Below are positions 1-64,000 of a stretch of 64,000 nt of DNA, piece after piece. The notes below the pieces were generated by a model that had not been told where the DNA came from, searched no databases, and worked only from the letters and a program-made list of their open reading frames with translations. The DNA is taken from NCBI RefSeq assembly GCF_008370495.1, contig NZ_VTUX01000007.1:186001-250000 (forward strand). The letters are read 5' to 3'. Within the stretch, counting starts at the first letter, position 1. Each line of letters begins with the position of its first letter. The translations under genes were made by a program, and so were the position numbers. Source of the stretch: Pseudohalioglobus sediminis. Lineage in GTDB: Bacteria; Pseudomonadota; Gammaproteobacteria; Pseudomonadales; Halieaceae.

Positions 1-1
1 G

Positions 2-2584
2 CGACTGGCCCAGCGCGGGCTCAACCTCATGGACGTGCGCAGCGCCATACGCGAGCGCAACCGCGATCGCTCCGGCGGTGACCTGGAGTCGGGGAAACGC
101 CAGTACCTGTTGCGCACCATCGGCCGTTTTGCGGATCTTGAAGAACTGCAGCAGCTGATCATCACCCGCCGCGGCGACACCATTATCCGGCTCGGCGATG
201 TCGCCGATATCCGCATGGACCATTTCGAGAAGCGCGGCACCTCCAGTTTCAACGGCTCCCCGGGCCTGATGATGGGGGTACGCCGCGAATCCGGCTCCAA
301 CGTGATCGACATCAAGCGGCAGATGATCGCCGAGGTGGAACTGCTGCAGAAGCAGGTGATGGCACCGGCGGGCATGGACATACGCCTGATTGCCGACGAC
401 GTGGTCTATGTCGAGGACTCCATCCGCACGGTATGGCAGAACCTGTTCCTGGGCGCTTTGTTCGCCACCGTGGTGATGTACCTGTTCCTGCGTTCCGGCC
501 GCGCCACGCTGGCCGGCGTGATCGGCATTCCGCTGTGTGTGATCGTGGCTTTTCTCGGCCTGCTGCTGGCGGGGCGCACCATCAACGTGATCTCCCTGGC
601 CGGCATCGCCTTTGCGCTCGGCATGACCCTGGATAACAGTATCGTGGTGCTGGAAAGCATCGAACTGGAACGGCGCAAGGGTGCCGAGCGTTTGCGTGCG
701 GCGGTGGAGGGCGTGAGGAAGGTCTGGCCGGCGGTATTCGCCTCGACCATGACCACCGTGCTGGTGTTCCTGCCGGTGGCGTTTATCGAGCAGGAGGCGG
801 GGCAGCTCTATTCCGACGTCGCCATCGCCATCTCCGCCGCCATCCTGGCCTCCATGCTGGTGGCCATTACGGTACTGCCCACGGCGGCGGCGCGGCTCGA
901 GTTTGTCAACGAGGCCAAGCGCACTGGCAACAGCGGCGCCAGTGACGGCAGGCTGCGTGCGCGCACCCTGGCGGCAGTGGAATGGCTGCTGCAGACGCCG
1001 CGCCGGCGCCTGGGCACAGTACTGGTCGCCGCGGCCACCAGCACCGCCATCATCATGCTGCTGACACCGCCGGCGGAGTACCTGCCCGAGGGCGAGGAGC
1101 CAAAAATTTTCGCCAACATGAGCGCGCCGCCCGGCTACAACATGGCCGCCATGACAGAGATAGGCGCCGAGGTGGAACGTTATTTCCTGCCGCACGTGGA
1201 CGCCGATCCGGAACTGTACCACCGTGGTGAAACCGAGGTGCCGGCGATCAAATACATGAACCTGCGCGTGATGACCGACAGCCTGTTCGTCATTGCCGAG
1301 CCGGTGGAGCCGCGCGACATCGAGGACCTGATGGACGTGCTGGGCGAAAAATTCAGGTCTTTCCCCGGCATGCGTGCCTTCGCCGCGCGCGGCTCCATTA
1401 TCACCAGTAACAATGGCGGCACGCGTTCCATCAACCTGGATATCTCCGGGCCGGATCTTGAGTCCATTTACCGGGTGGCGCAGCGCGCCGAAGAGCGCGC
1501 CCGGGAAGTGTTCGACAAGCCGCGCATCCAGAGCCAGCCGCGGGCGCTCAGCCTGGCCCAGCCGATGATGCAAATCCGCCCACGCTGGGAGCGCGCGGCG
1601 GAACTGGGCCTGGGAGCGGAGGCGCTGGGCTACACCATTTCTGCCATGACCGATGGCGCCTATGTGGACGAGTTCTTCATGGGCGACGACAAGATCGACA
1701 TGTACCTGTACAGCGATTCGGGACTGGACGTGGAGATGGACAACCTCAGCCAGCTACCCCTGTATACGCCGCTCGGTAACGTGGTGCCGCTGGGAGCCCT
1801 GGTTGACTTCGAGGAAACCATGGACACCAGCAGCATCCGCCGCGTGGGCGGGCGACGCACTGTCACCCTGAACATCATTCCGCCGCGCGAGGTGCCACTG
1901 GAAAGTGGCGTCGTCCAGGTCCAGGATGATGTGGTGCAGTACCTGCAGGAACGCGGTGACATTCCCTCCGACGTGAATATCGTCATCTCGGGCGCGGCGG
2001 ATCAACTGGACGCCACCCGCGAGGCACTGCTGGCCAATTACCTGGTCGCGTTGTTCATCGTCTACCTGCTGATGGTGGCGATCTTCAACCACTGGGGCTA
2101 TCCGCTGCTAATCCTCGCCTCCATACCCCTGGGCATCGCCGGGGGCATTGTCGGCCTGTCGCTGCTAAACGGCGTTGGCGGCCTGCTGCCACTGGTAGGC
2201 TTGTCGGAAATCGTGCAGCCCTTCGACATGATCTCCATGCTGGGCTTTCTTATCCTCATGGGCACCGTGGTCAACAACCCGATCCTGGTGGTGCATCGCT
2301 CGGTAGAGAATTTCAACAATGGCGACACGCCGCTGGCGGCCGTGGTGGAGGCGGTGCATGCGCGCTTGCGGCCAATTGCCATGTCCACGATCACAACACT
2401 GTGTGGCCTGGCGCCGCTGGTACTGTTGCCGGGCGCAGGCACCGAGCTGTATCGCGGCGTCGGCGCCATCGTCCTGTTTGGCATCCTTGGCGCCATGCTG
2501 GTCACCCTGACCATGCTGCCGGCCCTCACGGTGATGACACTGGAGTTCCAGGCCCGCCGCGCCGGCCGCCCCGTGCCCGCCTGA
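2..2584 (+). CDS. RND-family efflux transporter, inner-membrane pump (5' end cut off)
   Basis: Inner-membrane proton-driven pump of the AcrB/AcrD/AcrF superfamily, which normally works with a periplasmic adaptor and an outer-membrane channel. The frame is open from base 2, so the true start lies upstream; the visible 860 residues match a roughly 1,000-residue family without its N-terminus. Two hydrophobic blocks of several helices are visible (about 452-920 and 2040-2570), separated by the large periplasmic domain, as expected. In the first block, the segment that carries the proton-relay Asp pair in AcrB reads GMTLDNSIVVLES, so one Asp is kept and the next is Asn. This resembles heavy-metal (HME) pumps, which have a single Asp, more than classical drug pumps, but substrate cannot be told. 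It converges on the LysR gene with one base between stops. Confidence 0.93.
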   Translation, partial: RLAQRGLNLMDVRSAIRERNRDRSGGDLESGKRQYLLRTIGRFADLEELQQLIITRRGDTIIRLGDVADIRMDHFEKRGTSSFNGSPGLMMGVRRESGSNVIDIKRQMIAEVELLQKQVMAPAGMDIRLIADDVVYVEDSIRTVWQNLFLGALFATVVMYLFLRSGRATLAGVIGIPLCVIVAFLGLLLAGRTINVISLAGIAFALGMTLDNSIVVLESIELERRKGAERLRAAVEGVRKVWPAVFASTMTTVLVFLPVAFIEQEAGQLYSDVAIAISAAILASMLVAITVLPTAAARLEFVNEAKRTGNSGASDGRLRARTLAAVEWLLQTPRRRLGTVLVAAATSTAIIMLLTPPAEYLPEGEEPKIFANMSAPPGYNMAAMTEIGAEVERYFLPHVDADPELYHRGETEVPAIKYMNLRVMTDSLFVIAEPVEPRDIEDLMDVLGEKFRSFPGMRAFAARGSIITSNNGGTRSINLDISGPDLESIYRVAQRAEERAREVFDKPRIQSQPRALSLAQPMMQIRPRWERAAELGLGAEALGYTISAMTDGAYVDEFFMGDDKIDMYLYSDSGLDVEMDNLSQLPLYTPLGNVVPLGALVDFEETMDTSSIRRVGGRRTVTLNIIPPREVPLESGVVQVQDDVVQYLQERGDIPSDVNIVISGAADQLDATREALLANYLVALFIVYLLMVAIFNHWGYPLLILASIPLGIAGGIVGLSLLNGVGGLLPLVGLSEIVQPFDMISMLGFLILMGTVVNNPILVVHRSVENFNNGDTPLAAVVEAVHARLRPIAMSTITTLCGLAPLVLLPGAGTELYRGVGAIVLFGILGAMLVTLTMLPALTVMTLEFQARRAGRPVPA

Positions 2585-2585
2585 C

Positions 2586-3479
2586 TCACCCGGCCCCGTC
2601 GTCGCTGTGCTCGCTGCACAGCTGCAGCCAGCGACGCAGGGTTTCGCTGTGAAACTTGTCCCGGTGCAGGATCAGGTTGAGCTGGCGGCGAAAATCGCGC
2701 TGGGGCACCGCCAACGGTACCAGGGAGCCGCGGGCAAAGGCCTCGCGCAGGCTGATGCGTGACAGGCAACCCACGCCCAGCCCCGCTTCCACCGCGCGCT
2801 TGATGGCCTCCGTGTGCTGCAACTCCATGCTGATATCCAGCCCGGTGAGAATACCGGCCATAGCGCGTTCGAAGACCTGGCGGGTGCCCGAACCGGGCTC
2901 GCGCACAATCCACGCCTGCTGCTGCAACTGCCTGTCGGTCACCCTGGCACGCTGCGCCAGCGGATGATCGGGTGCGGCAAACACCTGCAGCTCGTCATCG
3001 CGCCAGCGCAGGGTCTCCAGGCTGCGGTGGCTGACCTCCCCTTCTATCATGCCCACGTCGAGCTCAAAATCTGCCACGCGGTTGACAATGGCGCGGGTAT
3101 TGGCGACATGCAGCGACACATCCGTCCCCGGGTAGCGCTCGCGGAACTCGGCAATCATCGGCACGGCGAGATAATTGCCCACGGTCAGGGTCGCCCCAAG
3201 CCGCAGTGAACCCGCGGTATCCCCACTCATGGCCTGTTCCAGGGCCTCGGCCTGGGCCAGCAGGTTCTCCGCCTGGGGGCGCAACTCCCGCCCCAGCTCA
3301 CTGAGTTGCAGGCGCTTGCCCACACGATCAAACAGCTGCACACCGAACTGGTGCTCCAACTCCTTGAGCGCGCCGCTGGCGGCGGACTGGGACATGGATA
3401 ACTGTTGCGCCGCACGGCTGATGTTCTCGTCGCGGGCTGTGGCCAGGAACACCTGTAACTGCCTGAGGGTAAATCTCAT
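2586..3479 (-). CDS. LysR-family transcriptional regulator, FinR-like
   Basis: 297-residue LysR regulator. The N-terminal winged helix-turn-helix is clear (FTLRQLQVFLATARDENISR, then AAQQLSMSQSAASGALKELE), followed by a substrate-binding domain of the usual length. The gene is transcribed away from the ferredoxin-NADP reductase gene at 3622 with a shared 142-bp intergenic region. In Pseudomonas the LysR regulator FinR sits divergently beside fpr and activates it under superoxide or iron stress. The arrangement here is the same, so a FinR-like role is inferred; orthology was not tested. Confidence 0.9.
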   Translation of the reverse strand: MRFTLRQLQVFLATARDENISRAAQQLSMSQSAASGALKELEHQFGVQLFDRVGKRLQLSELGRELRPQAENLLAQAEALEQAMSGDTAGSLRLGATLTVGNYLAVPMIAEFRERYPGTDVSLHVANTRAIVNRVADFELDVGMIEGEVSHRSLETLRWRDDELQVFAAPDHPLAQRARVTDRQLQQQAWIVREPGSGTRQVFERAMAGILTGLDISMELQHTEAIKRAVEAGLGVGCLSRISLREAFARGSLVPLAVPQRDFRRQLNLILHRDKFHSETLRRWLQLCSEHSDDGAG

Positions 3480-3621
3480 ATCTGCATTTCCGATTACATA
3501 TATCTAATATATCGTTTTTACAGATATCTGGACAGTGCCTATCATGCCCCCCGTTGAACACAAATCAGACCCGCGGGTGCCGGACCGGCGCGCGCGTTGC
3601 AATGCAGCACGGGAGAACACC
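3480..3621. promoter_or_regulatory. divergent promoter region between LysR regulator and fpr
   Basis: AT-rich stretch in an otherwise GC-rich window. Around 3494-3515 the sequence contains ATATAT-cta-ATATAT, a short dyad of the T-N11-A style bound by LysR proteins. It lies just upstream of the LysR start and is the obvious place for autoregulation and activation of fpr. No footprint can be inferred beyond that. Confidence 0.45.
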
Positions 3622-4395
3622 ATGGCAACACTGCTCAGGGAACAGGTGACCGAAGTACACCACTGGACCGACCGCCTGTTCAGCTTCAAGACCACCCGCG
3701 ACCGCGGTTTCCGTTTCAAGAACGGGCACTTCACCATGATCGGCCTCGAGCACCAGGGCAAGCCGCTGATGCGCGCTTACAGCCTGGCCAGCGCCAACCA
3801 CGAGGACGAACTCGAATTCTTCAGCATCAAGGTGCCGGACGGCCCGCTGACCTCGAAGCTGCAAAACATACAGCCCGGAGATGAATTGCTGGTGAACAGC
3901 AAATCCACCGGCACCCTGGTGCAAGACAACCTGCTGCCGGGCAAGCACCTGTACCTGATCGCCACCGGCACCGGCCTGGCGCCCTTCCTCAGCATTATCC
4001 GCGATCCGGAAATTTACGCGTCCTATGACAAGATCATCCTCACCCACGGTTGTCGCGAGGTGGACGAACTGGCCTACCAGGAGTTGATCACCGAGCACCT
4101 GCCCCGGCATGAATACCTGGGCGATGATGTGCGCGAGAAGCTGATCTACTACCCCACGGTCACCCGTGAAAAATACATCAACAACGGCCGCCTCACCGAC
4201 CTGCTGCGCTGCGGCAAACTGGAGCGTGACATCGGCCTGCCACAGGTGGACCCGGAGCAGGATCGCTTCATGATCTGCGGCAGCCCCACCATGCTCAAGG
4301 ATATTTGCGGGCTGCTGGACCAGCGCGGCTTCAGCGAATCACGCAATGGGCACATTGGCGAATACGTGATCGAGCGCGCGTTTGTTGAAACCTGA
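3622..4395 (+). CDS. fpr: ferredoxin-NADP+ reductase
   Basis: FAD enzyme that moves electrons between NADPH and ferredoxin or flavodoxin in the cytoplasm. The product is 257 residues, the normal size of bacterial subclass I Fpr. RAYSLAS is the FAD-binding motif, and the NADP-binding part carries LIATGTGLAPFLS and a MICGSP motif near the C-terminus. It ends in YVIERAFVET, like the short aromatic-poor tail of gammaproteobacterial Fpr. The ATG at 3622 was preferred over in-frame upstream codons because the family motif MATLLREQVTEV starts there, with GGGAG just before it. Likely controlled by the divergent LysR gene. Confidence 0.93.
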   Translation: MATLLREQVTEVHHWTDRLFSFKTTRDRGFRFKNGHFTMIGLEHQGKPLMRAYSLASANHEDELEFFSIKVPDGPLTSKLQNIQPGDELLVNSKSTGTLVQDNLLPGKHLYLIATGTGLAPFLSIIRDPEIYASYDKIILTHGCREVDELAYQELITEHLPRHEYLGDDVREKLIYYPTVTREKYINNGRLTDLLRCGKLERDIGLPQVDPEQDRFMICGSPTMLKDICGLLDQRGFSESRNGHIGEYVIERAFVET

Positions 4396-4401
4396 CCCCG
4401 G

Positions 4402-4953
4402 CTAGGGCGCGACCCTGCCGACCGCAAGCGGGAAGTAATCGTAGCGCTGGGTACCGACGCTGGCTTCCAGCATCAGCCCGCCGCGCACTTCCACGAACAT
4501 GGCCACGTCCGGGTTGTAGCCGGGCGTGACCGCCTTGCCAACGGTGGCCACGCTGGCGTTGGCCTGGCCGGTGAACTCAAAGCGACCGCGCTTGAACTGG
4601 TCCAGGGCGGACTCGCTGCGGAAGAACAGAATCTTGCGGTCACCCTGAAGCCCCAGGTTCGCGCCCACAAAGGCTTCGACCATCAGCGCGCGGCCCGTTA
4701 CTTCTCCGCCCTCCAGCAGCCAACCGGTACCGAACGCGCCGCCAAAGCCGGTGCCGGCACGCCAGTTGGCAGGGAATACGGCATAGGCCAGGGCCTGCTC
4801 AAAAAACGGGGTCAGTTCCTCGCGGGCGCGAAATGCTGCCAGCGCGTCGTCTACCGCCTGCGCGCGCTCCTCGTCATAGACCACCGGCTGCATGACACAG
4901 GCACTGGTAAGAAACAGTATCAGCACGACAAGACCGTGTTTGCAGCTTTTCAT
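4402..4953 (-). CDS. SYLF/YSC84-domain lipoprotein
   Basis: 183-residue putative lipoprotein: MKSCKHGLVVLILFLTSAC has a hydrophobic core and a lipobox ending at Cys19. The rest resembles the SYLF (YSC84) lipid-binding domain: AVFPANWRAGTGFGGAFGTG, then a long segment with ALDQFKRGRFEFTGQANASV, then GGLMLEASVGTQRYDYFP. SYLF domains in eukaryotes bind phosphoinositides; the bacterial role is unknown. The start overlaps the stop of the upstream MipA/OmpV-like gene by 4 bp (ATGA), so the two are almost certainly translated together. Confidence 0.85.
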   Translation of the reverse strand: MKSCKHGLVVLILFLTSACVMQPVVYDEERAQAVDDALAAFRAREELTPFFEQALAYAVFPANWRAGTGFGGAFGTGWLLEGGEVTGRALMVEAFVGANLGLQGDRKILFFRSESALDQFKRGRFEFTGQANASVATVGKAVTPGYNPDVAMFVEVRGGLMLEASVGTQRYDYFPLAVGRVAP

Positions 4954-6383
4954 CGCTTGCACTCCAGGTGACCGGTGACCACGTCTGAGCCACCGGAAAC
5001 GTTCCCCAGGATATCGACCCTGCCGAAGATGCCAGAGCGATGCACCAAGGTGAGGCCACTGTAACAGTGCCGCCACCAACCGCGATCACCGAAAAGATTG
5101 CGCAGCGGGAAATCCACCGTCGCCTCCAGGTAGTTGAGGAAATGGGAGGTGTCGCGGTCGCGTTTTTCCTGCTTGACCTGCTCCACGATAGGCACGCTGT
5201 CAGCATAGGAAAAACCGTAGCCAAACCCGTAGCGGAACAGTTCGCGATTGCTCCACGGCGAGTAGCCCGCACCCATCAGCATGATATAGGGGTTAATCTC
5301 CCAGAAATCGTCCTGCAGATCATTTTCCAGCCTGCGGTTGACCGAGACCCTGCCCCATACATCCAGGCGCTTGCCGTCCAGTGCCAACTTGCTCAGGGTG
5401 AGTCCGGCCAGGTAGGTGTGCACGTCGTCACTGCGTTTGAGCTGACCGCGATGCACCGTGTGGAAGGTCTCTTCCGCGGTATAGCCGTAATTGACGCGCC
5501 AACTCCATTCCCCTTCCCGTTCTGCATCGCGCCGGCCCGACTGGCGGTCATCAAGAACATTTCCGAATGCGTAGGCCAGGCCGATGGTGGTCGCGGGCAG
5601 CCAATCCTCATCTACCAGCGGCGAGTCGGCGACCACGTCGTCGAGACGGTCTACAGAGAGATTGGCAAACAGCCGCAGGCGCTTGGACATGCGATAGCTG
5701 GTGTTGACGCCGGCTCGCCAGGTTGTGGATGCACCCGGTCGATAGACCGGCAGGTCGTCCCGGGCTTCGCCCGCTGAAACACCGTAGTAATAGTCGGTGA
5801 GCGACGCGTCCCAGTGCACATAGCTGGCAAAAGGCGAGATGGTCCATTTTTCACCCACCCAGGTGAAGCGGTAGGTCAGGTCGATTTCCTCGCCATTGTG
5901 GCGATCCAGGGTATCGGTCAGCCAGGTTAATGAAACCTTGCCCCAATCCCCTGTCACACTGCCGCGAAGGCCACCGTCCAGGCTCTGCTCACGCTCCTCC
6001 ACCCCGGCAAAAAAATCGTCGCGCTCGGGCTCCAGGCGGTCGAAGCGATAGGCGATCAGGGCGTCAACAGTGAAGCCCCCGGTGTCAATGAGGTGTACGC
6101 CTGCGGCACTGCCATGGGAAAAGAGGTACTTGCCCTCATAGAAGTAGAACGGCAGCAGGTCCGAGTCCTGTTCCGTCTCCTTTGAGGATATGTCGTCTAT
6201 ACCGCGATAGGGGCTGTTGCCAAAACGCCAGCCAAATCCCAGGCCCAACGTACCTTTGGGGATGTCTCCCGTGGCAATCTCGGTGACTGGATTGGTGGCG
6301 GTGGCCCACGGGGCACTGGCTGCCAGGCAGGACAACAAGAGAGCGCGAACAACGCCCACAATGGGTCGCACGCTAATCCGCAC
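4950..6383 (-). CDS. MipA/OmpV-like outer-membrane beta-barrel protein
   Basis: 477-residue secreted protein with a signal peptide (RALLLSCLAASAPWATAT). The alternating aromatic strands and the early GLGFGWRFGNSPYRG motif fit MipA/OmpV barrels. That family is usually about 250-280 residues; here some 170 residues follow, and they also look like barrel strands (RVNYGYTAEETF, YGFGYGFSYADS). The tail has paired Cys (WWRHCYSG and HLECKR). The stop overlaps the following SYLF lipoprotein start, suggesting an outer-membrane pair. The ATG at 6383 gives a good signal peptide. Confidence 0.75.
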   Translation of the reverse strand: MRISVRPIVGVVRALLLSCLAASAPWATATNPVTEIATGDIPKGTLGLGFGWRFGNSPYRGIDDISSKETEQDSDLLPFYFYEGKYLFSHGSAAGVHLIDTGGFTVDALIAYRFDRLEPERDDFFAGVEEREQSLDGGLRGSVTGDWGKVSLTWLTDTLDRHNGEEIDLTYRFTWVGEKWTISPFASYVHWDASLTDYYYGVSAGEARDDLPVYRPGASTTWRAGVNTSYRMSKRLRLFANLSVDRLDDVVADSPLVDEDWLPATTIGLAYAFGNVLDDRQSGRRDAEREGEWSWRVNYGYTAEETFHTVHRGQLKRSDDVHTYLAGLTLSKLALDGKRLDVWGRVSVNRRLENDLQDDFWEINPYIMLMGAGYSPWSNRELFRYGFGYGFSYADSVPIVEQVKQEKRDRDTSHFLNYLEATVDFPLRNLFGDRGWWRHCYSGLTLVHRSGIFGRVDILGNVSGGSDVVTGHLECKR

Positions 6384-6477
6384 AAAAGACCCTGTTTTTT
6401 ATCAGACGGCTGATTTTCAACTCCGATGGGCTACACTAAAGGCACGATATCCTAGCCGCTCGCGAGGCCATAACAAA

Positions 6478-8400
6478 GTGAATAAACGCCCACTCTTGAC
6501 CCTGATCACCACATTCCTGTTGGCCAGTGCACCGGTGCACGCCCAGGCCCCCGCGCCCGGCAAAGCCAGTCTGGACGAGGCCTGGCCAGCCCAGACCCGC
6601 TTTTCCCCCTATGCCGGGCGCAACTTTCCGGGCCAGGTCTACTGGGGCGATACCCACCTGCACACCTCCATGAGTTTTGACGCCGGCGCCTTCGGTGCCC
6701 GACTGGACCCCCACGATGCCTACCGTTTCGCCAGGGGTGAGGAAGTCACCTCTTCCGGCGGGCTGAAGGCGCGGCTATCGCGCCCCCTGGATTTCCTGGT
6801 AGTCGCGGACCACTCCGACAACATGGGCTTCTTCCCCACCCTGCTGGGCGGTGAGCCATCCTACCTGGCCAACGCAACCGGCAAGCGCTGGTACGACATG
6901 GTACAGGCCGGCGGCGAAACTGCCGTCAACGCGGCGCTGGAGATTATCGCGTCTTTCTCCGACGGCAGTTTCCCGCCGGAGCTGGCGTCGCTGCCCGGTT
7001 CCCCGGTGTACAGCTCCGCCTGGAAGCTGGCCATTGACGCCGCGGAACAAGCCAACGACCCCGGTCAATTTACCGCTTTCATCGGTTACGAATGGACCTC
7101 GAATACCAACGGCGCCAACCTGCACCGGGTGGTGATCTACCGCGACGGCGGCGACGTGGCCAGCAAAAGCCTGCCCTACACCACGCTCAAGCCCGCTGGC
7201 AGTGACAACCCCACAGATCTCTGGAAGGAGCTGCAAAGCGTGCACGACCGCACCGGCGCTAACCTGCTCGCCATCGCTCACAACGGCAACCTCAGTAACG
7301 GCATCATGTTTCCGCTGGTGGACTCCTTTACCGGTCGCAAGATCAACAAGACGTACGCACAGACACGTATGAAATGGGAACCGCTGTATGAAATCACCCA
7401 GATAAAGGGTGACGGCGAAGCCCACCCCTTCCTGTCGCCCAACGATGAGTTCGCCGACTACGAGACCTGGGACATGGGCAACCTCACCCTGACCGAGGTC
7501 AAGACTGAGGACATGCTGCAATACGAGTACGGGCGTTCCGGTCTCAAGCTGGGCCTGCAACTGGAGGACAAGCTCGGCGTGAACCCCTACCAGGTCGGGT
7601 TTATCGGCTCTACCGACAGTCATACCGCGCTGGCCACCGCCGCCGAGGAAAACTTTTTTGGCAAGCACTCGGGCACAGAGCCCGGCCCCGAACGCATGAC
7701 ACACCCGGTGGGCTGTTTCGGCGACATGTGCATCTTCGGCTGGCAGCAGGCCGCAAGCGGCCTGGCCGCGGTATGGTCCACGGAGAACACCCGCGGCGCG
7801 CTGTTCGACGCCATGAAACGTCGCGAGACCTATGCCACCACAGGCTCACGCATAGTGGTGCGCTTTTTCGGCGGCTGGGAGTTTGACGCAGACGATGCGC
7901 GCTCCCGCACGCCCGGTGAGGCCGGCTACAGCAAGGGTGTACCCATGGGCAGCCTGCTGGGCAAAGCGAGAGGCGACGCACCAAACTTCCTGGTGGCCGC
8001 GCGCAAGGACCCATTCAGCGGCAACCTCGACCGCATCCAGATCGTCAAGGGCTGGCTGGACCGGAAAGGCAAGCCGCAAGAGCAAGTGTATGACGTGGTC
8101 TGGGCAGGCGAACGCCAACCCGGGAACGACGGCAAGCTGCCGCCGGTGGGCAATACCGTGGATGTGGCCAATGCGACCTGGACCAATACTATCGGGGCGC
8201 CGGAACTGATCACTGTATGGCAAGACCCCGACTTTGACCCCGAACAGCGCGCTTTCTACTACGCCCGGGTTCTGGAGATCCCGACCCCACGCTGGACGGC
8301 CTATGAGGCCAAACGCTTCACCGGCGCCGAGGTCCCGGAGGGCACACCCATGGTGCAGCAGGAGCGGGCCTACACCTCGGCGATCTGGTATTCGCCCTGA
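6478..8400 (+). CDS. DUF3604 secreted protein (PHP-like metal-dependent hydrolase candidate)
   Basis: 640-residue exported protein. GTG at 6478 is chosen because it is followed at once by a typical signal peptide (NKRPLLTLITTFLLASAPVHAQ); earlier in-frame codons would bury it. The mature protein begins with the DUF3604 hallmark VYWGDTHLHTSMSFDAG, a His-rich metal-binding motif like that of PHP phosphoesterases, with VVADHSD, AHNGN and STDSHT further on as likely ligands. Function is not established for this family. A second member lies at 48444-50297. Divergent from the MipA/OmpV gene, with 94 bp between starts. Confidence 0.88.
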   Translation: MNKRPLLTLITTFLLASAPVHAQAPAPGKASLDEAWPAQTRFSPYAGRNFPGQVYWGDTHLHTSMSFDAGAFGARLDPHDAYRFARGEEVTSSGGLKARLSRPLDFLVVADHSDNMGFFPTLLGGEPSYLANATGKRWYDMVQAGGETAVNAALEIIASFSDGSFPPELASLPGSPVYSSAWKLAIDAAEQANDPGQFTAFIGYEWTSNTNGANLHRVVIYRDGGDVASKSLPYTTLKPAGSDNPTDLWKELQSVHDRTGANLLAIAHNGNLSNGIMFPLVDSFTGRKINKTYAQTRMKWEPLYEITQIKGDGEAHPFLSPNDEFADYETWDMGNLTLTEVKTEDMLQYEYGRSGLKLGLQLEDKLGVNPYQVGFIGSTDSHTALATAAEENFFGKHSGTEPGPERMTHPVGCFGDMCIFGWQQAASGLAAVWSTENTRGALFDAMKRRETYATTGSRIVVRFFGGWEFDADDARSRTPGEAGYSKGVPMGSLLGKARGDAPNFLVAARKDPFSGNLDRIQIVKGWLDRKGKPQEQVYDVVWAGERQPGNDGKLPPVGNTVDVANATWTNTIGAPELITVWQDPDFDPEQRAFYYARVLEIPTPRWTAYEAKRFTGAEVPEGTPMVQQERAYTSAIWYSP

Positions 8401-8482
8401 TAACCCGCTCCTACAGTCATTGTCGCCCTTGATGTCAATGCAAGTGACCGCTTCCGCCTACTGAGCCCGGTCTGTACTGCTC

Positions 8483-8515
8483 TATAATGCACGGAAAAAT
8501 AATGGAGCAAACGCC
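8483..8515 (+). promoter_or_regulatory. candidate -10 element and leader of the SnoaL-like gene
   Basis: Perfect TATAAT at 8483-8488, followed 22 bases later by GGAG and the ATG at 8516. The -35 region is weak (ACTGAG at about 8460), so the promoter may need an activator. Confidence 0.45.
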
Positions 8516-9100
8516 ATGAGTGAAGACAGAATGATACTCAACAAGGCCAACATGGGCATTACCGAGGGGCTGCCCCTAGAGGCCAGCACGGGTGGTATCG
8601 ATGAGCTGCGCAAGAATATCCAGATGCTAATGGATATCGAGGCGATCAAACAGCTCAAACACGCCTACTTCCGCTGCGTGGATACCGCCAACATGGACGA
8701 ACTGGCCACCCTGTTCCACGAGGATGTGACCGTGGATTTCAAGGGCGGGGATTACCACTGGCAACTGCAGGGTAAAGACGAGTACCTGAAGAACATCGGC
8801 TTTTCCTTCAGCAAGCAGTCCATCGGGCAGCACCACGGCCACCACCCGGAGATCCAGATCCTGTCCGAGACCGAGGCCACCGGTATCTGGTATCTCGAGG
8901 ATCGCTTCTGGGTGCTGAATCACAAGGCCTTCACCGAGGGCACTGTGCTGTACTGGGACCGCTATGTGAAAGAGAACGGCAAGTGGCTGATCCGGGAAAC
9001 CCGCTATGAGCGCCTGTTCGAGTTCAGCGACATCCTGGATGAGGCGCCCACCCCGAAATCACACTACCTCGGCACCCACGGTACGGAACCGCAGTTCTAG
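8516..9100 (+). CDS. SnoaL-like (NTF2 fold) domain protein
   Basis: 194 residues. The core from about residue 38 shows the SnoaL_4 pattern: DIEAIKQLKHAYFRCVDTAN, then MDELATLFHEDVTVDF, and a final strand block with WLIRETRYERLFEF. Members include dehydratases, isomerases and aromatic-ring dioxygenase small subunits, so substrate cannot be assigned. The first 37 residues are an extension. No signal peptide, so cytoplasmic. GGAG lies 9 bases before the ATG. It appears to be a single-gene unit with its own -10 element. Confidence 0.8.
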   Translation: MSEDRMILNKANMGITEGLPLEASTGGIDELRKNIQMLMDIEAIKQLKHAYFRCVDTANMDELATLFHEDVTVDFKGGDYHWQLQGKDEYLKNIGFSFSKQSIGQHHGHHPEIQILSETEATGIWYLEDRFWVLNHKAFTEGTVLYWDRYVKENGKWLIRETRYERLFEFSDILDEAPTPKSHYLGTHGTEPQF

Positions 9101-9130
9101 GCTGCAATCGCCAGGGCCGCTCACTTCATC

Positions 9131-9156
9131 TTGCAGGAGCGGCCACTACCGCGATA
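9131..9156 (-). repeat. REP-like hairpin, family A
   Basis: On the minus strand this reads TCGCGGTAGTGGCCGCTCCT: a GCGG...CCGC stem with a short loop followed by TCCTGCA. Related copies lie near 12971, 18951, 21077 and 21185, all between genes. Confidence 0.55.
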
Positions 9157-9190
9157 CGAGGCTAAAACGCCACGGCGGGAGGCGTCGAAG

Positions 9191-10756
9191 CTAGCCCAGT
9201 GCATCCTCGGCGACGAAGTACTTGGGATCCTCAATCACGTTGACCTCCACCAGGTTACCGGCCTTGCGCAGCAACTGCTTGCACTCTGCCGAGAGGTGGA
9301 CAAGGTGCAGGGTCTTGCCGGCATTGAGGTAGCGTTCCGCCAGCGTGTCGATCGCCTCCAGACCGGAGTGGTCACAAACCCGCGACTCGGCGAAATCGAT
9401 CACCACGTCGTCATTGGCCGCGGCCGGGTCAAACTGTTCCAGGAAGGAGGTGACAGAGCCAAAGAACAGCGGGCCGCTGACCGCGTAGACAGTCGAGCCC
9501 TTGTGGTCTTCCATCGCCTTCACCTGTACCTGCTTGGCGTGTTCCCAGGCGAACACCAGCGCCGACACAATCACCCCCACGACCACGGCCATCGCCAGGT
9601 CTGTGGCAACCGTCACCGCCGACACCAGCACCAGCACCATCGCGTCAGACTTGGGCACCTTGCGCAGTACCCGGAAGCTGGACCACTCGAAGGTGCCAAT
9701 CACCACTATAAACATCACCCCGATCAGTGCCGCCAGCGGGATCTGTTCGATCAGCGGCGAAGCCACCAGGATAAATGCCAGCAGGAACAGGGCCGCTGAA
9801 ATACCGGACAGGCGACCACGCCCGCCCGAGTTCACGTTGATCATGCTCTGCCCGATCATGGCACAACCGCCCATGCCGCCGAAGAAACCCGTCGCCACAT
9901 TGGCGACGCCCTGGCCAACGCACTCCTTGTTACCGCGACCGCGGGTCTCGGTAATCTCATCCACCAGGCGCAGGGTCAGCAGCGATTCGATCAAGCCAAT
10001 CGCGGCGAGGACTACCGCGTAAGGGAAGATGATAACCAGCGTTTCCCAGTTCAACGGTACCGAGGGGATATGGAACTGTGGCAGTCCACCCTTGATGGAA
10101 GCGACATCGCCCACCACCTTGGTATCCAGGCTCATGCCCACCACCAGCAGGCTTACCACCACAATGGCGGCCAGTGACGACGGGATGGCCGTGGTCAGGC
10201 GCGGCAGGAAGTGGATGATTGCCATGGTCAGCAGCACCAGGCCGCAAAGCATGTACAGCTGCTGGCCCTCAAGCCAGGCAACGTCAATAATCGAGCCTTC
10301 CATGAAGGTACCGGCCAGCCAGCCGGGCTCGCCGGGGGTGCCAAACTGGCCCAGCTGGGCGAGGAAGATGACGATTGCCAGGCCGTTGACGAAGCCCAGC
10401 ATTACCGGGTGCGGCACCATGCGGATAAACTTGCCCAGGCGCATGGCGCCGGCGGCGATCTGCAATATGCCCATCAATACCACGGTGGCAAACAGGTATT
10501 CCACGCCGTGGTCCGCAACCAGCGCCACCATCACCACCGCCAGGGCGCCGGTAGCACCGGAAATCATGCCCGGACGGCCGCCAATGCAGGCGGTGATAAG
10601 GCCCACCATAAAGGCCGCATACAGGCCCACCAGCGGTTCTACCCCGGCGACAAAGGCAAAGGCTACCGCCTCAGGCACCAGGGCCAGTGCCACGGTGAGG
10701 CCTGAGAGCACGTCATTTTTAACGGTCGCGACTTTACTCGGGTGAATCTCGAACAT
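9191..10756 (-). CDS. SulP-family anion transporter with STAS domain
   Basis: 521-residue inner-membrane carrier of the SLC26/SulP family, which moves sulfate, bicarbonate or dicarboxylates. N-terminal signature [20 protein letters not shown], then about 12 hydrophobic segments to residue 400, with the family motif [20 protein letters not shown] in the middle. The C-terminal cytoplasmic STAS domain holds [20 protein letters not shown], the usual D-S(H)SG region. Several marine relatives are Na+-dependent bicarbonate importers (BicA type); that is possible here but not shown by sequence. Stands alone, with a 334-bp upstream gap. Confidence 0.9.
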
Positions 10757-11090
10757 CGGGTTCTATACCTAAAACTGTCATGCGCGGACCTTGCGGTACG
10801 CGGCAAAGAAGAAAACCAATCAGCGGAGGAGTTGTTATGCGCGGATGGGGAAGGCGGCGAATTCTAGGCTATCCGGCGCAGCTCCACCAGCCCGGCCAGC
10901 GTGAAAAATAACAACCGGGACCAAAGATTCGCTGGGCCGGGTTCACTGGTGAATGACCAATTCACTACAACTATCGCACAGTAATATCCGCATATTGCGA
11001 CAGCGATGGTGGTACAGTGCTGCAGCAGTTTCTACCCCGGATTGAACGCCGGGTTGACTCGCCCCCTCTGCCCTCACACGCTGGAAATCC
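10757..11090. other. intergenic region between SulP transporter and Nudix genes
   Basis: 334 bp serving as the divergent control region. It contains one 24-codon reading frame (10837-10911, plus strand) with a strong GGAGGAG ribosome-binding site; its arginine-rich product is not recognised and may be spurious. No hairpin or operator was evident otherwise. Confidence 0.4.
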
Positions 11091-11525
11091 ATGAACACTG
11101 TGTCTTTAAAAGACTATAAAACCGCCCGCTGCATCCTGCATACCGAAGACAAGTTCCTGCTGGCAATTCACCATCACACCAAAGCCAAGTCCAAAGGCAA
11201 ATGGGGGCTGCCGGGCGGTCATACTGAATCCGGGGAGCATCTTGAAGATACGGTCAGACGCGAGCTGACAGAAGAGCTGAAAATTCATGTCGGCGACCTG
11301 CACAATATAGGTGACTACCCGCACAACAACCGCTGGCATCGCATTTACGGCGCCGAATACCATGGCCAGATTCTGTCATTCGATCGTAAGGAACTGCAGC
11401 AGATCGCCTGGTATTCCCGGGATCAGGTTTTCAATCTGCATGCCTGCCAACAGTTACATGCTGGCTGGGAGTACGCGGCAATTTGCGAGTTCCAGGACAT
11501 ATTGAATCCCGCAAAACCAAGTTAA
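11091..11525 (+). CDS. Nudix hydrolase
   Basis: 144 residues with the Nudix box at about 41-63: GHTESGEHLEDTVRRELTEE, matching G-x5-E-x7-RE-L-x-EE; the usual following Gly is replaced (ELKI). The enzyme would cleave a nucleoside diphosphate linked to another group using Mg2+. Substrate cannot be told; the N-terminus (TARCILHTEDKFLLAIHHHT) is like NTP/sugar-nucleotide pyrophosphohydrolases. Starts at ATG 11091. Confidence 0.88.
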   Translation: MNTVSLKDYKTARCILHTEDKFLLAIHHHTKAKSKGKWGLPGGHTESGEHLEDTVRRELTEELKIHVGDLHNIGDYPHNNRWHRIYGAEYHGQILSFDRKELQQIAWYSRDQVFNLHACQQLHAGWEYAAICEFQDILNPAKPS

Positions 11526-11696
11526 ACCGCCAGCCAATAGAGAGTTGTCTGCAGGTGGTTTGCAAATTTGCATTGGGATACGCGCGCCACCCCCGCCAAA
11601 CAGCTTTACGACAACGACACGACAATTGTGCAGTTTCCGGCCGGTAAATACCGTACCCTGAGTTGATAAACCGATATCGAGCATATGAGGCTGGGC

Positions 11697-11852
11697 ATGG
11701 CCAGAACCAATTATTCATTTGAAAAGCGGCAGAGAGAACTCGCCAAGAAAAAGAAAAAGGAAGAGAAACGCGAGCAGAAGGAAGCGGCACGTCGCAGCAA
11801 GCTGGACAGTGTCGAGCCGCCCCCTGCAAGCGATGACCTGCCTGTCAACTGA
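11697..11852 (+). CDS. small highly charged protein (51 aa), conserved-looking
   Basis: Reading frame MARTNYSFEKRQRELAKKKK followed by KEEKREQKEAARRSKLDSVE and an acidic, proline-containing tail. GAGG at 11686-11689 gives a ribosome-binding site. Very short, lysine/glutamate-rich helical proteins starting with M-A-R-T-N-Y-S-F-E-K-R are, as I recall, widespread in gammaproteobacteria without known function. The composition suggests a long helix able to bind nucleic acid or ribosomes, which is inference only. Confidence 0.7.
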   Translation: MARTNYSFEKRQRELAKKKKKEEKREQKEAARRSKLDSVEPPPASDDLPVN

Positions 11853-12189
11853 TCCCCCGGCTCCCATCCGACTGACTGGCGCGACACGCGATAAAGGGTT
11901 GGATGACGCCTGCCATACGCCGGCGCGAGTACCCGTTTGTTCACTGCGGCAAGATTCCAGCGTGAACGCTGTTCCCGAAAGTCACCGCTTTAGTGAGCAC
12001 TTTCCTGTACACTGGTGCCCTGACAGAGTTTCCACCACTACCTTCCTCCACTCAGCCTCATCCTCCGTCAGCAACTGACCGTTGTCAGGATTCCAGCCCC
12101 AAGGCTGTACAGACGGATAACGACACAACACGCCACCTGAAAAACGCGTTTTTTCACCATGCTCGAATGTCGGGCAGGGAGAGCACCAC
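11853..12189. other. intergenic, nothing recognised
   Basis: 337 bp between the small charged protein and the repeat protein. Short open frames occur on both strands but none has a convincing start, composition or family pattern. No terminator-like hairpin with a T tract seen. Confidence 0.4.
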
Positions 12190-12879
12190 ATGACGACTGT
12201 TCAACCATCACTTCCGATACCGGCAAGCATTACCTTGCTTCTACTGTTATTACTTTTTCTCCCGGCTGCGACTGTTGCAGAAGACGCAGCCGTCACTGTG
12301 CCGAATCACGCAACAGCCAAAAACTACGGCAAGGGATGGGAGTGCAACCAGGGTTTTCGCGAGGCCGGCGACGGCTGCGATCCGATTGTAATACCGGAAA
12401 ACGCTTATCCGACCAACGCCATTTACGGCAATGGCTGGAAATGCGAAAGAGGGTACCTGGAGAGCGGGGGCGAGTGCCTTGCCATCAAGGTGCCTGCCAA
12501 TGGATACCTGGCGGACAGGTCCTTCAAGCCGGGCTGGAAATGCGAGCGCGGATACCGGGCGACCAACAGCACCTGCACCGCGATCAAGGTGCCAGAGCAT
12601 GGTTACCTGACCAATAGCGATTACGGGTCTGGCTGGAAGTGTGAACGCGGCTATCGACCCATCAGCGGAGAATGCATCGCCATTGAGGTGCCGGAGCATG
12701 GGTACCTGATCGATGCCCCCTATGGGACTGGCTGGAAGTGCGAACGCGGCTATCAAAAACATGAACAAGCCTGTCGTCCCGTGCAGGTTCCGAAAAATGC
12801 CTTTCTCAACGCCTCGGGAGACGGCTGGGATTGTGCCCGCAACTACACCCGGTCCCGCGACACCTGTGTATTCCGATAA
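12190..12879 (+). CDS. secreted cysteine-rich tandem-repeat protein
   Basis: 229 residues. Signal peptide: ITLLLLLLLFLPAATVAEDA. The mature chain is six repeats of about 31-33 residues, each of the form VP-x-N/H-GYL...GWKCERGY...C-x-I-K/E; residues 36-66, 67-99, 100-132, 133-165, 166-198 and 199-229. Each repeat has exactly two Cys, so intra-repeat disulfides in the periplasm or outside the cell are likely. I do not recognise a named family or function. Repeats 3-5 are closest to each other, pointing to recent internal duplication. Stands alone and is followed by a REP-like hairpin. Confidence 0.8.
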   Translation: MTTVQPSLPIPASITLLLLLLLFLPAATVAEDAAVTVPNHATAKNYGKGWECNQGFREAGDGCDPIVIPENAYPTNAIYGNGWKCERGYLESGGECLAIKVPANGYLADRSFKPGWKCERGYRATNSTCTAIKVPEHGYLTNSDYGSGWKCERGYRPISGECIAIEVPEHGYLIDAPYGTGWKCERGYQKHEQACRPVQVPKNAFLNASGDGWDCARNYTRSRDTCVFR

Positions 12880-12970
12880 TCGCTAAACCGATGGTCATGA
12901 GCCGTGACCTGCAAGCAGCCCGGGGCGGAGGTTTGGCGGCGGACCGGGGTTTGGTCGTGGCCCAGGCCAG

Positions 12971-12997
12971 ATCGCGGCTGTGGCCGCTCCCGGGGCC
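12971..12997 (+). repeat. REP-like hairpin, family A
   Basis: ATCGCGGCTGTGGCCGCTCC: GCGGC-tgtg-GCCGC stem-loop followed by TCC. Same element as at 18951, 21077 and 21185, and inverted at 9131. Confidence 0.55.
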
Positions 12998-13024
12998 ATT
13001 GAAGGCAGTGAAATCCCGACAGGA

Positions 13025-14041
13025 CTATTCGGGCTGGCGCTGCAAGGTAGCCGATGGTAACTCGCCAAAAGCCACTCTGTAGTCGGCGGCGAGCTGGCCC
13101 AAGTGACGGAATCCGTGGAGCCGGCCAAGCTCTGCAACCCCGATGAGACTGGCATCACTGTGCAATAGCGCCCGGTTCAGCCTGTGCAATTTCAGCGCCT
13201 TGATGTAAGTCGCCGGGCTGACACCCAGCACGTCCCGGAACGCATTCTCCAGGGTTCTTCTCGAGGCACCGGCAACCGATGCAAGTTGTGCCACGCTCAT
13301 GGAGCTGCCCTGCGCCGCCGTAATTTCGCGCACGGCCCTGTCGAGAACCAACCAGCGCTTGCCACGGGGAACCACCGGCTCGCGAACCTGGCTGGCTTGC
13401 AGGCATGCCAGCACCAGGTACGCCATTTCCCGCTCCACCAGCGCAGCGAACGGCGGATACGATGCTCGCTGTGTTGCCACCTGGCCCGGTGCGTATTGCG
13501 CCAGCAGCTGCCGCAACCGCAACAGTGGCGCTCCGCCATTGGCGCAGAAACCGCGCTCATCCGGCATCAATCTATGTAGCGGCTGATCAAAATGACGCTC
13601 CGCCACATCACTCAGCAGCGCTATTGGCAGGGTTAAGTGCAGGGTGTCGAGGCCCGCGCTGGAAACGGACTCGAAATCGCCGGCCAATGGCATGACCAGC
13701 AGGCTGTGTGGCGTTACCGACTCGCCACACCAACGCCATGATTGCGGCCCGACCCCGGTCGCCAGCAGCGAAACCGTGCGGTAGCCTGGCGCAACCGCAC
13801 CGCGCTGGTAAAAACGGGCTGGCAGCACAGCGCGGCTGATCACCACCGACGATCCGGCAACCTGCTCAAGAAAAAATGGCGCAGTGGCCCGACTGAACTG
13901 GCAGAAGTCGAGTTCCCAGCCCACAGCCTGGGCCGCCAGCTCTTCAAAGAGGCGGAATTCGGCTCTGATCAAACAGCCGTTTGTCGCTGACTCACCCAAG
14001 CTGAAAACCTTTTTTGCGCAATATTGATATCTGCACCGCAT
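13025..14041 (-). CDS. AraC-family transcriptional regulator
   Basis: 338 residues. The C-terminal AraC DNA-binding domain is clear: SVAQLASVAGASRRTLENAF then RDVLGVSPATYIKALKLHRL, with a second helix-turn-helix from VAELGRLHGFRHLGQLAADY. The N-terminal 230 residues are a sensor domain that I cannot assign. Transcribed away from the sulfatase gene, so it is the natural candidate to control it. Its first 94 codons and upstream region are duplicated at 16449-16790, in front of the DUF3299/MBL genes. Confidence 0.88.
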   Translation of the reverse strand: MRCRYQYCAKKVFSLGESATNGCLIRAEFRLFEELAAQAVGWELDFCQFSRATAPFFLEQVAGSSVVISRAVLPARFYQRGAVAPGYRTVSLLATGVGPQSWRWCGESVTPHSLLVMPLAGDFESVSSAGLDTLHLTLPIALLSDVAERHFDQPLHRLMPDERGFCANGGAPLLRLRQLLAQYAPGQVATQRASYPPFAALVEREMAYLVLACLQASQVREPVVPRGKRWLVLDRAVREITAAQGSSMSVAQLASVAGASRRTLENAFRDVLGVSPATYIKALKLHRLNRALLHSDASLIGVAELGRLHGFRHLGQLAADYRVAFGELPSATLQRQPE

Positions 14042-14102
14042 TATAGCCCAGCGCGGTGGCCGAGTGAGGCGAGATCACCTAGGCTTGCGGGGAATCAAAC
14101 AG
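13761..14102. repeat. 342-bp direct repeat, copy 1 (AraC 5' end plus promoter region)
   Basis: Covers the start of the AraC gene (minus strand) and about 60 bp of upstream DNA. Read against 16449-16790 at a constant offset of 2,688 bp, I find only about four mismatches and no gaps. The two copies flank the sulfatase gene. Confidence 0.95.
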
Positions 14103-14137
14103 TATTTATGACTCAGCTTTTGATGTTGGTGGCCTTG

Positions 14138-14160
14138 GCCGGTTCTATCAAACCGGTTTT
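14138..14160 (+). promoter_or_regulatory. hairpin in the sulfatase leader
   Basis: GCCGGTT-ctatc-AAACCGG with TTTT after it. It lies 120 bp before the sulfatase start and could act as an attenuator or weak terminator. Seen only as sequence symmetry. Confidence 0.3.
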
Positions 14161-14280
14161 GGGTGTTTGTGTCCGATACTGGAAATTTCGGGAAATTTAC
14201 TTGGCAGCATCTGGTGCGTATTTGAGCAAAGTGGGTTACCACCAGAGCGCCAGCCAGTAATTCCTAAAGGAGATTATAAG

Positions 14281-15990
14281 GTGAAGATAAGATCATTTTT
14301 AACGACGGTAGCCTCAGTGGCCCTGGCTGCCGGTTCATTGGTGTCTAACGCCAAGGACATTGTTCACGACGCCGAGCACTATGTGCTGCTGGCACAGTAC
14401 AAGGACAAGTGGGCGGCGCAGGATAAAACGCTGGACCAGAAGCTTGTCGAGCTGGAAAAGAAGCACGGTAAGCGACCGAATATCATTCACATTATGTGGG
14501 ACGATACCCCGGTCGGCGAGATAGGAATTCCGGCCATCCAAAAAGTACGTGGCTGGGAAACGCCCAACATGAACCAGTTGGCCGCCGACGGCATAAATTT
14601 TATGCGCATGTACACTGAGCCCTCATGTACACCGAGTCGGGCGGCGGTGATGACCGGCCGTCACGCCAAACGCAACGGCATGTATAACGTGGGTTTTCCC
14701 TATGAATATGGCGGACTGGCTGCCGAGGAAGTAACCATTGCAGAGGTGCTGAGCGAAGCAGGCTATGCCACGGCCTTTTATGGCAAGTCTCATTTGGGAG
14801 ATGTGGAGTCCAGCTACCTGAATAATCAGGGCTTTGATGAAGCGTTGTGGACCCCCTACAACCAGGTACCCAGCTTGTATGTACCCCGCGCGCAGATCGG
14901 CGCCTTGTCAGCGGCCGTCATGTTTCCTGAAATGTTTGGTGAAGACCCCTATGACATCGATAACGGCTGGAGGCCCGATGGTTATGTCTGGGCTTTGGAA
15001 GGCAAGAAGGGAGGCCCGGTTCGCGAAGTGGGTACACCACCTAACCACGATGATTACGTGGCTTTGGAGGACGAGTTCTGGAAGCGCGCGTCGGAGTTTG
15101 TGCGCAAGAACGCAAAAAGTGACAAGCCTTTCTTTGTCGCACTGTGGCCCCAGTTAACCTCCTTCATGGGGTTTCCCGACCGCGTGACAGCCGGCGGTGG
15201 TTTGTTGCAGGAAGCGCTGGCCCGCATGGATGTCAGGGTCGGCAAGTTGATCAAGGAACTGGAAGCACTCGAGATTGACGACAACACCCTTGTCATTCTG
15301 ATGGCTGACAATGGCCCCATGACGCATAATGGCCCACCGGGAATGGTGGAAACGCTATACACCGGTGGCAAGGGCGACTACACAGAGGGTGGAGTGCGCG
15401 TCCCCGCTATTGCTTACTGGCCGGGGGTTATCGAACCTGGTCAGATCATAGGCGATATCATTCACGAGACCGACCTGTTCACTACCTTCGCTACCCTGGG
15501 CGGCGCTACCAAGCATATCCCGCGAGACCGTATTATCGATGGTGTAAACCAGACGGCGCTGCTCCTGGAAGGCGATACGCAGAGCCGCCGGGACTATGTG
15601 CATATCTACACGGGTCCTGTATTGGCGGCCACCGTAAAAGGGCGTTACAAGAAGCATTGGACCGGTGCAAAGCCGGGTCTGTCCGGTCCTGAGTTTTACG
15701 ACCTCTACAGTGACCCCAGGGAAGCTAGTGGCCAACTGCTGCCCATGTTCCCGGCCAAGAGTATGTTCAATATCATGAAGGTCCGTCACCTGCTAATGAA
15801 AGAGAAGTACCCCGACAAGGGCCAGAACCGCGACTTCCCACTGAAAGGCATCGAGAATGCGCGGCCTGAAACTATTGAAGCTAGCAAAGGCAGGGTTCTC
15901 TCTGGCGATGCGCCTTTCGATCCGAAAGACGTTATCCAGAATTTGCCGGAATGGGACAATGTGGACCGTGGCTGGGGTCTGAGCGAGTAA
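14281..15990 (+). CDS. secreted sulfatase (arylsulfatase family)
   Basis: 569 residues. GTG at 14281 is chosen because AAAGGAG lies 10 bases upstream and a signal peptide follows at once (KIRSFLTTVASVALAAGSLV). Type I sulfatase motif CTPSRAAVMTGR: the Cys would be oxidised to formylglycine by a maturase. Metal-binding HIMWDD near the N-terminus and ILMADNGP in the middle are typical. The product would hydrolyse sulfate esters in the periplasm; substrate unknown. The gene lies between two copies of an AraC-promoter repeat and is closed by a terminator. Confidence 0.93.
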   Translation: MKIRSFLTTVASVALAAGSLVSNAKDIVHDAEHYVLLAQYKDKWAAQDKTLDQKLVELEKKHGKRPNIIHIMWDDTPVGEIGIPAIQKVRGWETPNMNQLAADGINFMRMYTEPSCTPSRAAVMTGRHAKRNGMYNVGFPYEYGGLAAEEVTIAEVLSEAGYATAFYGKSHLGDVESSYLNNQGFDEALWTPYNQVPSLYVPRAQIGALSAAVMFPEMFGEDPYDIDNGWRPDGYVWALEGKKGGPVREVGTPPNHDDYVALEDEFWKRASEFVRKNAKSDKPFFVALWPQLTSFMGFPDRVTAGGGLLQEALARMDVRVGKLIKELEALEIDDNTLVILMADNGPMTHNGPPGMVETLYTGGKGDYTEGGVRVPAIAYWPGVIEPGQIIGDIIHETDLFTTFATLGGATKHIPRDRIIDGVNQTALLLEGDTQSRRDYVHIYTGPVLAATVKGRYKKHWTGAKPGLSGPEFYDLYSDPREASGQLLPMFPAKSMFNIMKVRHLLMKEKYPDKGQNRDFPLKGIENARPETIEASKGRVLSGDAPFDPKDVIQNLPEWDNVDRGWGLSE

Positions 15991-16011
15991 TACCGCATCT
16001 ATGGTCTAAGG

Positions 16012-16038
16012 GCCCTCGCCATGGCGGGGGCTTTTTTT
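16012..16038 (+). terminator. rho-independent terminator after the sulfatase gene
   Basis: Stem GCCCTCG / CGGGGGC (one G-T pair) around CCATGG, then seven T. It starts 21 bp after the sulfatase stop. Confidence 0.8.
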
Positions 16039-16065
16039 GCCTGCACATCGAATAAGTAGATGCGT

Positions 16066-16112
16066 AAAAAAACGGGGACAGACCCCGGTTGGTTAATCGT
16101 GTCCTGCCCCCA
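16066..16112. repeat. REP/BIME-like element
   Basis: AACGGGGACAGACCCCGGTT is a GGGG...CCCC hairpin, followed 20 bp later by a partly inverted GTGTCCTGCCCCC. GGGGACAGACCCC-type repeats are commonly linked to REP-associated tyrosine transposases in gammaproteobacteria (recalled, not checked). No such transposase is seen in this window. Confidence 0.5.
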
Positions 16113-16256
16113 GCTTCCCCTATCGTGATCTGAGCGTGAGTGCGTTTGGAGAATGGAGTAGAGCAGTGGTTTGAACCTGAGCGGCAGATTCGCTTGGTCT
16201 GAATAAATTCATTTGTCAGTACCCACTGGCGATGTGAGCGTTGACGAGCGTGACGC

Positions 16257-16448
16257 TCATTCTTTTAGATGTTGCTCAAGGAAGCTTAACAATTCACGGT
16301 AAAGCTCGTTATTGGCTGACTCTAGACAATAACCGTGGCCTCCGCGCTCGTAGTATTGGCTGTGCACATCGACTCCGGATTGCTCGAGGGCGGCTTCCAG
16401 TGCCCGGGCGTGCTCAATCGGGGCGCGCTGATCATTCCGGAACCAGAG
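16257..16448 (-). pseudogene. C-terminal remnant of an S9-family (prolyl oligopeptidase-like) peptidase
   Basis: The minus strand reads RNDQRAPIEHARALEAALEQ, then SGVDVHSQYYERGGHGY, and ends SFLEQHLKE at a TGA (16257-16259). This is the pattern of the last 60 residues of S9 peptidases: D-x-x-V/A-P-x-x-x-A, then E-G/G-G-H-G with the catalytic His. Everything upstream is missing; the frame stops abruptly where the AraC repeat begins at 16449. It is a truncated gene end brought in or cut by the recombination that made the repeat. Confidence 0.7.
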
Positions 16449-16729
16449 GCCAGCAGCGAAACCGTGCGGTAGCCTGGCGCAACCGCACCGCGCTGGTAAA
16501 AACGGGCTGGCAGCACAGCGCGGCTGATCACCACCGACGATCCGGCAACCTGCTCAAGAAAAAATGGCGCAGTGGCCCGACTGAACTGGCAGAAGTCGAG
16601 TTCCCAGCCCACAGCCTGGGCCGCCAGCTCTTCAAAGAGGCGGAATTCGGCTCTGATCAAACAGCCGTTCGTCGCTGACTCACCCAAGCTGAAAACCTTT
16701 TTTGCGCAATATTGATATCTGCACCGCAT
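16449..16729 (-). pseudogene. truncated AraC regulator (N-terminal 94 codons only)
   Basis: Identical or nearly so to the first 94 residues of the AraC protein at 13025-14041, starting at ATG 16729. After residue 94 the frame runs into the S9 remnant in a different phase and ends at 16322. It has no DNA-binding domain, so it cannot be a working regulator; what it preserves is the promoter region for the next genes. Confidence 0.9.
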
Positions 16730-16790
16730 TATAGCCCAGCGCGGTGGCCGCGTGAGGCGAGATCACCTAGGCTTGCGGGGAGTCAAGCAG
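16449..16790. repeat. 342-bp direct repeat, copy 2
   Basis: Near-identical to 13761-14102. It carries codons 1 to 94 of the AraC gene plus its promoter side, and ends 11 bp before the DUF3299 gene start. Confidence 0.95.
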
Positions 16791-16800
16791 GTCGTTAGTC

Positions 16801-17313
16801 ATGATTCAGCATCCGACGCCATTTCTTACACTCCTGATCGTAGTGTTGGTCGGCAACTTTTACGGTCATACAGCCGCAGCAGCCGACAACCTCCCGGAAG
16901 CACAGTATCGCGTGCTGGCCTGGGAAGAGCTGGTGCCAGAGGACTGGGAGCCACCGGTCATACCCAGGGCCCATAACGAGGCCCGGGCAACCCCGGTCGA
17001 TCCAGCAGCTGCGGTGGCCTCACTTGATCAACAACTGGTGGCCCTGCCGGGATTTATGAAACCGGTGGTCTTTGCAGAGAACCAGGTCTCTGAATTTATT
17101 CTGGTGCCACTGCTGCCGCATCACACCCAGCATCACGCTCACCTGGACGTCAACCAGATGGTCTACGTGAAGCTGCTGGAGCCTCTGCGTGTAGAAAACC
17201 CGATGACCCCGTTGTGGGTAATCGGCACCATGACGGTGCAATCGGTCTTCACTGACGAGGGGCCCGTCGCTTACCGCATAGCCGACGGCGTCACCACCGA
17301 GTACGAGTATTAA
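16801..17313 (+). CDS. DUF3299-type secreted protein
   Basis: 170 residues with an N-terminal signal sequence (FLTLLIVVLVGNFYGHTAAA). YRVLAWEELVPEDWEPP near the start and the later GFMKPVVF...ISEFILVPLLPHH-type stretch (here QVSEFILVPLLPHHTQHH) fit the DUF3299 pattern of small periplasmic or lipoprotein-like proteins of unknown function. ATG at 16801 lies 11 bp after the AraC-promoter repeat, so it is the first gene driven from that repeat. The MBL gene follows 30 bp later, probably in one operon. Confidence 0.75.
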   Translation: MIQHPTPFLTLLIVVLVGNFYGHTAAAADNLPEAQYRVLAWEELVPEDWEPPVIPRAHNEARATPVDPAAAVASLDQQLVALPGFMKPVVFAENQVSEFILVPLLPHHTQHHAHLDVNQMVYVKLLEPLRVENPMTPLWVIGTMTVQSVFTDEGPVAYRIADGVTTEYEY

Positions 17314-17343
17314 GCTCACACCTTGATAGACAGGAGAATCAAA

Positions 17344-18789
17344 GTGAAAACAACACTAAAAGCCACCCTGGCATCCATGCTCTTGGCCGGCTCGATGCAG
17401 GTTGCTGCCGAACCGCCCGCGGTACAGGAGCCATCCTCGCCGGAAGCCATCCAGAAGGCCCTCAGCGGCGGCGTGCCCATGGGTCGCTGGAAAGAGGGCC
17501 TGCTGTTTGAGGGCATCAGCCCGCACCCCTGGCTGACCAGCGCAGCAAACTGGTTCCCCGGCACCGAGGAAGTCCAGCCGCACGAGATGCGCATTACTTT
17601 CATGGGAACTTCGCCCACTATTCGTCCTGGACAGATGAACACCTCAATTTTTGTTGAGCTAGGCAACGGCGATAACTTTATTTTCGACATTGGCGAAGGG
17701 TCTGTTGCCAACTACACCGCCGCGCGCGTCGCCCTTAACCAGATGAATAACATCTTCATCACCCACCTGCACGTGGATCACTATGGCTCCCTGCCCTATG
17801 TGTGGATGTTCGGCACCTGGTCCGGCGGCTGGCACAAGCCCATTACCGTACACGGCCCCTCCGGGCGTACCCCCGAGTTCGGCACCAGGGCCATGGTTGA
17901 AGGCATGAGACAGATGACCGCCTGGCACCGTGACGCCTTCAGCGTGTTCCCCGTCGGCAAAGGCTGGGATATCCAGGTGAAGGAGTTCGATTTCGCCGAC
18001 AACGGCGGCACTGTCTATGAGCAGAACGGCGTCAAGGTTATTCACTGGCAGCGCTCCCATGCCAAGGACGGGGCCTCTGCCTATCGCCTCGACTGGCAGA
18101 TCAACGACGAGGAATCCCTTTGCTTCGTCTGGACCGGTGACGGCCGCCCCAGTGAGCTGGACATCAAGTACGCCAAGGGCTGCGATGTTTACGTTACCGA
18201 GCTGCAGCAGGAAGTAGTGGAAATCAACTCCGGCGTGCAGGGCGTGCCACCGTTCCTGGCCCGCTACACCATCGATACCCACCACACTCCGGGCTATGCC
18301 GTTGGTTATCTTGCCGACAAGATCAAGCCGCGTATGCTGATGACCACGCACATGACCTTTGACCCCTGGCTCAACGAGGAGACGGTAGCTGAGGTACGCC
18401 ATCACTGGGACGGCCCCTACCACTTCGGCGCCCCGGACGGCATCGTGGTGAACGTCACCACCGACCAGATCTGGGTACGCGAGGGCATCCTGCCGGACTT
18501 CCCCAACCAGCGCGCGCCGCAGCAGGATTTCACCAACGGCCAGTTGATTGTGCCGATGCCGCCCACAGATCGCAGCAAGATCCAGAATGCCTGGGTGCGC
18601 GAACAGCAGATCGATCCCGACAAGTACTACCCGAAAGGCTACAAGCCCGAGTTGCTTGAGGAGTGGCCGGCTGAGACCGATATCGTGGCACCTGTAGAGG
18701 CCCTGCCGGAAAACCTGCGCAAGAGCATGGGTGGACACTGGGAATTCACCCAGAAAAACCGCAAGGCGCTGGAAGAAATGAACAAGTAG
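17344..18789 (+). CDS. secreted metallo-beta-lactamase fold hydrolase, GntH-like
   Basis: 481 residues. GTG at 17344 follows CAGGAG by 8 bases and opens a signal peptide (KTTLKATLASMLLAGSMQVA). MBL fold: MRITFMGTSPTIRPGQMNTS, metal motif THLHVDHYG, then VWTGDGRPSE and THMTFD as further ligands. Length and these motifs resemble a periplasmic MBL group that databases, as I recall, name after GntH of guanitoxin synthesis; that name is unlikely to describe the role here. Substrate unknown. Closed by a strong terminator. Confidence 0.85.
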   Translation: MKTTLKATLASMLLAGSMQVAAEPPAVQEPSSPEAIQKALSGGVPMGRWKEGLLFEGISPHPWLTSAANWFPGTEEVQPHEMRITFMGTSPTIRPGQMNTSIFVELGNGDNFIFDIGEGSVANYTAARVALNQMNNIFITHLHVDHYGSLPYVWMFGTWSGGWHKPITVHGPSGRTPEFGTRAMVEGMRQMTAWHRDAFSVFPVGKGWDIQVKEFDFADNGGTVYEQNGVKVIHWQRSHAKDGASAYRLDWQINDEESLCFVWTGDGRPSELDIKYAKGCDVYVTELQQEVVEINSGVQGVPPFLARYTIDTHHTPGYAVGYLADKIKPRMLMTTHMTFDPWLNEETVAEVRHHWDGPYHFGAPDGIVVNVTTDQIWVREGILPDFPNQRAPQQDFTNGQLIVPMPPTDRSKIQNAWVREQQIDPDKYYPKGYKPELLEEWPAETDIVAPVEALPENLRKSMGGHWEFTQKNRKALEEMNK

Positions 18790-18808
18790 TTTTTTTCAGA
18801 GCTGACAG

Positions 18809-18830
18809 AGGGCCCTGCGGGGCCCTTTTT
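18809..18830 (+). terminator. rho-independent terminator after the MBL gene
   Basis: Perfect stem AGGGCCC-tgcg-GGGCCCT followed by a T tract, 19 bp after the stop. Confidence 0.85.
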
Positions 18831-18949
18831 CACGCCTGCCCTTCGCGCCCCTGATCCAGGCAGGCAGCATCGCTGAAACCTGGCGCGACCATAGAACGGT
18901 CGATACTGGGTAAGATTCTCTGACCCGCGACCTGGACCAGCTCGCGGCT

Positions 18950-18976
18950 GTGGCCGCGCCTGCGGTGTATCCGTCT
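18950..18976 (+). repeat. REP-like hairpin, family A
   Basis: GCTCGCGGCTGTGGCCGCGC: same GCGGC-tgtg-GCCGC hairpin as at 12971 and 21077, 60 bp before the NnrU-like gene. Confidence 0.6.
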
Positions 18977-19035
18977 GGTGACAGGTGGGTTTAGGGACTA
19001 GACTGTTTGGGAACCCACGGCGAGAGACGACAAAC

Positions 19036-19599
19036 ATGGCTCTACTTATTGCAGGTGTACTGTTGTGGTCAATCGTCCACCTCGTCCCCGCCATCGCCCA
19101 GGCGCTCAGGCAGTCACTGCTCGGCAAGCTGGGAGAGAATGGCTACAAGGGCCTGTTTTCCCTGCTGCTGATCGCCGCCATCCTGATGATGGTGTTCGGC
19201 TGGCGCAGTATCGACCAACCCACCTACCTGTACACGCTGCCGCTGTGGACCCGCCACCTCGGTATGCTGCTGGTACTGGTGGCCTTCATCCTGTTCGTGG
19301 CATCGGGCATGGCCACGCGCATCAAGCAGGTCCTGCGCCATCCGCAGCTGACCGGGGTGCTGATCTGGGCGGGAGCCCACCTGATGATGAACGGTGACAG
19401 TCGCTCGCTGGTGTTATTTGGCGGCATGGGTATCTGGGCCCTGCTGGAGATCGTACTGATCAACCGCCGCGATGGCGCGTGGGTGAAACCGGAAGTACCC
19501 GGTATGGCGCAGGAAGCAAAGCTGCTCGCCATCAGCCTGGTGGTATTCGTGGCGGTGGTTTTCGCGCACCCGTGGCTGGCTGGCGTCGCGATTCGTTGA
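19036..19599 (+). CDS. NnrU-family membrane protein
   Basis: 187 residues, six hydrophobic segments. ATG at 19036 begins LLIAGVLLWSIVHLVPAIAQ, the H-x-x-P motif of NnrU, which was first found near nitric-oxide reductase genes; a related protein is involved in 15-cis-zeta-carotene isomerase. RSLVLFGGMGIWALLEI is the second conserved block. No denitrification genes are near, so a role in NO metabolism is not supported here. It converges on the M48 protease gene with no bases between stops. Confidence 0.82.
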   Translation: MALLIAGVLLWSIVHLVPAIAQALRQSLLGKLGENGYKGLFSLLLIAAILMMVFGWRSIDQPTYLYTLPLWTRHLGMLLVLVAFILFVASGMATRIKQVLRHPQLTGVLIWAGAHLMMNGDSRSLVLFGGMGIWALLEIVLINRRDGAWVKPEVPGMAQEAKLLAISLVVFVAVVFAHPWLAGVAIR

Positions 19600-21030
19600 T
19601 CAGAACTGCCCCAGCGCCTTGCCCACCGCCTGGAAAAAAGCCATGCGCTGCTCGATACGCTCCACGGTCACCTCGTCCTTGGCCAGCTTGACGGCCAGGG
19701 TGAGCTGTTCCATGGCGGGCTGCATGGCGCCATTGAGGAAGAAATACTCCGCGCGGGATTGATGCAGCCCCAGCCGATCGCCTGCCAGGCCCTGGATTTC
19801 GGCCAGCCAGTACCACAGTGTGGCATTGGTAGGCTTGCGGCGGGCGTGCTCCTTCAACAGTTTGTCCGCCTCGGTGTAGCGGCCGGCCTTGAAATAGGTC
19901 TTGCCCAGCTGGATAGTCACCGGATGGTTGCCGGGCATGATTTCCAGGCCGCGCCGCAGCTTCCTGATCGCCTCGTCATAACGCTCCTGCTCAAGGTCGA
20001 TTTCGGTTTCCGCCAGGGCATACGCCAGGTTGTCGGGTTTGAACTCGCGCATGGGTTGCAACAGCGCGCGGGCCTCTTCGTATTCGCCGTTTTCAGTTAG
20101 CGCCAGCACCAGGCCATACTGGGCGGCAACGGCCTGGGCGCCGTGGCTCTCCTTGCGCAACTTGCGGAAGTGACTCACCGCCTCGGCAGAATCATCAATG
20201 AAACTCAAATCGGCGCGCGCTCGCATCAGCTGGAATTCGGGGTTGTCCTGGTACATGCGCCGGGGATACTGGGCCGCCCTGTTGCGGGCATCGGCAATAC
20301 GCTTTTCAGTCAGTGGGTGGGTGAGCAGGAACTCGGGAGGCCGCGAACCGTAAACGCGCGATTGCGCCTGCATGATTTCGAACATGCCGGCAGAGCCGTG
20401 GGGATCCAGGCCTGCCGCTACCAGGTTCTGCATACCAATCCTGTCCGCCTCCTGTTCATGCTGGCGACTGTAACGCAACGAGGCATCCTGCGCCGCGGCC
20501 TGGGAACCCGCCATGGCGGCCATACCGGCGTCGCCGGCGCCGGCCGCGGCGGCCACCAGGCCGGTGAGCAGGCCAACCATGGCCATCTTCTGCGAGCGCT
20601 GGGCGTTCTCCATCCCGCGAGAAAAGTGGCGCTGGCTCAGGTGCGCCAGTTCGTGACCCAGCACCGAGGCTAACTGGGACTCATTCTCCGCCGATAAAAT
20701 CAAACCGGTATGCACACCCACTACCCCGCCGGGCACGGCGAAGGCGTTGATAGTCTTATTGTTTACCAGCACGATTTCGAGGCGCCGCTCGCGCAGCTGG
20801 CTGGTCTCGGCCAGGCGGTACACCAGACTTTCAATATAATCCTGCAGCTGCGGATCGCTGACCAGTGGCGCCTGCCGGCGAAACTGCATCAGCCAGGCGC
20901 GCCCCATCAGGTACTCCTGCGACAGCGGTACGGCATTACCCTCACCAAAGTCTGGCAGGCCCTGCTGCTGGGCGTGAGTGGGCATGGCGAAGCCCAGCAG
21001 GCATAGGGCGATGAAGAAAACGCGGGACAT
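19600..21030 (-). CDS. periplasmic M48 metalloprotease with TPR repeats, BepA-like
   Basis: 476 residues. Signal peptide (FIALCLLGFAMPTHA). Zinc motif HELAHLSQRH at about 124-133, with a downstream EQEADRIG motif giving the third ligand; both are diagnostic of M48. The C-terminal 200 residues look like tetratricopeptide helices (SFIDDSAEAVSHFRKLRKES; ALAETEIDLEQERYDEAIRK). This is the layout of BepA (YfgC), which checks and degrades stalled LptD and other outer-membrane barrels. Likely the same role. Confidence 0.88.
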   Translation of the reverse strand: MSRVFFIALCLLGFAMPTHAQQQGLPDFGEGNAVPLSQEYLMGRAWLMQFRRQAPLVSDPQLQDYIESLVYRLAETSQLRERRLEIVLVNNKTINAFAVPGGVVGVHTGLILSAENESQLASVLGHELAHLSQRHFSRGMENAQRSQKMAMVGLLTGLVAAAAGAGDAGMAAMAGSQAAAQDASLRYSRQHEQEADRIGMQNLVAAGLDPHGSAGMFEIMQAQSRVYGSRPPEFLLTHPLTEKRIADARNRAAQYPRRMYQDNPEFQLMRARADLSFIDDSAEAVSHFRKLRKESHGAQAVAAQYGLVLALTENGEYEEARALLQPMREFKPDNLAYALAETEIDLEQERYDEAIRKLRRGLEIMPGNHPVTIQLGKTYFKAGRYTEADKLLKEHARRKPTNATLWYWLAEIQGLAGDRLGLHQSRAEYFFLNGAMQPAMEQLTLAVKLAKDEVTVERIEQRMAFFQAVGKALGQF

Positions 21031-21076
21031 GGTCAGGTTACTCTCTTTGCATTGCTTGATTTCAACACCAGCACCC

Positions 21077-21184
21077 GCTCGCAGCTGTGGCCGCTCCTAC
21101 AGGGGCTCGTGACATCGGGTTACAGCGGGGCCGTCATGGTGAAGCCGATGCCGATGCGATGGTGGTTTGGTCATAATCGATAAG
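21077..21184. repeat. degenerate tandem copy of the pldA 3' end with REP-like hairpin
   Basis: The block begins with the REP-like sequence GCTCGCAGCTGTGGCCGCTC and continues with a diverged copy of the last 20 or so codons of the phospholipase gene (TCATGGTGAAGCCGATGCCG). The neighbouring unit 21185-21296 is the real one. One-base shifts around 21160 break the copied frame. Confidence 0.8.
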
Positions 21185-21213
21185 GCTCGCGGCTGTGGCG
21201 GCTCCTGCGGGTG
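21185..21213 (+). repeat. REP-like hairpin, family A
   Basis: GCTCGCGGCTGTGGCGGCTC, second copy in the tandem unit, immediately after the pldA stop (on the minus strand). Confidence 0.55.
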
Positions 21214-21227
21214 CTGGTGTCACCGGG

Positions 21228-22238
21228 TTACAGCAGGTCGGTCATGGTGAAGCCAATGCCGATGCGATTGGTGGTTTCATCATAATCGATCAGGCTTTCA
21301 CCGTAGCCGTTGAAATACTGCACGTAGCCGCGGAAACGTTTGGTATTGGGCAGGGGAAAAGTCCAGTCCAGCTGGATAGCGCCCTTGTTTTCGCTATTCA
21401 GGTTATTGCGCAGAGTGAAGCCGAACTGGTGTTCATGCCACTTCCACACACCCTGCAGATCACCGTAACCCATGTAGTGGTACATACGCGGGTTGTCATC
21501 GTCTTCCTCATCTTCCGGCAGGCGATACCAGGCCCGACCGGTAATCAGGATATTATCGCGCTCAAAGGAAGCGCTGCCGATAATACGGTTCCAGCTGCGT
21601 GAGAGTAGCTCGCCGCGACCGTTGGACTGGTGCGTCAGGCTCAGGCCCAGCATGGTGTTGTTAAAGCCGAATATTTCCCAGTCGTTGTCAAAAGCCAGGA
21701 TCGCTTCCGGCTGGTAGTTGGTCTCCCGGAACGGTGCCGATTCCTCGGAGTTGTAGACCTGCCACCAGTTCTCCTGCGTGTAGGCCCCCCACAGGTTGGT
21801 GCCCTTACCGAGGATATCGCGCCAGATGATAGCCTTGAAACTGATCTGGAACTTGGCCTCCACATCGTCCATCTCCGCGTCGGGGTACAGGTCCGTCCAC
21901 GCCTCCTCGTTGATATTGGAGTTGTAGGTGACCGGCAACAGGTAGTTGCGCCGGTGCGGTGTCACAATCCAGGGGTTCTCTGCCAGTTTTTCCTCGGCGT
22001 CCAGGCGGGCGGCGAACAGTTCGTCTTCCTCAGGCGGCGCAGGCAGTGCGGCGGCAGGGGCTGCGGGCTCGTCCGCGGATAATTGTTCAGCCTTCTGCTC
22101 AATGGCCAGCGTGTCATAGCAGGCCAGGCGCTGCAGGTCATCCTCTATCAGCGCGCACTCTGCAAGCGTGGCTGCGGCGGCGGGATGAATGACAAACAAC
22201 AGGCCAAGCGCAGCAAACGGGCCATACACTGATTTCAT
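21228..22238 (-). CDS. pldA: outer-membrane phospholipase A
   Basis: 336 residues. ATG at 22238 opens a signal peptide ([20 protein letters not shown]); an upstream in-frame ATG would add 19 unlikely residues. OMPLA hallmarks: [11 protein letters not shown], then the active-site HQSNGRG with catalytic His and Ser, and the following SWNRI with the polar Asn partner. About 110 residues precede the barrel, including a Cys-containing helix ([18 protein letters not shown]) seen in several marine homologs. The enzyme hydrolyses phospholipids that reach the outer leaflet, when dimeric and Ca2+-bound. Its 3' end is duplicated downstream. Confidence 0.9.
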
Positions 22239-22362
22239 ATTCGGAGTCTCGGCAAACGAAAGCGCAATCATACGCCTACAGCGGCGCGCGCCCAAGCGGA
22301 TCAGCCAACGGTGGCGGGAATATCACCCTGCTCACCGCGCACGGCAAGCGACGGTAAGCGCT

Positions 22363-23973
22363 TCACACCCCGCCACGCAGATACTCGGCCAGGCGCTGCT
22401 GCGCCTGGTCACCGAACAGGATAGCGCAGGCTTCCTCCAGCCCGGGAGCATGCTCGATGTCTCGACGCCGAACCACCTGTTCGATCTTGGAGCGTCGACG
22501 CATGAAATCCTCCAGCTTGACGATCATCTCGCGACGACCCGCCAGTTCGATTTCACAGCGCGTGTACTCGGCATTCTCAATCAACAGGCTGGCACAGGTC
22601 TCGTCTTCACGGATTCGCTCCAGCAAGCCAAAAGCCGCGGTACCATAGCGACGCCAGAAACGCTCCGACAGGGGCTCCGAGGAACTGGGGTCGGTCAGGC
22701 TGTCCAGGTTCATCAGCTTCGCCTGCAGCATGAACTCGGCGCGCTCCTCGGCAGAGGGCTCCCCGTACCAGACATTTTTCGGATAGGGGACGATGACCCC
22801 CATGGCCGCCACTTTGTCCACGACCTCGTCACCCACGTTGAGGCAGTCCGTCAGCTTGCCGCCAAAAATGGTGAGGTGCCGGTGCAGCTCGCTTTGTTCG
22901 ATGACATGCTTGCGCGACAACTGCACCCAGTCTGCCTCGCCTGACATATCTTCCGTGGCCAGGGGGCGCACGCCGACCCGCTCCGCCACCACGTCGTCCA
23001 TGGTCAACGGTTTGTCCAGGTCGAGCAGCGCGTTGACGTTGTCCAGCACGAACTGGCGATCCTCATCGGTCACGCCCACGTCCGGGTCCGACACCTGGGT
23101 GTCCGTGGTGCCGATACAGGTCTTCGGTCCCATCGGGATAAGGAAGAACAGGCGCCCATCGCTGGCAAAAAACGTCAGCACGCGCTGGTTATCGGTCACC
23201 CTGTCAACGATAAGGTGAATGCCCTTCGAGAGCAGGTGATGGTGGCGAGTACGCTCACCGCTTATCTGGTTGTGCTGGTCGGCATAGGGGCCACAGGCGT
23301 TGACCACGACCCGGGAGCGAATCTGCAGGGTGTTACCGCTGATGGTATCCCGTGCGTTGGTATACCACAGCTCCCCGACGCGCCGGTTGTCTACGGATTC
23401 CACGTAGTTGGCCGCAATGCAGCCGTAGTTGAGCGCAGTGCGGATGAAATTGAAAACGAAGCGCGCGTCGTTGTCGTACAGATAACAGTCCGAATATTCC
23501 AGCCCGCCGGCAGCGTTGGCGGTATTGACCACGGGCTCCATGCGCTCCAGCTGGCGACCGCTGAAATAGCGCGGCGGCCGGGTCTGGAAACGGCCCATGA
23601 TCCAGTAGAGTACCGCGCCGAGGTAGACGAAAAACGCAGGAAACCGGAAACCGCGCTGGATGGTGGTGAAAAAACGTATCTCTTTCACCGTGGACGGGTA
23701 CGCCCGCATCAGTTCATTGCGGGACTTGCACAGCTTGTTGACCAGCAGGTACTCATGGCTCTCGAGGTATTTGATACCGCCCCAGGCCAGGTTGGAAGAA
23801 CTGGAACTGACGCCACTGGCAAAGTCCTCGCGCTCAATCAGCGCGACCTTGACCCCGCGCCCTGCCAGCGCCGCGGCAGAGACGGCACCGTTGATGCCAC
23901 CACCGACAATGAGCACGTCATAGACCTGCTCGCCAAGCTTTTCCAGATTGGTATTGCGCAAGCTGACTGCCAT
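22363..23973 (-). CDS. glpD: FAD-dependent glycerol-3-phosphate dehydrogenase
   Basis: 536 residues; oxidises glycerol-3-phosphate to dihydroxyacetone phosphate and passes electrons to the quinone pool at the inner membrane. FAD motif DVLIVGGGINGAVSAAALAG, then the family's SGVSSSSSNLAWGG and later GPYADQHNQ; the C-terminal helical domain is present. ATG at 23973 is preferred because GGGAGGGATT lies before it and the dinucleotide fold starts 20 residues in. Divergence from the usual end motif makes a related FAD oxidase possible but less likely. Neighbours are PldA and a LysR regulator; release of glycerophosphate from phospholipid would supply the substrate (inference). Confidence 0.88.
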   Translation of the reverse strand: MAVSLRNTNLEKLGEQVYDVLIVGGGINGAVSAAALAGRGVKVALIEREDFASGVSSSSSNLAWGGIKYLESHEYLLVNKLCKSRNELMRAYPSTVKEIRFFTTIQRGFRFPAFFVYLGAVLYWIMGRFQTRPPRYFSGRQLERMEPVVNTANAAGGLEYSDCYLYDNDARFVFNFIRTALNYGCIAANYVESVDNRRVGELWYTNARDTISGNTLQIRSRVVVNACGPYADQHNQISGERTRHHHLLSKGIHLIVDRVTDNQRVLTFFASDGRLFFLIPMGPKTCIGTTDTQVSDPDVGVTDEDRQFVLDNVNALLDLDKPLTMDDVVAERVGVRPLATEDMSGEADWVQLSRKHVIEQSELHRHLTIFGGKLTDCLNVGDEVVDKVAAMGVIVPYPKNVWYGEPSAEERAEFMLQAKLMNLDSLTDPSSSEPLSERFWRRYGTAAFGLLERIREDETCASLLIENAEYTRCEIELAGRREMIVKLEDFMRRRSKIEQVVRRRDIEHAPGLEEACAILFGDQAQQRLAEYLRGGV

Positions 23974-24000
23974 GAATCCCTCCCCCTCGCAGCGCACACT

Positions 24001-24888
24001 CTACAAGTTCCAGTGTGACTCGCAAAGCGCAACGAAGCGCGTGGCAGCCCGGCTCAATTGCTTGCCCGCGCGGTAGTAGATGCCAACCTGCTTGTCTATC
24101 GAGCCAAAGGAGACATCGTCAATGATATGAAACGCTGCGCAATCCGGGTGCTCCTCAAGCAAGCGCCGGTCGATAAAGGCCACACCCATGCCCTCGCGCA
24201 CCATATGAATGCGCAGCTGCAGGCTGCTGACTTCCCATACCGTACTGAACTGGTCGCGCAGGCGCTGTATTGAAGGGCGCAGGTCCGGGTTGTCCAGGGC
24301 CGAGGTTATCAGGGGCGTCTGCTTCAGCGCGTCGGCATCACCCTGTTTCATCTCTTCGAAACGGGGGTGGCCCGGGCTGACCACGAGGTGCCTGGAGTCG
24401 GTGTACAACGGCACCGTGGCAAAGGCCTGCATGTCTTTCTGGAAAGGCCCGAAACCCAGCTCCACATTGCCGGCCAGCACCGCGTAAATGATATTGCGCG
24501 CCGGCATTTCCATCACCTGCATGCGCACCTGCGGGTATTCGCGGTAGTAGGCGCTGGTCAAGCCGGGCGCATGGAACCGGTTGATGGACGCGCTGAGGGC
24601 CAGGCTCAGGGTTTCGGACTGCCCCTGGCGCAGCTGGGCAATATCTTCCAGGGTCTGCTGCTCGCCGGTGAGTACCTCGAAGGCATGGTCGAACAGGCGA
24701 CGGCCGGCATCCGTCAGGCGTAAATCCTTGCCGCGGCGGATCAGGGGGGTACCGAGTTTGTTCTCCAGCCCGGCAACCGCCTGGCTGACCGCCGACTGGC
24801 TGATATGCAGGGACTCCGCCGCGCGCCGGAAGCCGCCTTCCTCGATGACGGCGCGAAATGCCCGTAACTCACTGTTTTCAAAGCGCAT
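24001..24888 (-). CDS. LysR-family transcriptional regulator
   Basis: 295 residues. Winged helix-turn-helix at the N-terminus (FENSELRAFRAVIEEGGFRR, then ESLHISQSAVSQAVAGLENK), then the two-lobed effector domain. ATG at 24888 fits the family's M-R/K-x-E/D-x-x-x-L-R-x-F start; earlier in-frame codons lack this. Divergent from the citrate synthase gene across 96 bp, so it probably controls it, and 27 bp from the glpD start on the same strand. Confidence 0.88.
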   Translation of the reverse strand: MRFENSELRAFRAVIEEGGFRRAAESLHISQSAVSQAVAGLENKLGTPLIRRGKDLRLTDAGRRLFDHAFEVLTGEQQTLEDIAQLRQGQSETLSLALSASINRFHAPGLTSAYYREYPQVRMQVMEMPARNIIYAVLAGNVELGFGPFQKDMQAFATVPLYTDSRHLVVSPGHPRFEEMKQGDADALKQTPLITSALDNPDLRPSIQRLRDQFSTVWEVSSLQLRIHMVREGMGVAFIDRRLLEEHPDCAAFHIIDDVSFGSIDKQVGIYYRAGKQLSRAATRFVALCESHWNL

Positions 24889-24984
24889 ATAAGGCCCGCT
24901 AATACATTGATAAGTAACATTAACCCACCTGATCATTTTCGTCGCTATACTGTGAAAAATTACCATTTTCGAGAGTCCCAACCC
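24889..24984. promoter_or_regulatory. divergent control region between LysR gene and citrate synthase
   Basis: 96 bp, AT-rich compared with its neighbours. TATACT at about 24944 is a fair -10 for the citrate synthase gene. TGATAAGTAACATTA near 24908-24922 has a T-N11-A pattern that LysR proteins favour. Not resolved further. Confidence 0.4.
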
Positions 24985-26121
24985 ATGTCCGAGAACTCCT
25001 CCCTATTTTCCGCTGACCTCGCCGGGGTCGTCGTAGGCGAAACCGCTATTTCCGACGTACAGGGAGACAGTGGCCTGCTCAGCTACCGCGGTATCGACAT
25101 CAATGACCTTATCGGCACGCCATTCCTGCACGTTGCCTGGCTGGTGATATTCGGGGACTGGCCCACGGAGGCCGAAAAACGCAATCTGCGCACCTTCATG
25201 TGCGACCACGCGAGGCTGACTCACCCCGAGCAGGACCTGCTGGGACATGTGCCGCGCGACCTGCACCCCATGCTGATGTTGCAGGGCGTGGTGCCGCTGC
25301 TGCAGATGCCGGAGGAGGAGACGCTGGGCAAGGGTCTGGATGCCGAGCACGGCCTGTTTATCGCCGCCAAGATTTCCGCGCTGATCGCCGCCCACTACCG
25401 GCTCAGCCAGAACAAGGTCATCCTGCACCCCACCGCAGGTAAGCTGCGCCACGACAACTTCCTCACCATGTTCCACGGCAAGGCGCCCAGCCGCGAGCAG
25501 GTGCGCATGCTGGACGCCGCGCAGATCCTGCAGATGGAGCACAGCTTCAATGCCGGCACCTTTGCCGGGCGGGTTTGTGCCAGCACCCTGGCCCCGGTGC
25601 AATCCTCCATCTCTGCGTCCATCGGCACCTTGTTCGGGCGCCTTCACGGCGGTGCCGACCAGGCAGCCCTGGAAATGGCCATGGAAATCGGCAGCCCGGA
25701 GAAAGCCGAGGCCTACGTGCAGGAATGCCTGGCAAACAAGGTAAAAATCATGGGCATGGGCCACCGGGAATATCGCACCGTTGACCCACGCGCAAAAATC
25801 CTCAAGCCGATGGCCATGGAACTGTGCACCGACCCCGAGAGCAAAAACCTGCTGGACACCCTGGTGGCAGTCGAAGCCGCCTGCCAGAAAGAGTTCGGCA
25901 GTCGTGGCAAGGAGATCTGGGCCAATGTCGAGTTCTACAAAGGTGCGGTATTCCACAGCCTGGGCATCCCGACACACTATTTCACCGCGATGTTCGCCAT
26001 GGCGCGCGTCTTCGGCTACGTGGCGCACTTCCTCGAGTTCCGCCAGGACAATTGCCTGATTCGCCCCCGCGCGGCCTACACCGGCAAACCCACTGCGGCC
26101 CGGGACCAGTCCGCAGCCTGA
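24985..26121 (+). CDS. citrate synthase family protein (citrate or 2-methylcitrate synthase)
   Basis: 378 residues, the short type II-like form without the N-terminal extension of E. coli GltA. LLSYRGIDINDLIG at the start, HSFNAGTFAGRV (catalytic His), GRLHGGADQAAL (second His) and MGMGHREYRTVDPRAKI, then the Asp in AYTGK-preceding ECLIRPRA-type region (here QDNCLIRPRA). These cover substrate and catalytic regions. Short forms include both citrate synthase and PrpC; no prpB/prpD is nearby, so the choice stays open. Its own LysR regulator suggests conditional expression. Confidence 0.87.
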   Translation: MSENSSLFSADLAGVVVGETAISDVQGDSGLLSYRGIDINDLIGTPFLHVAWLVIFGDWPTEAEKRNLRTFMCDHARLTHPEQDLLGHVPRDLHPMLMLQGVVPLLQMPEEETLGKGLDAEHGLFIAAKISALIAAHYRLSQNKVILHPTAGKLRHDNFLTMFHGKAPSREQVRMLDAAQILQMEHSFNAGTFAGRVCASTLAPVQSSISASIGTLFGRLHGGADQAALEMAMEIGSPEKAEAYVQECLANKVKIMGMGHREYRTVDPRAKILKPMAMELCTDPESKNLLDTLVAVEAACQKEFGSRGKEIWANVEFYKGAVFHSLGIPTHYFTAMFAMARVFGYVAHFLEFRQDNCLIRPRAAYTGKPTAARDQSAA

Positions 26122-26228
26122 GCGCACCCACCGGCGCGGCCCGGGGGCTGCGCCGAGTGAGCTCCCCGATTGCATGCGCAGGCCGGTCCCCGTATAACGT
26201 TCACAACGCTCTTGTTGCAGGACCTGTT

Positions 26229-27170
26229 ATGCGCCTGATCCTTCCACTGCTGCTGACGCTGCTCGCAGCCTGTGGCGATCCCTCCGCCAACCAGGCACTG
26301 GGCACGCTTGAGCGTGACCGCATCGTCCTCAAGGCCACCGCCAACGAAATCGTGGTCTCCCAACCCATACCAGAAGGCACCTTTGTCGTCGCCGGCACCT
26401 TGCTGGTGCAGCTGGATGCAACCCGGCAACAGGCCATCGTCGCCAGGGCCCGGGCCGAAGTCGGGCGCGCCGCCGCGCAACTGGAAGAACTGCGCAACGG
26501 CGCCAGGCCCGAGGACATTGCCGCGGCCAGTGCCCGCGTCGCCGGCGCCAGGGCTGCCCTGGTAGAAGCAAGGGCAAGCTATGCACGGGCCACTTCACTG
26601 GTCCGGCAGCGGCTGGCAGCGCAGGCACAACTGGACAAAGCCCTGGCCGGGCGCGATGCCGCCGAGGCCAACCTGGAGTCGGCGCAAGAGGAATTATTGC
26701 GCCTGACCAACGGTACGCGGCAGGAGCAACTGGATGCCGGCGCCGCTGCACTACAGGCGGCAGAAGCACAACTGGCGCTGGAACAGCACATGCTCTCCGA
26801 GCTGAGCGTCAAGGCAACGCGCGATGCATACCTGGACAGCCTGCCCTGGAATGTGGGCGAGCGCGTCAGCCCCGGCGCCACACTCGCCATCATGCTTGCC
26901 GGCAGCCATCCCTACGCACGGGTGTATGTGCCCGAGCCGTGGCGGGCCCGGCTGCACGTGGGCGACGTGTACCCCGTGCACGTGGACGGACTCGACGACC
27001 CCCTCCCCGGGCGCCTGCGCTGGATTGCCAATGAACCCGCGTTCACGCCCTATTACGCCCTCAATGCCAGTGACCGTGCCCGCCTTGTGTATATGGCCGA
27101 ATTCGATATCGAGGACGGGGACTCCCTGCCTACCGGGGTGCCTGCGCAGGTGCTGCTGGGCGATGAATGA
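26229..27170 (+). CDS. HlyD-family periplasmic adaptor lipoprotein of an ABC exporter
   Basis: 313 residues; MRLILPLLLTLLAACGD is a lipoprotein signal with lipobox Cys15. Then a short barrel segment (ERDRIVLKATANEIVVSQPI), a long alpha-helical hairpin from about 65 to 190 rich in Ala/Glu/Gln, and a second barrel part. This is the membrane-fusion layout of YbhG-type adaptors, here with a lipid anchor in place of a transmembrane helix. The next gene starts 8 bp before its stop, so the ATPase and permease downstream are its partners. Confidence 0.87.
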   Translation: MRLILPLLLTLLAACGDPSANQALGTLERDRIVLKATANEIVVSQPIPEGTFVVAGTLLVQLDATRQQAIVARARAEVGRAAAQLEELRNGARPEDIAAASARVAGARAALVEARASYARATSLVRQRLAAQAQLDKALAGRDAAEANLESAQEELLRLTNGTRQEQLDAGAAALQAAEAQLALEQHMLSELSVKATRDAYLDSLPWNVGERVSPGATLAIMLAGSHPYARVYVPEPWRARLHVGDVYPVHVDGLDDPLPGRLRWIANEPAFTPYYALNASDRARLVYMAEFDIEDGDSLPTGVPAQVLLGDE

Positions 27171-28089
27171 GCCGGCGATCCTGACCCGCGGCCTGAGCAA
27201 GCGCTTTGGTGAACTGGTCGCGGTAGACAATATCGACCTGGACATCCAGGCCAGGGAGATCTATGGCTTCCTGGGGCCCAATGGGTCAGGCAAGACCACG
27301 GCAATCCGCATGCTCTGCGGGCTACTCACCCCATCTGCGGGCAGTGTCCGGGTACTGGAGCTGGATATTCCCGGCGACGCCGAACGGCTGCGCCGCCGCA
27401 TTGGCTACATGACCCAGGCGTTCTCCCTGTACGACGACCTGAGCGTGGAGGAAAACCTGGGCTTCCTTGCCCGGATACATGGCCTGCCACGCTACCAGGG
27501 CGGGCGGCGCATCGAAGAACTGCTGGACCGCTACACCCTGCGCGGCATGCGCGCGCGACGCGCCGCGGACATGAGCGGCGGCCAGCGGCAACGGCTGGCT
27601 CTGGCCGCCGCCACCCTGCACTCTCCGGACCTGCTGTTCCTGGACGAGCCCACATCCGCAGTTGACCCTGAAAACAGGCGCGATTTCTGGGAAAAGCTTT
27701 TCGACCTGGTGGACGAGGGCAAAACCATCCTGGTTTCCACACATTACATGGACGAAGCCGAACGCTGTCACCAGCTCGCGATCCTGGATACCGGGCGCCT
27801 GCGCAGACAGGGTTCGCCCGCGCAACTCATGGCGGAGCTGGACAGGCGGGTGGTGGAGGTGCGCGGCCACAATCTTCGCCAGGTCAAATCGCGCGCACTG
27901 CAAATACCCGAGGTTGAATCGGCGGCGCAGCAGGGCATGCAACTGCGTGTGCTGATGAATGCACAGAGCGCGGGCTCTGCCATCGACATCCTGCGCAATA
28001 GCCTGGCAGATGCGGACCTGGAAATGGTGCTGGCCCGCCCCAGCCTGGAAGACGTCTTCGTTGCCAGCACGCAGGACGCTGCACCGTGA
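27163..28089 (+). CDS. ABC transporter ATP-binding protein (exporter)
   Basis: 308 residues. Walker A GPNGSGKTT, signature MSGGQRQRLALAAA, Walker B DLLFLDEPTSAVDP and switch His (STHYMDEAE). The first 230 residues are the nucleotide-binding domain; the last 80 (RVVEVRGHNLRQV onwards) form the C-terminal extension seen in YbhF/DrrA-type exporters. Start ATG at 27163 overlaps the adaptor by 8 bp and the stop overlaps the permease start by 4 bp, so all three are one tightly coupled operon. Confidence 0.93.
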   Translation: MNEPAILTRGLSKRFGELVAVDNIDLDIQAREIYGFLGPNGSGKTTAIRMLCGLLTPSAGSVRVLELDIPGDAERLRRRIGYMTQAFSLYDDLSVEENLGFLARIHGLPRYQGGRRIEELLDRYTLRGMRARRAADMSGGQRQRLALAAATLHSPDLLFLDEPTSAVDPENRRDFWEKLFDLVDEGKTILVSTHYMDEAERCHQLAILDTGRLRRQGSPAQLMAELDRRVVEVRGHNLRQVKSRALQIPEVESAAQQGMQLRVLMNAQSAGSAIDILRNSLADADLEMVLARPSLEDVFVASTQDAAP

Positions 28090-29195
28090 CCGGCAGTGCC
28101 AGGCGCATCATGGCGGTGGCCGACAAGGAGTTGCGGCAGCTGTCGCGCGACCGGGTAACCTTCGGCATGGTGGTGATGATTCCGCTGATCCAGTTGCTGC
28201 TGTTCGGCTATGCCATCAACACCATGGTGCGCGACATACCGGTGGCGATTGTCGACCTGAGCGGCAGCGCGGCGGCCAGGGTTATCACCGAGCAGGTGCG
28301 GGTAACACAGGTTGTGGATATCGTGGCGATCTACGATACGCCGGCAGAGGCGGAGGCCGCGGTTGTCGCCGGCACTATTCGCGCGGCGCTGGTGTTGCCC
28401 CATGACCTCACCCAGCGACTGGTAGCGGGTGACACCGCGGGACAGTGGATAGTCGACGGCTCCGACACCATGGTCGGCTCCGCCCTGCTGGGGCTGCGCA
28501 GCATGCCGTTGCAAATCGAGGCCGGCACACCGCAGGGCGCGTACAGGCCTGCCGGTACCACCTTTGAAGTGGCCCTGTTCTTCAACCCGGAGCGCCGCTC
28601 CGAGGTCAATATCGTGCCGGGACTCACCGCGGTGATCCTGACCATGACCATGATCCTGTTCACCTCTGCGGCGCTGGTCAGGGAACGTGAGCGCGGCAAC
28701 ATGGAACTGCTCATCACCACCCCGATCTATCCCCTGGAGCTGATGATCGGGAAACTGATCCCGTATATTTTTGTCGGCATCATACAGATCACGATCATCC
28801 TCGGGCTGGGCCGGCTGGTGTTTGCGGTGCCGTTCAATGGCCAGTTCACAGACCTGGTCGTCATCACCCTGGCCTTTATCGCCGCCAGCCTGACCCTGGG
28901 CCTGCTCATCTCCACGGTGGCGAGGACGCAGATGCAGGCCATGCAGATGACCGTATTTATCCTCATGCCCTCGATACTGCTGAGCGGCTTCATGTTCCCC
29001 TACGATGCCATGCCGCTGCCGGCCCAGTACATCGCCGAGGTGCTGCCGGCAACGCATTTCATCCGCCTGATCCGCGGTGTGTACCTGCGCGGTGCGGAGG
29101 TGGAACAACTGCTACCCGACCTGCTCTGGCTGGCCGGTTTTACCGTGCTGATGCTGCTGATCGCCACGCTGCGCTTCCGTAAAACCCTCGATTAG
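28086..29195 (+). CDS. ABC-2 type permease (exporter)
   Basis: 369 residues, start GTG at 28086 (GTGA overlap with the ATPase stop). One N-terminal helix (VTFGMVVMIPLIQLLLFGYA), a periplasmic domain of about 150 residues, then five helices from about 175 to the end, with the motif ATHFIRLIRGVYLRG. This is the YbhS/YbhR layout. Only one permease gene is present, so the transporter would work as a homodimer. Substrate unknown; drugs or small lipids are usual for the family. Confidence 0.92.
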   Translation: MTGSARRIMAVADKELRQLSRDRVTFGMVVMIPLIQLLLFGYAINTMVRDIPVAIVDLSGSAAARVITEQVRVTQVVDIVAIYDTPAEAEAAVVAGTIRAALVLPHDLTQRLVAGDTAGQWIVDGSDTMVGSALLGLRSMPLQIEAGTPQGAYRPAGTTFEVALFFNPERRSEVNIVPGLTAVILTMTMILFTSAALVRERERGNMELLITTPIYPLELMIGKLIPYIFVGIIQITIILGLGRLVFAVPFNGQFTDLVVITLAFIAASLTLGLLISTVARTQMQAMQMTVFILMPSILLSGFMFPYDAMPLPAQYIAEVLPATHFIRLIRGVYLRGAEVEQLLPDLLWLAGFTVLMLLIATLRFRKTLD

Positions 29196-31114
29196 GGCGC
29201 AGCCGCAGGCGCCAGCTGATAGGTTTCGAACTTTTCCCGGGCGCGCAACAGGTCAATATTGCTGTCCTCGCCCTCCAGCTTCAGTACCGCATCGAGTTTG
29301 TTGTAGCGCGCATAGATCATGCCTTCCCGCCCACCGGGATAAAATCCGGCCCTGGCTGCAATTTCCGCCTTATCCCCCAACATCCTGGCGTCAACGATGC
29401 GCAGGTGCTGGCCGTCCAGCTCCAGGCTGGCAGCACCCTCGATATCGGTGACGGTCAACATGCGGGACAGCCAGCCCGGTGACCTGCGCTGGTTATTGAA
29501 CAGGGTCACCAAAGGACGGGTATCACTGACACGCAGGTCAGTCTCCGCCCGCAGGTGCAGCGGCTGCCCCAGGTGCGCCCGCGCCTCGCTGAAATGCACC
29601 TGCGCCGCCCATAATTGATCCTCGAAAGTCTGCTCTGCGCCAACCACGCGGACCTCGTCCAGGGTTATCCTCGAACCATCCAGCGCCAGTTTCAGTTCCC
29701 CCGGCGCCCCGCCGGACAGCACCAGGTCAACGGCGAGATCCGCGCGCAGGTCCTGGCCTTCTACCTGCAGGGCCAGGCCCTCTCCATCCAGCTGCAATCC
29801 ACCCTCCATATTCTGGAGGCCGGCAAACACATCTGCCTGCAGCTGCGCCGTCCCGCCCGTCAGTTTTACCCCGGCGGTCTCGGGCAGGTAATCGTTGAGC
29901 ACGGTGACGTCGACGAGGGAAGCATCATCAATCAGCAGCTGCAGCGTGCTGTGCTGGCGCCGCCGCTTATAGCTATCATCGTGCAACAGGGCATTGGCGT
30001 CAGTGCCGGCTTCGACAACGATGTAGTTGCTGCCGGTAAACGTCAGCTGCAGGCTGTCACCCTCGAGAAAAGGCGCCGCGTCGGCATCACGGGTAACTGT
30101 CAAAGCCTCATAGGCAATATCCAGCGCCAGTGGCGTGACCTCCACCCCGCTGCTGCGCAGGTCCACCGCGCCCTGGCCCCGCAACTGCATGTCATTGATC
30201 GCTACCGAGAGATCGGTGGCCTTCACCGACAGGTCGGTTCCCTCGAGAAGATAACCCAGACTGTAGTGCAGGCGCCCGCGCACCCTGCCGGCGCCATCGA
30301 CAACCAGCTCACTGAGGTTACCCGTGAACAGGCCGATAAACCCCAGACTCTCTGCCAGCAGGTCGACCTCGATGTCGCCGTACAGGAACGGCATCATGCT
30401 GACGCCTTTGTGCTCTCGCGGCACGAAAGGCTCGAAGCCCACGCTGCCGGCAACTTTGCCGCCGTGGAACAGTTCCTCGGCGCCATTCAGAAGCGCAGGC
30501 TGCAGGTCCAGGTCCATGTCGCGCACATCCAGGCTGAGGGGACCACCGCGGCTGCGGTAGGCCAGATCGACCACCGCCTTGCCAGAGCCGGAGCCACTGA
30601 GATTGTAAATCCAGTAGCTCAGCTGCCCGCTGACGCGGCCATCGTCGATGCGCACGGTCCAGGGCCGCCTGTGCTTGCGGGGGGAGGTATCGGCGGGCAG
30701 CATGTCCCGGTCAGCAATTGGCGGAAAATAGCCACGGATTGCGGTGTAGTCCTTATCCGCCCTCAGTCGGGGCCGCTGCCGATAAGTCACATCGGTAGCA
30801 TCCAGTGCGCTGAGATGCACCCGCTTGGCAAGCAACGGCAGCAGGCTGATCGCGCCTGACGCCGCCTCTGCGCGCACTTCCCACTGCTGCCGCCAACTTT
30901 GGCCGTGGGCGTGAATCCCGCGCGCATGCACCCGCCAGGGAAACCAGCTCCAGGCGCTATCCCAACTGACGTGGAATTTGTCGGGCCGAATGCTATTCAC
31001 CACATCCTGGGTGAAGTCTACGCGCAGCGCTGCATTGACCAGCAACAGGTAGAGCAGCTCCGCAAGCAGCAGCCATTTCAGGACCCTCAGGCTGACAGAC
31101 AAGGGCCGGGTCAT
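29192..31114 (-). CDS. large AsmA-like/DUF748-type periplasmic protein anchored by one helix
   Basis: 640 residues with one N-terminal membrane helix (VLKWLLLAELLYLLLVNAAL), the rest beta-rich and periplasmic: FHVSWDSAWSWFPWRVHARG, then GQLQADVFAGLQN-like repeats (here TAQLQADVFAGLQNMEGGLQ). Such long beta-groove proteins of the AsmA group move phospholipids between the two membranes. Sequence is divergent and the family call is from shape, not clear motifs. Its stop overlaps the ABC permease stop by 4 bp in opposite direction. ATG at 31114 chosen; an in-frame GTG 12 bp earlier is possible. Confidence 0.6.
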   Translation of the reverse strand: MTRPLSVSLRVLKWLLLAELLYLLLVNAALRVDFTQDVVNSIRPDKFHVSWDSAWSWFPWRVHARGIHAHGQSWRQQWEVRAEAASGAISLLPLLAKRVHLSALDATDVTYRQRPRLRADKDYTAIRGYFPPIADRDMLPADTSPRKHRRPWTVRIDDGRVSGQLSYWIYNLSGSGSGKAVVDLAYRSRGGPLSLDVRDMDLDLQPALLNGAEELFHGGKVAGSVGFEPFVPREHKGVSMMPFLYGDIEVDLLAESLGFIGLFTGNLSELVVDGAGRVRGRLHYSLGYLLEGTDLSVKATDLSVAINDMQLRGQGAVDLRSSGVEVTPLALDIAYEALTVTRDADAAPFLEGDSLQLTFTGSNYIVVEAGTDANALLHDDSYKRRRQHSTLQLLIDDASLVDVTVLNDYLPETAGVKLTGGTAQLQADVFAGLQNMEGGLQLDGEGLALQVEGQDLRADLAVDLVLSGGAPGELKLALDGSRITLDEVRVVGAEQTFEDQLWAAQVHFSEARAHLGQPLHLRAETDLRVSDTRPLVTLFNNQRRSPGWLSRMLTVTDIEGAASLELDGQHLRIVDARMLGDKAEIAARAGFYPGGREGMIYARYNKLDAVLKLEGEDSNIDLLRAREKFETYQLAPAAAP

Positions 31115-31258
31115 CGCTCTACCCACGTTGCCTGCAGGCCCCGGCGGATTGAATGCAAGGTAACTATTGCCATATTTGCCTCGTCAACTCCCTGTTCTTA
31201 CGGACTAAAATGTCACCCCAGAAACACAACAGCTACTTTAACGGCAAGGAGTCCCCCA

Positions 31259-31816
31259 ATGTTGAAAAAATTTCTGATTGCAATGTTAGTAAGCACTGCC
31301 AGCACCCTCGGCGCAGGCCTGGCCCACGCCGACGCGACCGGCCTTTTTATTGCCGGTGGTGTCAACTACGCGGAACTGGACGCTTCCATTGAGGAAGACT
31401 TCGACCTGGAAGATGGTCTCGAGGCACTGTTCGACGACAAAGCGGTGGGCTACAACCTCGGCGCCGGCTATCGTTTCAACAAATGGCTGGCCGTCGACGC
31501 CGCCTACTGGGACCTGGGTGAATTCAAGTCCGACAAGCTGACCAACGGGCAGAAAATCGGCTTCGACACCTCGATCTGGACAGTCGGCGGCATTGTCTCA
31601 GTGCCTCTGTGGATTCTCGACGTCTATGGCCGCGCAGGTGCCGCCATGTGGGACGTGGACTCGCGCTTTATCGACGCGGACGGCACTGATCTCTACTACG
31701 GCGCCGGTGCCGCCCTGAACGTGTTTGGCAGCATCGACCTGTACGCGGAATATGTTCGCTTCGATGCCGATGAAGCCATCGACACCATCAACCTGGGCAT
31801 GCGCTTTACTTTCTGA
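31259..31816 (+). CDS. small outer-membrane beta-barrel protein (OmpA/OmpW-like)
   Basis: 185 residues. Signal peptide LKKFLIAMLVSTASTLGAGL with Ala-His-Ala cleavage, then strand-like blocks (GLFIAGGVNYAELD, YNLGAGYRFNKWLAVDAAYW, INLGMRFTF with terminal Phe). The terminal Phe and 8-strand size suit an OmpA-like barrel recognised by BamA. AAGGAG lies 6-11 bases before the ATG. Single gene closed by a GC-rich hairpin. Confidence 0.85.
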   Translation: MLKKFLIAMLVSTASTLGAGLAHADATGLFIAGGVNYAELDASIEEDFDLEDGLEALFDDKAVGYNLGAGYRFNKWLAVDAAYWDLGEFKSDKLTNGQKIGFDTSIWTVGGIVSVPLWILDVYGRAGAAMWDVDSRFIDADGTDLYYGAGAALNVFGSIDLYAEYVRFDADEAIDTINLGMRFTF

Positions 31817-31828
31817 GTGCTGCCCTGC

Positions 31829-31854
31829 GCGCGCCCCGCATCACCGGGGCGCGC
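31829..31854 (+). terminator. GC-rich hairpin after the outer-membrane protein gene
   Basis: Perfect 10-bp stem GCGCGCCCCG / CGGGGCGCGC with a 6-base loop, 12 bp after the stop. There is no T tract, so termination may be partial or the hairpin may protect the mRNA end. Confidence 0.55.
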
Positions 31855-31938
31855 AAACACCCCGCCAGGCGATTTGGATCAATGCTCTCCCTGTGCCGCG
31901 TGCTATATTAGTTAATCCTAAATTAGCCGGGGTACCCC

Positions 31939-33000
31939 ATGATCTTCCGCCAGCTGTTTGATTCCGAGTCCTCTACCTACACCTATATCCTCGGCTGCCC
32001 GAGAACCCGGGAAGCCATCGTTATCGATTCTGTTTTCGAGCAGCACGCCCGCGACGCAGCGCTGCTGCGCGAGCTGGACCTGCAGGTGCGCTATGCGCTG
32101 GATACCCATGTGCACGCCGACCACGTTACCGGCGCCTGGCTATTGCGCCAGCACCTGGGCGCCCGGTCGGTGCTGTCGTGCCAGGCGGGCGTGGAGGATG
32201 TGGATGTCATCGTCGACCAGGGCGACGAGCTGGCCTTTGGCGACCTGCGCGTCGAAGTACGCGCTACCCCGGGGCATACCGATGGCTGCCTGACCTTTGT
32301 CACCGGCGACCGCGATATGGCCTTCACCGGCGACTGCCTGTTGATTCGCGGCGCCGGCCGCACTGACTTCCAGGCCGGGGATGCGCACCTGCTGTGGCGC
32401 AGCATCCGCGAACAGATATTCACCCTGCCGGATGATTGCCTTATCTACCCGGGGCACGATTACGATGGCCGCACTGTGTCCACCGTGCTGGAGGAGAAAA
32501 CCTTCAACCCGCGCATCGGCGGTGAAGCCCGGGAAGAGGATTTTGTGGGTTATATGCAGAATATGAACCTGCCGCATCCGCGCCTGATCGATATCGCGGT
32601 ACCGGCCAACCTCAAGGGCGGCAAACCCGACGACGACCAGGCCAGCGCTGAGGCCGACTGGGGGCCAGTCACAGTGTCCTTTGCCGGCATACCCGAAATC
32701 CAGCCCGAATGGGTGGCACGCAACCGCGACGCCGTGCTGCTGCTGGACGTGCGCAGCGAAGGAGAATACGCAGGCGAACTCGGGCACCTGCAGGATGCAC
32801 TGCTTATTCCACTCGACCAGCTGCGCGAGCGTCTGCAAGAGGTGCCCCGGGAGCGACCCGTGGTCACGGTTTGCCAGTCAGGCAAGCGCTCTGCCATGGC
32901 CGCGCAGATACTGATCAAAGCCGGCGTGGACAGGGCGGCCAACCTGGCCGGAGGCATGATCCAGTGGGACCGGCTCGGCTTGCCGGTCGCGGCCGGCTGA
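31939..33000 (+). CDS. persulfide dioxygenase-like MBL fused to rhodanese
   Basis: 353 residues. Residues 1-230 are an ETHE1-type metallo-beta-lactamase: DTHVHADHVTGA with the metal ligands, TPGHTDGC and YPGHDYDGRTVST. Residues 255-353 are a rhodanese domain: LLLDVRSEGEYAGELG and active loop VCQSGKRSA with catalytic Cys. Together they would oxidise glutathione persulfide and move sulfane sulfur, detoxifying sulfide. This fusion is found in several bacteria. Upstream, an AT-rich stretch at 31904-31928 (TATATTAGTTAATCCTAAAT) stands out and may be an operator. Confidence 0.9.
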   Translation: MIFRQLFDSESSTYTYILGCPRTREAIVIDSVFEQHARDAALLRELDLQVRYALDTHVHADHVTGAWLLRQHLGARSVLSCQAGVEDVDVIVDQGDELAFGDLRVEVRATPGHTDGCLTFVTGDRDMAFTGDCLLIRGAGRTDFQAGDAHLLWRSIREQIFTLPDDCLIYPGHDYDGRTVSTVLEEKTFNPRIGGEAREEDFVGYMQNMNLPHPRLIDIAVPANLKGGKPDDDQASAEADWGPVTVSFAGIPEIQPEWVARNRDAVLLLDVRSEGEYAGELGHLQDALLIPLDQLRERLQEVPRERPVVTVCQSGKRSAMAAQILIKAGVDRAANLAGGMIQWDRLGLPVAAG

Positions 33001-33003
33001 AAC

Positions 33004-33023
33004 GGGCGCGTTCCGCCGCGCCC
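33004..33023. terminator. hairpin between converging genes
   Basis: GGGCGCG-ttccgc-CGCGCCC, 7-bp stem, 3 bp after the fusion gene and touching the stop of the SYLF-like gene. No clear T tract; may act in both directions. Confidence 0.4.
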
Positions 33024-33583
33024 TAGTTCAGCGCCGGCGCCAGCTGCAGCGCCAGGGCCGGGAGCACGGCCGGGTCGACGGTGCCTCGCGGCCCGAGCCG
33101 GTACACCAGGCTGCCCGAGGTTTCAGGCGCCGCGGCCTGCGCATTCACTTCCCACCCGGACGGCGCCGCTGACGCATCCCAGTTACCCTCGCGAAACTGC
33201 GCAAACGCCTGTTCCGTCTGTAACACGATAATGGCGGACTCTATGCCGGCAGCGAGATTATCCGCCCGGCGCCCCGGCAGCGATTGATAGAACGCGTCCC
33301 TGCCGGTCTGGTTATCACGCAGGATGCCAGCCACGTCGCGCGTGGACACCAGGCCGAAATCCAGCCCCGTGCTGGCGACGAGCGCATAGCCGCGCGCCTC
33401 TTCAAGGATCTTCTGCGCCTCCGGCTGCAGCCGGAACAGGTTGCCCAGTGCCCGCAGCCTGGCATCAACCAGCACCTGGCGGGTGGCTGCCACATCCGCT
33501 TGCCCGAGGTCATCCGCCAGCGCGCCCGGTGACAGCGTTATCAGCAGCAACGACAATATACTGCCCAGCAATACTTTCATCAT
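33023..33583 (-). CDS. SYLF-like secreted protein (divergent)
   Basis: 186 residues with a signal peptide (VLLGSILSLLLITLSPGALA). The middle (KILEEARGYALVASTGLDFG) and the later QAFAQFREGNWDASAAPSGW resemble parts of the SYLF domain seen more clearly at 4402-4953. The usual glycine-rich core is weak, so this is a suggestion. Located in the periplasm or on the outer membrane. Converges on the persulfide dioxygenase fusion. Confidence 0.55.
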   Translation of the reverse strand: MMKVLLGSILSLLLITLSPGALADDLGQADVAATRQVLVDARLRALGNLFRLQPEAQKILEEARGYALVASTGLDFGLVSTRDVAGILRDNQTGRDAFYQSLPGRRADNLAAGIESAIIVLQTEQAFAQFREGNWDASAAPSGWEVNAQAAAPETSGSLVYRLGPRGTVDPAVLPALALQLAPALN

Positions 33584-33722
33584 AGTTGGCCTGTGTGCAC
33601 GGTTTGCAAAGAGTGTAACCCCAAGGGCATAGCCTGCCCACCACCGACCCCATGAACAGGCCCCGCATCCGGTTGAGGGATATCAGTCACCGTTCGTCTC
33701 ACCCCGAGCCCTGTTTTACCCC

Positions 33723-33728
33723 TATAAT
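33723..33728 (+). promoter_or_regulatory. candidate -10 element of the peptide-transport operon
   Basis: TATAAT, 31 bp before the OppA-like start codon; no convincing -35 at the right distance. Confidence 0.45.
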
Positions 33729-33759
33729 GTGCCAACGCGATAACTGACCCGGTTAAAGA

Positions 33760-35403
33760 ATGATAAACACTGTTTCCAGGCTGCTGGCCGCCCTGCTTGT
33801 AACCACATTCCTTGCCGCCTGCACCGGCGGTGAATCCAACGTTGAGATCGGCAACCGCGAGGGTATCCTGCATTTCGGAAACGGCTCCGAGCCCCAGGGC
33901 CTGGATCCACACGTGGTCACCGGCGTGCCGGAAAACAAGATCGTTCGTTCCCTGTTCGAGGGCCTGGCGGTGAAAAACCCCTGGACGCTGGAACCCGAGC
34001 CCGGTGTGGCCGAATCCTGGGACATCTCCGAAGATGGCAGGGTCTACACCTTCTACCTCAACCCCGAGGCCAAGTGGTCCAACGGTGAACCCGTCACCGC
34101 CGGCGACTATGTCTGGTCCTGGAATCGCGCATTGCACCCGGCCATGGGCAACCAGTACGCCTATATGCTGTTTCCGGTAGTGAATGCGCAGGCCTTCGCC
34201 AGCAAGCAGATAGAGGACTTCAGCCAGGTCGGCGTCAAGGCGCTGGACGAGCGCACCCTGCAGGTCACGCTCAACGAAGCCACGCCCTACTTCCTGCAAC
34301 TGATGGACCACTACTCCACCTTCGCGGTGCATCCCGAGACCATTCTCAAGCACGGCAAGATGACCGACCGCTATACCAAGTGGACCCGGGTGGGCAACAT
34401 GGTCAACAACGGTCCTTTCAATCTCAAGGAGTGGAAGCTCAACCGTCGCATCGTGGTGGAGAAGAGCGACACCTACTGGGATCGGGACAAGGTCAGGCTC
34501 AACGGCGTGGTTTACTACCCCACGGAAAACATCGTCTCGGAGGAACGCATGTTCCGGGTTGGGCAGTTGCACACCACGGGAACCGTGCCGCTGGATAAAA
34601 TCCCCGTCTACCAGGCGATGGAGAACACACCCTACGTGCAGTCGCCCTACCTGGGTACTTACTACTACCTGATCAATACCAACCGTGAGCCGCTGACCGA
34701 CGTGCGCGTGCGCCGCGCGCTGTCACTGGCTATTGACCGGGTCAAGCTCAACGACACCGTACTGCAGAAATCCAATTTCCCCGCCTACAGCATCACCCCG
34801 CCGGGTACCATGGGCTACCAGCCGCCGAAGCTGTTCGACTATGACCCGGAACTGGCGCGGTCACTGCTGGCGGACGCCGGCTACCCCGACGGTGAAGGCT
34901 GGCCCGAGGTCGAACTGGTCTACAACACCAGCGAGGGCCACCGCAAGATCGCCGTGGCCCTGCAGCAAATGTGGAAGGACGTGCTGAATATCAAGATCAC
35001 CATCGCCAACCAGGAGTGGAAGGTCTACCTGGACTCGGTGGATACCATGAACTTCGACATCGCCCGCCGCGGCTGGATCGGCGACTACGTCGACCCCAAT
35101 AATTTCCTTGACCTGTTCATCACCGACGGCGGCAACAACAATACCGGCTTCGCCAACCCACGCTACGACGATTTGATCCTGAACCTGGCGCCGCAGGCGG
35201 ACACCCAGGAAGAACGCTTCCGCCTGTTCTACGAGGCGGAAACGCTGTTGATGGAGCAGATGCCCATTCTCCCCATCTATACCTACACAAATAAAAAACT
35301 CAAACACCCCAGCGTCAGGGACATGCCGTCCAACCTGATGGATTCGCTGAACCTGAAGTACGTCTGGCTGGATGCCGACTGGGACAAAGGCGCGGAGAAA
35401 TGA
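33760..35403 (+). CDS. peptide ABC transporter substrate-binding lipoprotein (OppA/DppA family)
   Basis: 547 residues. LLAALLVTTFLAACTGGE is a lipoprotein signal with lipobox Cys. The family 5 solute-binding signature GLAVKNPWTLEPEPGVAESW is present, with SNGEPVTAGDYVWSWNRALH and later DVRVRRALSLAIDR. Length and these motifs fit OppA-type oligopeptide binding. First gene of an operon that holds permease, permease and a double ATPase; a 148-bp gap with a long hairpin separates it from the rest, which may let it be made in excess. Confidence 0.93.
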   Translation: MINTVSRLLAALLVTTFLAACTGGESNVEIGNREGILHFGNGSEPQGLDPHVVTGVPENKIVRSLFEGLAVKNPWTLEPEPGVAESWDISEDGRVYTFYLNPEAKWSNGEPVTAGDYVWSWNRALHPAMGNQYAYMLFPVVNAQAFASKQIEDFSQVGVKALDERTLQVTLNEATPYFLQLMDHYSTFAVHPETILKHGKMTDRYTKWTRVGNMVNNGPFNLKEWKLNRRIVVEKSDTYWDRDKVRLNGVVYYPTENIVSEERMFRVGQLHTTGTVPLDKIPVYQAMENTPYVQSPYLGTYYYLINTNREPLTDVRVRRALSLAIDRVKLNDTVLQKSNFPAYSITPPGTMGYQPPKLFDYDPELARSLLADAGYPDGEGWPEVELVYNTSEGHRKIAVALQQMWKDVLNIKITIANQEWKVYLDSVDTMNFDIARRGWIGDYVDPNNFLDLFITDGGNNNTGFANPRYDDLILNLAPQADTQEERFRLFYEAETLLMEQMPILPIYTYTNKKLKHPSVRDMPSNLMDSLNLKYVWLDADWDKGAEK

Positions 35404-35419
35404 ATAACGATTCGTCTTA

Positions 35420-35519
35420 CCCACGCAGGCGATGGTCCGCCATCGCGGAATCCGGAAAGCCAACTCGCTTCACCCGAGCATCTCTGGATTCCGCGATGGC
35501 GGGCCACCGCCTGCGCGGG
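35420..35519. repeat. large inverted repeat inside the opp operon
   Basis: Two 34-bp arms, 35420-35453 and 35486-35519, pair at 31 of 34 positions (arm text begins CCCACGCAGGCGATGG). The loop is 32 bp. The outer end GCGCGGGAATGACA is a short sequence common between genes in many proteobacteria. It could stabilise the upstream oppA-like mRNA or terminate part of its transcription. Confidence 0.8.
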
Positions 35520-35551
35520 AATGACAGAGACACCATGGAGACCAATTAATC

Positions 35552-36484
35552 ATGTGGCGATTTATCGGCATCCGCCTGTTACAGGCAATTCCCGTGATCC
35601 TGGTCGTGATCACGGTGACCTTTTTCCTGGTGCGTGTCGCCCCGGGTGGCCCCTTCTCCGCGGAAAAGGCGGTGCTACCGGAGGTCAAGGCAGCGCTGGA
35701 AGCGCAGTATCGGCTGGACCTGCCACTGTTTCAGCAGTATGTCGCCTACCTTGGTGACCTGGCCCAGGGCGAATTCGGGCCCTCGTTCAAGTATCCCGGG
35801 CGCAGCGTGAACGAACTGATTGGTGCCGGCCTGCCGGTGACGGCTGAACTCGGGCTCTATGCACTACTGGTCGCGGTTGTCATCGGCGGCATCGCCGGCG
35901 TGATCGCCGCCCTGAAACCGAATACGGCACAGGACTACATACCGATGACAGCGGCGATGATCGGCATCTGCATGCCCTCCTTCCTGCTGGGGCCGCTGCT
36001 GGTGCTGGTATTCGGTATCTACCTGGACTGGCTGCCGGTATCCGGCTGGGGTGACATACCCGGCGACAAGATACTCCCCGCCATCACCCTGGGTTCCGCC
36101 TACGCTGCCTATATCGCGCGCCTGTCCCGTGCCGGCATGCTGGAAGTGATGTCACAGGACTATATCCGCACCGCCCGCGCCAAGGGCCTGCCCGAGTGGC
36201 AGGTAGTGGTGAAGCACGGTTTGCGTGGCGGCCTGATTCCGGTGGTGGCCTTCCTCGGGCCCGCCTTCGCCGGCCTGCTGGCAGGTTCCTTCGTGGTGGA
36301 AACCATCTTCCAGATTCCCGGGCTGGGGCGCTTCTACGTGCAGGCCGCTTTCAACCGCGACTACACCATGATCCTCGGTACCACCGTGTTCCTCTCCACC
36401 CTGATTGTCCTGTTCAACCTGTTGTCGGACATCCTTGCGGCGTGGATGAACCCGCGCCTGCGCGCCCAGTTCGGGGAGAATTGA
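35552..36484 (+). CDS. peptide ABC transporter permease (OppB-type)
   Basis: 310 residues with six hydrophobic segments; the N-terminus (WRFIGIRLLQAIPVILVVIT) and the EAA-like loop in YIRTARAKGLPEWQVVVKHG are characteristic. Translocates oligopeptides across the inner membrane with its partner permease. The next gene starts 2 bp after its stop region. Confidence 0.93.
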   Translation: MWRFIGIRLLQAIPVILVVITVTFFLVRVAPGGPFSAEKAVLPEVKAALEAQYRLDLPLFQQYVAYLGDLAQGEFGPSFKYPGRSVNELIGAGLPVTAELGLYALLVAVVIGGIAGVIAALKPNTAQDYIPMTAAMIGICMPSFLLGPLLVLVFGIYLDWLPVSGWGDIPGDKILPAITLGSAYAAYIARLSRAGMLEVMSQDYIRTARAKGLPEWQVVVKHGLRGGLIPVVAFLGPAFAGLLAGSFVVETIFQIPGLGRFYVQAAFNRDYTMILGTTVFLSTLIVLFNLLSDILAAWMNPRLRAQFGEN

Positions 36485-36485
36485 G

Positions 36486-37372
36486 ATGACTACCGAAATC
36501 ATTACCGACATCGCCGAAGCGGAACAGGGCTCCTCCCTGTGGCACGACGCCTGGCTGCGCCTGCGCAAGAACCGCCTGGCCCTCGCCGGCGGCATCATCC
36601 TGGTCGCTTTCTCCATCATCGCCCTGCTGACGCCCTGGATCGCGCCCTACGCCTACGACGCCCAGAACCTGGACCTGGGTGCCACGCCGCCTTCGGCGCA
36701 ACACTGGTTGGGCACCGACATCTTCGGCCGCGACCTGCTCACACAGATCATGTATGGCGGCCGCGTATCGCTGGCTGTGGGCCTGATCGCCACTTCGGTG
36801 GCGCTGCTGATCGGCGTCACCTGGGGCGCCGTGGCCGGCTACGTCGGCGGCAAGGTGGATGCGGTGATGATGCGCCTGGTGGACATCATGTACGCCCTGC
36901 CCTTCATGATTTTCATCGTGCTGCTGATGGTGGTATTCGGGCGCAACATCCTGTTGCTGTTCCTCGCCATTGGCGCGGTGGAGTGGCTAACCATGGCCCG
37001 CATCATGCGCAGCCAGGTGCAGCAGTTGCGCCAGCAGGAATTCGTGGAGGCGGCCATCTCCCTGGGCCTGCCTCCCGGGACCATCATTCGCCGGCACCTG
37101 ATTCCCAATGCCCTGGGGCCGATCATCGTCTACACCACGCTGACCATTCCCTCGGTGATGCTGCTGGAGGCGTTCCTGAGCTTCCTCGGCCTCGGCATCC
37201 AGCCGCCGCAAACCTCCTGGGGCCTGCTGATTTCCTACGGCGCCGAGACCATGGAAGAATTCCCCTGGCTGCTGATTTTCCCCGGCCTGGCCCTGACCAT
37301 CACCCTGTTCTCGCTGAATTTCCTCGGTGACGGATTGCGCGACGCACTGGACGTGCGCAGGAGTAAAGACTG

Positions 37373-37373
<1 letters not shown>
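36486..37373 (+). CDS. peptide ABC transporter permease (OppC-type)
   Basis: 295 residues. Typical OppC start (WHDAWLRLRKNRLALAGG) followed by a periplasmic segment with HWLGTDIFGRDLLTQ, five more hydrophobic segments, and the coupling loop QEFVEAAISLGLPPGTIIRR. Partner of the OppB-type protein. Its stop shares one base with the next start (TGATG). Confidence 0.93.
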
Positions 37374-38962
<1,589 letters not shown>

Positions 38963-38981
38963 AGCTCTCTGGCGACGCGAC

Positions 38982-39278
38982 ATGTACGCGGTGATTTTTC
39001 GCGCCCGCGTCGCGCAGCTGGATGATGCCTACGCAAGTATGGCCGCGCAGCTGCGCCAGCTGGCGCTGGACAGCCACGGCTGCCGGGAATTCCGCAGCTG
39101 GTTGCAGGGCGACGAGGAAGTCGCCATTTCTTATTGGGACGACCTGGACAGTATCGCCGCCTGGAAGCGCCACCCGCTGCACCGACAGGCCCAGGAGGCG
39201 GGTAAGACCAGGTGGTACCGGTCCTATTCAGTCGACGTAGTCGAGGTAGTGCGGCATTACGACCATGCCCAGCCCTGA
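38982..39278 (+). CDS. antibiotic biosynthesis monooxygenase (ABM) domain protein
   Basis: 98 residues with the ABM dimeric alpha-beta barrel pattern: YAVIFRARVAQLDDAYASMA then CREFRSWLQGDEEVAISYWD and DLDSIAAWKRHPLHRQAQE. Members include heme-degrading and quinone-forming enzymes, plus many of unknown role. It starts 19 bp after the ATPase and its stop overlaps the start of the phosphatase gene by 14 bp, so it probably belongs to the peptide operon. Confidence 0.8.
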   Translation: MYAVIFRARVAQLDDAYASMAAQLRQLALDSHGCREFRSWLQGDEEVAISYWDDLDSIAAWKRHPLHRQAQEAGKTRWYRSYSVDVVEVVRHYDHAQP

Positions 39279-40083
39279 TCACCACCGCGTAATCCAGCTC
39301 ATCCGCGAGGCGGCCAGCGAGGACATCATGCCGCTGTGGCGCAACCTGCAGGATCACCAGGTCGAGGAGAAGCGCCGTCACGACGTGGTTACCGAAGCCG
39401 ATCACGCCTGCGAGGAACGCCTGAGCCGCGAACTGGCGGCGCTGCTGCCCGGTTCACTGGTTGTCGGCGAGGAGGCCGTACACGCCGACCCGGGTGTGCT
39501 GGCGGCGCTGGATTCCGTGCGCCCGGTCTGGGTCATAGACCCCCTGGACGGCACCAATAACTTTGCCGCCGGCTTTGGTCCCTTCGCGGTAATGGTCTGC
39601 CTGGTACAACAGGGATCAACGCTGGCGGCCTGGATCTACGACCCACTGGCTGACTCCATGCTCGCGGCCGATTCCGGCGCGGGCGCTTACCTGGACGGTG
39701 AAAGACTGGAACTGCAGGCTTTTGACGGTGACGTGTGCGACATAAACGGCGCCCTTTCCACACGCTACCTGGCCGAGCACCTCAAGCCCGATGCGGAACG
39801 CGGCGCGGCGCAACTCGGTATCACCCGGGCCAGCGGCTGCGCCGGTTACGACTATCGCGCATTGGCAACCGGCGTTTACCAGTTCGCGTTCTACTACCGC
39901 ACCCTGATATGGGATCACGCCCCGGGTGTGCTGATCTGCACCGAGGCGGGAGCGCGGGCGGGCCGTTTCGACGGCCGGCCGTACCGCCCGAATTCAGGCG
40001 ATGTCGGCCTGCTCACTGCCGCGGATACGCAGACCTGGCGCACCGCTCGCGACCTGTTGGTGCCATCCGCCGGCGCAGCATAA
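39265..40083 (+). CDS. inositol monophosphatase family protein
   Basis: 272 residues with all metal-binding motifs of the family: DVVTEADHACEERL, VVGEEAV, WVIDPLDGTNNF and, near the C-terminus, IWDHAPGVLICTEAGA. Mg2+-dependent removal of phosphate from inositol phosphates, histidinol phosphate or similar small molecules; the exact substrate cannot be told. Translation is coupled to the ABM gene by a 14-bp overlap. Converges on the acyl-CoA ligase gene. Confidence 0.88.
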   Translation: MPSPDHHRVIQLIREAASEDIMPLWRNLQDHQVEEKRRHDVVTEADHACEERLSRELAALLPGSLVVGEEAVHADPGVLAALDSVRPVWVIDPLDGTNNFAAGFGPFAVMVCLVQQGSTLAAWIYDPLADSMLAADSGAGAYLDGERLELQAFDGDVCDINGALSTRYLAEHLKPDAERGAAQLGITRASGCAGYDYRALATGVYQFAFYYRTLIWDHAPGVLICTEAGARAGRFDGRPYRPNSGDVGLLTAADTQTWRTARDLLVPSAGAA

Positions 40084-40106
40084 TCCCGTCGCACGCGCTG
40101 GTGTAA

Positions 40107-41723
40107 TCAGTCGAGGTGGCGCTGGCGCAGCGCCAGCTTGTTGAGCTTGCCGGTGGCGGTCAGCGGAATGTCCTCCACAAACACTACCTCGTCAGGCAGC
40201 CACCACCTCGCGACCTTGTCAGCGAGAAAATCGATGATCTCGGCCTTGCCGGATTCGCGCCCCGGCTTGAGTTTAACGATAAGCAACGGCCGCTCCTCCC
40301 ATTTCGGGTGCGGCATCCCGATCACCGCGGCCAGGTCCACATCAGGGTGCGCCATGGCGGCGTTTTCCAGGTCCACGGAACTGATCCACTCTCCGCCCGA
40401 CTTGATCACATCCTTGGCGCGATCGGTGATCTTCATAAAACCGTACTCATCGATCGTGGCAACGTCGCCGGTGTCGAACCAACCCTGCTCGTCCACTGCC
40501 GGCTCATCGGCGAGATAGTAGCGCTCTACCACCCAGGGGCCGCGGACCAGCAGTCGGCCAAAGGCCTCGCCGTCATGCGGCAGTTCATTGCCCTTGTCAT
40601 CGACGATCTGCATTTCCACGCCAAATGGTGGACGACCCTGCTTCAGGCGTTGCTGTAGCTGTTTTTCCGCGTCCCATTCGGTCATCGCTGGCGTCAAGCG
40701 ACACACGGAACCCAGCGGGCTCATCTCGGTCATGCCCCAGGCGTGAATCACCGTCACTCCGTACTCGCGATCAAACACCTCCATCATGCTGCGCGGCACC
40801 GCTGAGCCACCGATTACCACCTCGCTCAGGTGGGGCAGCTCGCGGCCGGTTTCTTTCAGGTAGGCGAGCAACAGGTTCCACACGGTGGGCACCGCCGCTG
40901 AGAAACTGACCCGCTCGCCGTCCAGCAATTCCCAGATACTGGCGCCGTCCAGGCGCGAGCCGGGCAACACCAGGCGGGAGCCGGTCATGGGGGCGCTGTA
41001 GGCGATACCCCAGCTGTTGGCATGAAACATGGGCACCACCATCAGCACCGACTGCGCCGTGGACAGATTCATGGAATCCGGCTGCGCGGCGCTTATCGCA
41101 TGCGCCAGGTTGGAGGCGTGTGTATAGGCCACGCCCTTGGGATTTCCCGTGGTACCGGAGGTGTAGCACAGGGAGGACAGGGTATCCTGCGGGAAACCGG
41201 GCCAGTTCATCTCTGCACTGTGACCTGCCACCAGTTCCTCGTAACAGTACACCTGCTGCGGGACGTCCAGTTGCGCCGGCATATGCTCGGCACTGGTCAT
41301 CACGATCAGTACTTCAACGCATTCAAGTCGATCGGCAATGCCCTGCACCACGGGCAATATGTCCAGGTCGACCATCAGGAAGCGATCCCCCGCGTGGCGG
41401 ATAATGTATTCGATCTGGTCGGCATAGAGTCTTGGATTGACCGTATGGCAGATGGCGCCCTGGCCGGCCACGGCGTACCAGGCCTCCAGGTGGCGATCGG
41501 TGTTCCAGGCCATGGTGCCAACTCTGTCCTGGAAGCCCAGCCCCAGCGCAGCGAGGGCATTGGCCAATTGGCAGGTTCGCCGGTAAACCTCGCCATAGCT
41601 GGAGCGGCGCAGGCTGCCGTCTTCCACAGCTCGGGTAATCACCTCGACATCCGCGTGATAGCTGGCCGCGTAGCGCAGCATGTCGATGAGGGTTCGCGAG
41701 TCTTCCTGCATGTAAGTGGTCAT
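40107..41723 (-). CDS. AMP-dependent acyl-CoA ligase (fatty acid type)
   Basis: 538 residues. Adenylation motifs: [16 protein letters not shown] (A3), [10 protein letters not shown] (A5), [20 protein letters not shown] (A7-A8) and C-terminal [15 protein letters not shown] with the catalytic Lys of A10. The N-terminal stretch ([20 protein letters not shown]) resembles medium/long-chain ligases such as those related to AlkK. It would activate fatty acids to CoA thioesters for degradation. Alone on the minus strand. Confidence 0.92.
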
Positions 41724-41847
41724 ATTATTGCTCCCTGTAAAATCCGTGCCCCGGACCGCTGGCCACCAATCGCCCCAGCCATCAACTTCGGGGACCGTGT
41801 ATTTATGCTATGTTCAAACCCTGAACCCACTCGCCAGGAAATCAAGC

Positions 41848-42528
41848 ATGAAAGGTTTGTATCAATTTGTTGCCGCTTTGGCTATCTGTTTGGCCACGCC
41901 ATCGGTGATGGCGGACAAACTCCCGGACACTACCCATGACGGCCTGGCGCGTGTGCCCGACACCAAAGTCGAGGCCGTCTATATGCGGCCGGGCGCAGAC
42001 CTCGGCGAGTACGACAAGATTGCGATGCTGGAGGCGTATGTCGCTTTCCGCAAGAACTGGCAGCGCGACCAGAACCGCCAGGCCATGACCCTCAGCGAGC
42101 GTATTTCAGACGAGGACATGCAAAAAATCCGGGATGCGCTGGCGCAGGAATTCGCCACGATTTTCGCCGATGAACTCGTTACCAAGGGCGGCCACACCCT
42201 GGTGAAAGAGGGCGGTGCGGGCGTGCTCATTCTGCGACCAGCCATCGTCAACCTGGACATCGCCGCGCCAGATACCATGTCAGCCGGCAGAAGCCGCAGC
42301 TACACCACCACATCCGGGCAGATGACACTTTACCTGGAGCTGTACGACGGTTTGACCGGCGACATTATCGCCCGCATTGTCGATCCGAAGGCGATTGACG
42401 ACGGCTTTATCCACTACACCAACCGGGTCACCAATAAAGCCGACGCAGATCGCATCCTGCGCCGCTGGGCGCGACTGCTGAATGAGCACCTGGCAGAAGT
42501 CAAAAGCCAGGATGGTAAAGACGGCTGA
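41848..42528 (+). CDS. DUF3313-like secreted protein
   Basis: 226 residues. Signal peptide (GLYQFVAALAICLATPSVMA). EYDKIAMLEAYVAFRKNWQR and then RPAIVNLDIAAPDTMSAGRS followed by MTLYLELYDGLTGDIIAR are the blocks by which I place it in this family of periplasmic proteins or lipoproteins of unknown function; there is no lipobox Cys here. Divergent from the acyl-CoA ligase with 124 bp between starts, and followed by a glyoxalase-like remnant. Confidence 0.75.
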   Translation: MKGLYQFVAALAICLATPSVMADKLPDTTHDGLARVPDTKVEAVYMRPGADLGEYDKIAMLEAYVAFRKNWQRDQNRQAMTLSERISDEDMQKIRDALAQEFATIFADELVTKGGHTLVKEGGAGVLILRPAIVNLDIAAPDTMSAGRSRSYTTTSGQMTLYLELYDGLTGDIIARIVDPKAIDDGFIHYTNRVTNKADADRILRRWARLLNEHLAEVKSQDGKDG

Positions 42529-42550
42529 GCGCGAACCCGCTGCAGCGGTT

Positions 42551-42631
42551 TTCACACCGGGATATTATTCCACCCTGTTCGAGGACCCTGTCGGCATCCG
42601 CATCAAGGTGAATTTCGTGCCCGTAAAGGGC
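42551..42631 (+). pseudogene. C-terminal remnant of a VOC/glyoxalase family protein
   Basis: Reads FTPGYYSTLFEDPVGIRIKV then NFVPVKG. The pattern Y-Y-x-x-x-F-E-D-P-x-G-I-R-x-E/K-V-N-F-V-P is the last strand of vicinal oxygen chelate proteins and would contain one metal-binding Glu position. No start codon, no upstream domain, and the frame runs on into unrelated sequence. A small decayed gene end. Confidence 0.6.
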
Positions 42632-42680
42632 ACCCGGAAAACAGCACCTCCTGACACCAAAACCCTGAGGAATCTGCATC

Positions 42681-43724
42681 GTGTTACGCCTGACCCTTGG
42701 CTTCCTTGCCGGCGCGGCCCTGACGGCCGTGCTATACACCGTACTGCCACTATTCAGTTCGCCGCCGCCATCGCCGCTGATCAGCGAGGCTGCACAACAG
42801 TCGATGGCCCGCGTGCGCGAAGACCTCGCGCCGCATATGGGAGCGTACCTCAGCGGAGACGTACCCGAGCAACGCGCCATTCTCGATGAGCACTTTTATG
42901 CGCCGCGTATCGCGATTGCCAGACAGCGTTATCCGGTGACGGAAACGCCGCTGGAGATCAATGGCGTTTACACCGAGGTATTCACCCCGGCCGGGGGCAT
43001 TTCCCCGGCTAATGCCGGGCGCGTACTGATCAACCTGCACGGCGGCGCGTTTACCTATGGCGCCCGCAGCGGCGGGCGACTGGAATCGATACCGGTGGCC
43101 GCGACCGCTGGCATGAAGGTCATCAGTGTCGACTACCGGCAGGGGCCGGAGCACCGTTTCCCGGCGGCCAGTGAAGACGTGGCCACCGTGTACCGACACC
43201 TGTTGCAGACCTACGCGCCAGAGAATATCGGTATCTTCGGCTGCTCTGCGGGAGGCCTGCTCACCGCCCAGTCGGTGGCCTGGTTCGACGCCAACGACCT
43301 GCCGCAACCCGGAGCCATCGGCATCTTCTGTTCCGGGGCGGGCCAGTATGGCACCGGGGACGCCGCCGTGATCACCAGGGCCTTTGGCACCGCGCTGGGC
43401 GAGGATGGCGAGGTGGCCTATTTTGAGGGCCAGGATCTCGGTGACCCGCTGGTGCTACCGCAGGATCACCCGGCCCTGCTGGCACGTTTTCCGCCCACAC
43501 TGCTGATAACCAGCACACGGGACGGCGCCCTGAGCACGGCTGCCATAACCCACCAGCGCCTGGTGGGCGCGGGCGTTCGTGCCAACCTGCACGTTTATGA
43601 GGGTTTACACCACTTTTTCTTTGCCGACACCGACCTGCCCGAGTCCGAACACCTGTTCCAGGTGATCGCGCGCTTCTTCGACAGCGAACTGGGAGGCGGC
43701 GGCAACACTGGTGTCGCACCGTGA
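42681..43724 (+). CDS. alpha/beta hydrolase, hormone-sensitive lipase-type esterase
   Basis: 347 residues. Oxyanion-hole HGGAFTYGARSGGR and nucleophile elbow GIFGCSAGGLL put it in the HSL (family IV) esterases; the acid is probably in TRDGALS and the catalytic His in GLHHFFF. The first 25 residues are hydrophobic (RLTLGFLAGAALTAVLYTVL), a signal sequence or membrane anchor, so it acts at the inner membrane or in the periplasm. Start GTG at 42681, with CTGAGGA about 15 bp upstream. Cleaves short acyl esters. Confidence 0.88.
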   Translation: MLRLTLGFLAGAALTAVLYTVLPLFSSPPPSPLISEAAQQSMARVREDLAPHMGAYLSGDVPEQRAILDEHFYAPRIAIARQRYPVTETPLEINGVYTEVFTPAGGISPANAGRVLINLHGGAFTYGARSGGRLESIPVAATAGMKVISVDYRQGPEHRFPAASEDVATVYRHLLQTYAPENIGIFGCSAGGLLTAQSVAWFDANDLPQPGAIGIFCSGAGQYGTGDAAVITRAFGTALGEDGEVAYFEGQDLGDPLVLPQDHPALLARFPPTLLITSTRDGALSTAAITHQRLVGAGVRANLHVYEGLHHFFFADTDLPESEHLFQVIARFFDSELGGGGNTGVAP

Positions 43725-43771
43725 AACGTCGCACACTATCGCGCAGGCAATAGAAACAAGGAACTGAAGCA

Positions 43772-44632
43772 GTGGACCTGAGCAACAAGCACGTGGTCAT
43801 TACCGGCCCGACCTCTGGCATAGGGCTCAGCGCAGCCCGGGAACTGGCCGGGCGCGGCGCACAGCTGACCCTGTTGTGTCGCAATCCCGACAAGGCCAAC
43901 GCGCTGGCGGAAGGCATCGTCGCCGACGGTGGTCACGCTCCCGACCAGGTGCCAATGGACATGAGTCGTCTCGACAGCGTGCGCGCAGCGGGCGCGGCGG
44001 TACTCGAACTTGGCCGTCCGGTGGACGTACTGCTGAACAATGCGGGCCTTATCAATACCCGGCGCGTGGAAACGGAAGACGGCTTTGAGGAAACGCTGGC
44101 GGTAAACCACTTCGCGCCTTTCCTGCTCACCGGGCTGCTGCTGCCTGCGATCCTCGACGCCGCCCCGGGTGCACGTATCGTCAACGTCGCTTCGGATGCG
44201 CACAGCTTCGTCAAAGGCATGGATTTCGATGATATGCAGGCGCAGCAGCGCTACAAGACGTTTCCGGTGTACGGGCGTTCAAAACTGGCCAATATCCTCT
44301 TTACCCGCAGCCTGGCTGCACGCCTGCAGGGCCGGGGCGTCACCGTGAATTGCCTGCACCCGGGCGCCGTGTCCACCAATATCGGCAAGCAGAACGGCGG
44401 CCTTACTGCCGACGTCATTCACTGGCTGTTGAAACCCTTCTTCCGTAATGCCGACAAGGGCGCGGAAACCTCGGTGTACCTGTGCACCAGCGACGAGGTC
44501 GCCAACATCAGTGGCGCCTACTTCCAGGACTGCAAGCGCATCCCCGCGAAGCCCTGGGCAGAGGATGACGCCGCCGCCCAGCGCCTGTGGGAATACACCG
44601 AGGAGTGCGTCGGGTTTCGCTACCCCGAATAA
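43772..44632 (+). CDS. short-chain dehydrogenase/reductase
   Basis: 286 residues. Cofactor motif TGPTSGIGLSAARELAGRG, NNAG, and catalytic YGRSKLAN with Ser upstream (NVASDAHS). It is closest in pattern to the retinol dehydrogenase/WW-oxidoreductase-like group, with the long C-terminal part LKPFFRNADKGAETSVYLCT. Substrate not known. Start GTG at 43772 with AAGGA before it; 47 bp after the esterase, so they may be one operon. Confidence 0.87.
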   Translation: MDLSNKHVVITGPTSGIGLSAARELAGRGAQLTLLCRNPDKANALAEGIVADGGHAPDQVPMDMSRLDSVRAAGAAVLELGRPVDVLLNNAGLINTRRVETEDGFEETLAVNHFAPFLLTGLLLPAILDAAPGARIVNVASDAHSFVKGMDFDDMQAQQRYKTFPVYGRSKLANILFTRSLAARLQGRGVTVNCLHPGAVSTNIGKQNGGLTADVIHWLLKPFFRNADKGAETSVYLCTSDEVANISGAYFQDCKRIPAKPWAEDDAAAQRLWEYTEECVGFRYPE

Positions 44633-44650
44633 GCTGCCACATCGAGCCTG

Positions 44651-46471
44651 CTACCAGGCCGCTACCGTGCCGTCCTTGCGCATCTCCGTGGCGCCGGCAT
44701 AGCTGCCTTTTTCGCGGTCAAGCCTGATCGCCTGGTAGCCGCCAAAGCGCACGCCGCTGTCGTCTATCTCCACCTTGTGACCCATTGCGCGCAAGCGCTC
44801 TACAGTGTCGGCGGACACCCCCGGCTCGAGGTACAAAACGCCCAGGGGGTCCTTGTCGATACCCGTGGGCTGGCGCCCCCCGTCATGCATGAACCGGGCG
44901 GCATCGCCCGCTTCCTGTACGTTCATACCGAAGTCCAGCATGTTTACCAGTATCTGCACATGGCCCTGGGGCTGCATGCCTCCGCCCATCAGCCCGAAGC
45001 TCATAACCGGTTCGCCGTCCTTCATCAAGAAGGCCGGGATGATCGTGTGAAACGGGCGTTTGCCGGGCTCGTACACATTGGCATGGCCAGGTTCCAGTGA
45101 GAAAAGTTCGCCACGGTCCTGCAACATGAACCCCAATCCGTCCGGCACCATGCCGGAGCCCATGCCCCGGTAATTGGACTGGATCAGTGACACCATCATG
45201 CCGTTCTCGTCGGCCACGGTGAGATAGGTGGTATCCCCTTCGCCTTCCAGTTTGGGCTCGCCCGGACCAACGTCGGCGGTCACCTGCGACGGGTCGATCA
45301 GGGCGAAGCGTTGTTTACCGTAGTCGTCCGCGAGCAGACCATCCACCGGTATGTCGGCAAAGTCCGGGTCGGCGTAGAAGCGCGCCATATCCTCAAACGC
45401 GAGACGCTTGGCTTCCACCATGTAGTGAAAAACCTCGGCGGAACCGCGTGACCACTGCGCCAGATCGACGTTCTTGAGGATGGAGAGCATCTGCAGGGCA
45501 GCGAAACCCTGCCCGTTGGGGGGCAGTTCGTAGAGGTCATAGCCGCGGTAGCGCACACTGCGGGGGCTCACCCACTCGCCGCGGTGTTCGGCGAAGTCCC
45601 GGTAGGCCAGCCCGCCCTCCATGGGCGCAAAATAGTCGGCCATGCTGCGGGCCAGGTCACCGCGATAAAACGCGTCCCTGCCGTCCAGGGCAATGGCTTC
45701 GAGTGTCGCTGCCAGGTCCGGGTTGGCGAATATGTCGCCCGCCTCCGGTACGCTGCCCCCCTTGAACCAGGTGTCCCGGATATTGTCGAGGTGCGGGCTA
45801 TCGGCGTATTTCTCGGAGAAAAACGCCCAGGAACGGTCCAGGTAATAAGCGATCACAGGCGTGACCGGGAAGCCTTCGCGCGCGTAGTCGATGGTCGGCG
45901 CCAGCACCTGGTTCATGGGCAAGCGGCCGAAACGCTCGTGAATCGCAAACCAGCCATCAACGGTACCCGGCACCGAGACCGACAAGGGACCGTGGGAGGG
46001 GATGCCCTCGTGGTCTTGCGGCAGTTCGCCGCGCGCCTTCATGGCGTCTATACGCGACTGCAACTCGGCCAGGCTCTGCCCCATGGGCGAACGGCCGGAG
46101 CCGTTATAGCCATAGAGCTGTTTGCTCTTCGGGTCCCAGACAATGACGAAAATGTCACCGCCAATGCCGTTACCGGTGGGCTCCATCAGGCCCAGGGCAG
46201 CGTTGGCAGCAATCGCCGCATCAACAGCGGAGCCGCCTTCCTTGAGGATATCCAGCGCCACCTGCGAAGCCAGCGGGTGCGCTGTCGCAGCCATACCGCG
46301 GCTGCCGTAGACAGGACTGCGCGACCACTTGGCACCTACCGGCCTGCCGCCGGCACCCAGTTCAGCGCTCACGTCGCTCACCTCCTCCTGTTGCGTTTCT
46401 GTTGCGGCACACGCCTGCAGCAGACTCAGCAATGCGGCCAGCCCCAGTATCTTGCATAGTAGTCTCATCAT
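44651..46471 (-). CDS. gamma-glutamyltransferase family protein (lipoprotein)
   Basis: 606 residues. Lipoprotein signal (LLCKILGLAALLSLLQACAA) with Cys. GGT layout: ATAHPLASQVALDILKEGGS and GGSAVDAAIAANA-type N-terminal region, substrate loop NGSGRSPM, autocleavage site before DTTYLTVADENGMMVSLIQS where the Thr becomes the nucleophile, and GLMGGGMQPQGHVQI. The precursor cuts itself into two chains and transfers or removes gamma-glutamyl groups, for example from glutathione, outside the cytoplasm. Start at 46471 or 46468 (two adjacent ATGs). Confidence 0.92.
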   Translation of the reverse strand: MMRLLCKILGLAALLSLLQACAATETQQEEVSDVSAELGAGGRPVGAKWSRSPVYGSRGMAATAHPLASQVALDILKEGGSAVDAAIAANAALGLMEPTGNGIGGDIFVIVWDPKSKQLYGYNGSGRSPMGQSLAELQSRIDAMKARGELPQDHEGIPSHGPLSVSVPGTVDGWFAIHERFGRLPMNQVLAPTIDYAREGFPVTPVIAYYLDRSWAFFSEKYADSPHLDNIRDTWFKGGSVPEAGDIFANPDLAATLEAIALDGRDAFYRGDLARSMADYFAPMEGGLAYRDFAEHRGEWVSPRSVRYRGYDLYELPPNGQGFAALQMLSILKNVDLAQWSRGSAEVFHYMVEAKRLAFEDMARFYADPDFADIPVDGLLADDYGKQRFALIDPSQVTADVGPGEPKLEGEGDTTYLTVADENGMMVSLIQSNYRGMGSGMVPDGLGFMLQDRGELFSLEPGHANVYEPGKRPFHTIIPAFLMKDGEPVMSFGLMGGGMQPQGHVQILVNMLDFGMNVQEAGDAARFMHDGGRQPTGIDKDPLGVLYLEPGVSADTVERLRAMGHKVEIDDSGVRFGGYQAIRLDREKGSYAGATEMRKDGTVAAW

Positions 46472-46717
46472 CAGTCCGTCGTAAGCAGAAAAAGCAGGCG
46501 TTATCATAGCCCACCTGTGCTTACGCGCCGAGCCCGGCGCCAGACCACCTCCCACCGGACGGGGCAGGCGCAGAGTTACCTGGCGCGCCCCCGCAGGAGA
46601 AATCCGGACACCAGGGCCTGGCTGATCGAAAAATCCAGCCCCAACCGAGCGCTGGCGTCATTGCCGACAGGCCCAATTGCGGCACAATAAGCCGTTGTCA
46701 TTATCGTGGAGACGGAT

Positions 46718-48298
46718 ATGAACCCCGACACCCTGTATCAACAACCGCTTATGCCACACCTGCTCATCGAGGGTCTCAACCGCTACAACGACGAGCCCTG
46801 CCTGTACCTGGGAGACAAGGTCGCAAGTTACCGCGATGTCCGCGAACAGACCAGCCAGCTGGTGCAGGCCCTGCAGAGCAAGGGGCTGGGCGTCGGCAGC
46901 CGTATCGCCATCATTTCCACCAATCGCCCGGAAGTCCTCTCCAACATCGCCGCCATGCAGCTCAATGGCTGCGTTGGCACACCGCTGCATCCGCTGGGCT
47001 CACTGGACGACCACGCCTATGTCCTGGAAGCGGCGGAAATCGACACCCTGATTTTCGATCCCGGCGCCTTCAGTGAACTCGCCGCAGCGCTGCAGGAAAA
47101 AGTGGCCGGCCTGCGAAACCTGCTCGCCTTCGGACCGACGGAGGTTGGAGAAGACTATCTCGCGCTGGCAGCCGGATTCTCGCCACAGCCACTGCAAGCC
47201 CCCGACATCGGGCCGGAAGACATCGCCTCGGTGAACTTCACCGGCGGCACCACCGGCAAACCCAAGGGCGTGATGAGCCCGCACCGGGTCAGTGCCACCA
47301 TGACCCAGATCCAGATGGCGGAATGGGAATTTCCCGATGAACTGCGCATGCTGATCGCCACGCCGCTGTCCCACGCCGCCGCGGCTTTCTTCATACCGGT
47401 GCTGCAGAAAGGCGGCGCGTTTTACGTGATGCAGGGCTTCGGCATCGACGACTTTTTCGACATGGTGCGCGACCACAGGATCACCTGCACGATGCTGGTG
47501 CCGGTGATGCTGTACTTCCTGCTGGATTCGCCGCGCGCCACCGACGGCTCCATGGACAGCATGGAGACCATCTTCTATGGCGCATCCCCCATGAGCCCCG
47601 CACGCCTGCAGGAAGGTCTGGAAAAATGGGGCCAGGTCTTCTACCAGTTCTTCGGGCAGTCGGAGTGCCCCATGGTGATCGCCAACATGCGCAAGCAGGA
47701 TCACGACCTCGCCAAACCCGAGCGTCTGGCCTCCTGTGGCCGCCCCACTCCCTGGGTGCATATGGCCCTGCTCGACAGCGAGGGCAAGCCCGTGCCCGAC
47801 GGCGAACCCGGCGAGATCTGCGTGCGCGGGCCGCTGGTGATGGCCGGCTACAAGGACATGCCCGAGCAGACAGCCGAGGCCTTCGCCGGAGACTGGCTGC
47901 ACACAGGTGACGTCGGCCGCCTCGACGAAGATGGCTTTCTGTACATCGTCGATCGCACCAAGGACATGATCGTTACCGGCGGTTTCAACGTGTTCCCGCG
48001 CGAAGTGGAAGACGTACTGGCAACCCACGAGGCCGTCGCCCAGGTTGTCGTGGTGGGAGTACCCGACGAGCAGTGGGGCGAAGCGGTGAAGGCCGTGGTG
48101 GTACCCAAACCTGGCGTGGAGACATCCGCCGAGCTTGCCTCCGCATTGCAAGCGCTGGTGAAAGAGAAAAAAGGGTCGGTGCAGGCACCCAAATCAGTAG
48201 ATTTCGTAGACGGAATCCCCCTGACCCCGGTCGGCAAGCCAGACAAGAAGGCCGTGAAAGCGCGCTACTGGGAAGGCAACGAGCGCGGTGTCGGATAA
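46718..48298 (+). CDS. AMP-dependent acyl-CoA ligase
   Basis: 526 residues. A3 NFTGGTTGKPKGVMSPHR, A5 FGQSECP, A7 DWLHTGDVGRLDEDGFLYIV, then TKDMIVTGGFNVFPREVEDV and C-terminal LTPVGKPDKKAVKARYW with the A10 Lys. Related to fatty acid and steroid/aromatic side-chain ligases. ATG at 46718 is chosen with GTGGAGA upstream. Divergent from the gamma-glutamyltransferase. Shares only family-level similarity with the ligase at 40107. Confidence 0.92.
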   Translation: MNPDTLYQQPLMPHLLIEGLNRYNDEPCLYLGDKVASYRDVREQTSQLVQALQSKGLGVGSRIAIISTNRPEVLSNIAAMQLNGCVGTPLHPLGSLDDHAYVLEAAEIDTLIFDPGAFSELAAALQEKVAGLRNLLAFGPTEVGEDYLALAAGFSPQPLQAPDIGPEDIASVNFTGGTTGKPKGVMSPHRVSATMTQIQMAEWEFPDELRMLIATPLSHAAAAFFIPVLQKGGAFYVMQGFGIDDFFDMVRDHRITCTMLVPVMLYFLLDSPRATDGSMDSMETIFYGASPMSPARLQEGLEKWGQVFYQFFGQSECPMVIANMRKQDHDLAKPERLASCGRPTPWVHMALLDSEGKPVPDGEPGEICVRGPLVMAGYKDMPEQTAEAFAGDWLHTGDVGRLDEDGFLYIVDRTKDMIVTGGFNVFPREVEDVLATHEAVAQVVVVGVPDEQWGEAVKAVVVPKPGVETSAELASALQALVKEKKGSVQAPKSVDFVDGIPLTPVGKPDKKAVKARYWEGNERGVG

Positions 48299-48330
48299 GA
48301 ACCTCCTCCGGACCTTGCGATCGAGGCAGC

Positions 48331-48442
48331 GCTGCCGGCCTGATGCTTCGGTGCAGGAGCGTCGAAGGCCATGGATGGCCTTCGCCGAGCTGCCACGGAC
48401 GGCGCTTTTGCGTCTCCAGCACCGAAGCATCAGGTCGGCAGC
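48331..48442. repeat. long inverted repeat ending at the start of a DUF3604 lipoprotein gene
   Basis: Arms 48331-48359 and 48414-48442 pair at 27 of 29 positions (left arm begins GCTGCCGGCCTGATGCTTCG). A second hairpin sits inside: CGAAGGCCAT-gg-ATGGCCTTCG at 48363-48384. The right arm ends one base before the ATG at 48444, so any RNA fold would bury the ribosome-binding site. Structure resembles a MITE or paired REP. Confidence 0.85.
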
Positions 48443-48443
48443 G

Positions 48444-50297
48444 ATGCCGATAAAGCGGGGAGCGATCCTTATCGCCGCAGCAGCAGCGCTGGGCGCCTGC
48501 TCTCCCGTCGAAGATCCCACCCTGTTCCCGCCGTACTCCGAATCCACCGCGAAACCCATCCCAGAAAAGCCCGCCACCGACTACAACGCAGCGCGCAACC
48601 TCTACTGGGGCGACCTGCACATTCACACCAGCTACTCCACCGATGCCTACATCAACGGCGTGCGCGCCACCCCGGACGATGCCTACACCTTTGTTCGCGG
48701 CGGCGAAATCCGCCACGCCGCCGGCTACGGCATCAGCGCGCAAAGACCGCTGGATTTTGCCGCCGTCACCGATCACTCCGAATATCTCGGCGTGCTGCGT
48801 GCAACCACACCCGATGTACCACTCAACCGGCGCGAGCTGCGCGATCGCCTTTTAAAAGACGGCCCGCTGCAGAATACCTGGATGCAGTTTCGCAGCATGT
48901 GGGGCTTTGACCTCGAAAACGCCGCAGTGCCCGGCTGGGAGGACATTTCAGCGGCCGCCTGGCAGGAGATTGTGGCCACCGCCGAACGTCACAACCAGCC
49001 AGGACACTTCACCAGCTTTGTCGGCTACGAATGGACCTCAATGCCCGGGGAGCGCAACCTGCACCGCAACGTCATCTATCGCGGCACCAAAGTACCCCGG
49101 CTGCCGTACAGTTCGGTCGACTCCGAAGATCCGCGCGACCTGTGGGCAGCACTGGAGGCGCAGCGGGAACAGGGCATGGATAATTTCGCTATACCCCACA
49201 ACGGCAACGTCAGCGACGGCCGCATGTATGACCGGGTGATGTTCGACGGTGGGGCGATGGACGCAGATTACGCCAGCGCGCGCATGCGTAACGAACCACT
49301 CAGTGAAATCTTCCAGGTCAAGGGCTCATCCGAAACCCACCCCCTGCTTTCCGACGAGGACAGCTTTGCCGGCTTTGAAATTTACGACACCCAGCTGTCG
49401 CAGAGCCAGGACGACTCCAGGGCCAGCGGCAGCTACATTCGCGATGCCCTGCGCACAGGGCTGGAAATGTCCCACAGCGAGGGCTTCAACCCCTATCGCT
49501 TTGGCGTTATCGGCAGCTCCGACGGGCACAATGCCAGCTCTCCGGTAGAGGAGAATAACTACCACGGCAAGTTGCCGCTGCTGGATGCCAGCGCCGGTGT
49601 GCGCATGCGGCAATCGCTGTGGCTACCCGAGGGCATGCCCGGGGGCGCACGCTGGAGCGCCGCCGGACTCGCCGCCGTGTGGGCGGGGGAAAACACACGC
49701 GATAGCCTGTTTGACGCCATGCGCCGCAAGGAGACCTACGCCACTTCGGGCCCGCGTATCAGCGTGCGTTTTTTTGCCGGCTGGCAATATCCCGATGACC
49801 TACTGCAGCGCGACAGGTGGATTGAACGGGCCTACAGCGGTGGCGTACCCATGGGTGGCGAACTGGCCGGGCAGCCCGGTGGCGCACCGCGTTTCGCCAT
49901 CTGGGCCATGCGCGACCCGCAAAGCGGCAATCTCGATCGCATACAGGTAGTGAAAGGCTGGGTAGACGCTGAGGGCTTGTCACGGGAAAAAGTCTTCGAC
50001 GTGGCCTGGTCGGGAGAGCGCGAAGCCGGTGCGGACGGCACAGTGCCACCCATTGGCAGTACTGTTGATGTCGACAATGCCACCTACTCCAACACTATCG
50101 GCAGCGACCAGCTAGCAGTGCTGTGGACCGACCCGGAGTTCGACGCCGGTGTCGAGTCCTTCTACTACGCGCGGGTTATCGAGATTCCCACGCCGCGCTG
50201 GACGACCTTTGACGCCAGGGCGCTGGGCCTGGAAGCGCCGGTACCCGGCAGCCTGCAGGAACGGGCGGTGACTTCCGCAATCTGGTATCGCCCCTGA
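48444..50297 (+). CDS. DUF3604 lipoprotein (PHP-like metal-dependent hydrolase candidate)
   Basis: 617 residues. ATG at 48444 begins PIKRGAILIAAAAALGACSP, a lipoprotein signal; an earlier in-frame start would run through the inverted repeat. Same hallmark as the protein at 6478: LYWGDLHIHTSYSTDA, AVTDHSE, IPHNGN, GSSDGHN. The two proteins share layout along the whole length, so they are paralogs with different anchors (soluble periplasmic vs lipid-anchored). Function unknown for the family. The MBL gene starts 74 bp later. Confidence 0.88.
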   Translation: MPIKRGAILIAAAAALGACSPVEDPTLFPPYSESTAKPIPEKPATDYNAARNLYWGDLHIHTSYSTDAYINGVRATPDDAYTFVRGGEIRHAAGYGISAQRPLDFAAVTDHSEYLGVLRATTPDVPLNRRELRDRLLKDGPLQNTWMQFRSMWGFDLENAAVPGWEDISAAAWQEIVATAERHNQPGHFTSFVGYEWTSMPGERNLHRNVIYRGTKVPRLPYSSVDSEDPRDLWAALEAQREQGMDNFAIPHNGNVSDGRMYDRVMFDGGAMDADYASARMRNEPLSEIFQVKGSSETHPLLSDEDSFAGFEIYDTQLSQSQDDSRASGSYIRDALRTGLEMSHSEGFNPYRFGVIGSSDGHNASSPVEENNYHGKLPLLDASAGVRMRQSLWLPEGMPGGARWSAAGLAAVWAGENTRDSLFDAMRRKETYATSGPRISVRFFAGWQYPDDLLQRDRWIERAYSGGVPMGGELAGQPGGAPRFAIWAMRDPQSGNLDRIQVVKGWVDAEGLSREKVFDVAWSGEREAGADGTVPPIGSTVDVDNATYSNTIGSDQLAVLWTDPEFDAGVESFYYARVIEIPTPRWTTFDARALGLEAPVPGSLQERAVTSAIWYRP

Positions 50298-50371
50298 TCA
50301 CAGAATGCAAGTCTGGACAGTGCGCGGCCGAAGCGTGACCATGTGCGACTGCCTGGACTAACGGATCACAC

Positions 50372-51451
50372 ATGCTGAGCCATACAGAAGAAGCCTACCG
50401 CGGGCTGCGCTACCCTTTCGGTCGCAAGCCGGACATTGAGCCCGGCACGCCGGAGAAAATTGCCGAGGGCGTTTACTGGGTGCGTTTCGCCATGCCCATG
50501 TCGCTGGACCACATCAACCTCTGGCTGCTGGAGGACGACGATGGCTGGACCGTCGTCGACTCCTGCCTGGGCATAGACAGTGCCAGGGAAACCTGGGAGC
50601 ACCTGTTCCAGGGCTTCATGCAGGGGAAGCCGGTCAAGCGTGTGATCTGCACCCACCTGCATCCCGACCACGTCGGCCTGGCCGGATGGCTGTGCGAACG
50701 CTTCAACTGCGAGCTGTGGATGTCGCGTGAAGAGTTCCTGATGTGCCGTGCCATGGCCGCGGACACCGGACGCGCCGCGCCCGATGTGGCCCTGCGGTTC
50801 TATCGCGCTGCCGGGTGGAAGGAAGAGTGGCTGGAACACTACAAACAGCGGTTCGGTAACTTCGGCCGCGCCATACACCCGCTGCCAGACAGTTTCCGAC
50901 GCCTGGTGAACCGGGAAACCATCACCATCGGGGAGCACTACTGGCAGGTCATTGTCGGCCGCGGCCATTCCCCCGAACACGTGGCCTTGTACTGCCCCGG
51001 CCTGAAACTGTTGATCTCAGGGGACCAGATTCTGCCGCGCATTTCGCCGAACGTGAGTGTGTTTCCCACCGAGCCCAAGGGCGACCCGCTGAAAGAGTGG
51101 CTGCGTTCACAGGCGGTAATACGCGACGTCCTGCCCGATGACCTGCTGGTACTCCCTGCGCACGAGGCCCCCTTCATGGGCCTGCATGTGCGCCTGAGCC
51201 AGATCATCGAGGCGCACAAGCAGGACCTGATCAAGCTGTTCAACTTTATGGAGCAGCCCTGCCGCGCGGTGGACTGCTTCCCGGCCCTGTTCAAACGCAA
51301 GATCGACGCCGGCAATATCAGCCTGGCCACCGGGGAGACACTGGCTCACCTGAACTGCCTGCTTGGCAGGGGCAGGATCACCTGCACCCGCGACGAGCAC
51401 GGCGTGGACTGGTACCAGCAAATTCCGGAAACCGCGGACTACGACGAGTAA
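50372..51451 (+). CDS. metallo-beta-lactamase fold hydrolase
   Basis: 359 residues, no signal peptide, so cytoplasmic. THLHPDHVGLAGWLCERF is the metal-binding motif, with VGRGHSPEHVALY and LISGDQILPRISP as further ligands; a C-terminal helical tail of about 80 residues follows. Resembles the MBL proteins found with acyl-CoA metabolism (glyoxalase II-like), but substrate is unknown. May be co-transcribed with the DUF3604 lipoprotein. Confidence 0.88.
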   Translation: MLSHTEEAYRGLRYPFGRKPDIEPGTPEKIAEGVYWVRFAMPMSLDHINLWLLEDDDGWTVVDSCLGIDSARETWEHLFQGFMQGKPVKRVICTHLHPDHVGLAGWLCERFNCELWMSREEFLMCRAMAADTGRAAPDVALRFYRAAGWKEEWLEHYKQRFGNFGRAIHPLPDSFRRLVNRETITIGEHYWQVIVGRGHSPEHVALYCPGLKLLISGDQILPRISPNVSVFPTEPKGDPLKEWLRSQAVIRDVLPDDLLVLPAHEAPFMGLHVRLSQIIEAHKQDLIKLFNFMEQPCRAVDCFPALFKRKIDAGNISLATGETLAHLNCLLGRGRITCTRDEHGVDWYQQIPETADYDE

Positions 51452-51467
51452 GCCTTTGCTGCATTGC

Positions 51468-51650
51468 TTAGCAGTCGTCATTCCGGCGATGTTTTTCCCG
51501 GTACTCACCGGGTGTTATCCCGGATCATCGTTTGAACGTTCGGCGGAAATTCGCTGGACCGCTGAAGCCGAGGAGTTCGGAGACGTCGTTTACGCTCACG
51601 TCGCTGTTGCGCATGTAAAGAGCAGCCTTACCCAAATAGACATCGTCACG
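51468..51650 (-). pseudogene. C-terminal remnant of an AraC-family regulator with internal stop
   Basis: The minus strand reads AALYMRNSDVSVNDVSELLG, FSGPANFRRTFKR, then TGA at 51525-51527, then SGITPGEYREKHRRNDD and TAA. This is the second helix-turn-helix of AraC proteins (x-LGFS-x-x-x-F-R-x-F-K-R-W-x-G-x-T-P-x-E-Y-R), with TGA where Trp is expected. The N-terminal two thirds are missing. A dead regulator, first of three decayed genes in a row. Confidence 0.8.
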
Positions 51651-51666
51651 GCAGGAAGACCCCTAC

Positions 51667-51894
51667 ATGGCATCCACCATGTGTATGGTCTGGGAGTGGT
51701 TGCTCACGCCGCCTTTGGTGTACCACAACTACCATCTTATTCATCACCTCTATCCCCCCTTACCCTTCCATAAGATGCACAAAGTTTGGTACCTGAAATA
51801 CGATCAACTGAATGCGCACGATGTCAGCTATCAAACGGCTTTCACCATGACGCCCGCAAATATCGAACTGCACCGCAACTTTCACCAGCGATAG
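51667..51894 (+). pseudogene. C-terminal remnant of a fatty acid desaturase
   Basis: 75 codons ending at TAG. YHNYHLIHHLYPPLPFHKMH contains the third His box (H-x-x-H-H) of membrane di-iron desaturases and hydroxylases, followed by the family-like tail DVSYQTAFTMTPANIELHRN. The first two His boxes and all transmembrane helices are absent, so it cannot be active. Confidence 0.75.
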
Positions 51895-51905
51895 GGGCAC
51901 AGGGT

Positions 51906-52064
51906 ATGAAACAGTGGCAGCGTTCGTTCTGCACTTTTGTTTACGACAAAGAAAAGGGCTAGCCCGAGGAGGGAATTCCCCCGGGAACGAGATTTAAGGA
52001 CATTCCGGACGACTGGTGCTGACCGGAATGCGGAGCCAGCAAAGCTGATTTCATGGAGATCTAG
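51906..52064 (+). pseudogene. decayed rubredoxin (two stops, one lost metal Cys)
   Basis: Full-length frame of 52 codons: MKQWQRSFCTFVYDKEKG, TAG at 51960, PEEGIPPGTRFKDIPDDWC, TGA at 52020, PECGASKADFMEI, TAG. This is an AlkG-type rubredoxin in length and sequence. The TAG falls where Trp (TGG) is usual, the TGA falls on the Cys of the second C-x-x-C side (W-C-C-P-E-C-G expected), and the first Cys of C-x-x-C is Arg (CGT). Rubredoxin would have fed electrons to the neighbouring di-iron desaturase. Confidence 0.85.
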
Positions 52065-52131
52065 ATCCTTCAACCAATCGCCATGGGCATTGGTCGGTAC
52101 CGAAACAATAGTGCCCGCGTATATGGGTTGA

Positions 52132-52160
52132 GGACCGCTATCACCTCAAAGCAGACGATA
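52132..52160 (+). repeat. dispersed repeat, family B fragment
   Basis: GGACCGCTATCACCTCAAAG followed by CAGACGATA. The same words recur at 53311-53361, 55425-55498 and 59250. Confidence 0.5.
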
Positions 52161-52185
52161 GGAATCTAGGAGACTTTGCCGAATC

Positions 52186-52617
52186 CTACTTAAATCTGAC
52201 AAACGCGGCACCGGTACCCGTGAGTTCGGCATCCGCTTGCAGTTTGGCATGTATTCTTTTAGCTGTGGGTTTCCCCGAGGCAGGCGCCGTACCATATCGG
52301 GATACTTCAAAAACAAAACCATCGACCTCTGTCCCGTCGATTTTGCGGCCAACTGCGGGTCTCGCTACTGCCGTTATAGTGTCGGTATCAATTGCTCCCC
52401 ACATCACATCTCCGCTGTAGCTCGGATAATTCATAGAGCCTCTGCTCAGCTCGCCTTTGGGAATCTCTGCCGACATTGCATCGACAAGCATACGATCGAC
52501 TACCGCTGCCGGTAATGCATAAACGTTGCCCCCATGCTTATCAACCGAGGTAACCGTACTCCCTGTGCAGGCCGTGAGTAATAGGGATGCCAACAAGGCA
52601 TAAATGCGGAACTTCAT
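52186..52617 (-). CDS. small lipoprotein of unknown function
   Basis: 143 residues. FRIYALLASLLLTACTGSTV is a lipoprotein signal with Cys17. The rest (VYALPAAVVDRMLVDAMSAE, then YPSYSGDVMWGAIDTDTITA) has no motif I know. Codon use is more AT-rich than the core genes, as for the next gene. Start ATG 52617. Probably paired with the gene behind it (24 bp away, same strand). Confidence 0.65.
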   Translation of the reverse strand: MKFRIYALLASLLLTACTGSTVTSVDKHGGNVYALPAAVVDRMLVDAMSAEIPKGELSRGSMNYPSYSGDVMWGAIDTDTITAVARPAVGRKIDGTEVDGFVFEVSRYGTAPASGKPTAKRIHAKLQADAELTGTGAAFVRFK

Positions 52618-52641
52618 ATCATATATACCTCTAAGCTAGGC

Positions 52642-53190
52642 TTAGTCACAGTAAGCACGCATATCGTGCAGCGCCTGATCGATTACTTGGGAACTACCCC
52701 CAATTGAGAGCTGGTCTCTCGCAGCTTTACATTTCCTGGCAATCTCTAACCGGTGGTCCTGGTGTTCCTCGGTGCCTTCTTGTTCACAGTGAATTGAAGA
52801 CACAGGTCTTAGATTATTGTGTTTGCCATCTTGCTCGAGCGCTGCACAGTGACCTATCGCCAGATCAGGTCGTTCAACAGCAATTGCAATACTCTCACCA
52901 TCACTCATGCGAATCGTATAGAGGTAGACTCGGCGATCGGCCTCTATAATCGAAGTTACTAAAAAGCCTGCAGTAGCTCCACCAAGTGCCCCAGATAAAC
53001 TATCATCAACTATTACCCCAATAACGCCACCAATGATTGCGTTTCGGGCTACTGCGGATTCCTTGGTCGTGACCTCAATTCCCGTAATCTGCCCATATCG
53101 CAAGGAGAGCGATGGTGTATCGGCAAACGACTGTCCGACGAAGAGCAACGCCGCAAAGGACAAGAATAATCTGGCTCCAAAATCGCGCAT
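52642..53190 (-). CDS. secreted protein with glycine-zipper segment, unknown function
   Basis: 182 residues. Signal peptide GARLFLSFAALLFVGQSFAD. A glycine-rich hydrophobic stretch (AIIGGVIGVIVDDSLSGALG, then GATAGFLVTS) resembles the two-helix glycine zipper of SlyB-like outer-membrane lipoproteins, but there is no lipobox. The C-terminal 80 residues contain four Cys. ATG at 53190 is chosen for the signal peptide. Likely co-transcribed with the lipoprotein at 52186-52617. Confidence 0.65.
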   Translation of the reverse strand: MRDFGARLFLSFAALLFVGQSFADTPSLSLRYGQITGIEVTTKESAVARNAIIGGVIGVIVDDSLSGALGGATAGFLVTSIIEADRRVYLYTIRMSDGESIAIAVERPDLAIGHCAALEQDGKHNNLRPVSSIHCEQEGTEEHQDHRLEIARKCKAARDQLSIGGSSQVIDQALHDMRAYCD

Positions 53191-53310
53191 TTGATACCTG
53201 TGAGATTTCTGTGTTGCGAATAGTTTGTAACAGGACTTTAAAGGAGCACACAAAGAACTACAAGCCAACCCAAGAGACAGATGCCGGGCTCTAAAATTCT
53301 GGCTGCTACT

Positions 53311-53361
53311 AGGCGAAAGCGGACTTTGGAACCCTGGGGCGCTTAATGTCCGCTTTCACCT
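53311..53361. repeat. dispersed repeat, family B, inverted pair beside the IS element
   Basis: AGGCGAAAGCGGACTT at 53311-53326 and its near-inverse TGTCCGCTTTCACCT at 53347-53361. The second arm ends exactly in the target duplication of the IS element. Confidence 0.6.
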
Positions 53362-54588
53362 GCGGATTCAAACGGTCGAAGCAACACATGCCTCAAATCT
53401 AGCAGCTGGTGTTTCATAGTCCAAGGTCTTCCGTGGGCGAGTATTTAGCTGCCTAGCTACGCGATTCAGTTCAGCCTGGGAGTGAACAGATAAATCCGTA
53501 CCCTTCGGGAAGTACTGTCTGAGCAGTCCGTTTGTATTCTCATTTGAACCGCGTTGCCAGGGGCTCTTGGGGTCGCAGAAGTAAACCTTTATGTCTGTCG
53601 CCAAGGAGAACTTTTTGTGGCCTTTCATCTCTGTGCCACGATCCCAGGTCAGCGTTTTGTAGAGATCTGCTGGTAGCTTCCTGGCTTGCTTTATCAAGGC
53701 ATCGACCACTGTTTCCGTATCTTTACTTGGTACCTTTGCCAGCATGACATAGCGTGTATGTCGCTCAACCAGCGTTGCGATATGGCTTCCGTTGCTTCCA
53801 GCAATCAGATCGCCCTCCCAATGACCTGGTACTGCCCGATCCTCAGCTGAAGCGGGCCTTTCTCGAATAGTAGCCGCATCGGGTATCTGACCAAGCCCCT
53901 TGTTTTTGAGCGTATTACGCCGTGGGCGGCGGATGGTTCGTTCTCTCCGCAAATGCGACATGAGTTCCTTCTTCAACACCCCTCGAGCTTGTATGAACAG
54001 GCTCTTGTAGATCGTCTCATGTGACACATGGAAGTACTCGTTGCCCGGATATTCTCGTCTCAACCAGCCGGCAATTTGTTCGGGAGACCACTGTTGCTCT
54101 AGCTTCGCCGAAATAGCCCTGATCAGCCGAGGCTTGCCCTGTAGCTTACACGGTTTAGGGCGCTTTGCTCGCGCCCAAGCGGCCTCGTCTGCTCGATTGG
54201 CTCTGTAGCCAGCGCGACCGCCATTGCGTTGAACTTCGCGGCTGACGCTGGAGGGAGAACGGCCAAGCTCTGTGGCAATAGACCTGAGTGAAGAACCGCA
54301 GGCCAAACCCCTGGAGATAGTTTCACGCTCTTCGAGCGATAGACAGCGTGGGGACCGAACCCTGGGCGGCGGCCGGAACCCTCCATTCTCAGTGAGTATG
54401 CGACTTATCGACGGGTGGTGCCGACCGAAAGAGCGGGCGATGTCGTGCATCGACTCACCTGCTTGCCATCGATTCCACATCTCGACCTTGTCAGCTTCGC
54501 TGTAGTAAATCCGAGTTCTTTGTTTCATGTGCACCACTCCTTCTCCAAGCTAAGAGATTAGAATGTTGCGTCGACCGTTTGAATCCGC
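53362..54588. mobile_element. complete IS30-family insertion sequence
   Basis: 1,227 bp. Terminal inverted repeats: left GCGGATTCAAACGGTCGA then A-GCAACA, right the inverse with C in place of A, about 25 bp with one mismatch. Both ends are flanked by ACCT (53358-53361 and 54589-54592), a 4-bp target duplication. One uninterrupted transposase gene fills it. Intact ends and duplication show a recent, simple insertion. Confidence 0.92.
53368..54537 (-). CDS. IS30-family transposase
   Basis: 389 residues, full length. N-terminal helix-turn-helix region (DKVEMWNRWQAGESMHDIAR, then SFGRHHPSISRILTENGGFR), a second IS30 signature (VSREVQRNGGRAGYRANRAD), and the DDE catalytic domain: WEGDLIAG, TWDRGTEMKGHKKF and CDPKSPWQRGSNENTNGLLR with the Glu. 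It cuts and joins the ends of the surrounding element. No frameshift or stop, so it may be active. Confidence 0.95.
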   Translation of the reverse strand: MVHMKQRTRIYYSEADKVEMWNRWQAGESMHDIARSFGRHHPSISRILTENGGFRPPPRVRSPRCLSLEERETISRGLACGSSLRSIATELGRSPSSVSREVQRNGGRAGYRANRADEAAWARAKRPKPCKLQGKPRLIRAISAKLEQQWSPEQIAGWLRREYPGNEYFHVSHETIYKSLFIQARGVLKKELMSHLRRERTIRRPRRNTLKNKGLGQIPDAATIRERPASAEDRAVPGHWEGDLIAGSNGSHIATLVERHTRYVMLAKVPSKDTETVVDALIKQARKLPADLYKTLTWDRGTEMKGHKKFSLATDIKVYFCDPKSPWQRGSNENTNGLLRQYFPKGTDLSVHSQAELNRVARQLNTRPRKTLDYETPAARFEACVASTV

Positions 54589-54646
54589 ACCTCAAAGAGG
54601 GCATTAGCATTGGCTATATTTCATGTGCTTGTATGTCCGTTTACTG

Positions 54647-55279
54647 TCACCCGCGAGGCTCCATACCCTGCAGTATTTTTCTCGCAAATCTCTGTGCAAC
54701 TGTAGTCATCAGTATCACCAGAAGTATCGTAGTCCAGAGAGGCATTGTTGGTACTGATTGCACAGTATCGGAGGGCGAAGTATCGGGAGGGGTATTACTG
54801 ATGATATATGTCACAGCATCACCGGGCCAGGCAAAAGAGTAAGTTCCCGGGGACAAATTTAACCCTGCGAGAGTTTGCCCCGTCCAAGTAGACCTACCAG
54901 TGATGGGCGCTCCAGATACATAGGCGTCAGGTAAGAATATGCCGCCGTCGATGGCCGAGACATCTATACCGAAAGACTGCCCCGAGGAAGAGTCCGCACC
55001 GGCAAAGACTGGCGGGCCAAAAGGCGCGGCGCTAGAGAAGGTGACGTCATACACAGATCGTGGCACGTTACCCAGAATTGCAATAAATGTAGTTCCATCA
55101 TTAAGCAATCCAGATGGCTCACCTCCCGGGCTGGGGCCAGTAAGACCTGCTGTATCGATCGTACCGCTTGCTTCTGCAACAACCTCGCCCCCCTGCTCAA
55201 AAATGTTGACGGTTACTGCAGCCCATGTGAGTTGAGCGCCTAATGAAAGCAAAAATGCTAATACCGTTCTAATCACCAT
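54647..55279 (-). CDS. secreted protein with IPTL-like C-terminal sorting tail
   Basis: 210 residues. Signal peptide IRTVLAFLLSLGAQLTWAAV. The middle is a small beta-rich domain, Gly/Ser/Thr-rich, with no match I know (STWTGQTLAGLNLSPGTYSF). The end is VPTMPLWTTILLVILMTTVA then QRFARK: a V/I-P-T-x-x-x-W motif, a membrane helix and a basic stop, the three-part pattern of IPTL-CTERM tails processed by exosortase-type enzymes. Motif is a variant (VPTMPLW vs IPTLSEW). ATG at 55279 chosen for the signal peptide; ATG at 55342 also open. No exosortase is in this window. Confidence 0.7.
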   Translation of the reverse strand: MVIRTVLAFLLSLGAQLTWAAVTVNIFEQGGEVVAEASGTIDTAGLTGPSPGGEPSGLLNDGTTFIAILGNVPRSVYDVTFSSAAPFGPPVFAGADSSSGQSFGIDVSAIDGGIFLPDAYVSGAPITGRSTWTGQTLAGLNLSPGTYSFAWPGDAVTYIISNTPPDTSPSDTVQSVPTMPLWTTILLVILMTTVAQRFARKILQGMEPRG

Positions 55280-55846
55280 GTAAGCCACCAGATTTCTCGA
55301 TTCAGATTGACATGCTCTATTGTTCTCTAAGTTACGGGCCATTGGGAAGTCATTTTTGGCTTGGGGCGCTCGTGCTCAGAATTTATAACATGACCTTCAA
55401 TTTGGTTAACCCGAATGTCCCCCTCTAGGCGAAAGCAGACGTTTCCGCGGAAACGCCTTGATCGACCAGTAGTGTTTATGTCCGACCGCTATCACCTCGT
55501 TATTGCCGTTCCGTTTTATTTTAGAACGATAGGTATTAGAGCCCACCGCAGCGAACCACCGACCAGAGCTCCACCTGAGACCTTGCCGCTTTTCGTTGGG
55601 AAGGTTTCCGGCACAAAAGCCCTACACCAGCAAGGAAGCCACTAGAGAATTCGTCGGTGTAGAGTTGTTCGAGCCGGGTTTCGAAGGTCAACAAGAATCA
55701 TCTACAAGACCAGCAATCCAAGGACTGACCGCAGGCACTGTGCCAGCCTGCATCCACGACCTTAGTCAGGTTCCGCGACCATTCTCTGGATGATCAGTTA
55801 CCTCGACACCCTATTTATATTTCCCATAGTTTCTTCGCCGTCCCCT
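55280..55846. other. intergenic region with family B repeat
   Basis: 567 bp between the sorting-tail protein and the calcium-binding protein. It holds family B words at 55425-55443 and 55474-55498. Short open frames exist but none shows a start signal or recognisable product. Confidence 0.4.
55425..55498. repeat. dispersed repeat, family B
   Basis: CTAGGCGAAAGCAGACGTT at 55425-55443 and TATGTCCGACCGCTATCACC at 55478-55497; the same two words, in the same order, frame the site at 53311-53361. Confidence 0.5.
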
Positions 55847-58192
55847 TCATCGCTGCCAGCGACGAGCCCGGCGGCCACAGTCGTTTTTCGCCGCGCCGAC
55901 CACCAGCCTGGCCTTCTCACGGGAATCGACAATCCCCTGCTCAAACAGGCCTCGCGAAGCACGGATATTGCAGCGCACATACGTGCCCTTGTTGCGCCAA
56001 GGCTCGGTCTCTCCGCGGGGCGAACCGCACGGGCAGGCTTGCTCAACGGAGCAGCCGTTCTCCCGATCAACCGCGGCACCGGGTATAGTAAATTCGCACT
56101 GGTCGGTCGCGCCCAGAACGCCGTCGCTGTCCACGTCCTCGTCGCAGGCATCACCGGCGCCATCGCCGTCGAAGTCCTGCTGCGAGGAGTTCATCACCGC
56201 GGGACAGTTGTCCAGGCTGTCCTCGACGCCATCGCTGTCGGCATCAGCGAAGCAGGCGTCGCCGCGACCGTCCCCGTTGCTGTCGGTCTGCTCGGGGTTG
56301 AAGGTGGCGGGGCAGTTATCGTCTTCATCGCTGATGCCGTCGTTGTCAGCATCGTCGTCACAGACATCGCCGATGCCATCGCCGTCCGCATCGTCCTGGC
56401 CCGGGTTCGCAACCAGCGGACAGTTGTCGTCGACATCGCTGATGGCGTCGTTGTCGTTGTCCGCGTCACAGGCATCGCCGATGCCGTCCCCGTCCAAGTC
56501 TTCCTGCAGCGCATTGAAGGCCGTTGGACAGTTATCTTCATTGTCGGACACGCCGTCGTTGTCAGCATCGTCGTCGCAGGCATCACCGACGCCATCGTCG
56601 TCTACATCGTCCTGCATCGGGTTCGCTACCAGCGGACAGTTGTCTTCAGGATCCGCGATCTGGTCATTATCTTGATCGGGAGATACCTCGCAGGCGTCAC
56701 CAACACCATCCGCATCGCTGTCGCTCTGGTCGGCATTGGGTGCGCTGGGGCAGTTGTCTACTGTGTCGTCGACGCCGTCACCGTCGCCGTCCAAATCCAC
56801 TTCACAGGCGTCACCGACGCCGTCTCCATCGGTATCGGTCTGGATGATGTTGTAAACATTCGGACAGTTGTCGATGACCTGTGTGCCGGGAATGGTGTAG
56901 ACGTGATCGCCATCGACGTCGTTCTCACAGAGGTCGCCCACCCCGTTGCCGTCGGAGTCGGCCTGGTCGGGGTTGAAGTGGCTGGGGCAGTTGTCGAAAT
57001 CGTTGTTGAGCCCATCACCGTCACGGTCGAATTGGCAGGCGTCGCCGAAATTGTCGCCATCGCTATCGGCCTGGTCCGGATTGAAGGTACGCGGGCAGTT
57101 GTCGGTGCGACCCAGGCCAAGGCCTCTCAGATAGTTGTTCTGGAAAGCACCCGGTACACGATCGTTTTGAACCAGTGGACCGACATGCCCGTCGCCATCG
57201 ATATCTGCATCGCAGCGGTCACCCAGCCCGTCGCCGTCGAGGTCCTCCTGACCGGCATTGTCGCGATATGGGCAGTTGTCGACGGCGTCATCCACGCCGT
57301 CCTCGTCGCTGTCATAGACGTAGGCATTGTCGCAGACGTCACCGAAGCCGTCCTGGTCAGCGTCTCGCTGCCATTCGTTAGCTATGCTCGGGCAGTTGTC
57401 GCTGGCGTCGGGCAGGCCGTCGCCGTCTGTATCCGTGCCGTCCGGCACGCTGCGGTAGATAGCCCGCACCACGACGTTGTAGGTGCAGGGTTCAGGAATG
57501 TAGTAGTCGTAGGCGGGGAGCTCCGCTTTCCAGACGAACACAAATTGGCGACCGCGGATCTTCGACTGTGCGCAAGCCGGCAGATCGGGCTCTTCGATCC
57601 TTTCGAAGACCAGGCGCCGACCGCTCGCATCCAACGCGGAACCGGAAAGAATCCTGGTGATCTCGATCCGCCCGTAGTTTTCTCCTCTGGCACCACCGGC
57701 GCCATAAAAGGTTACGTAGGACTCCCCAATGCCAGCTCCCCCCTGCGGGCCATTGCTTGCCCGCCCGTTGCCGGAGTTCTGGTAGAGCGGGTCGAATCCG
57801 CCTGGGCCCGGGAGCGCCGGGAGCGATTGATTAGAGCCAGAAAAACCATCGCCTATGTAATCACCACCCGGTGATGCTACTCCAAACAAGGTGCCGTTCG
57901 TGTTGTTGTAATTGAGCGTGTTGAGAAGCCCATTTTGTACGCTGACTGCCCGCACGTCGGTGGAACGCCGGTAAACCTGAGCCACAACGGCTACACCGTT
58001 TTCATCAAAGGCGTCGACGGTGATCGTCGGAGTTGGCGTCAGCTGCGAATGTGCCGGATTCACGTAGCAAGCGGTGCCGAGGGCCACCAGACAACAGGAC
58101 CGTAGCATCGTCGATGCCCAGCGACTCAGTGTTGCCGGGGCAAATTGGCGAGAGTCTTTGCCCCTGTAACTGGGCGAATCGTTAGTGTGCAC
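55847..58192 (-). CDS. secreted thrombospondin type 3 repeat, calcium-binding protein
   Basis: 781 residues. GTG at 58192 has a strong GGAGG 9 bases upstream, giving a long 50-residue signal region whose hydrophobic core is LRSCCLVALGTACYVNPAHS; an inner ATG at 58108 would give a standard signal. After a 200-residue beta-rich domain come about 13 tandem type 3 repeats (DxDGDGxxDxxDNCPxxxNxxQxDxDxDGxGDxCD) that bind Ca2+ in rigid rows. The C-terminal domain begins CSVEQACPCG and ends SREKARLVVGAAKNDCG, a tail seen on similar proteins. Probably surface or extracellular. Confidence 0.9.
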   Translation of the reverse strand: MHTNDSPSYRGKDSRQFAPATLSRWASTMLRSCCLVALGTACYVNPAHSQLTPTPTITVDAFDENGVAVVAQVYRRSTDVRAVSVQNGLLNTLNYNNTNGTLFGVASPGGDYIGDGFSGSNQSLPALPGPGGFDPLYQNSGNGRASNGPQGGAGIGESYVTFYGAGGARGENYGRIEITRILSGSALDASGRRLVFERIEEPDLPACAQSKIRGRQFVFVWKAELPAYDYYIPEPCTYNVVVRAIYRSVPDGTDTDGDGLPDASDNCPSIANEWQRDADQDGFGDVCDNAYVYDSDEDGVDDAVDNCPYRDNAGQEDLDGDGLGDRCDADIDGDGHVGPLVQNDRVPGAFQNNYLRGLGLGRTDNCPRTFNPDQADSDGDNFGDACQFDRDGDGLNNDFDNCPSHFNPDQADSDGNGVGDLCENDVDGDHVYTIPGTQVIDNCPNVYNIIQTDTDGDGVGDACEVDLDGDGDGVDDTVDNCPSAPNADQSDSDADGVGDACEVSPDQDNDQIADPEDNCPLVANPMQDDVDDDGVGDACDDDADNDGVSDNEDNCPTAFNALQEDLDGDGIGDACDADNDNDAISDVDDNCPLVANPGQDDADGDGIGDVCDDDADNDGISDEDDNCPATFNPEQTDSNGDGRGDACFADADSDGVEDSLDNCPAVMNSSQQDFDGDGAGDACDEDVDSDGVLGATDQCEFTIPGAAVDRENGCSVEQACPCGSPRGETEPWRNKGTYVRCNIRASRGLFEQGIVDSREKARLVVGAAKNDCGRRARRWQR

Positions 58193-58620
58193 GCTGTGCT
58201 TCCTCCATAAAACCGTTTTGGCGCTTTACTTAGCCATAGCTAATATAGATCGAAAACACCGAGCCTGCAAAAGGGAACGGTGGAGTTTTTTTAACCATCT
58301 CCTACTCACATTAGAGTGGCTGCCCCCGGGCATGCTATACTAGGTGGCGGGGTAGCTCCGGCAGATCCATTATGGGGCGTCACAGCGTGCCACACTCCTT
58401 TGCCCACATTTTCATATGTAACGTTTTTCTGCTCCAAAGTGAGAGTAGATGTGAGCAGATGCTTAACAAATATTTCCTCCGGCCCCTTATCCCCTCTATC
58501 CCCTTATCCCACTCTCGAACCGCTGGTATCCAGCAGTGTCGGCTTCCACCTCATCAGGGACGAGTGCTGCAGATGATTAGGGCCAGGGTAGAGATCTACT
58601 TCGGGGTCAAAATGGTCTTT
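58193..58620. other. intergenic, nothing recognised
   Basis: 428 bp upstream of the calcium-binding protein gene; must contain its promoter. No coding potential, hairpin with T tract or known repeat was recognised. Confidence 0.4.
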
Positions 58621-59178
58621 TCATGCTGTCAACCAGAGGACTACTACGGAGTACACGGCGAACAGAGGAGATAACCATGTGAAGGCGCGGGGCACGAAAA
58701 TCATCAATACAGTGATGGCAATGCCAATGGCTGGGATAGCCAGTATCAACGGCAGTGGCGCCGTAGTCTGTGCAATTGCGAGATTGACGTAGGGCCCTAT
58801 ACACAGGTAAATCGCCATCGATAGCGCTGAGAGGCGCCCGAATCCCTCGCTGTGCCTAAGGAAATCGAGCTCATCATCGTCGCCATCGTCGTCGGGTACG
58901 GGCAGTGCCATCTCTGAAGCACCATAGATAAAGATTCCTCCCAGTACCAAGATAAGGAAATCTACGAAACCCCACTCCTCCACTTCGCGTAGCCCCCAGC
59001 CTACCCACCAGAACTGCAGGATGAACGCCATTACACTTAGCGCCCAAATCGCGGTGGGCCAGTGGAATGTTACACGCGTGTGGACGCGGACCAAGATGGC
59101 GACATGGTGCAGCAGTCTCGTGATCGCAAGGCCCAGGATGATAGAGACGGCAACAAATACATATTCGTGTTGGGTCAT
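58621..59178 (-). CDS. uncharacterised integral membrane protein
   Basis: 185 residues, six probable membrane helices (EYVFVAVSIILGLAITRLLH; PTAIWALSVMAFILQFWWVG; FVDFLILVLGGIFIYGASEM; then three more), with an acidic cytoplasmic or periplasmic loop PDDDGDDDELD between helices 3 and 4. I recognise the start (V/A-x-V-S-I-I-L-G-L-A-x-T-R-L-L) as that of a broad family without known function. ATG at 59178 fits; an upstream ATG at 59226 is also open. Confidence 0.65.
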   Translation of the reverse strand: MTQHEYVFVAVSIILGLAITRLLHHVAILVRVHTRVTFHWPTAIWALSVMAFILQFWWVGWGLREVEEWGFVDFLILVLGGIFIYGASEMALPVPDDDGDDDELDFLRHSEGFGRLSALSMAIYLCIGPYVNLAIAQTTAPLPLILAIPAIGIAITVLMIFVPRAFTWLSPLFAVYSVVVLWLTA

Positions 59179-59249
59179 TACAGCTATACGCTTCTCAAAG
59201 TTAGCAACAGGGTGCCGCTGAGACATGCAGCGGTCAAGCAGGCCCGCTG

Positions 59250-59270
59250 ATAGGCGAAAGCGGACTTCAT
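59250..59270 (+). repeat. dispersed repeat, family B
   Basis: ATAGGCGAAAGCGGACTTCA, same word as at 53311 and 55425, at the edge of the accessory block. The related CTATCACCTC is seen at 59486. Confidence 0.5.
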
Positions 59271-59533
59271 AACCCCGGAACGATCCGATTCTTTACCAAT
59301 GCTCCACTTCCAGCCTTCATTAATTGCCGTATCCCGTATCAGTTATTCGTTGAAGCAGGGGTGACCAATACAATGTAGATAGCCGGCTTTCTAAAAACAC
59401 CCGTTCGGTAGTTTGAGGAAATCAGCAATACGTCCAGGCGGCAGAATTGATAATATCCGGGAGATTCCATGTGATGTGTGATTTTCTATCACCTCATGCC
59501 ATCAGTTTCGGTGAGGGTGATTGTCAGTACCTA

Positions 59534-59623
59534 ATGGAGGACTTTTCCATCTTCGCCATCAGCTACTACGCCATCGGACTGATCGGGTACGCGAGGCATG
59601 CCGCCCACGGCGGCCAGGGCTGA
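59534..59623 (+). pseudogene. possible DUF3422-like C-terminal remnant
   Basis: 29 codons: MEDFSIFAISYYAIGLIGYA then RHAAHGGQG. The S-x-x-A-I-S-Y-Y-x-x-G-L-x-G-Y segment looks like the last membrane helix of DUF3422 proteins. There is no domain upstream. GTGAGGGTG precedes it but no full gene, so it is probably a truncated end. The remaining intergenic DNA to 59680 shows nothing else. Confidence 0.4.
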
Positions 59624-59680
59624 TGCGCCAGCCGCGCCCGGTAAGTATGTGCAGGTGGCAGCCGCCGCAACCCACTCGAC

Positions 59681-61444
59681 TCAGGCCGCGTCCTCGCGCT
59701 TCTCTTCCAGCCGCGCCACCAGGCGATCCCGCGGGAAATAAAGCAGGGTGGCGATATCAATCAGGCTGTGCACGATCTTGCTGGCCTGATCGCTGTCATT
59801 GATCAGCGACGTGGCCATCACCTGGGTGATCTTACCTTCAAGCAGCAACTGGTTTACCCGCCCAGAGGCCAGTACGTCCAGTTCCTTGGCCTTCTCACGC
59901 TGCTTCTCGAGTTTGCGAATATGTCGCAGGGGTGATTCCGACTCGCTGGCCCGGTGAATCTCGCGCATGACCTTGAGGATGCGCCGGCGAATGGCATTGT
60001 ACTCCTCGATAATCGACTCGTTGCCAGAACTCATGAACAGCACAATATTGTCATGTAACGACTGCATGCGTTTCACCGTGCGCACCAGCATACGGTCGGC
60101 AATGAGGATGTTGCGCACGATTTCAACCTCTTCCTCACTGAGGTCGCATTCGCTCTGCAGCCGGGTCGCGTACTCGAGAATGGCGCCGTACACGGACTTG
60201 ATCCGGGTCTGGTACAGCTCGTCGATATTGACAGGTATCGGCTCACTCCACTCCAGCACCTGGCGCAGGCGCACGCCCTTGTCGAGGTCTTCACGGTGGA
60301 CACTGAGTCCGTGGGCGATCGCCTTGTAACCGGCGTTTTGCAACAGGCGCAGCGATTCGTCGAACAGGGCCTTGATCCCGGTCTGGGGATATTCCAGCGA
60401 GATGTTGCTAAGGAAGACCGGCTGGTCGATTGCAGGCTCAGGGGCTTTCTCTTCCGGCACCATCCAGCTGACGATGGCGGCGATTTTCTCTACGAAACCC
60501 AGTAGCAGCAGCGTATTCACAATATTGAACGCCGTGTGGTAGACCGAGAGCGCGACCGGCACCGCCGCCGACTGCACCAACGGCGACGCTCCTTCCGTGC
60601 GCTGCATAAACACATCGACCAGGTGTATCGAGGGATAGAACACCAGCAGCGCCAGCAGTACACCGGCAAGGTTGAAAATGAGGTGGGCGCGGGCGGCGCG
60701 CTTGGCCTGGTAATTGGCAATCAGCGCCGCCAGGTTGGCGGTGATAGTGGTGCCCACGTTCTGCCCCAGCACCATCGCCGCGGCCATATCGAAGGGAATC
60801 CAGCCCTGCCAGGTCATCAACAGGGTCAGCGCCATGGCAGCGCTGGAAGACTGCACCACCAGTGTGAGCACGGCGCCAATGGCCAGGAACAGTAGCACCG
60901 AAAGAAAGCCCATACTGGTGTAATTGGCCAGGAAACTGAGTATCTCCGGATTGCTGCGAATATCCGGCACGGAGTCCTTGAGAAACTGCAGGCCGATAAA
61001 CAACACCGCAAAGCCGATGATGAAATAGCCCCACTGCTGCCAGTGTTTCTCGCTGCGCAGGCTGAGCAGGAAACCGATACCCACCAGTGGCAGGGCGATA
61101 GCACTCATGCTGATCTTGAAACCGAATATGGATATCAGCCAGGCGGTGACCGTGGTGCCGATATTGGCTCCCATGATCACACCAATGGCTTCCACCAGGG
61201 TAAGCAGCCCGGCGTTGGTAAAGCTGACCACCATCAGCGTGGTGGCGGAGGAAGACTGGATAATGGCGGTGATACTGAAGCCGGTGAGTACGGCAAGGAA
61301 GCGGTTCGATGTAGTGGTGGCGAGTATGGAACGCATGCGATCGCCGGCCAGTTCAATCAGTGCATCGCTCATCACCCGCATGCCGTAAAGGAACAGGCCC
61401 AGCGCGCCCAGTAGGGTCAGCACATCACCAAAGCCGTAGTTCAT
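59681..61444 (-). CDS. Na/phosphate cotransporter family protein (NptA/PNaS)
   Basis: 587 residues. Eight to ten membrane helices in two inverted halves, each with the family's Q-S-S-S-A-T motif: AIIQSSSATTLMVVSFTNAG and LVVQSSSAAMALTLLMTWQG. From about 340 to the end comes a PhoU-like helical domain (ARRILKVMREIHRASESESP region) that is often fused to bacterial NptA. Likely takes up phosphate using a Na+ gradient, or regulates phosphate; the PhoU part suggests regulation. Upstream gap of 210 bp holds no recognised feature. Confidence 0.92.
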   Translation of the reverse strand: MNYGFGDVLTLLGALGLFLYGMRVMSDALIELAGDRMRSILATTTSNRFLAVLTGFSITAIIQSSSATTLMVVSFTNAGLLTLVEAIGVIMGANIGTTVTAWLISIFGFKISMSAIALPLVGIGFLLSLRSEKHWQQWGYFIIGFAVLFIGLQFLKDSVPDIRSNPEILSFLANYTSMGFLSVLLFLAIGAVLTLVVQSSSAAMALTLLMTWQGWIPFDMAAAMVLGQNVGTTITANLAALIANYQAKRAARAHLIFNLAGVLLALLVFYPSIHLVDVFMQRTEGASPLVQSAAVPVALSVYHTAFNIVNTLLLLGFVEKIAAIVSWMVPEEKAPEPAIDQPVFLSNISLEYPQTGIKALFDESLRLLQNAGYKAIAHGLSVHREDLDKGVRLRQVLEWSEPIPVNIDELYQTRIKSVYGAILEYATRLQSECDLSEEEVEIVRNILIADRMLVRTVKRMQSLHDNIVLFMSSGNESIIEEYNAIRRRILKVMREIHRASESESPLRHIRKLEKQREKAKELDVLASGRVNQLLLEGKITQVMATSLINDSDQASKIVHSLIDIATLLYFPRDRLVARLEEKREDAA

Positions 61445-61654
61445 GCGCTAAACCTGGTGGGCACAGCGGTCATAGATCTGCACCAAACCTGCCTGCCCCG
61501 GCGCAGGCAATAATAGCAGCAGGTAAAGCAACCCCCTGCTGGCGACATGTGTCCGAGGCCACCAAGCTGTCAGTGACATAACCACTCCCTGTCTAAAAAT
61601 CAGGGTACGGTTGTAACACGGTATGGCGGCTCAAATCATTGATTCAGCACAGCA

Positions 61655-63154
61655 TCAGGCGGCGGGACGCAGCGGCTCCTGCTCCGCCGGCTCCTCGCGA
61701 ACGAAGTCGTCCGGGTCCGGTTGCTGCAGCTCTTTTTCCCACTGTTGCCAGGAATAGGGCCACATTGCAGGGTCGCCGTCATCGTCCAGGTACCAGCTCT
61801 GGCAACCCCCGACCCATACGGTATTTTTCATGCCCTCGCGCAGGTAATCATTGAACCGGCGTTTGGCTGCCTCGGTAGCCTCTACCACTGGCAGCTTACC
61901 CGCACGCCACTGGTCTATCAGCTTGAGTATATACGCGGCCTGCACTTCACTCATGGCGATCACCGAGTAGTTACCGATCGGCGTGTTGGGCCCCAGCATC
62001 AGGAAGAAGTTGGGGAAGCCCGGCAGGCAGACGGAGCGATAAGCCTGCACCTTCTTCGACCAGGCCTCGTCGATGCTCAGGCCATTGCGCCCGCGCAGGT
62101 CCATCGGGCGCATGAAATTAAAGGGATGGAAGCCGGTTGCCAGAATCAACACATCCAACTCGTGGGTTACCCCGTCACTGGTCACCACGCCCTGCTCACA
62201 GATACGCTCTATGGCGGTAGTTTCCAGGCTCACATTCTCGCGCTGTATCGCATCGTAGAAGGTGCTGTTGATAATCAGGCGCTTGCAGCCCACGGGATAA
62301 TCGGGCGTCAGCCGGGCACGCAGTTCGGGGTCGCGCACGCTCTTGCGCAGGTTGCGCTTGGCCGACCAGCTCATGTAGGCATGCTGCAACTTGCTGCCGG
62401 TTACCGCCTTGCTGAAGGTGTTGCGCAGCACGAAGGCATAACGCCTGCTGAGGGCGGCCAGCTTCTCCTGCTTACCGCGGAGGCTGGCCTTGTCACGCTC
62501 GCTGTACTCCTTGTCCGGCACGCGGATGATCCACTGCGGGGTGCGCTGGAACACGGTCAGCTCGCCCGAGGTCCTGGCTATTTCACCGATCACCTGGCAG
62601 GCGGTGGAGCCGGTGCCGATAATACCCACGCGCTTGCCGGCGAGGTCCACGTCGTGGTTCCAGCGAGCGGTATGCCACATCTTGCCCTGGAAGGTATCCA
62701 GGCCCTTGATATCGGGATAGGCCGGGTGATGCAGGATGCCGGTGGCGGAAACCACGAAGTCCACCTCGAGAAAGTTGCCCTGGCTGGTGGTTAGCTGCCA
62801 TTTACCATCCACGTAGTGGCAGGTCTCTACAGCTTCGTTGAAACGTATCTTGCCGGAGATCCCCTGCTCGTCGGCGACCTGCTGGAAATAGGCCTGGATT
62901 TCGGACCCGCGCGCGAAGCGGTGGCTCCATTCCGGGTTGCCACGGAAACTGTAGGTGTACATGTGCGCCGGCACGTCACAGGCCACCCCGGGATAGGTAT
63001 TTTCACGCCAGGTGCCACCGAGCTGGTCGGCTTTCTCCAGGATAGTGACATCCTCGATACCTGCTTCACGCAGTTTTATCGCCATCAGGATACCGGTCAT
63101 ACCGGCACCGATTACCGCCACCGACGGGTTCTTGCTGTTACTGGCCTGCTGCAT
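61655..63154 (-). CDS. flavin-containing monooxygenase, Baeyer-Villiger type
   Basis: 499 residues. FAD motif VIGAGMTGILMAIKLREAGI, NADPH motif VGIIGTGSTACQVIGE, and between them the Baeyer-Villiger signature FQGKMWHTARWNHD (F-x-G-x-x-x-H-T-x-x-W-x-x-D). Oxidises ketones to esters or sulfides to sulfoxides using O2 and NADPH. Divergent from an AraC regulator, so probably induced by its substrate. Confidence 0.92.
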   Translation of the reverse strand: MQQASNSKNPSVAVIGAGMTGILMAIKLREAGIEDVTILEKADQLGGTWRENTYPGVACDVPAHMYTYSFRGNPEWSHRFARGSEIQAYFQQVADEQGISGKIRFNEAVETCHYVDGKWQLTTSQGNFLEVDFVVSATGILHHPAYPDIKGLDTFQGKMWHTARWNHDVDLAGKRVGIIGTGSTACQVIGEIARTSGELTVFQRTPQWIIRVPDKEYSERDKASLRGKQEKLAALSRRYAFVLRNTFSKAVTGSKLQHAYMSWSAKRNLRKSVRDPELRARLTPDYPVGCKRLIINSTFYDAIQRENVSLETTAIERICEQGVVTSDGVTHELDVLILATGFHPFNFMRPMDLRGRNGLSIDEAWSKKVQAYRSVCLPGFPNFFLMLGPNTPIGNYSVIAMSEVQAAYILKLIDQWRAGKLPVVEATEAAKRRFNDYLREGMKNTVWVGGCQSWYLDDDGDPAMWPYSWQQWEKELQQPDPDDFVREEPAEQEPLRPAA

Positions 63155-63317
63155 CTTCGCTCACCTCTGCTGTTTAATGTTTATACAGCTACTGTAAGCA
63201 GCGGCACGGGAATACCCAATATGACACAGGGACAATTACTTATGATATTCGGACATTACCCCTTGCCCTGTTTCCGGCTATCGCATAGTCTCCAAGGCTC
63301 TGTACCGGGACGACCAG
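63155..63317. promoter_or_regulatory. divergent control region between BVMO and AraC genes
   Basis: 163 bp shared by the two genes. TTGCCCTGTTTCCGGCTATC near 63261-63280 and ATGACACAGGGACAATTACT are the AT-richer parts; no clear dyad. Confidence 0.35.
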
Positions 63318-64000
63318 ATGGGTAAGAAGAGCGATACCAGTCATCATATAAAGGCCCTGCCTACGGCGATGAAAGCCATGCAGGCGATGGGATTCAGCGC
63401 CAGCGACTGCCTTGCGGGGACGGACCTCAGCGAACAGGATATTGCCCGCCCGGGCAACGTACCTTTCACCCTGGAGCAGGAATTTCGCTTCCACCGCAAC
63501 CTGCTGTCACTTACCGATAACCCCATGCTGGGCCTGTTACTGGGCCGCGAGTACCTGCTCGAGTCATACGGATTGCTGGGGTATGCATTCATGAGTGCAC
63601 CGACCCTGCGCCAGGCCATGATTGTTATCCGCAACTATGGCCCGCTCACGTTCACCCTGTTCGACATAAGCTTCCTGGTAGAGGGCGATCGCGGCATATT
63701 GCGCCTGGCACCCGACATCGAGATTCCCGATGACCTGCTGACCTACTACGTGGACCGTGACCTCACCGCTGCCGTCAGTGGCAGCCACAACGCGGTGCGC
63801 CAACCACTGCAGCCGGTACACATCCGGCTGATACACAACAGCGTCAATCGCCGGGACATCTACGAGCGTCACTTTGGCTGCCCGGTGTCGTTTGCCGCAC
63901 CGGCGGCGGAGGTGCAGATTGATGCGGCGCGGCTGGACGAGACCCTGCCCCTGAGCGACCACGAGACCAGTTCCATCTGCCAGCAGCAGTGCCGCCTGCT
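63318..64000 (+). CDS. AraC-family transcriptional regulator (3' end cut off by window)
   Basis: 227 codons seen, frame open to the last base. ATG at 63318. The N-terminal part matches the AraC ligand-binding type (PF12625-like): MKAMQAMGFSASDCLAGTDL, then LEQEFRFHRNLLSLTDNPML and GLLGYAFMSAPTLRQAMIVI. The DNA-binding C-terminal domain lies beyond the window. Divergent from the Baeyer-Villiger monooxygenase gene, so probably its regulator. Confidence 0.85.
   Translation, partial: MGKKSDTSHHIKALPTAMKAMQAMGFSASDCLAGTDLSEQDIARPGNVPFTLEQEFRFHRNLLSLTDNPMLGLLLGREYLLESYGLLGYAFMSAPTLRQAMIVIRNYGPLTFTLFDISFLVEGDRGILRLAPDIEIPDDLLTYYVDRDLTAAVSGSHNAVRQPLQPVHIRLIHNSVNRRDIYERHFGCPVSFAAPAAEVQIDAARLDETLPLSDHETSSICQQQCRL

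Follow-up and report, generated by a model that had tools for sequence, protein, structure and literature searches.

Organization of the locus

The window, the whole 64,000-nucleotide stretch of a marine bacterium analyzed here, carries an accessory segment in the gap between the genes for SulP and NnrU, where an AraC-family regulator, a sulfatase, a DUF3299 protein and an MBL-fold hydrolase are arranged around two copies of a repeat (Table 1). The regulator matches Pfam HTH_18 (E 8e-16). The CTPSR motif of the sulfatase presumably marks it as S1-type; the protein matches Pfam Sulfatase (E 8e-37) and has the arylsulfatase 7aj0 as its best solved relative, and the MBL-fold protein likewise matches a solved structure (PDB 6j4n, E 1.5e-47). 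An Rfam istR match over the 3' end of the sulfatase gene, obtained at a relaxed threshold, was rejected as chance (E 0.056; 25.7 bits, below the gathering score of 45).

Table 1. Features of the accessory segment and their positions in the window
Feature	Position	Strand	Remarks
Accessory segment	10923–18974		In the gap between SulP (9191–10756) and NnrU (18985–19599)
AraC-family regulator	13025–14041	-	Uncertain start, TTG ~13999 being likelier than ATG 14041
Repeat copy 1	13761–14102		AraC 5' part and divergent control region, facing the sulfatase; 4/342 mismatches to copy 2
Putative AraC operator TTTTTGCGCAATATTGATAT, copy 1	14011–14030	+	In own genome at the two copies only, allowing up to 3 mismatches
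Possible DUF3299-like start relic, ATGACTCAGC	14108–14117	+	In sulfatase leader; aligns with the DUF3299 start at copy 2 and with P. lutimaris
S1-type sulfatase	14281–15990	+	GTG start; CTPSR motif; signal-peptide-like start (by eye)
Palindromic GGGGACAGACC repeat	16066–16119		Long P. lutimaris homology stops inside
IS6-family insertion sequence, 3' remnant	16121–16224	+	Last 17 transposase codons and end
S9 (prolyl oligopeptidase family) peptidase, truncated	16257–16437	-	Last ~58 codons; Pfam Peptidase_S9 E 5e-7
Repeat copy 2, full homology limits	16438–16810		99% core 16449–16790; AraC stub and control region, facing DUF3299
Putative AraC operator TTTTTGCGCAATATTGATAT, copy 2	16699–16718	+	In own genome at the two copies only, allowing up to 3 mismatches
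DUF3299 protein	16801–17313	+	Pfam DUF3299 E 2e-15; signal-peptide-like start (by eye)
MBL-fold hydrolase (GntH/PNGM-1/RNase Z-like)	17344–18789	+	NCBIfam NF041257 529 bits, cutoff 333

The sulfatase gene is separated from copy 2 by debris of several kinds. In P. lutimaris, the palindromic repeat recurs 3.7 kb away. Ends like that of the IS6 remnant sit behind full-length-looking transposases in relatives, one of which exceeds the NCBIfam transpos_IS6 cutoff of 125 with 208 bits. With the remnant as query, no second IS6 end was found in the window, and no intact IS6 elements bound the segment, this 104-bp end remnant being all that is present; an IS6-driven deletion as the direct cause was rejected, since the insertion sequence is itself cut internally. 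The S9 homologues in relatives are open frames of 557–756 aa, with one of 339.

A direct repeat facing two operons

The 342-nt stretch of copy 1 and the core of copy 2 differ at exactly four positions at an offset of 2,688, as the initial annotation had estimated by eye. In copy 1 coordinates (copy 1/copy 2), the differences are at 13982 (T/C), 14063 (A/C), 14094 (A/G) and 14099 (A/G). The longest identical run is 221 nt, far above chance, and no third copy was found in the genome of the window (23 contigs, 4.43 Mb; search at E <= 0.001). Copy 1 lies between the AraC gene and the sulfatase, the start of which is 178 nt beyond it, and the DUF3299 gene starts 10 nt past the end of copy 2, with the MBL gene next; the insert has direct repeats of homologous sequence on both sides. 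These gene positions bear out the orientation first proposed, with copy 1 facing the sulfatase and copy 2 the DUF3299/MBL pair. Two other points of that annotation needed refinement. First, while both copies do hold the AraC 5' end, the piece in copy 2 is a broken stub of ~101 codons (counted from ATG 14041) followed by out-of-frame sequence (ORF 16322–16729, minus strand) and fused to the tail of the S9 peptidase. Second, its limits hold for the 342-bp core, but the homology of copy 2 to P. lutimaris runs from ~16438 (left) to ~16810 (right), with copy 1 diverged in these margins. We found nothing convincing as an AraC C-terminal remnant in 10761–13020, 15991–16440 or 18790–18990 (best E 0.87).

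The chromosomal site and its relatives

We examined the SulP–NnrU gap in six of the seven same-genus genomes and found it empty in five. At the same site, G002 has SulP, AraC, DUF3299, MBL and NnrU in order, with no sulfatase between them; this is the sulfatase-free relative for which the initial annotation had suggested a search. Pseudohalioglobus lutimaris HF004 features the AraC–sulfatase pair at another site, on a separate contig, and a scan of genome contigs with the AraC alignment returned this one P. lutimaris locus. The P. lutimaris genes around this module have no DNA-level match in the genome of the window, and no DUF3299 match was found in P. lutimaris. Within this group, the partner of AraC seems to be a sulfatase gene in some cases and an MBL gene in others; both arrangements are combined in the window only. 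An equivalent arrangement with a low-identity repeat, which the initial annotation had named as evidence against its reading, was not seen, and a DUF3299 protein of >50% identity was found outside the window in G002 alone among the 140 family genomes searched.

Protein comparisons divide along the same lines. The sulfatase of the window is 98% identical (aa) to that of P. lutimaris, with the next in the genus at <=44% over most of its length. The MBL protein shows ~85–86% identity to G002 and <=31% elsewhere in the genus (30% in P. lutimaris), and DUF3299 shows 60% to G002. The AraC protein is 85% identical to that of P. lutimaris, the gene of which has one T fewer and a frame shifted above the TTG, and 50% identical to that of G002. 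As the latter value stands beside ~85% for MBL and 94% for SulP against the same genome, the resident AraC itself may have been replaced. In a plasmid collection, seven records match in the MBL part only (69–70%), which is uninformative for the repeat.

Since G002 has no sulfatase at this site, P. lutimaris lacks DUF3299–MBL and both occur together in the window only, the AraC–DUF3299–MBL arrangement probably came first, with the sulfatase entering later and bringing a further AraC 5' end and promoter of its own.

Divergence within the repeat and the origin of the arrangement

The divergence between the copies is sharply partitioned: two mismatches in 333 positions of the core versus 11 in 35 of the margins, a clean stretch so long as to be matched in none of 200,000 random placements. 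Homology continues past the 99% stretch for 11 nt on the left and ~20 nt on the right at much lower identity. In the left margin, of 11 nt only, copy 2 equals P. lutimaris at 11/11 positions (by eye), while the two copies differ at 6/11. An exchange of flanks, with resident sequence left of copy 1 and right of copy 2 and donor-like sequence right of copy 1 and left of copy 2, would fit this pattern, short as the left margin is. The contrast of core and margins points to recombination or gene conversion within older homology rather than to a plain recent copy; set against the two options offered earlier, that the repeat is recent or is kept alike by gene conversion, the margins favor recombination or conversion. 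Between the window and P. lutimaris, dS is 0.25 (0.19–0.30) for the sulfatase, 0.50 (0.39–0.62) for AraC and 0.57–1.35 for seven flanking genes, with the difference between AraC and sulfatase not significant at fourfold sites (P = 0.12). The leader (14103–14281) is 88% identical to P. lutimaris, intermediate between the AraC and sulfatase values.

With moderate confidence, we infer that a sulfatase module recombined by homology into a resident AraC–DUF3299–MBL locus, placing both operons under the surviving AraC. This would retain the insertion in the original proposal of a segmental insertion or duplication, refining it to a module entering an existing locus. In this scenario, the SulP–NnrU gap would at first have held AraC opposite DUF3299–MBL, with a divergent control region common to both. 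A second module, with an AraC control region carrying the relic of a DUF3299 start before the sulfatase, would have arisen in related bacteria and moved between them. In the ancestor of the window, homologous recombination would have brought this module in at the 5' end and promoter of the resident AraC gene, in the way expected of a circle or another duplicated substrate. The product would be the order AraC, promoter, sulfatase, debris, AraC stub, promoter, DUF3299 and MBL, leaving the inserted gene between direct copies of the sequence that recombined. Further deletions are needed to account for the S9 and IS6 fragments, which counts against this explanation, as do the low AraC identity to G002, the fourfold-site result, the brevity of the left margin, the intermediate leader and, from the operator survey below, the operator-free gaps of G029 and G045 and the extra loose-core sites.

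An unlikely but simpler course, with the fewest steps, is a recent duplication in place, in which a single copying event, no later than the entry of the sulfatase, doubled the AraC 5' end and promoter, the copies being 99% identical because they are young and P. lutimaris having received AraC–sulfatase later. However, the low-identity homology on either side of the core and the unequal dS of AraC and sulfatase to P. lutimaris argue against it. The core and margin pattern would also fit two old adjacent control regions, one per operon and each with its AraC, gene conversion keeping the core alike and one AraC being lost by a deletion into the S9 gene. The pairing of this group's AraC genes with a sulfatase or an MBL gene is consistent with such a past, but no relative was seen with both pairs side by side, and we give this history little credence. 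It and the entry of a sulfatase module are inseparable on the genomes compared.

A candidate operator shared by the two operons

A conserved operator-like sequence, TTTTTGCGCAATATTGATAT, precedes both operons. With one base left free, it occurs without mismatch in three of eight genus genomes, and its exact sites in the eight are only copy 1, copy 2, the AraC–sulfatase gap of P. lutimaris and the AraC–DUF3299 gap of G002; because of this confinement, it is likely the AraC operator. Further afield, its best match is 16/20 in 16–17 kb of sequence surrounding two distant AraC–sulfatase pairs (AraC ~30% identical). The gaps of two other AraC–MBL pairs (G029 and G045) show no operator: one of these loci has no match of at least 14/20, and the other has one, inside the AraC gene. 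A looser 13-base core has two further exact sites in P. lutimaris and one each in G003 and G001; with one mismatch, it has seven further sites in the genome of the window versus one for a reversed control pattern.

The distance from operator to start is 102 for DUF3299 at copy 2 and 106 in G002. The relic ATG lies 102 from the operator in P. lutimaris and 97 in the window, but the sulfatase starts are 270–275 away. By their positions and orientation, the copies put the control region of a single regulator in front of two operons, as claimed earlier. In copy 1 and copy 2 alike, the surviving AraC would recognize this 20-bp operator, and it probably controls both the sulfatase and the DUF3299–MBL operons.

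It is rather improbable that the arrangement is real but regulation unshared, with one operon read from another promoter and its control-region copy a relic. The longer sulfatase spacing (270 nt against 102) would suit this, as would a consensus scan that found no plus-strand sigma-70-type site between 13950 and 17000, but such scans miss many promoters, and neither copy shows damage to the operator or its surroundings, with both downstream genes open. The scan gave a single match, on the minus strand at 14302–14273, against a mean of 1.9 for shuffled sequence. An assembly artefact is very improbable: the assembly is a draft of 23 contigs and the exact run is long, but four differences separate the copies, both flanks have homologues in relatives and the contig spans 434,735 bp, and the contamination estimate is 0.02.

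Implications and comparison with known systems

Within a single genus, sequenced genomes cover the empty site, the older and the newer partner each by itself, and the two combined, which makes regulon growth by recombination at a control region testable step by step. The apparent pairing of this AraC group with a sulfatase or an MBL-fold hydrolase hints at a common substrate class. More speculatively, regulator control regions might act as homologous docking sites, where the AraC promoter of a traveling sulfatase recombines at a chromosomal copy and the gene is captured in one step into the right regulon; through the 342-bp repeats, a 2,688-bp sulfatase circle might still be lost in a RecA-dependent way, restoring AraC–DUF3299–MBL.

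Single-crossover (Campbell-type) integration leaves direct repeats of the homology. The locus resembles it in that inserted DNA is enclosed by the recombining sequence in direct repeat and that the flanks of the two sides differ, but departs from it in that no circle or vector backbone is seen and the second repeat is truncated. In horizontal regulatory transfer, or promoter replacement, recombination puts a control region before a gene and can switch its regulator. Here too, a control region has been set before a gene by recombination on our reading, but the regulator's own divergent promoter is shared and a second copy remains with the old target. The portions of PMC7986276 considered here describe IS6/IS26-family elements as making deletions, inversions and proposed circles, and as forming pseudo-compound transposons and translocatable units; an IS6-family end likewise adjoins the insert, but only as a remnant, and the repeats are AraC sequence. 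In the part of PMC11111574 considered here, a transferred gene is activated by high-copy tandem duplication with 9-bp microhomology borders; the likeness is that duplication alters the expression of an acquired gene, while such borders and copy numbers set that method apart from the window locus. Overall, the locus is a well-documented example of an event of known type.

Near-identical copies of the AraC control region

The two copies, each holding the 5′ part of the AraC gene and its control region, differ at 4/342 positions with an offset of 2,688 bp, as the initial annotation had estimated by claiming about 4 mismatches. Gene positions likewise bear out its layout, with copy 1 facing the sulfatase and copy 2 the DUF3299/MBL (MBL-fold hydrolase) pair. 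Copy 1 has AraC on its other side; copy 2 carries about 101 codons of AraC as a stub, followed by control DNA, and ends 10 nt short of DUF3299. No third copy was found in a search of the 4.43-Mb genome. Neither copy is simply the parent, because each retains the base of P. lutimaris HF004 at two of the four differing positions (13982 and 14094 in copy 1; 14063 and 14099 in copy 2).

Across the whole homologous segment, as defined by P. lutimaris, the copies show 13 mismatches over 368 aligned positions plus one 5-nt gap, with 2 mismatches in a 333-nt core versus 11 in 35 margin positions. Because the core was delimited only once the alignment had been viewed, and its left margin has few positions, the permutation gives the fairer figure: a clean stretch of equal length arose in 0/200,000 random placements.

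Coordinates of features at the locus (window positions unless a relative is named)
Feature	Position	Remark
SulP–NnrU gap	10923-18974	
Cys/Trp-unit protein	12190-12879	
Long P. lutimaris homology	13012 to 16111	from just beyond the AraC stop to within the palindromic repeat
Copy 1	13761-14102	
Palindromic GGGGACAGACC repeat	16066-16119; P. lutimaris locus L023, 8988-9042	module edge; second one 3.7 kb off in P. lutimaris
IS6-family element end, 104 bp	between sulfatase and copy 2	
S9 peptidase, last ~58 codons	between sulfatase and copy 2	fused directly to the AraC stub
Homologous segment, copy 2	16438-16810	
Copy 2	16449-16790	
MBL protein	17344-18789	
MBL fragment of G044 (another genus)	locus L085, 3-961	

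Origin of the sulfatase module

The sulfatase is 98% identical to that of P. lutimaris among eight genus genomes, the next matches (42–44%) being in G002 and in its own genome outside the window, and the rest lower or over shorter stretches. Its dS against P. lutimaris is 0.25, compared with 0.50 for AraC and 0.57–1.35 for seven flanking genes. Fourfold sites identical to P. lutimaris number 215/270 in the sulfatase (P = 3 × 10−10 against background) and 116/159 in AraC (P = 0.001), versus 662/1,113 in the background; AraC and sulfatase do not differ significantly in this identity (P = 0.12). As scars, the palindromic repeat, IS6 end and S9 fragment reveal more than one rearrangement. Several genomes of the family contain IS6-family elements whose ends are conserved, some of these genomes at several places (L016, L058, L062).

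Gene partners and the SulP–NnrU site in relatives

Among 140 family genomes, the window's own included, only those of the window, P. lutimaris and G002 carry AraC at ≥50% identity, and only those of the window and G002 carry DUF3299 at >50%. Across the eight genus genomes MBL reaches 86% in G002 and ≤31% elsewhere. We inspected AraC neighbours at the nine best loci (window, P. lutimaris, G002 and L029–L034; stub excluded). AraC lies beside a sulfatase only at four (P. lutimaris, G013, G052, G015), beside an MBL-type gene only at three (G002, with DUF3299; G029 and G045, whose MBL-type genes show 28–33% identity), and beside neither at one (G054, a 2.1-kb stretch); the window alone has both. 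Outside the nine, a second G054 contig carries a sulfatase immediately preceded by an AraC end, the two reading the same way.

In this genus the SulP permease gene lies next to NnrU. The site was inspected in six of the seven other genus genomes, the most fragmented, G004, being left out. In five (G001, G003, G005, G006, G007; G005 is P. lutimaris HF004) the two genes are adjacent, with ~200–250 nt between them; in G002 the gap holds AraC, DUF3299 and MBL, which supplies the relative sought by the initial annotation, with AraC beside DUF3299/MBL and no sulfatase. The window has ~8 kb here, with a NUDIX gene and one for a repeat protein among its contents. In P. lutimaris the divergent AraC–sulfatase pair is found on contig C1, apart from SulP–NnrU on C77. 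The gap is an accessory site in the genus, empty in 5/6 of the inspected genomes and differently filled in the window and G002. The Cys/Trp-unit protein in it has repeated units, begins like a signal peptide (by eye) and matches no Pfam family above the curated cutoff.

In G044, part of an MBL gene whose protein shares 95% identity with the window MBL abuts a DUF3299 5′ end, with DUF3299 codon 54 joined to MBL codon 120; either the DNA was transferred horizontally and then suffered a deletion, or the junction comes from the assembly.

A shared putative operator

The 20-bp putative operator TTTTTGCGCAAWATTGATAT occurs without mismatch at four places in the eight genus genomes: copy 1, copy 2, the P. 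lutimaris AraC–sulfatase gap and the G002 AraC–DUF3299 gap. Allowing ≤3 mismatches adds three sites (G003, G005, G006), all outside the window's genome. Its conservation is not that of a protein sequence, because P. lutimaris has one T fewer and the frame differs. The distant AraC–sulfatase gaps match at 16/20 (G052, G015) or 14/20 (G013, where two further sites of the stretch score equally; G054 contig C105, the sole such site in 14 kb). The motif was absent before the G077 sulfatase, which has no neighbouring AraC, near the G044 DUF3299 and in the AraC–MBL gaps of G029 and G045.

The putative operator lies 102–106 nt from the DUF3299 start and 270–275 nt from the sulfatase start (window, P. 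lutimaris). Before both these sulfatases a relic ATGACTCAGC stands 97–102 nt from it. Spacing and relic offer the clearest hint of a sulfatase placed behind a DUF3299-type promoter. The best reading is that a sulfatase module entered an older, divergent AraC–DUF3299–MBL locus through homology, giving two putative operator copies and one regulator. The MBL protein is GntH/PNGM-1-like and scores above the cutoff of the NCBIfam GntH model (guanitoxin biosynthesis), which bears on name, not function; the sulfatase is of the S1 type.
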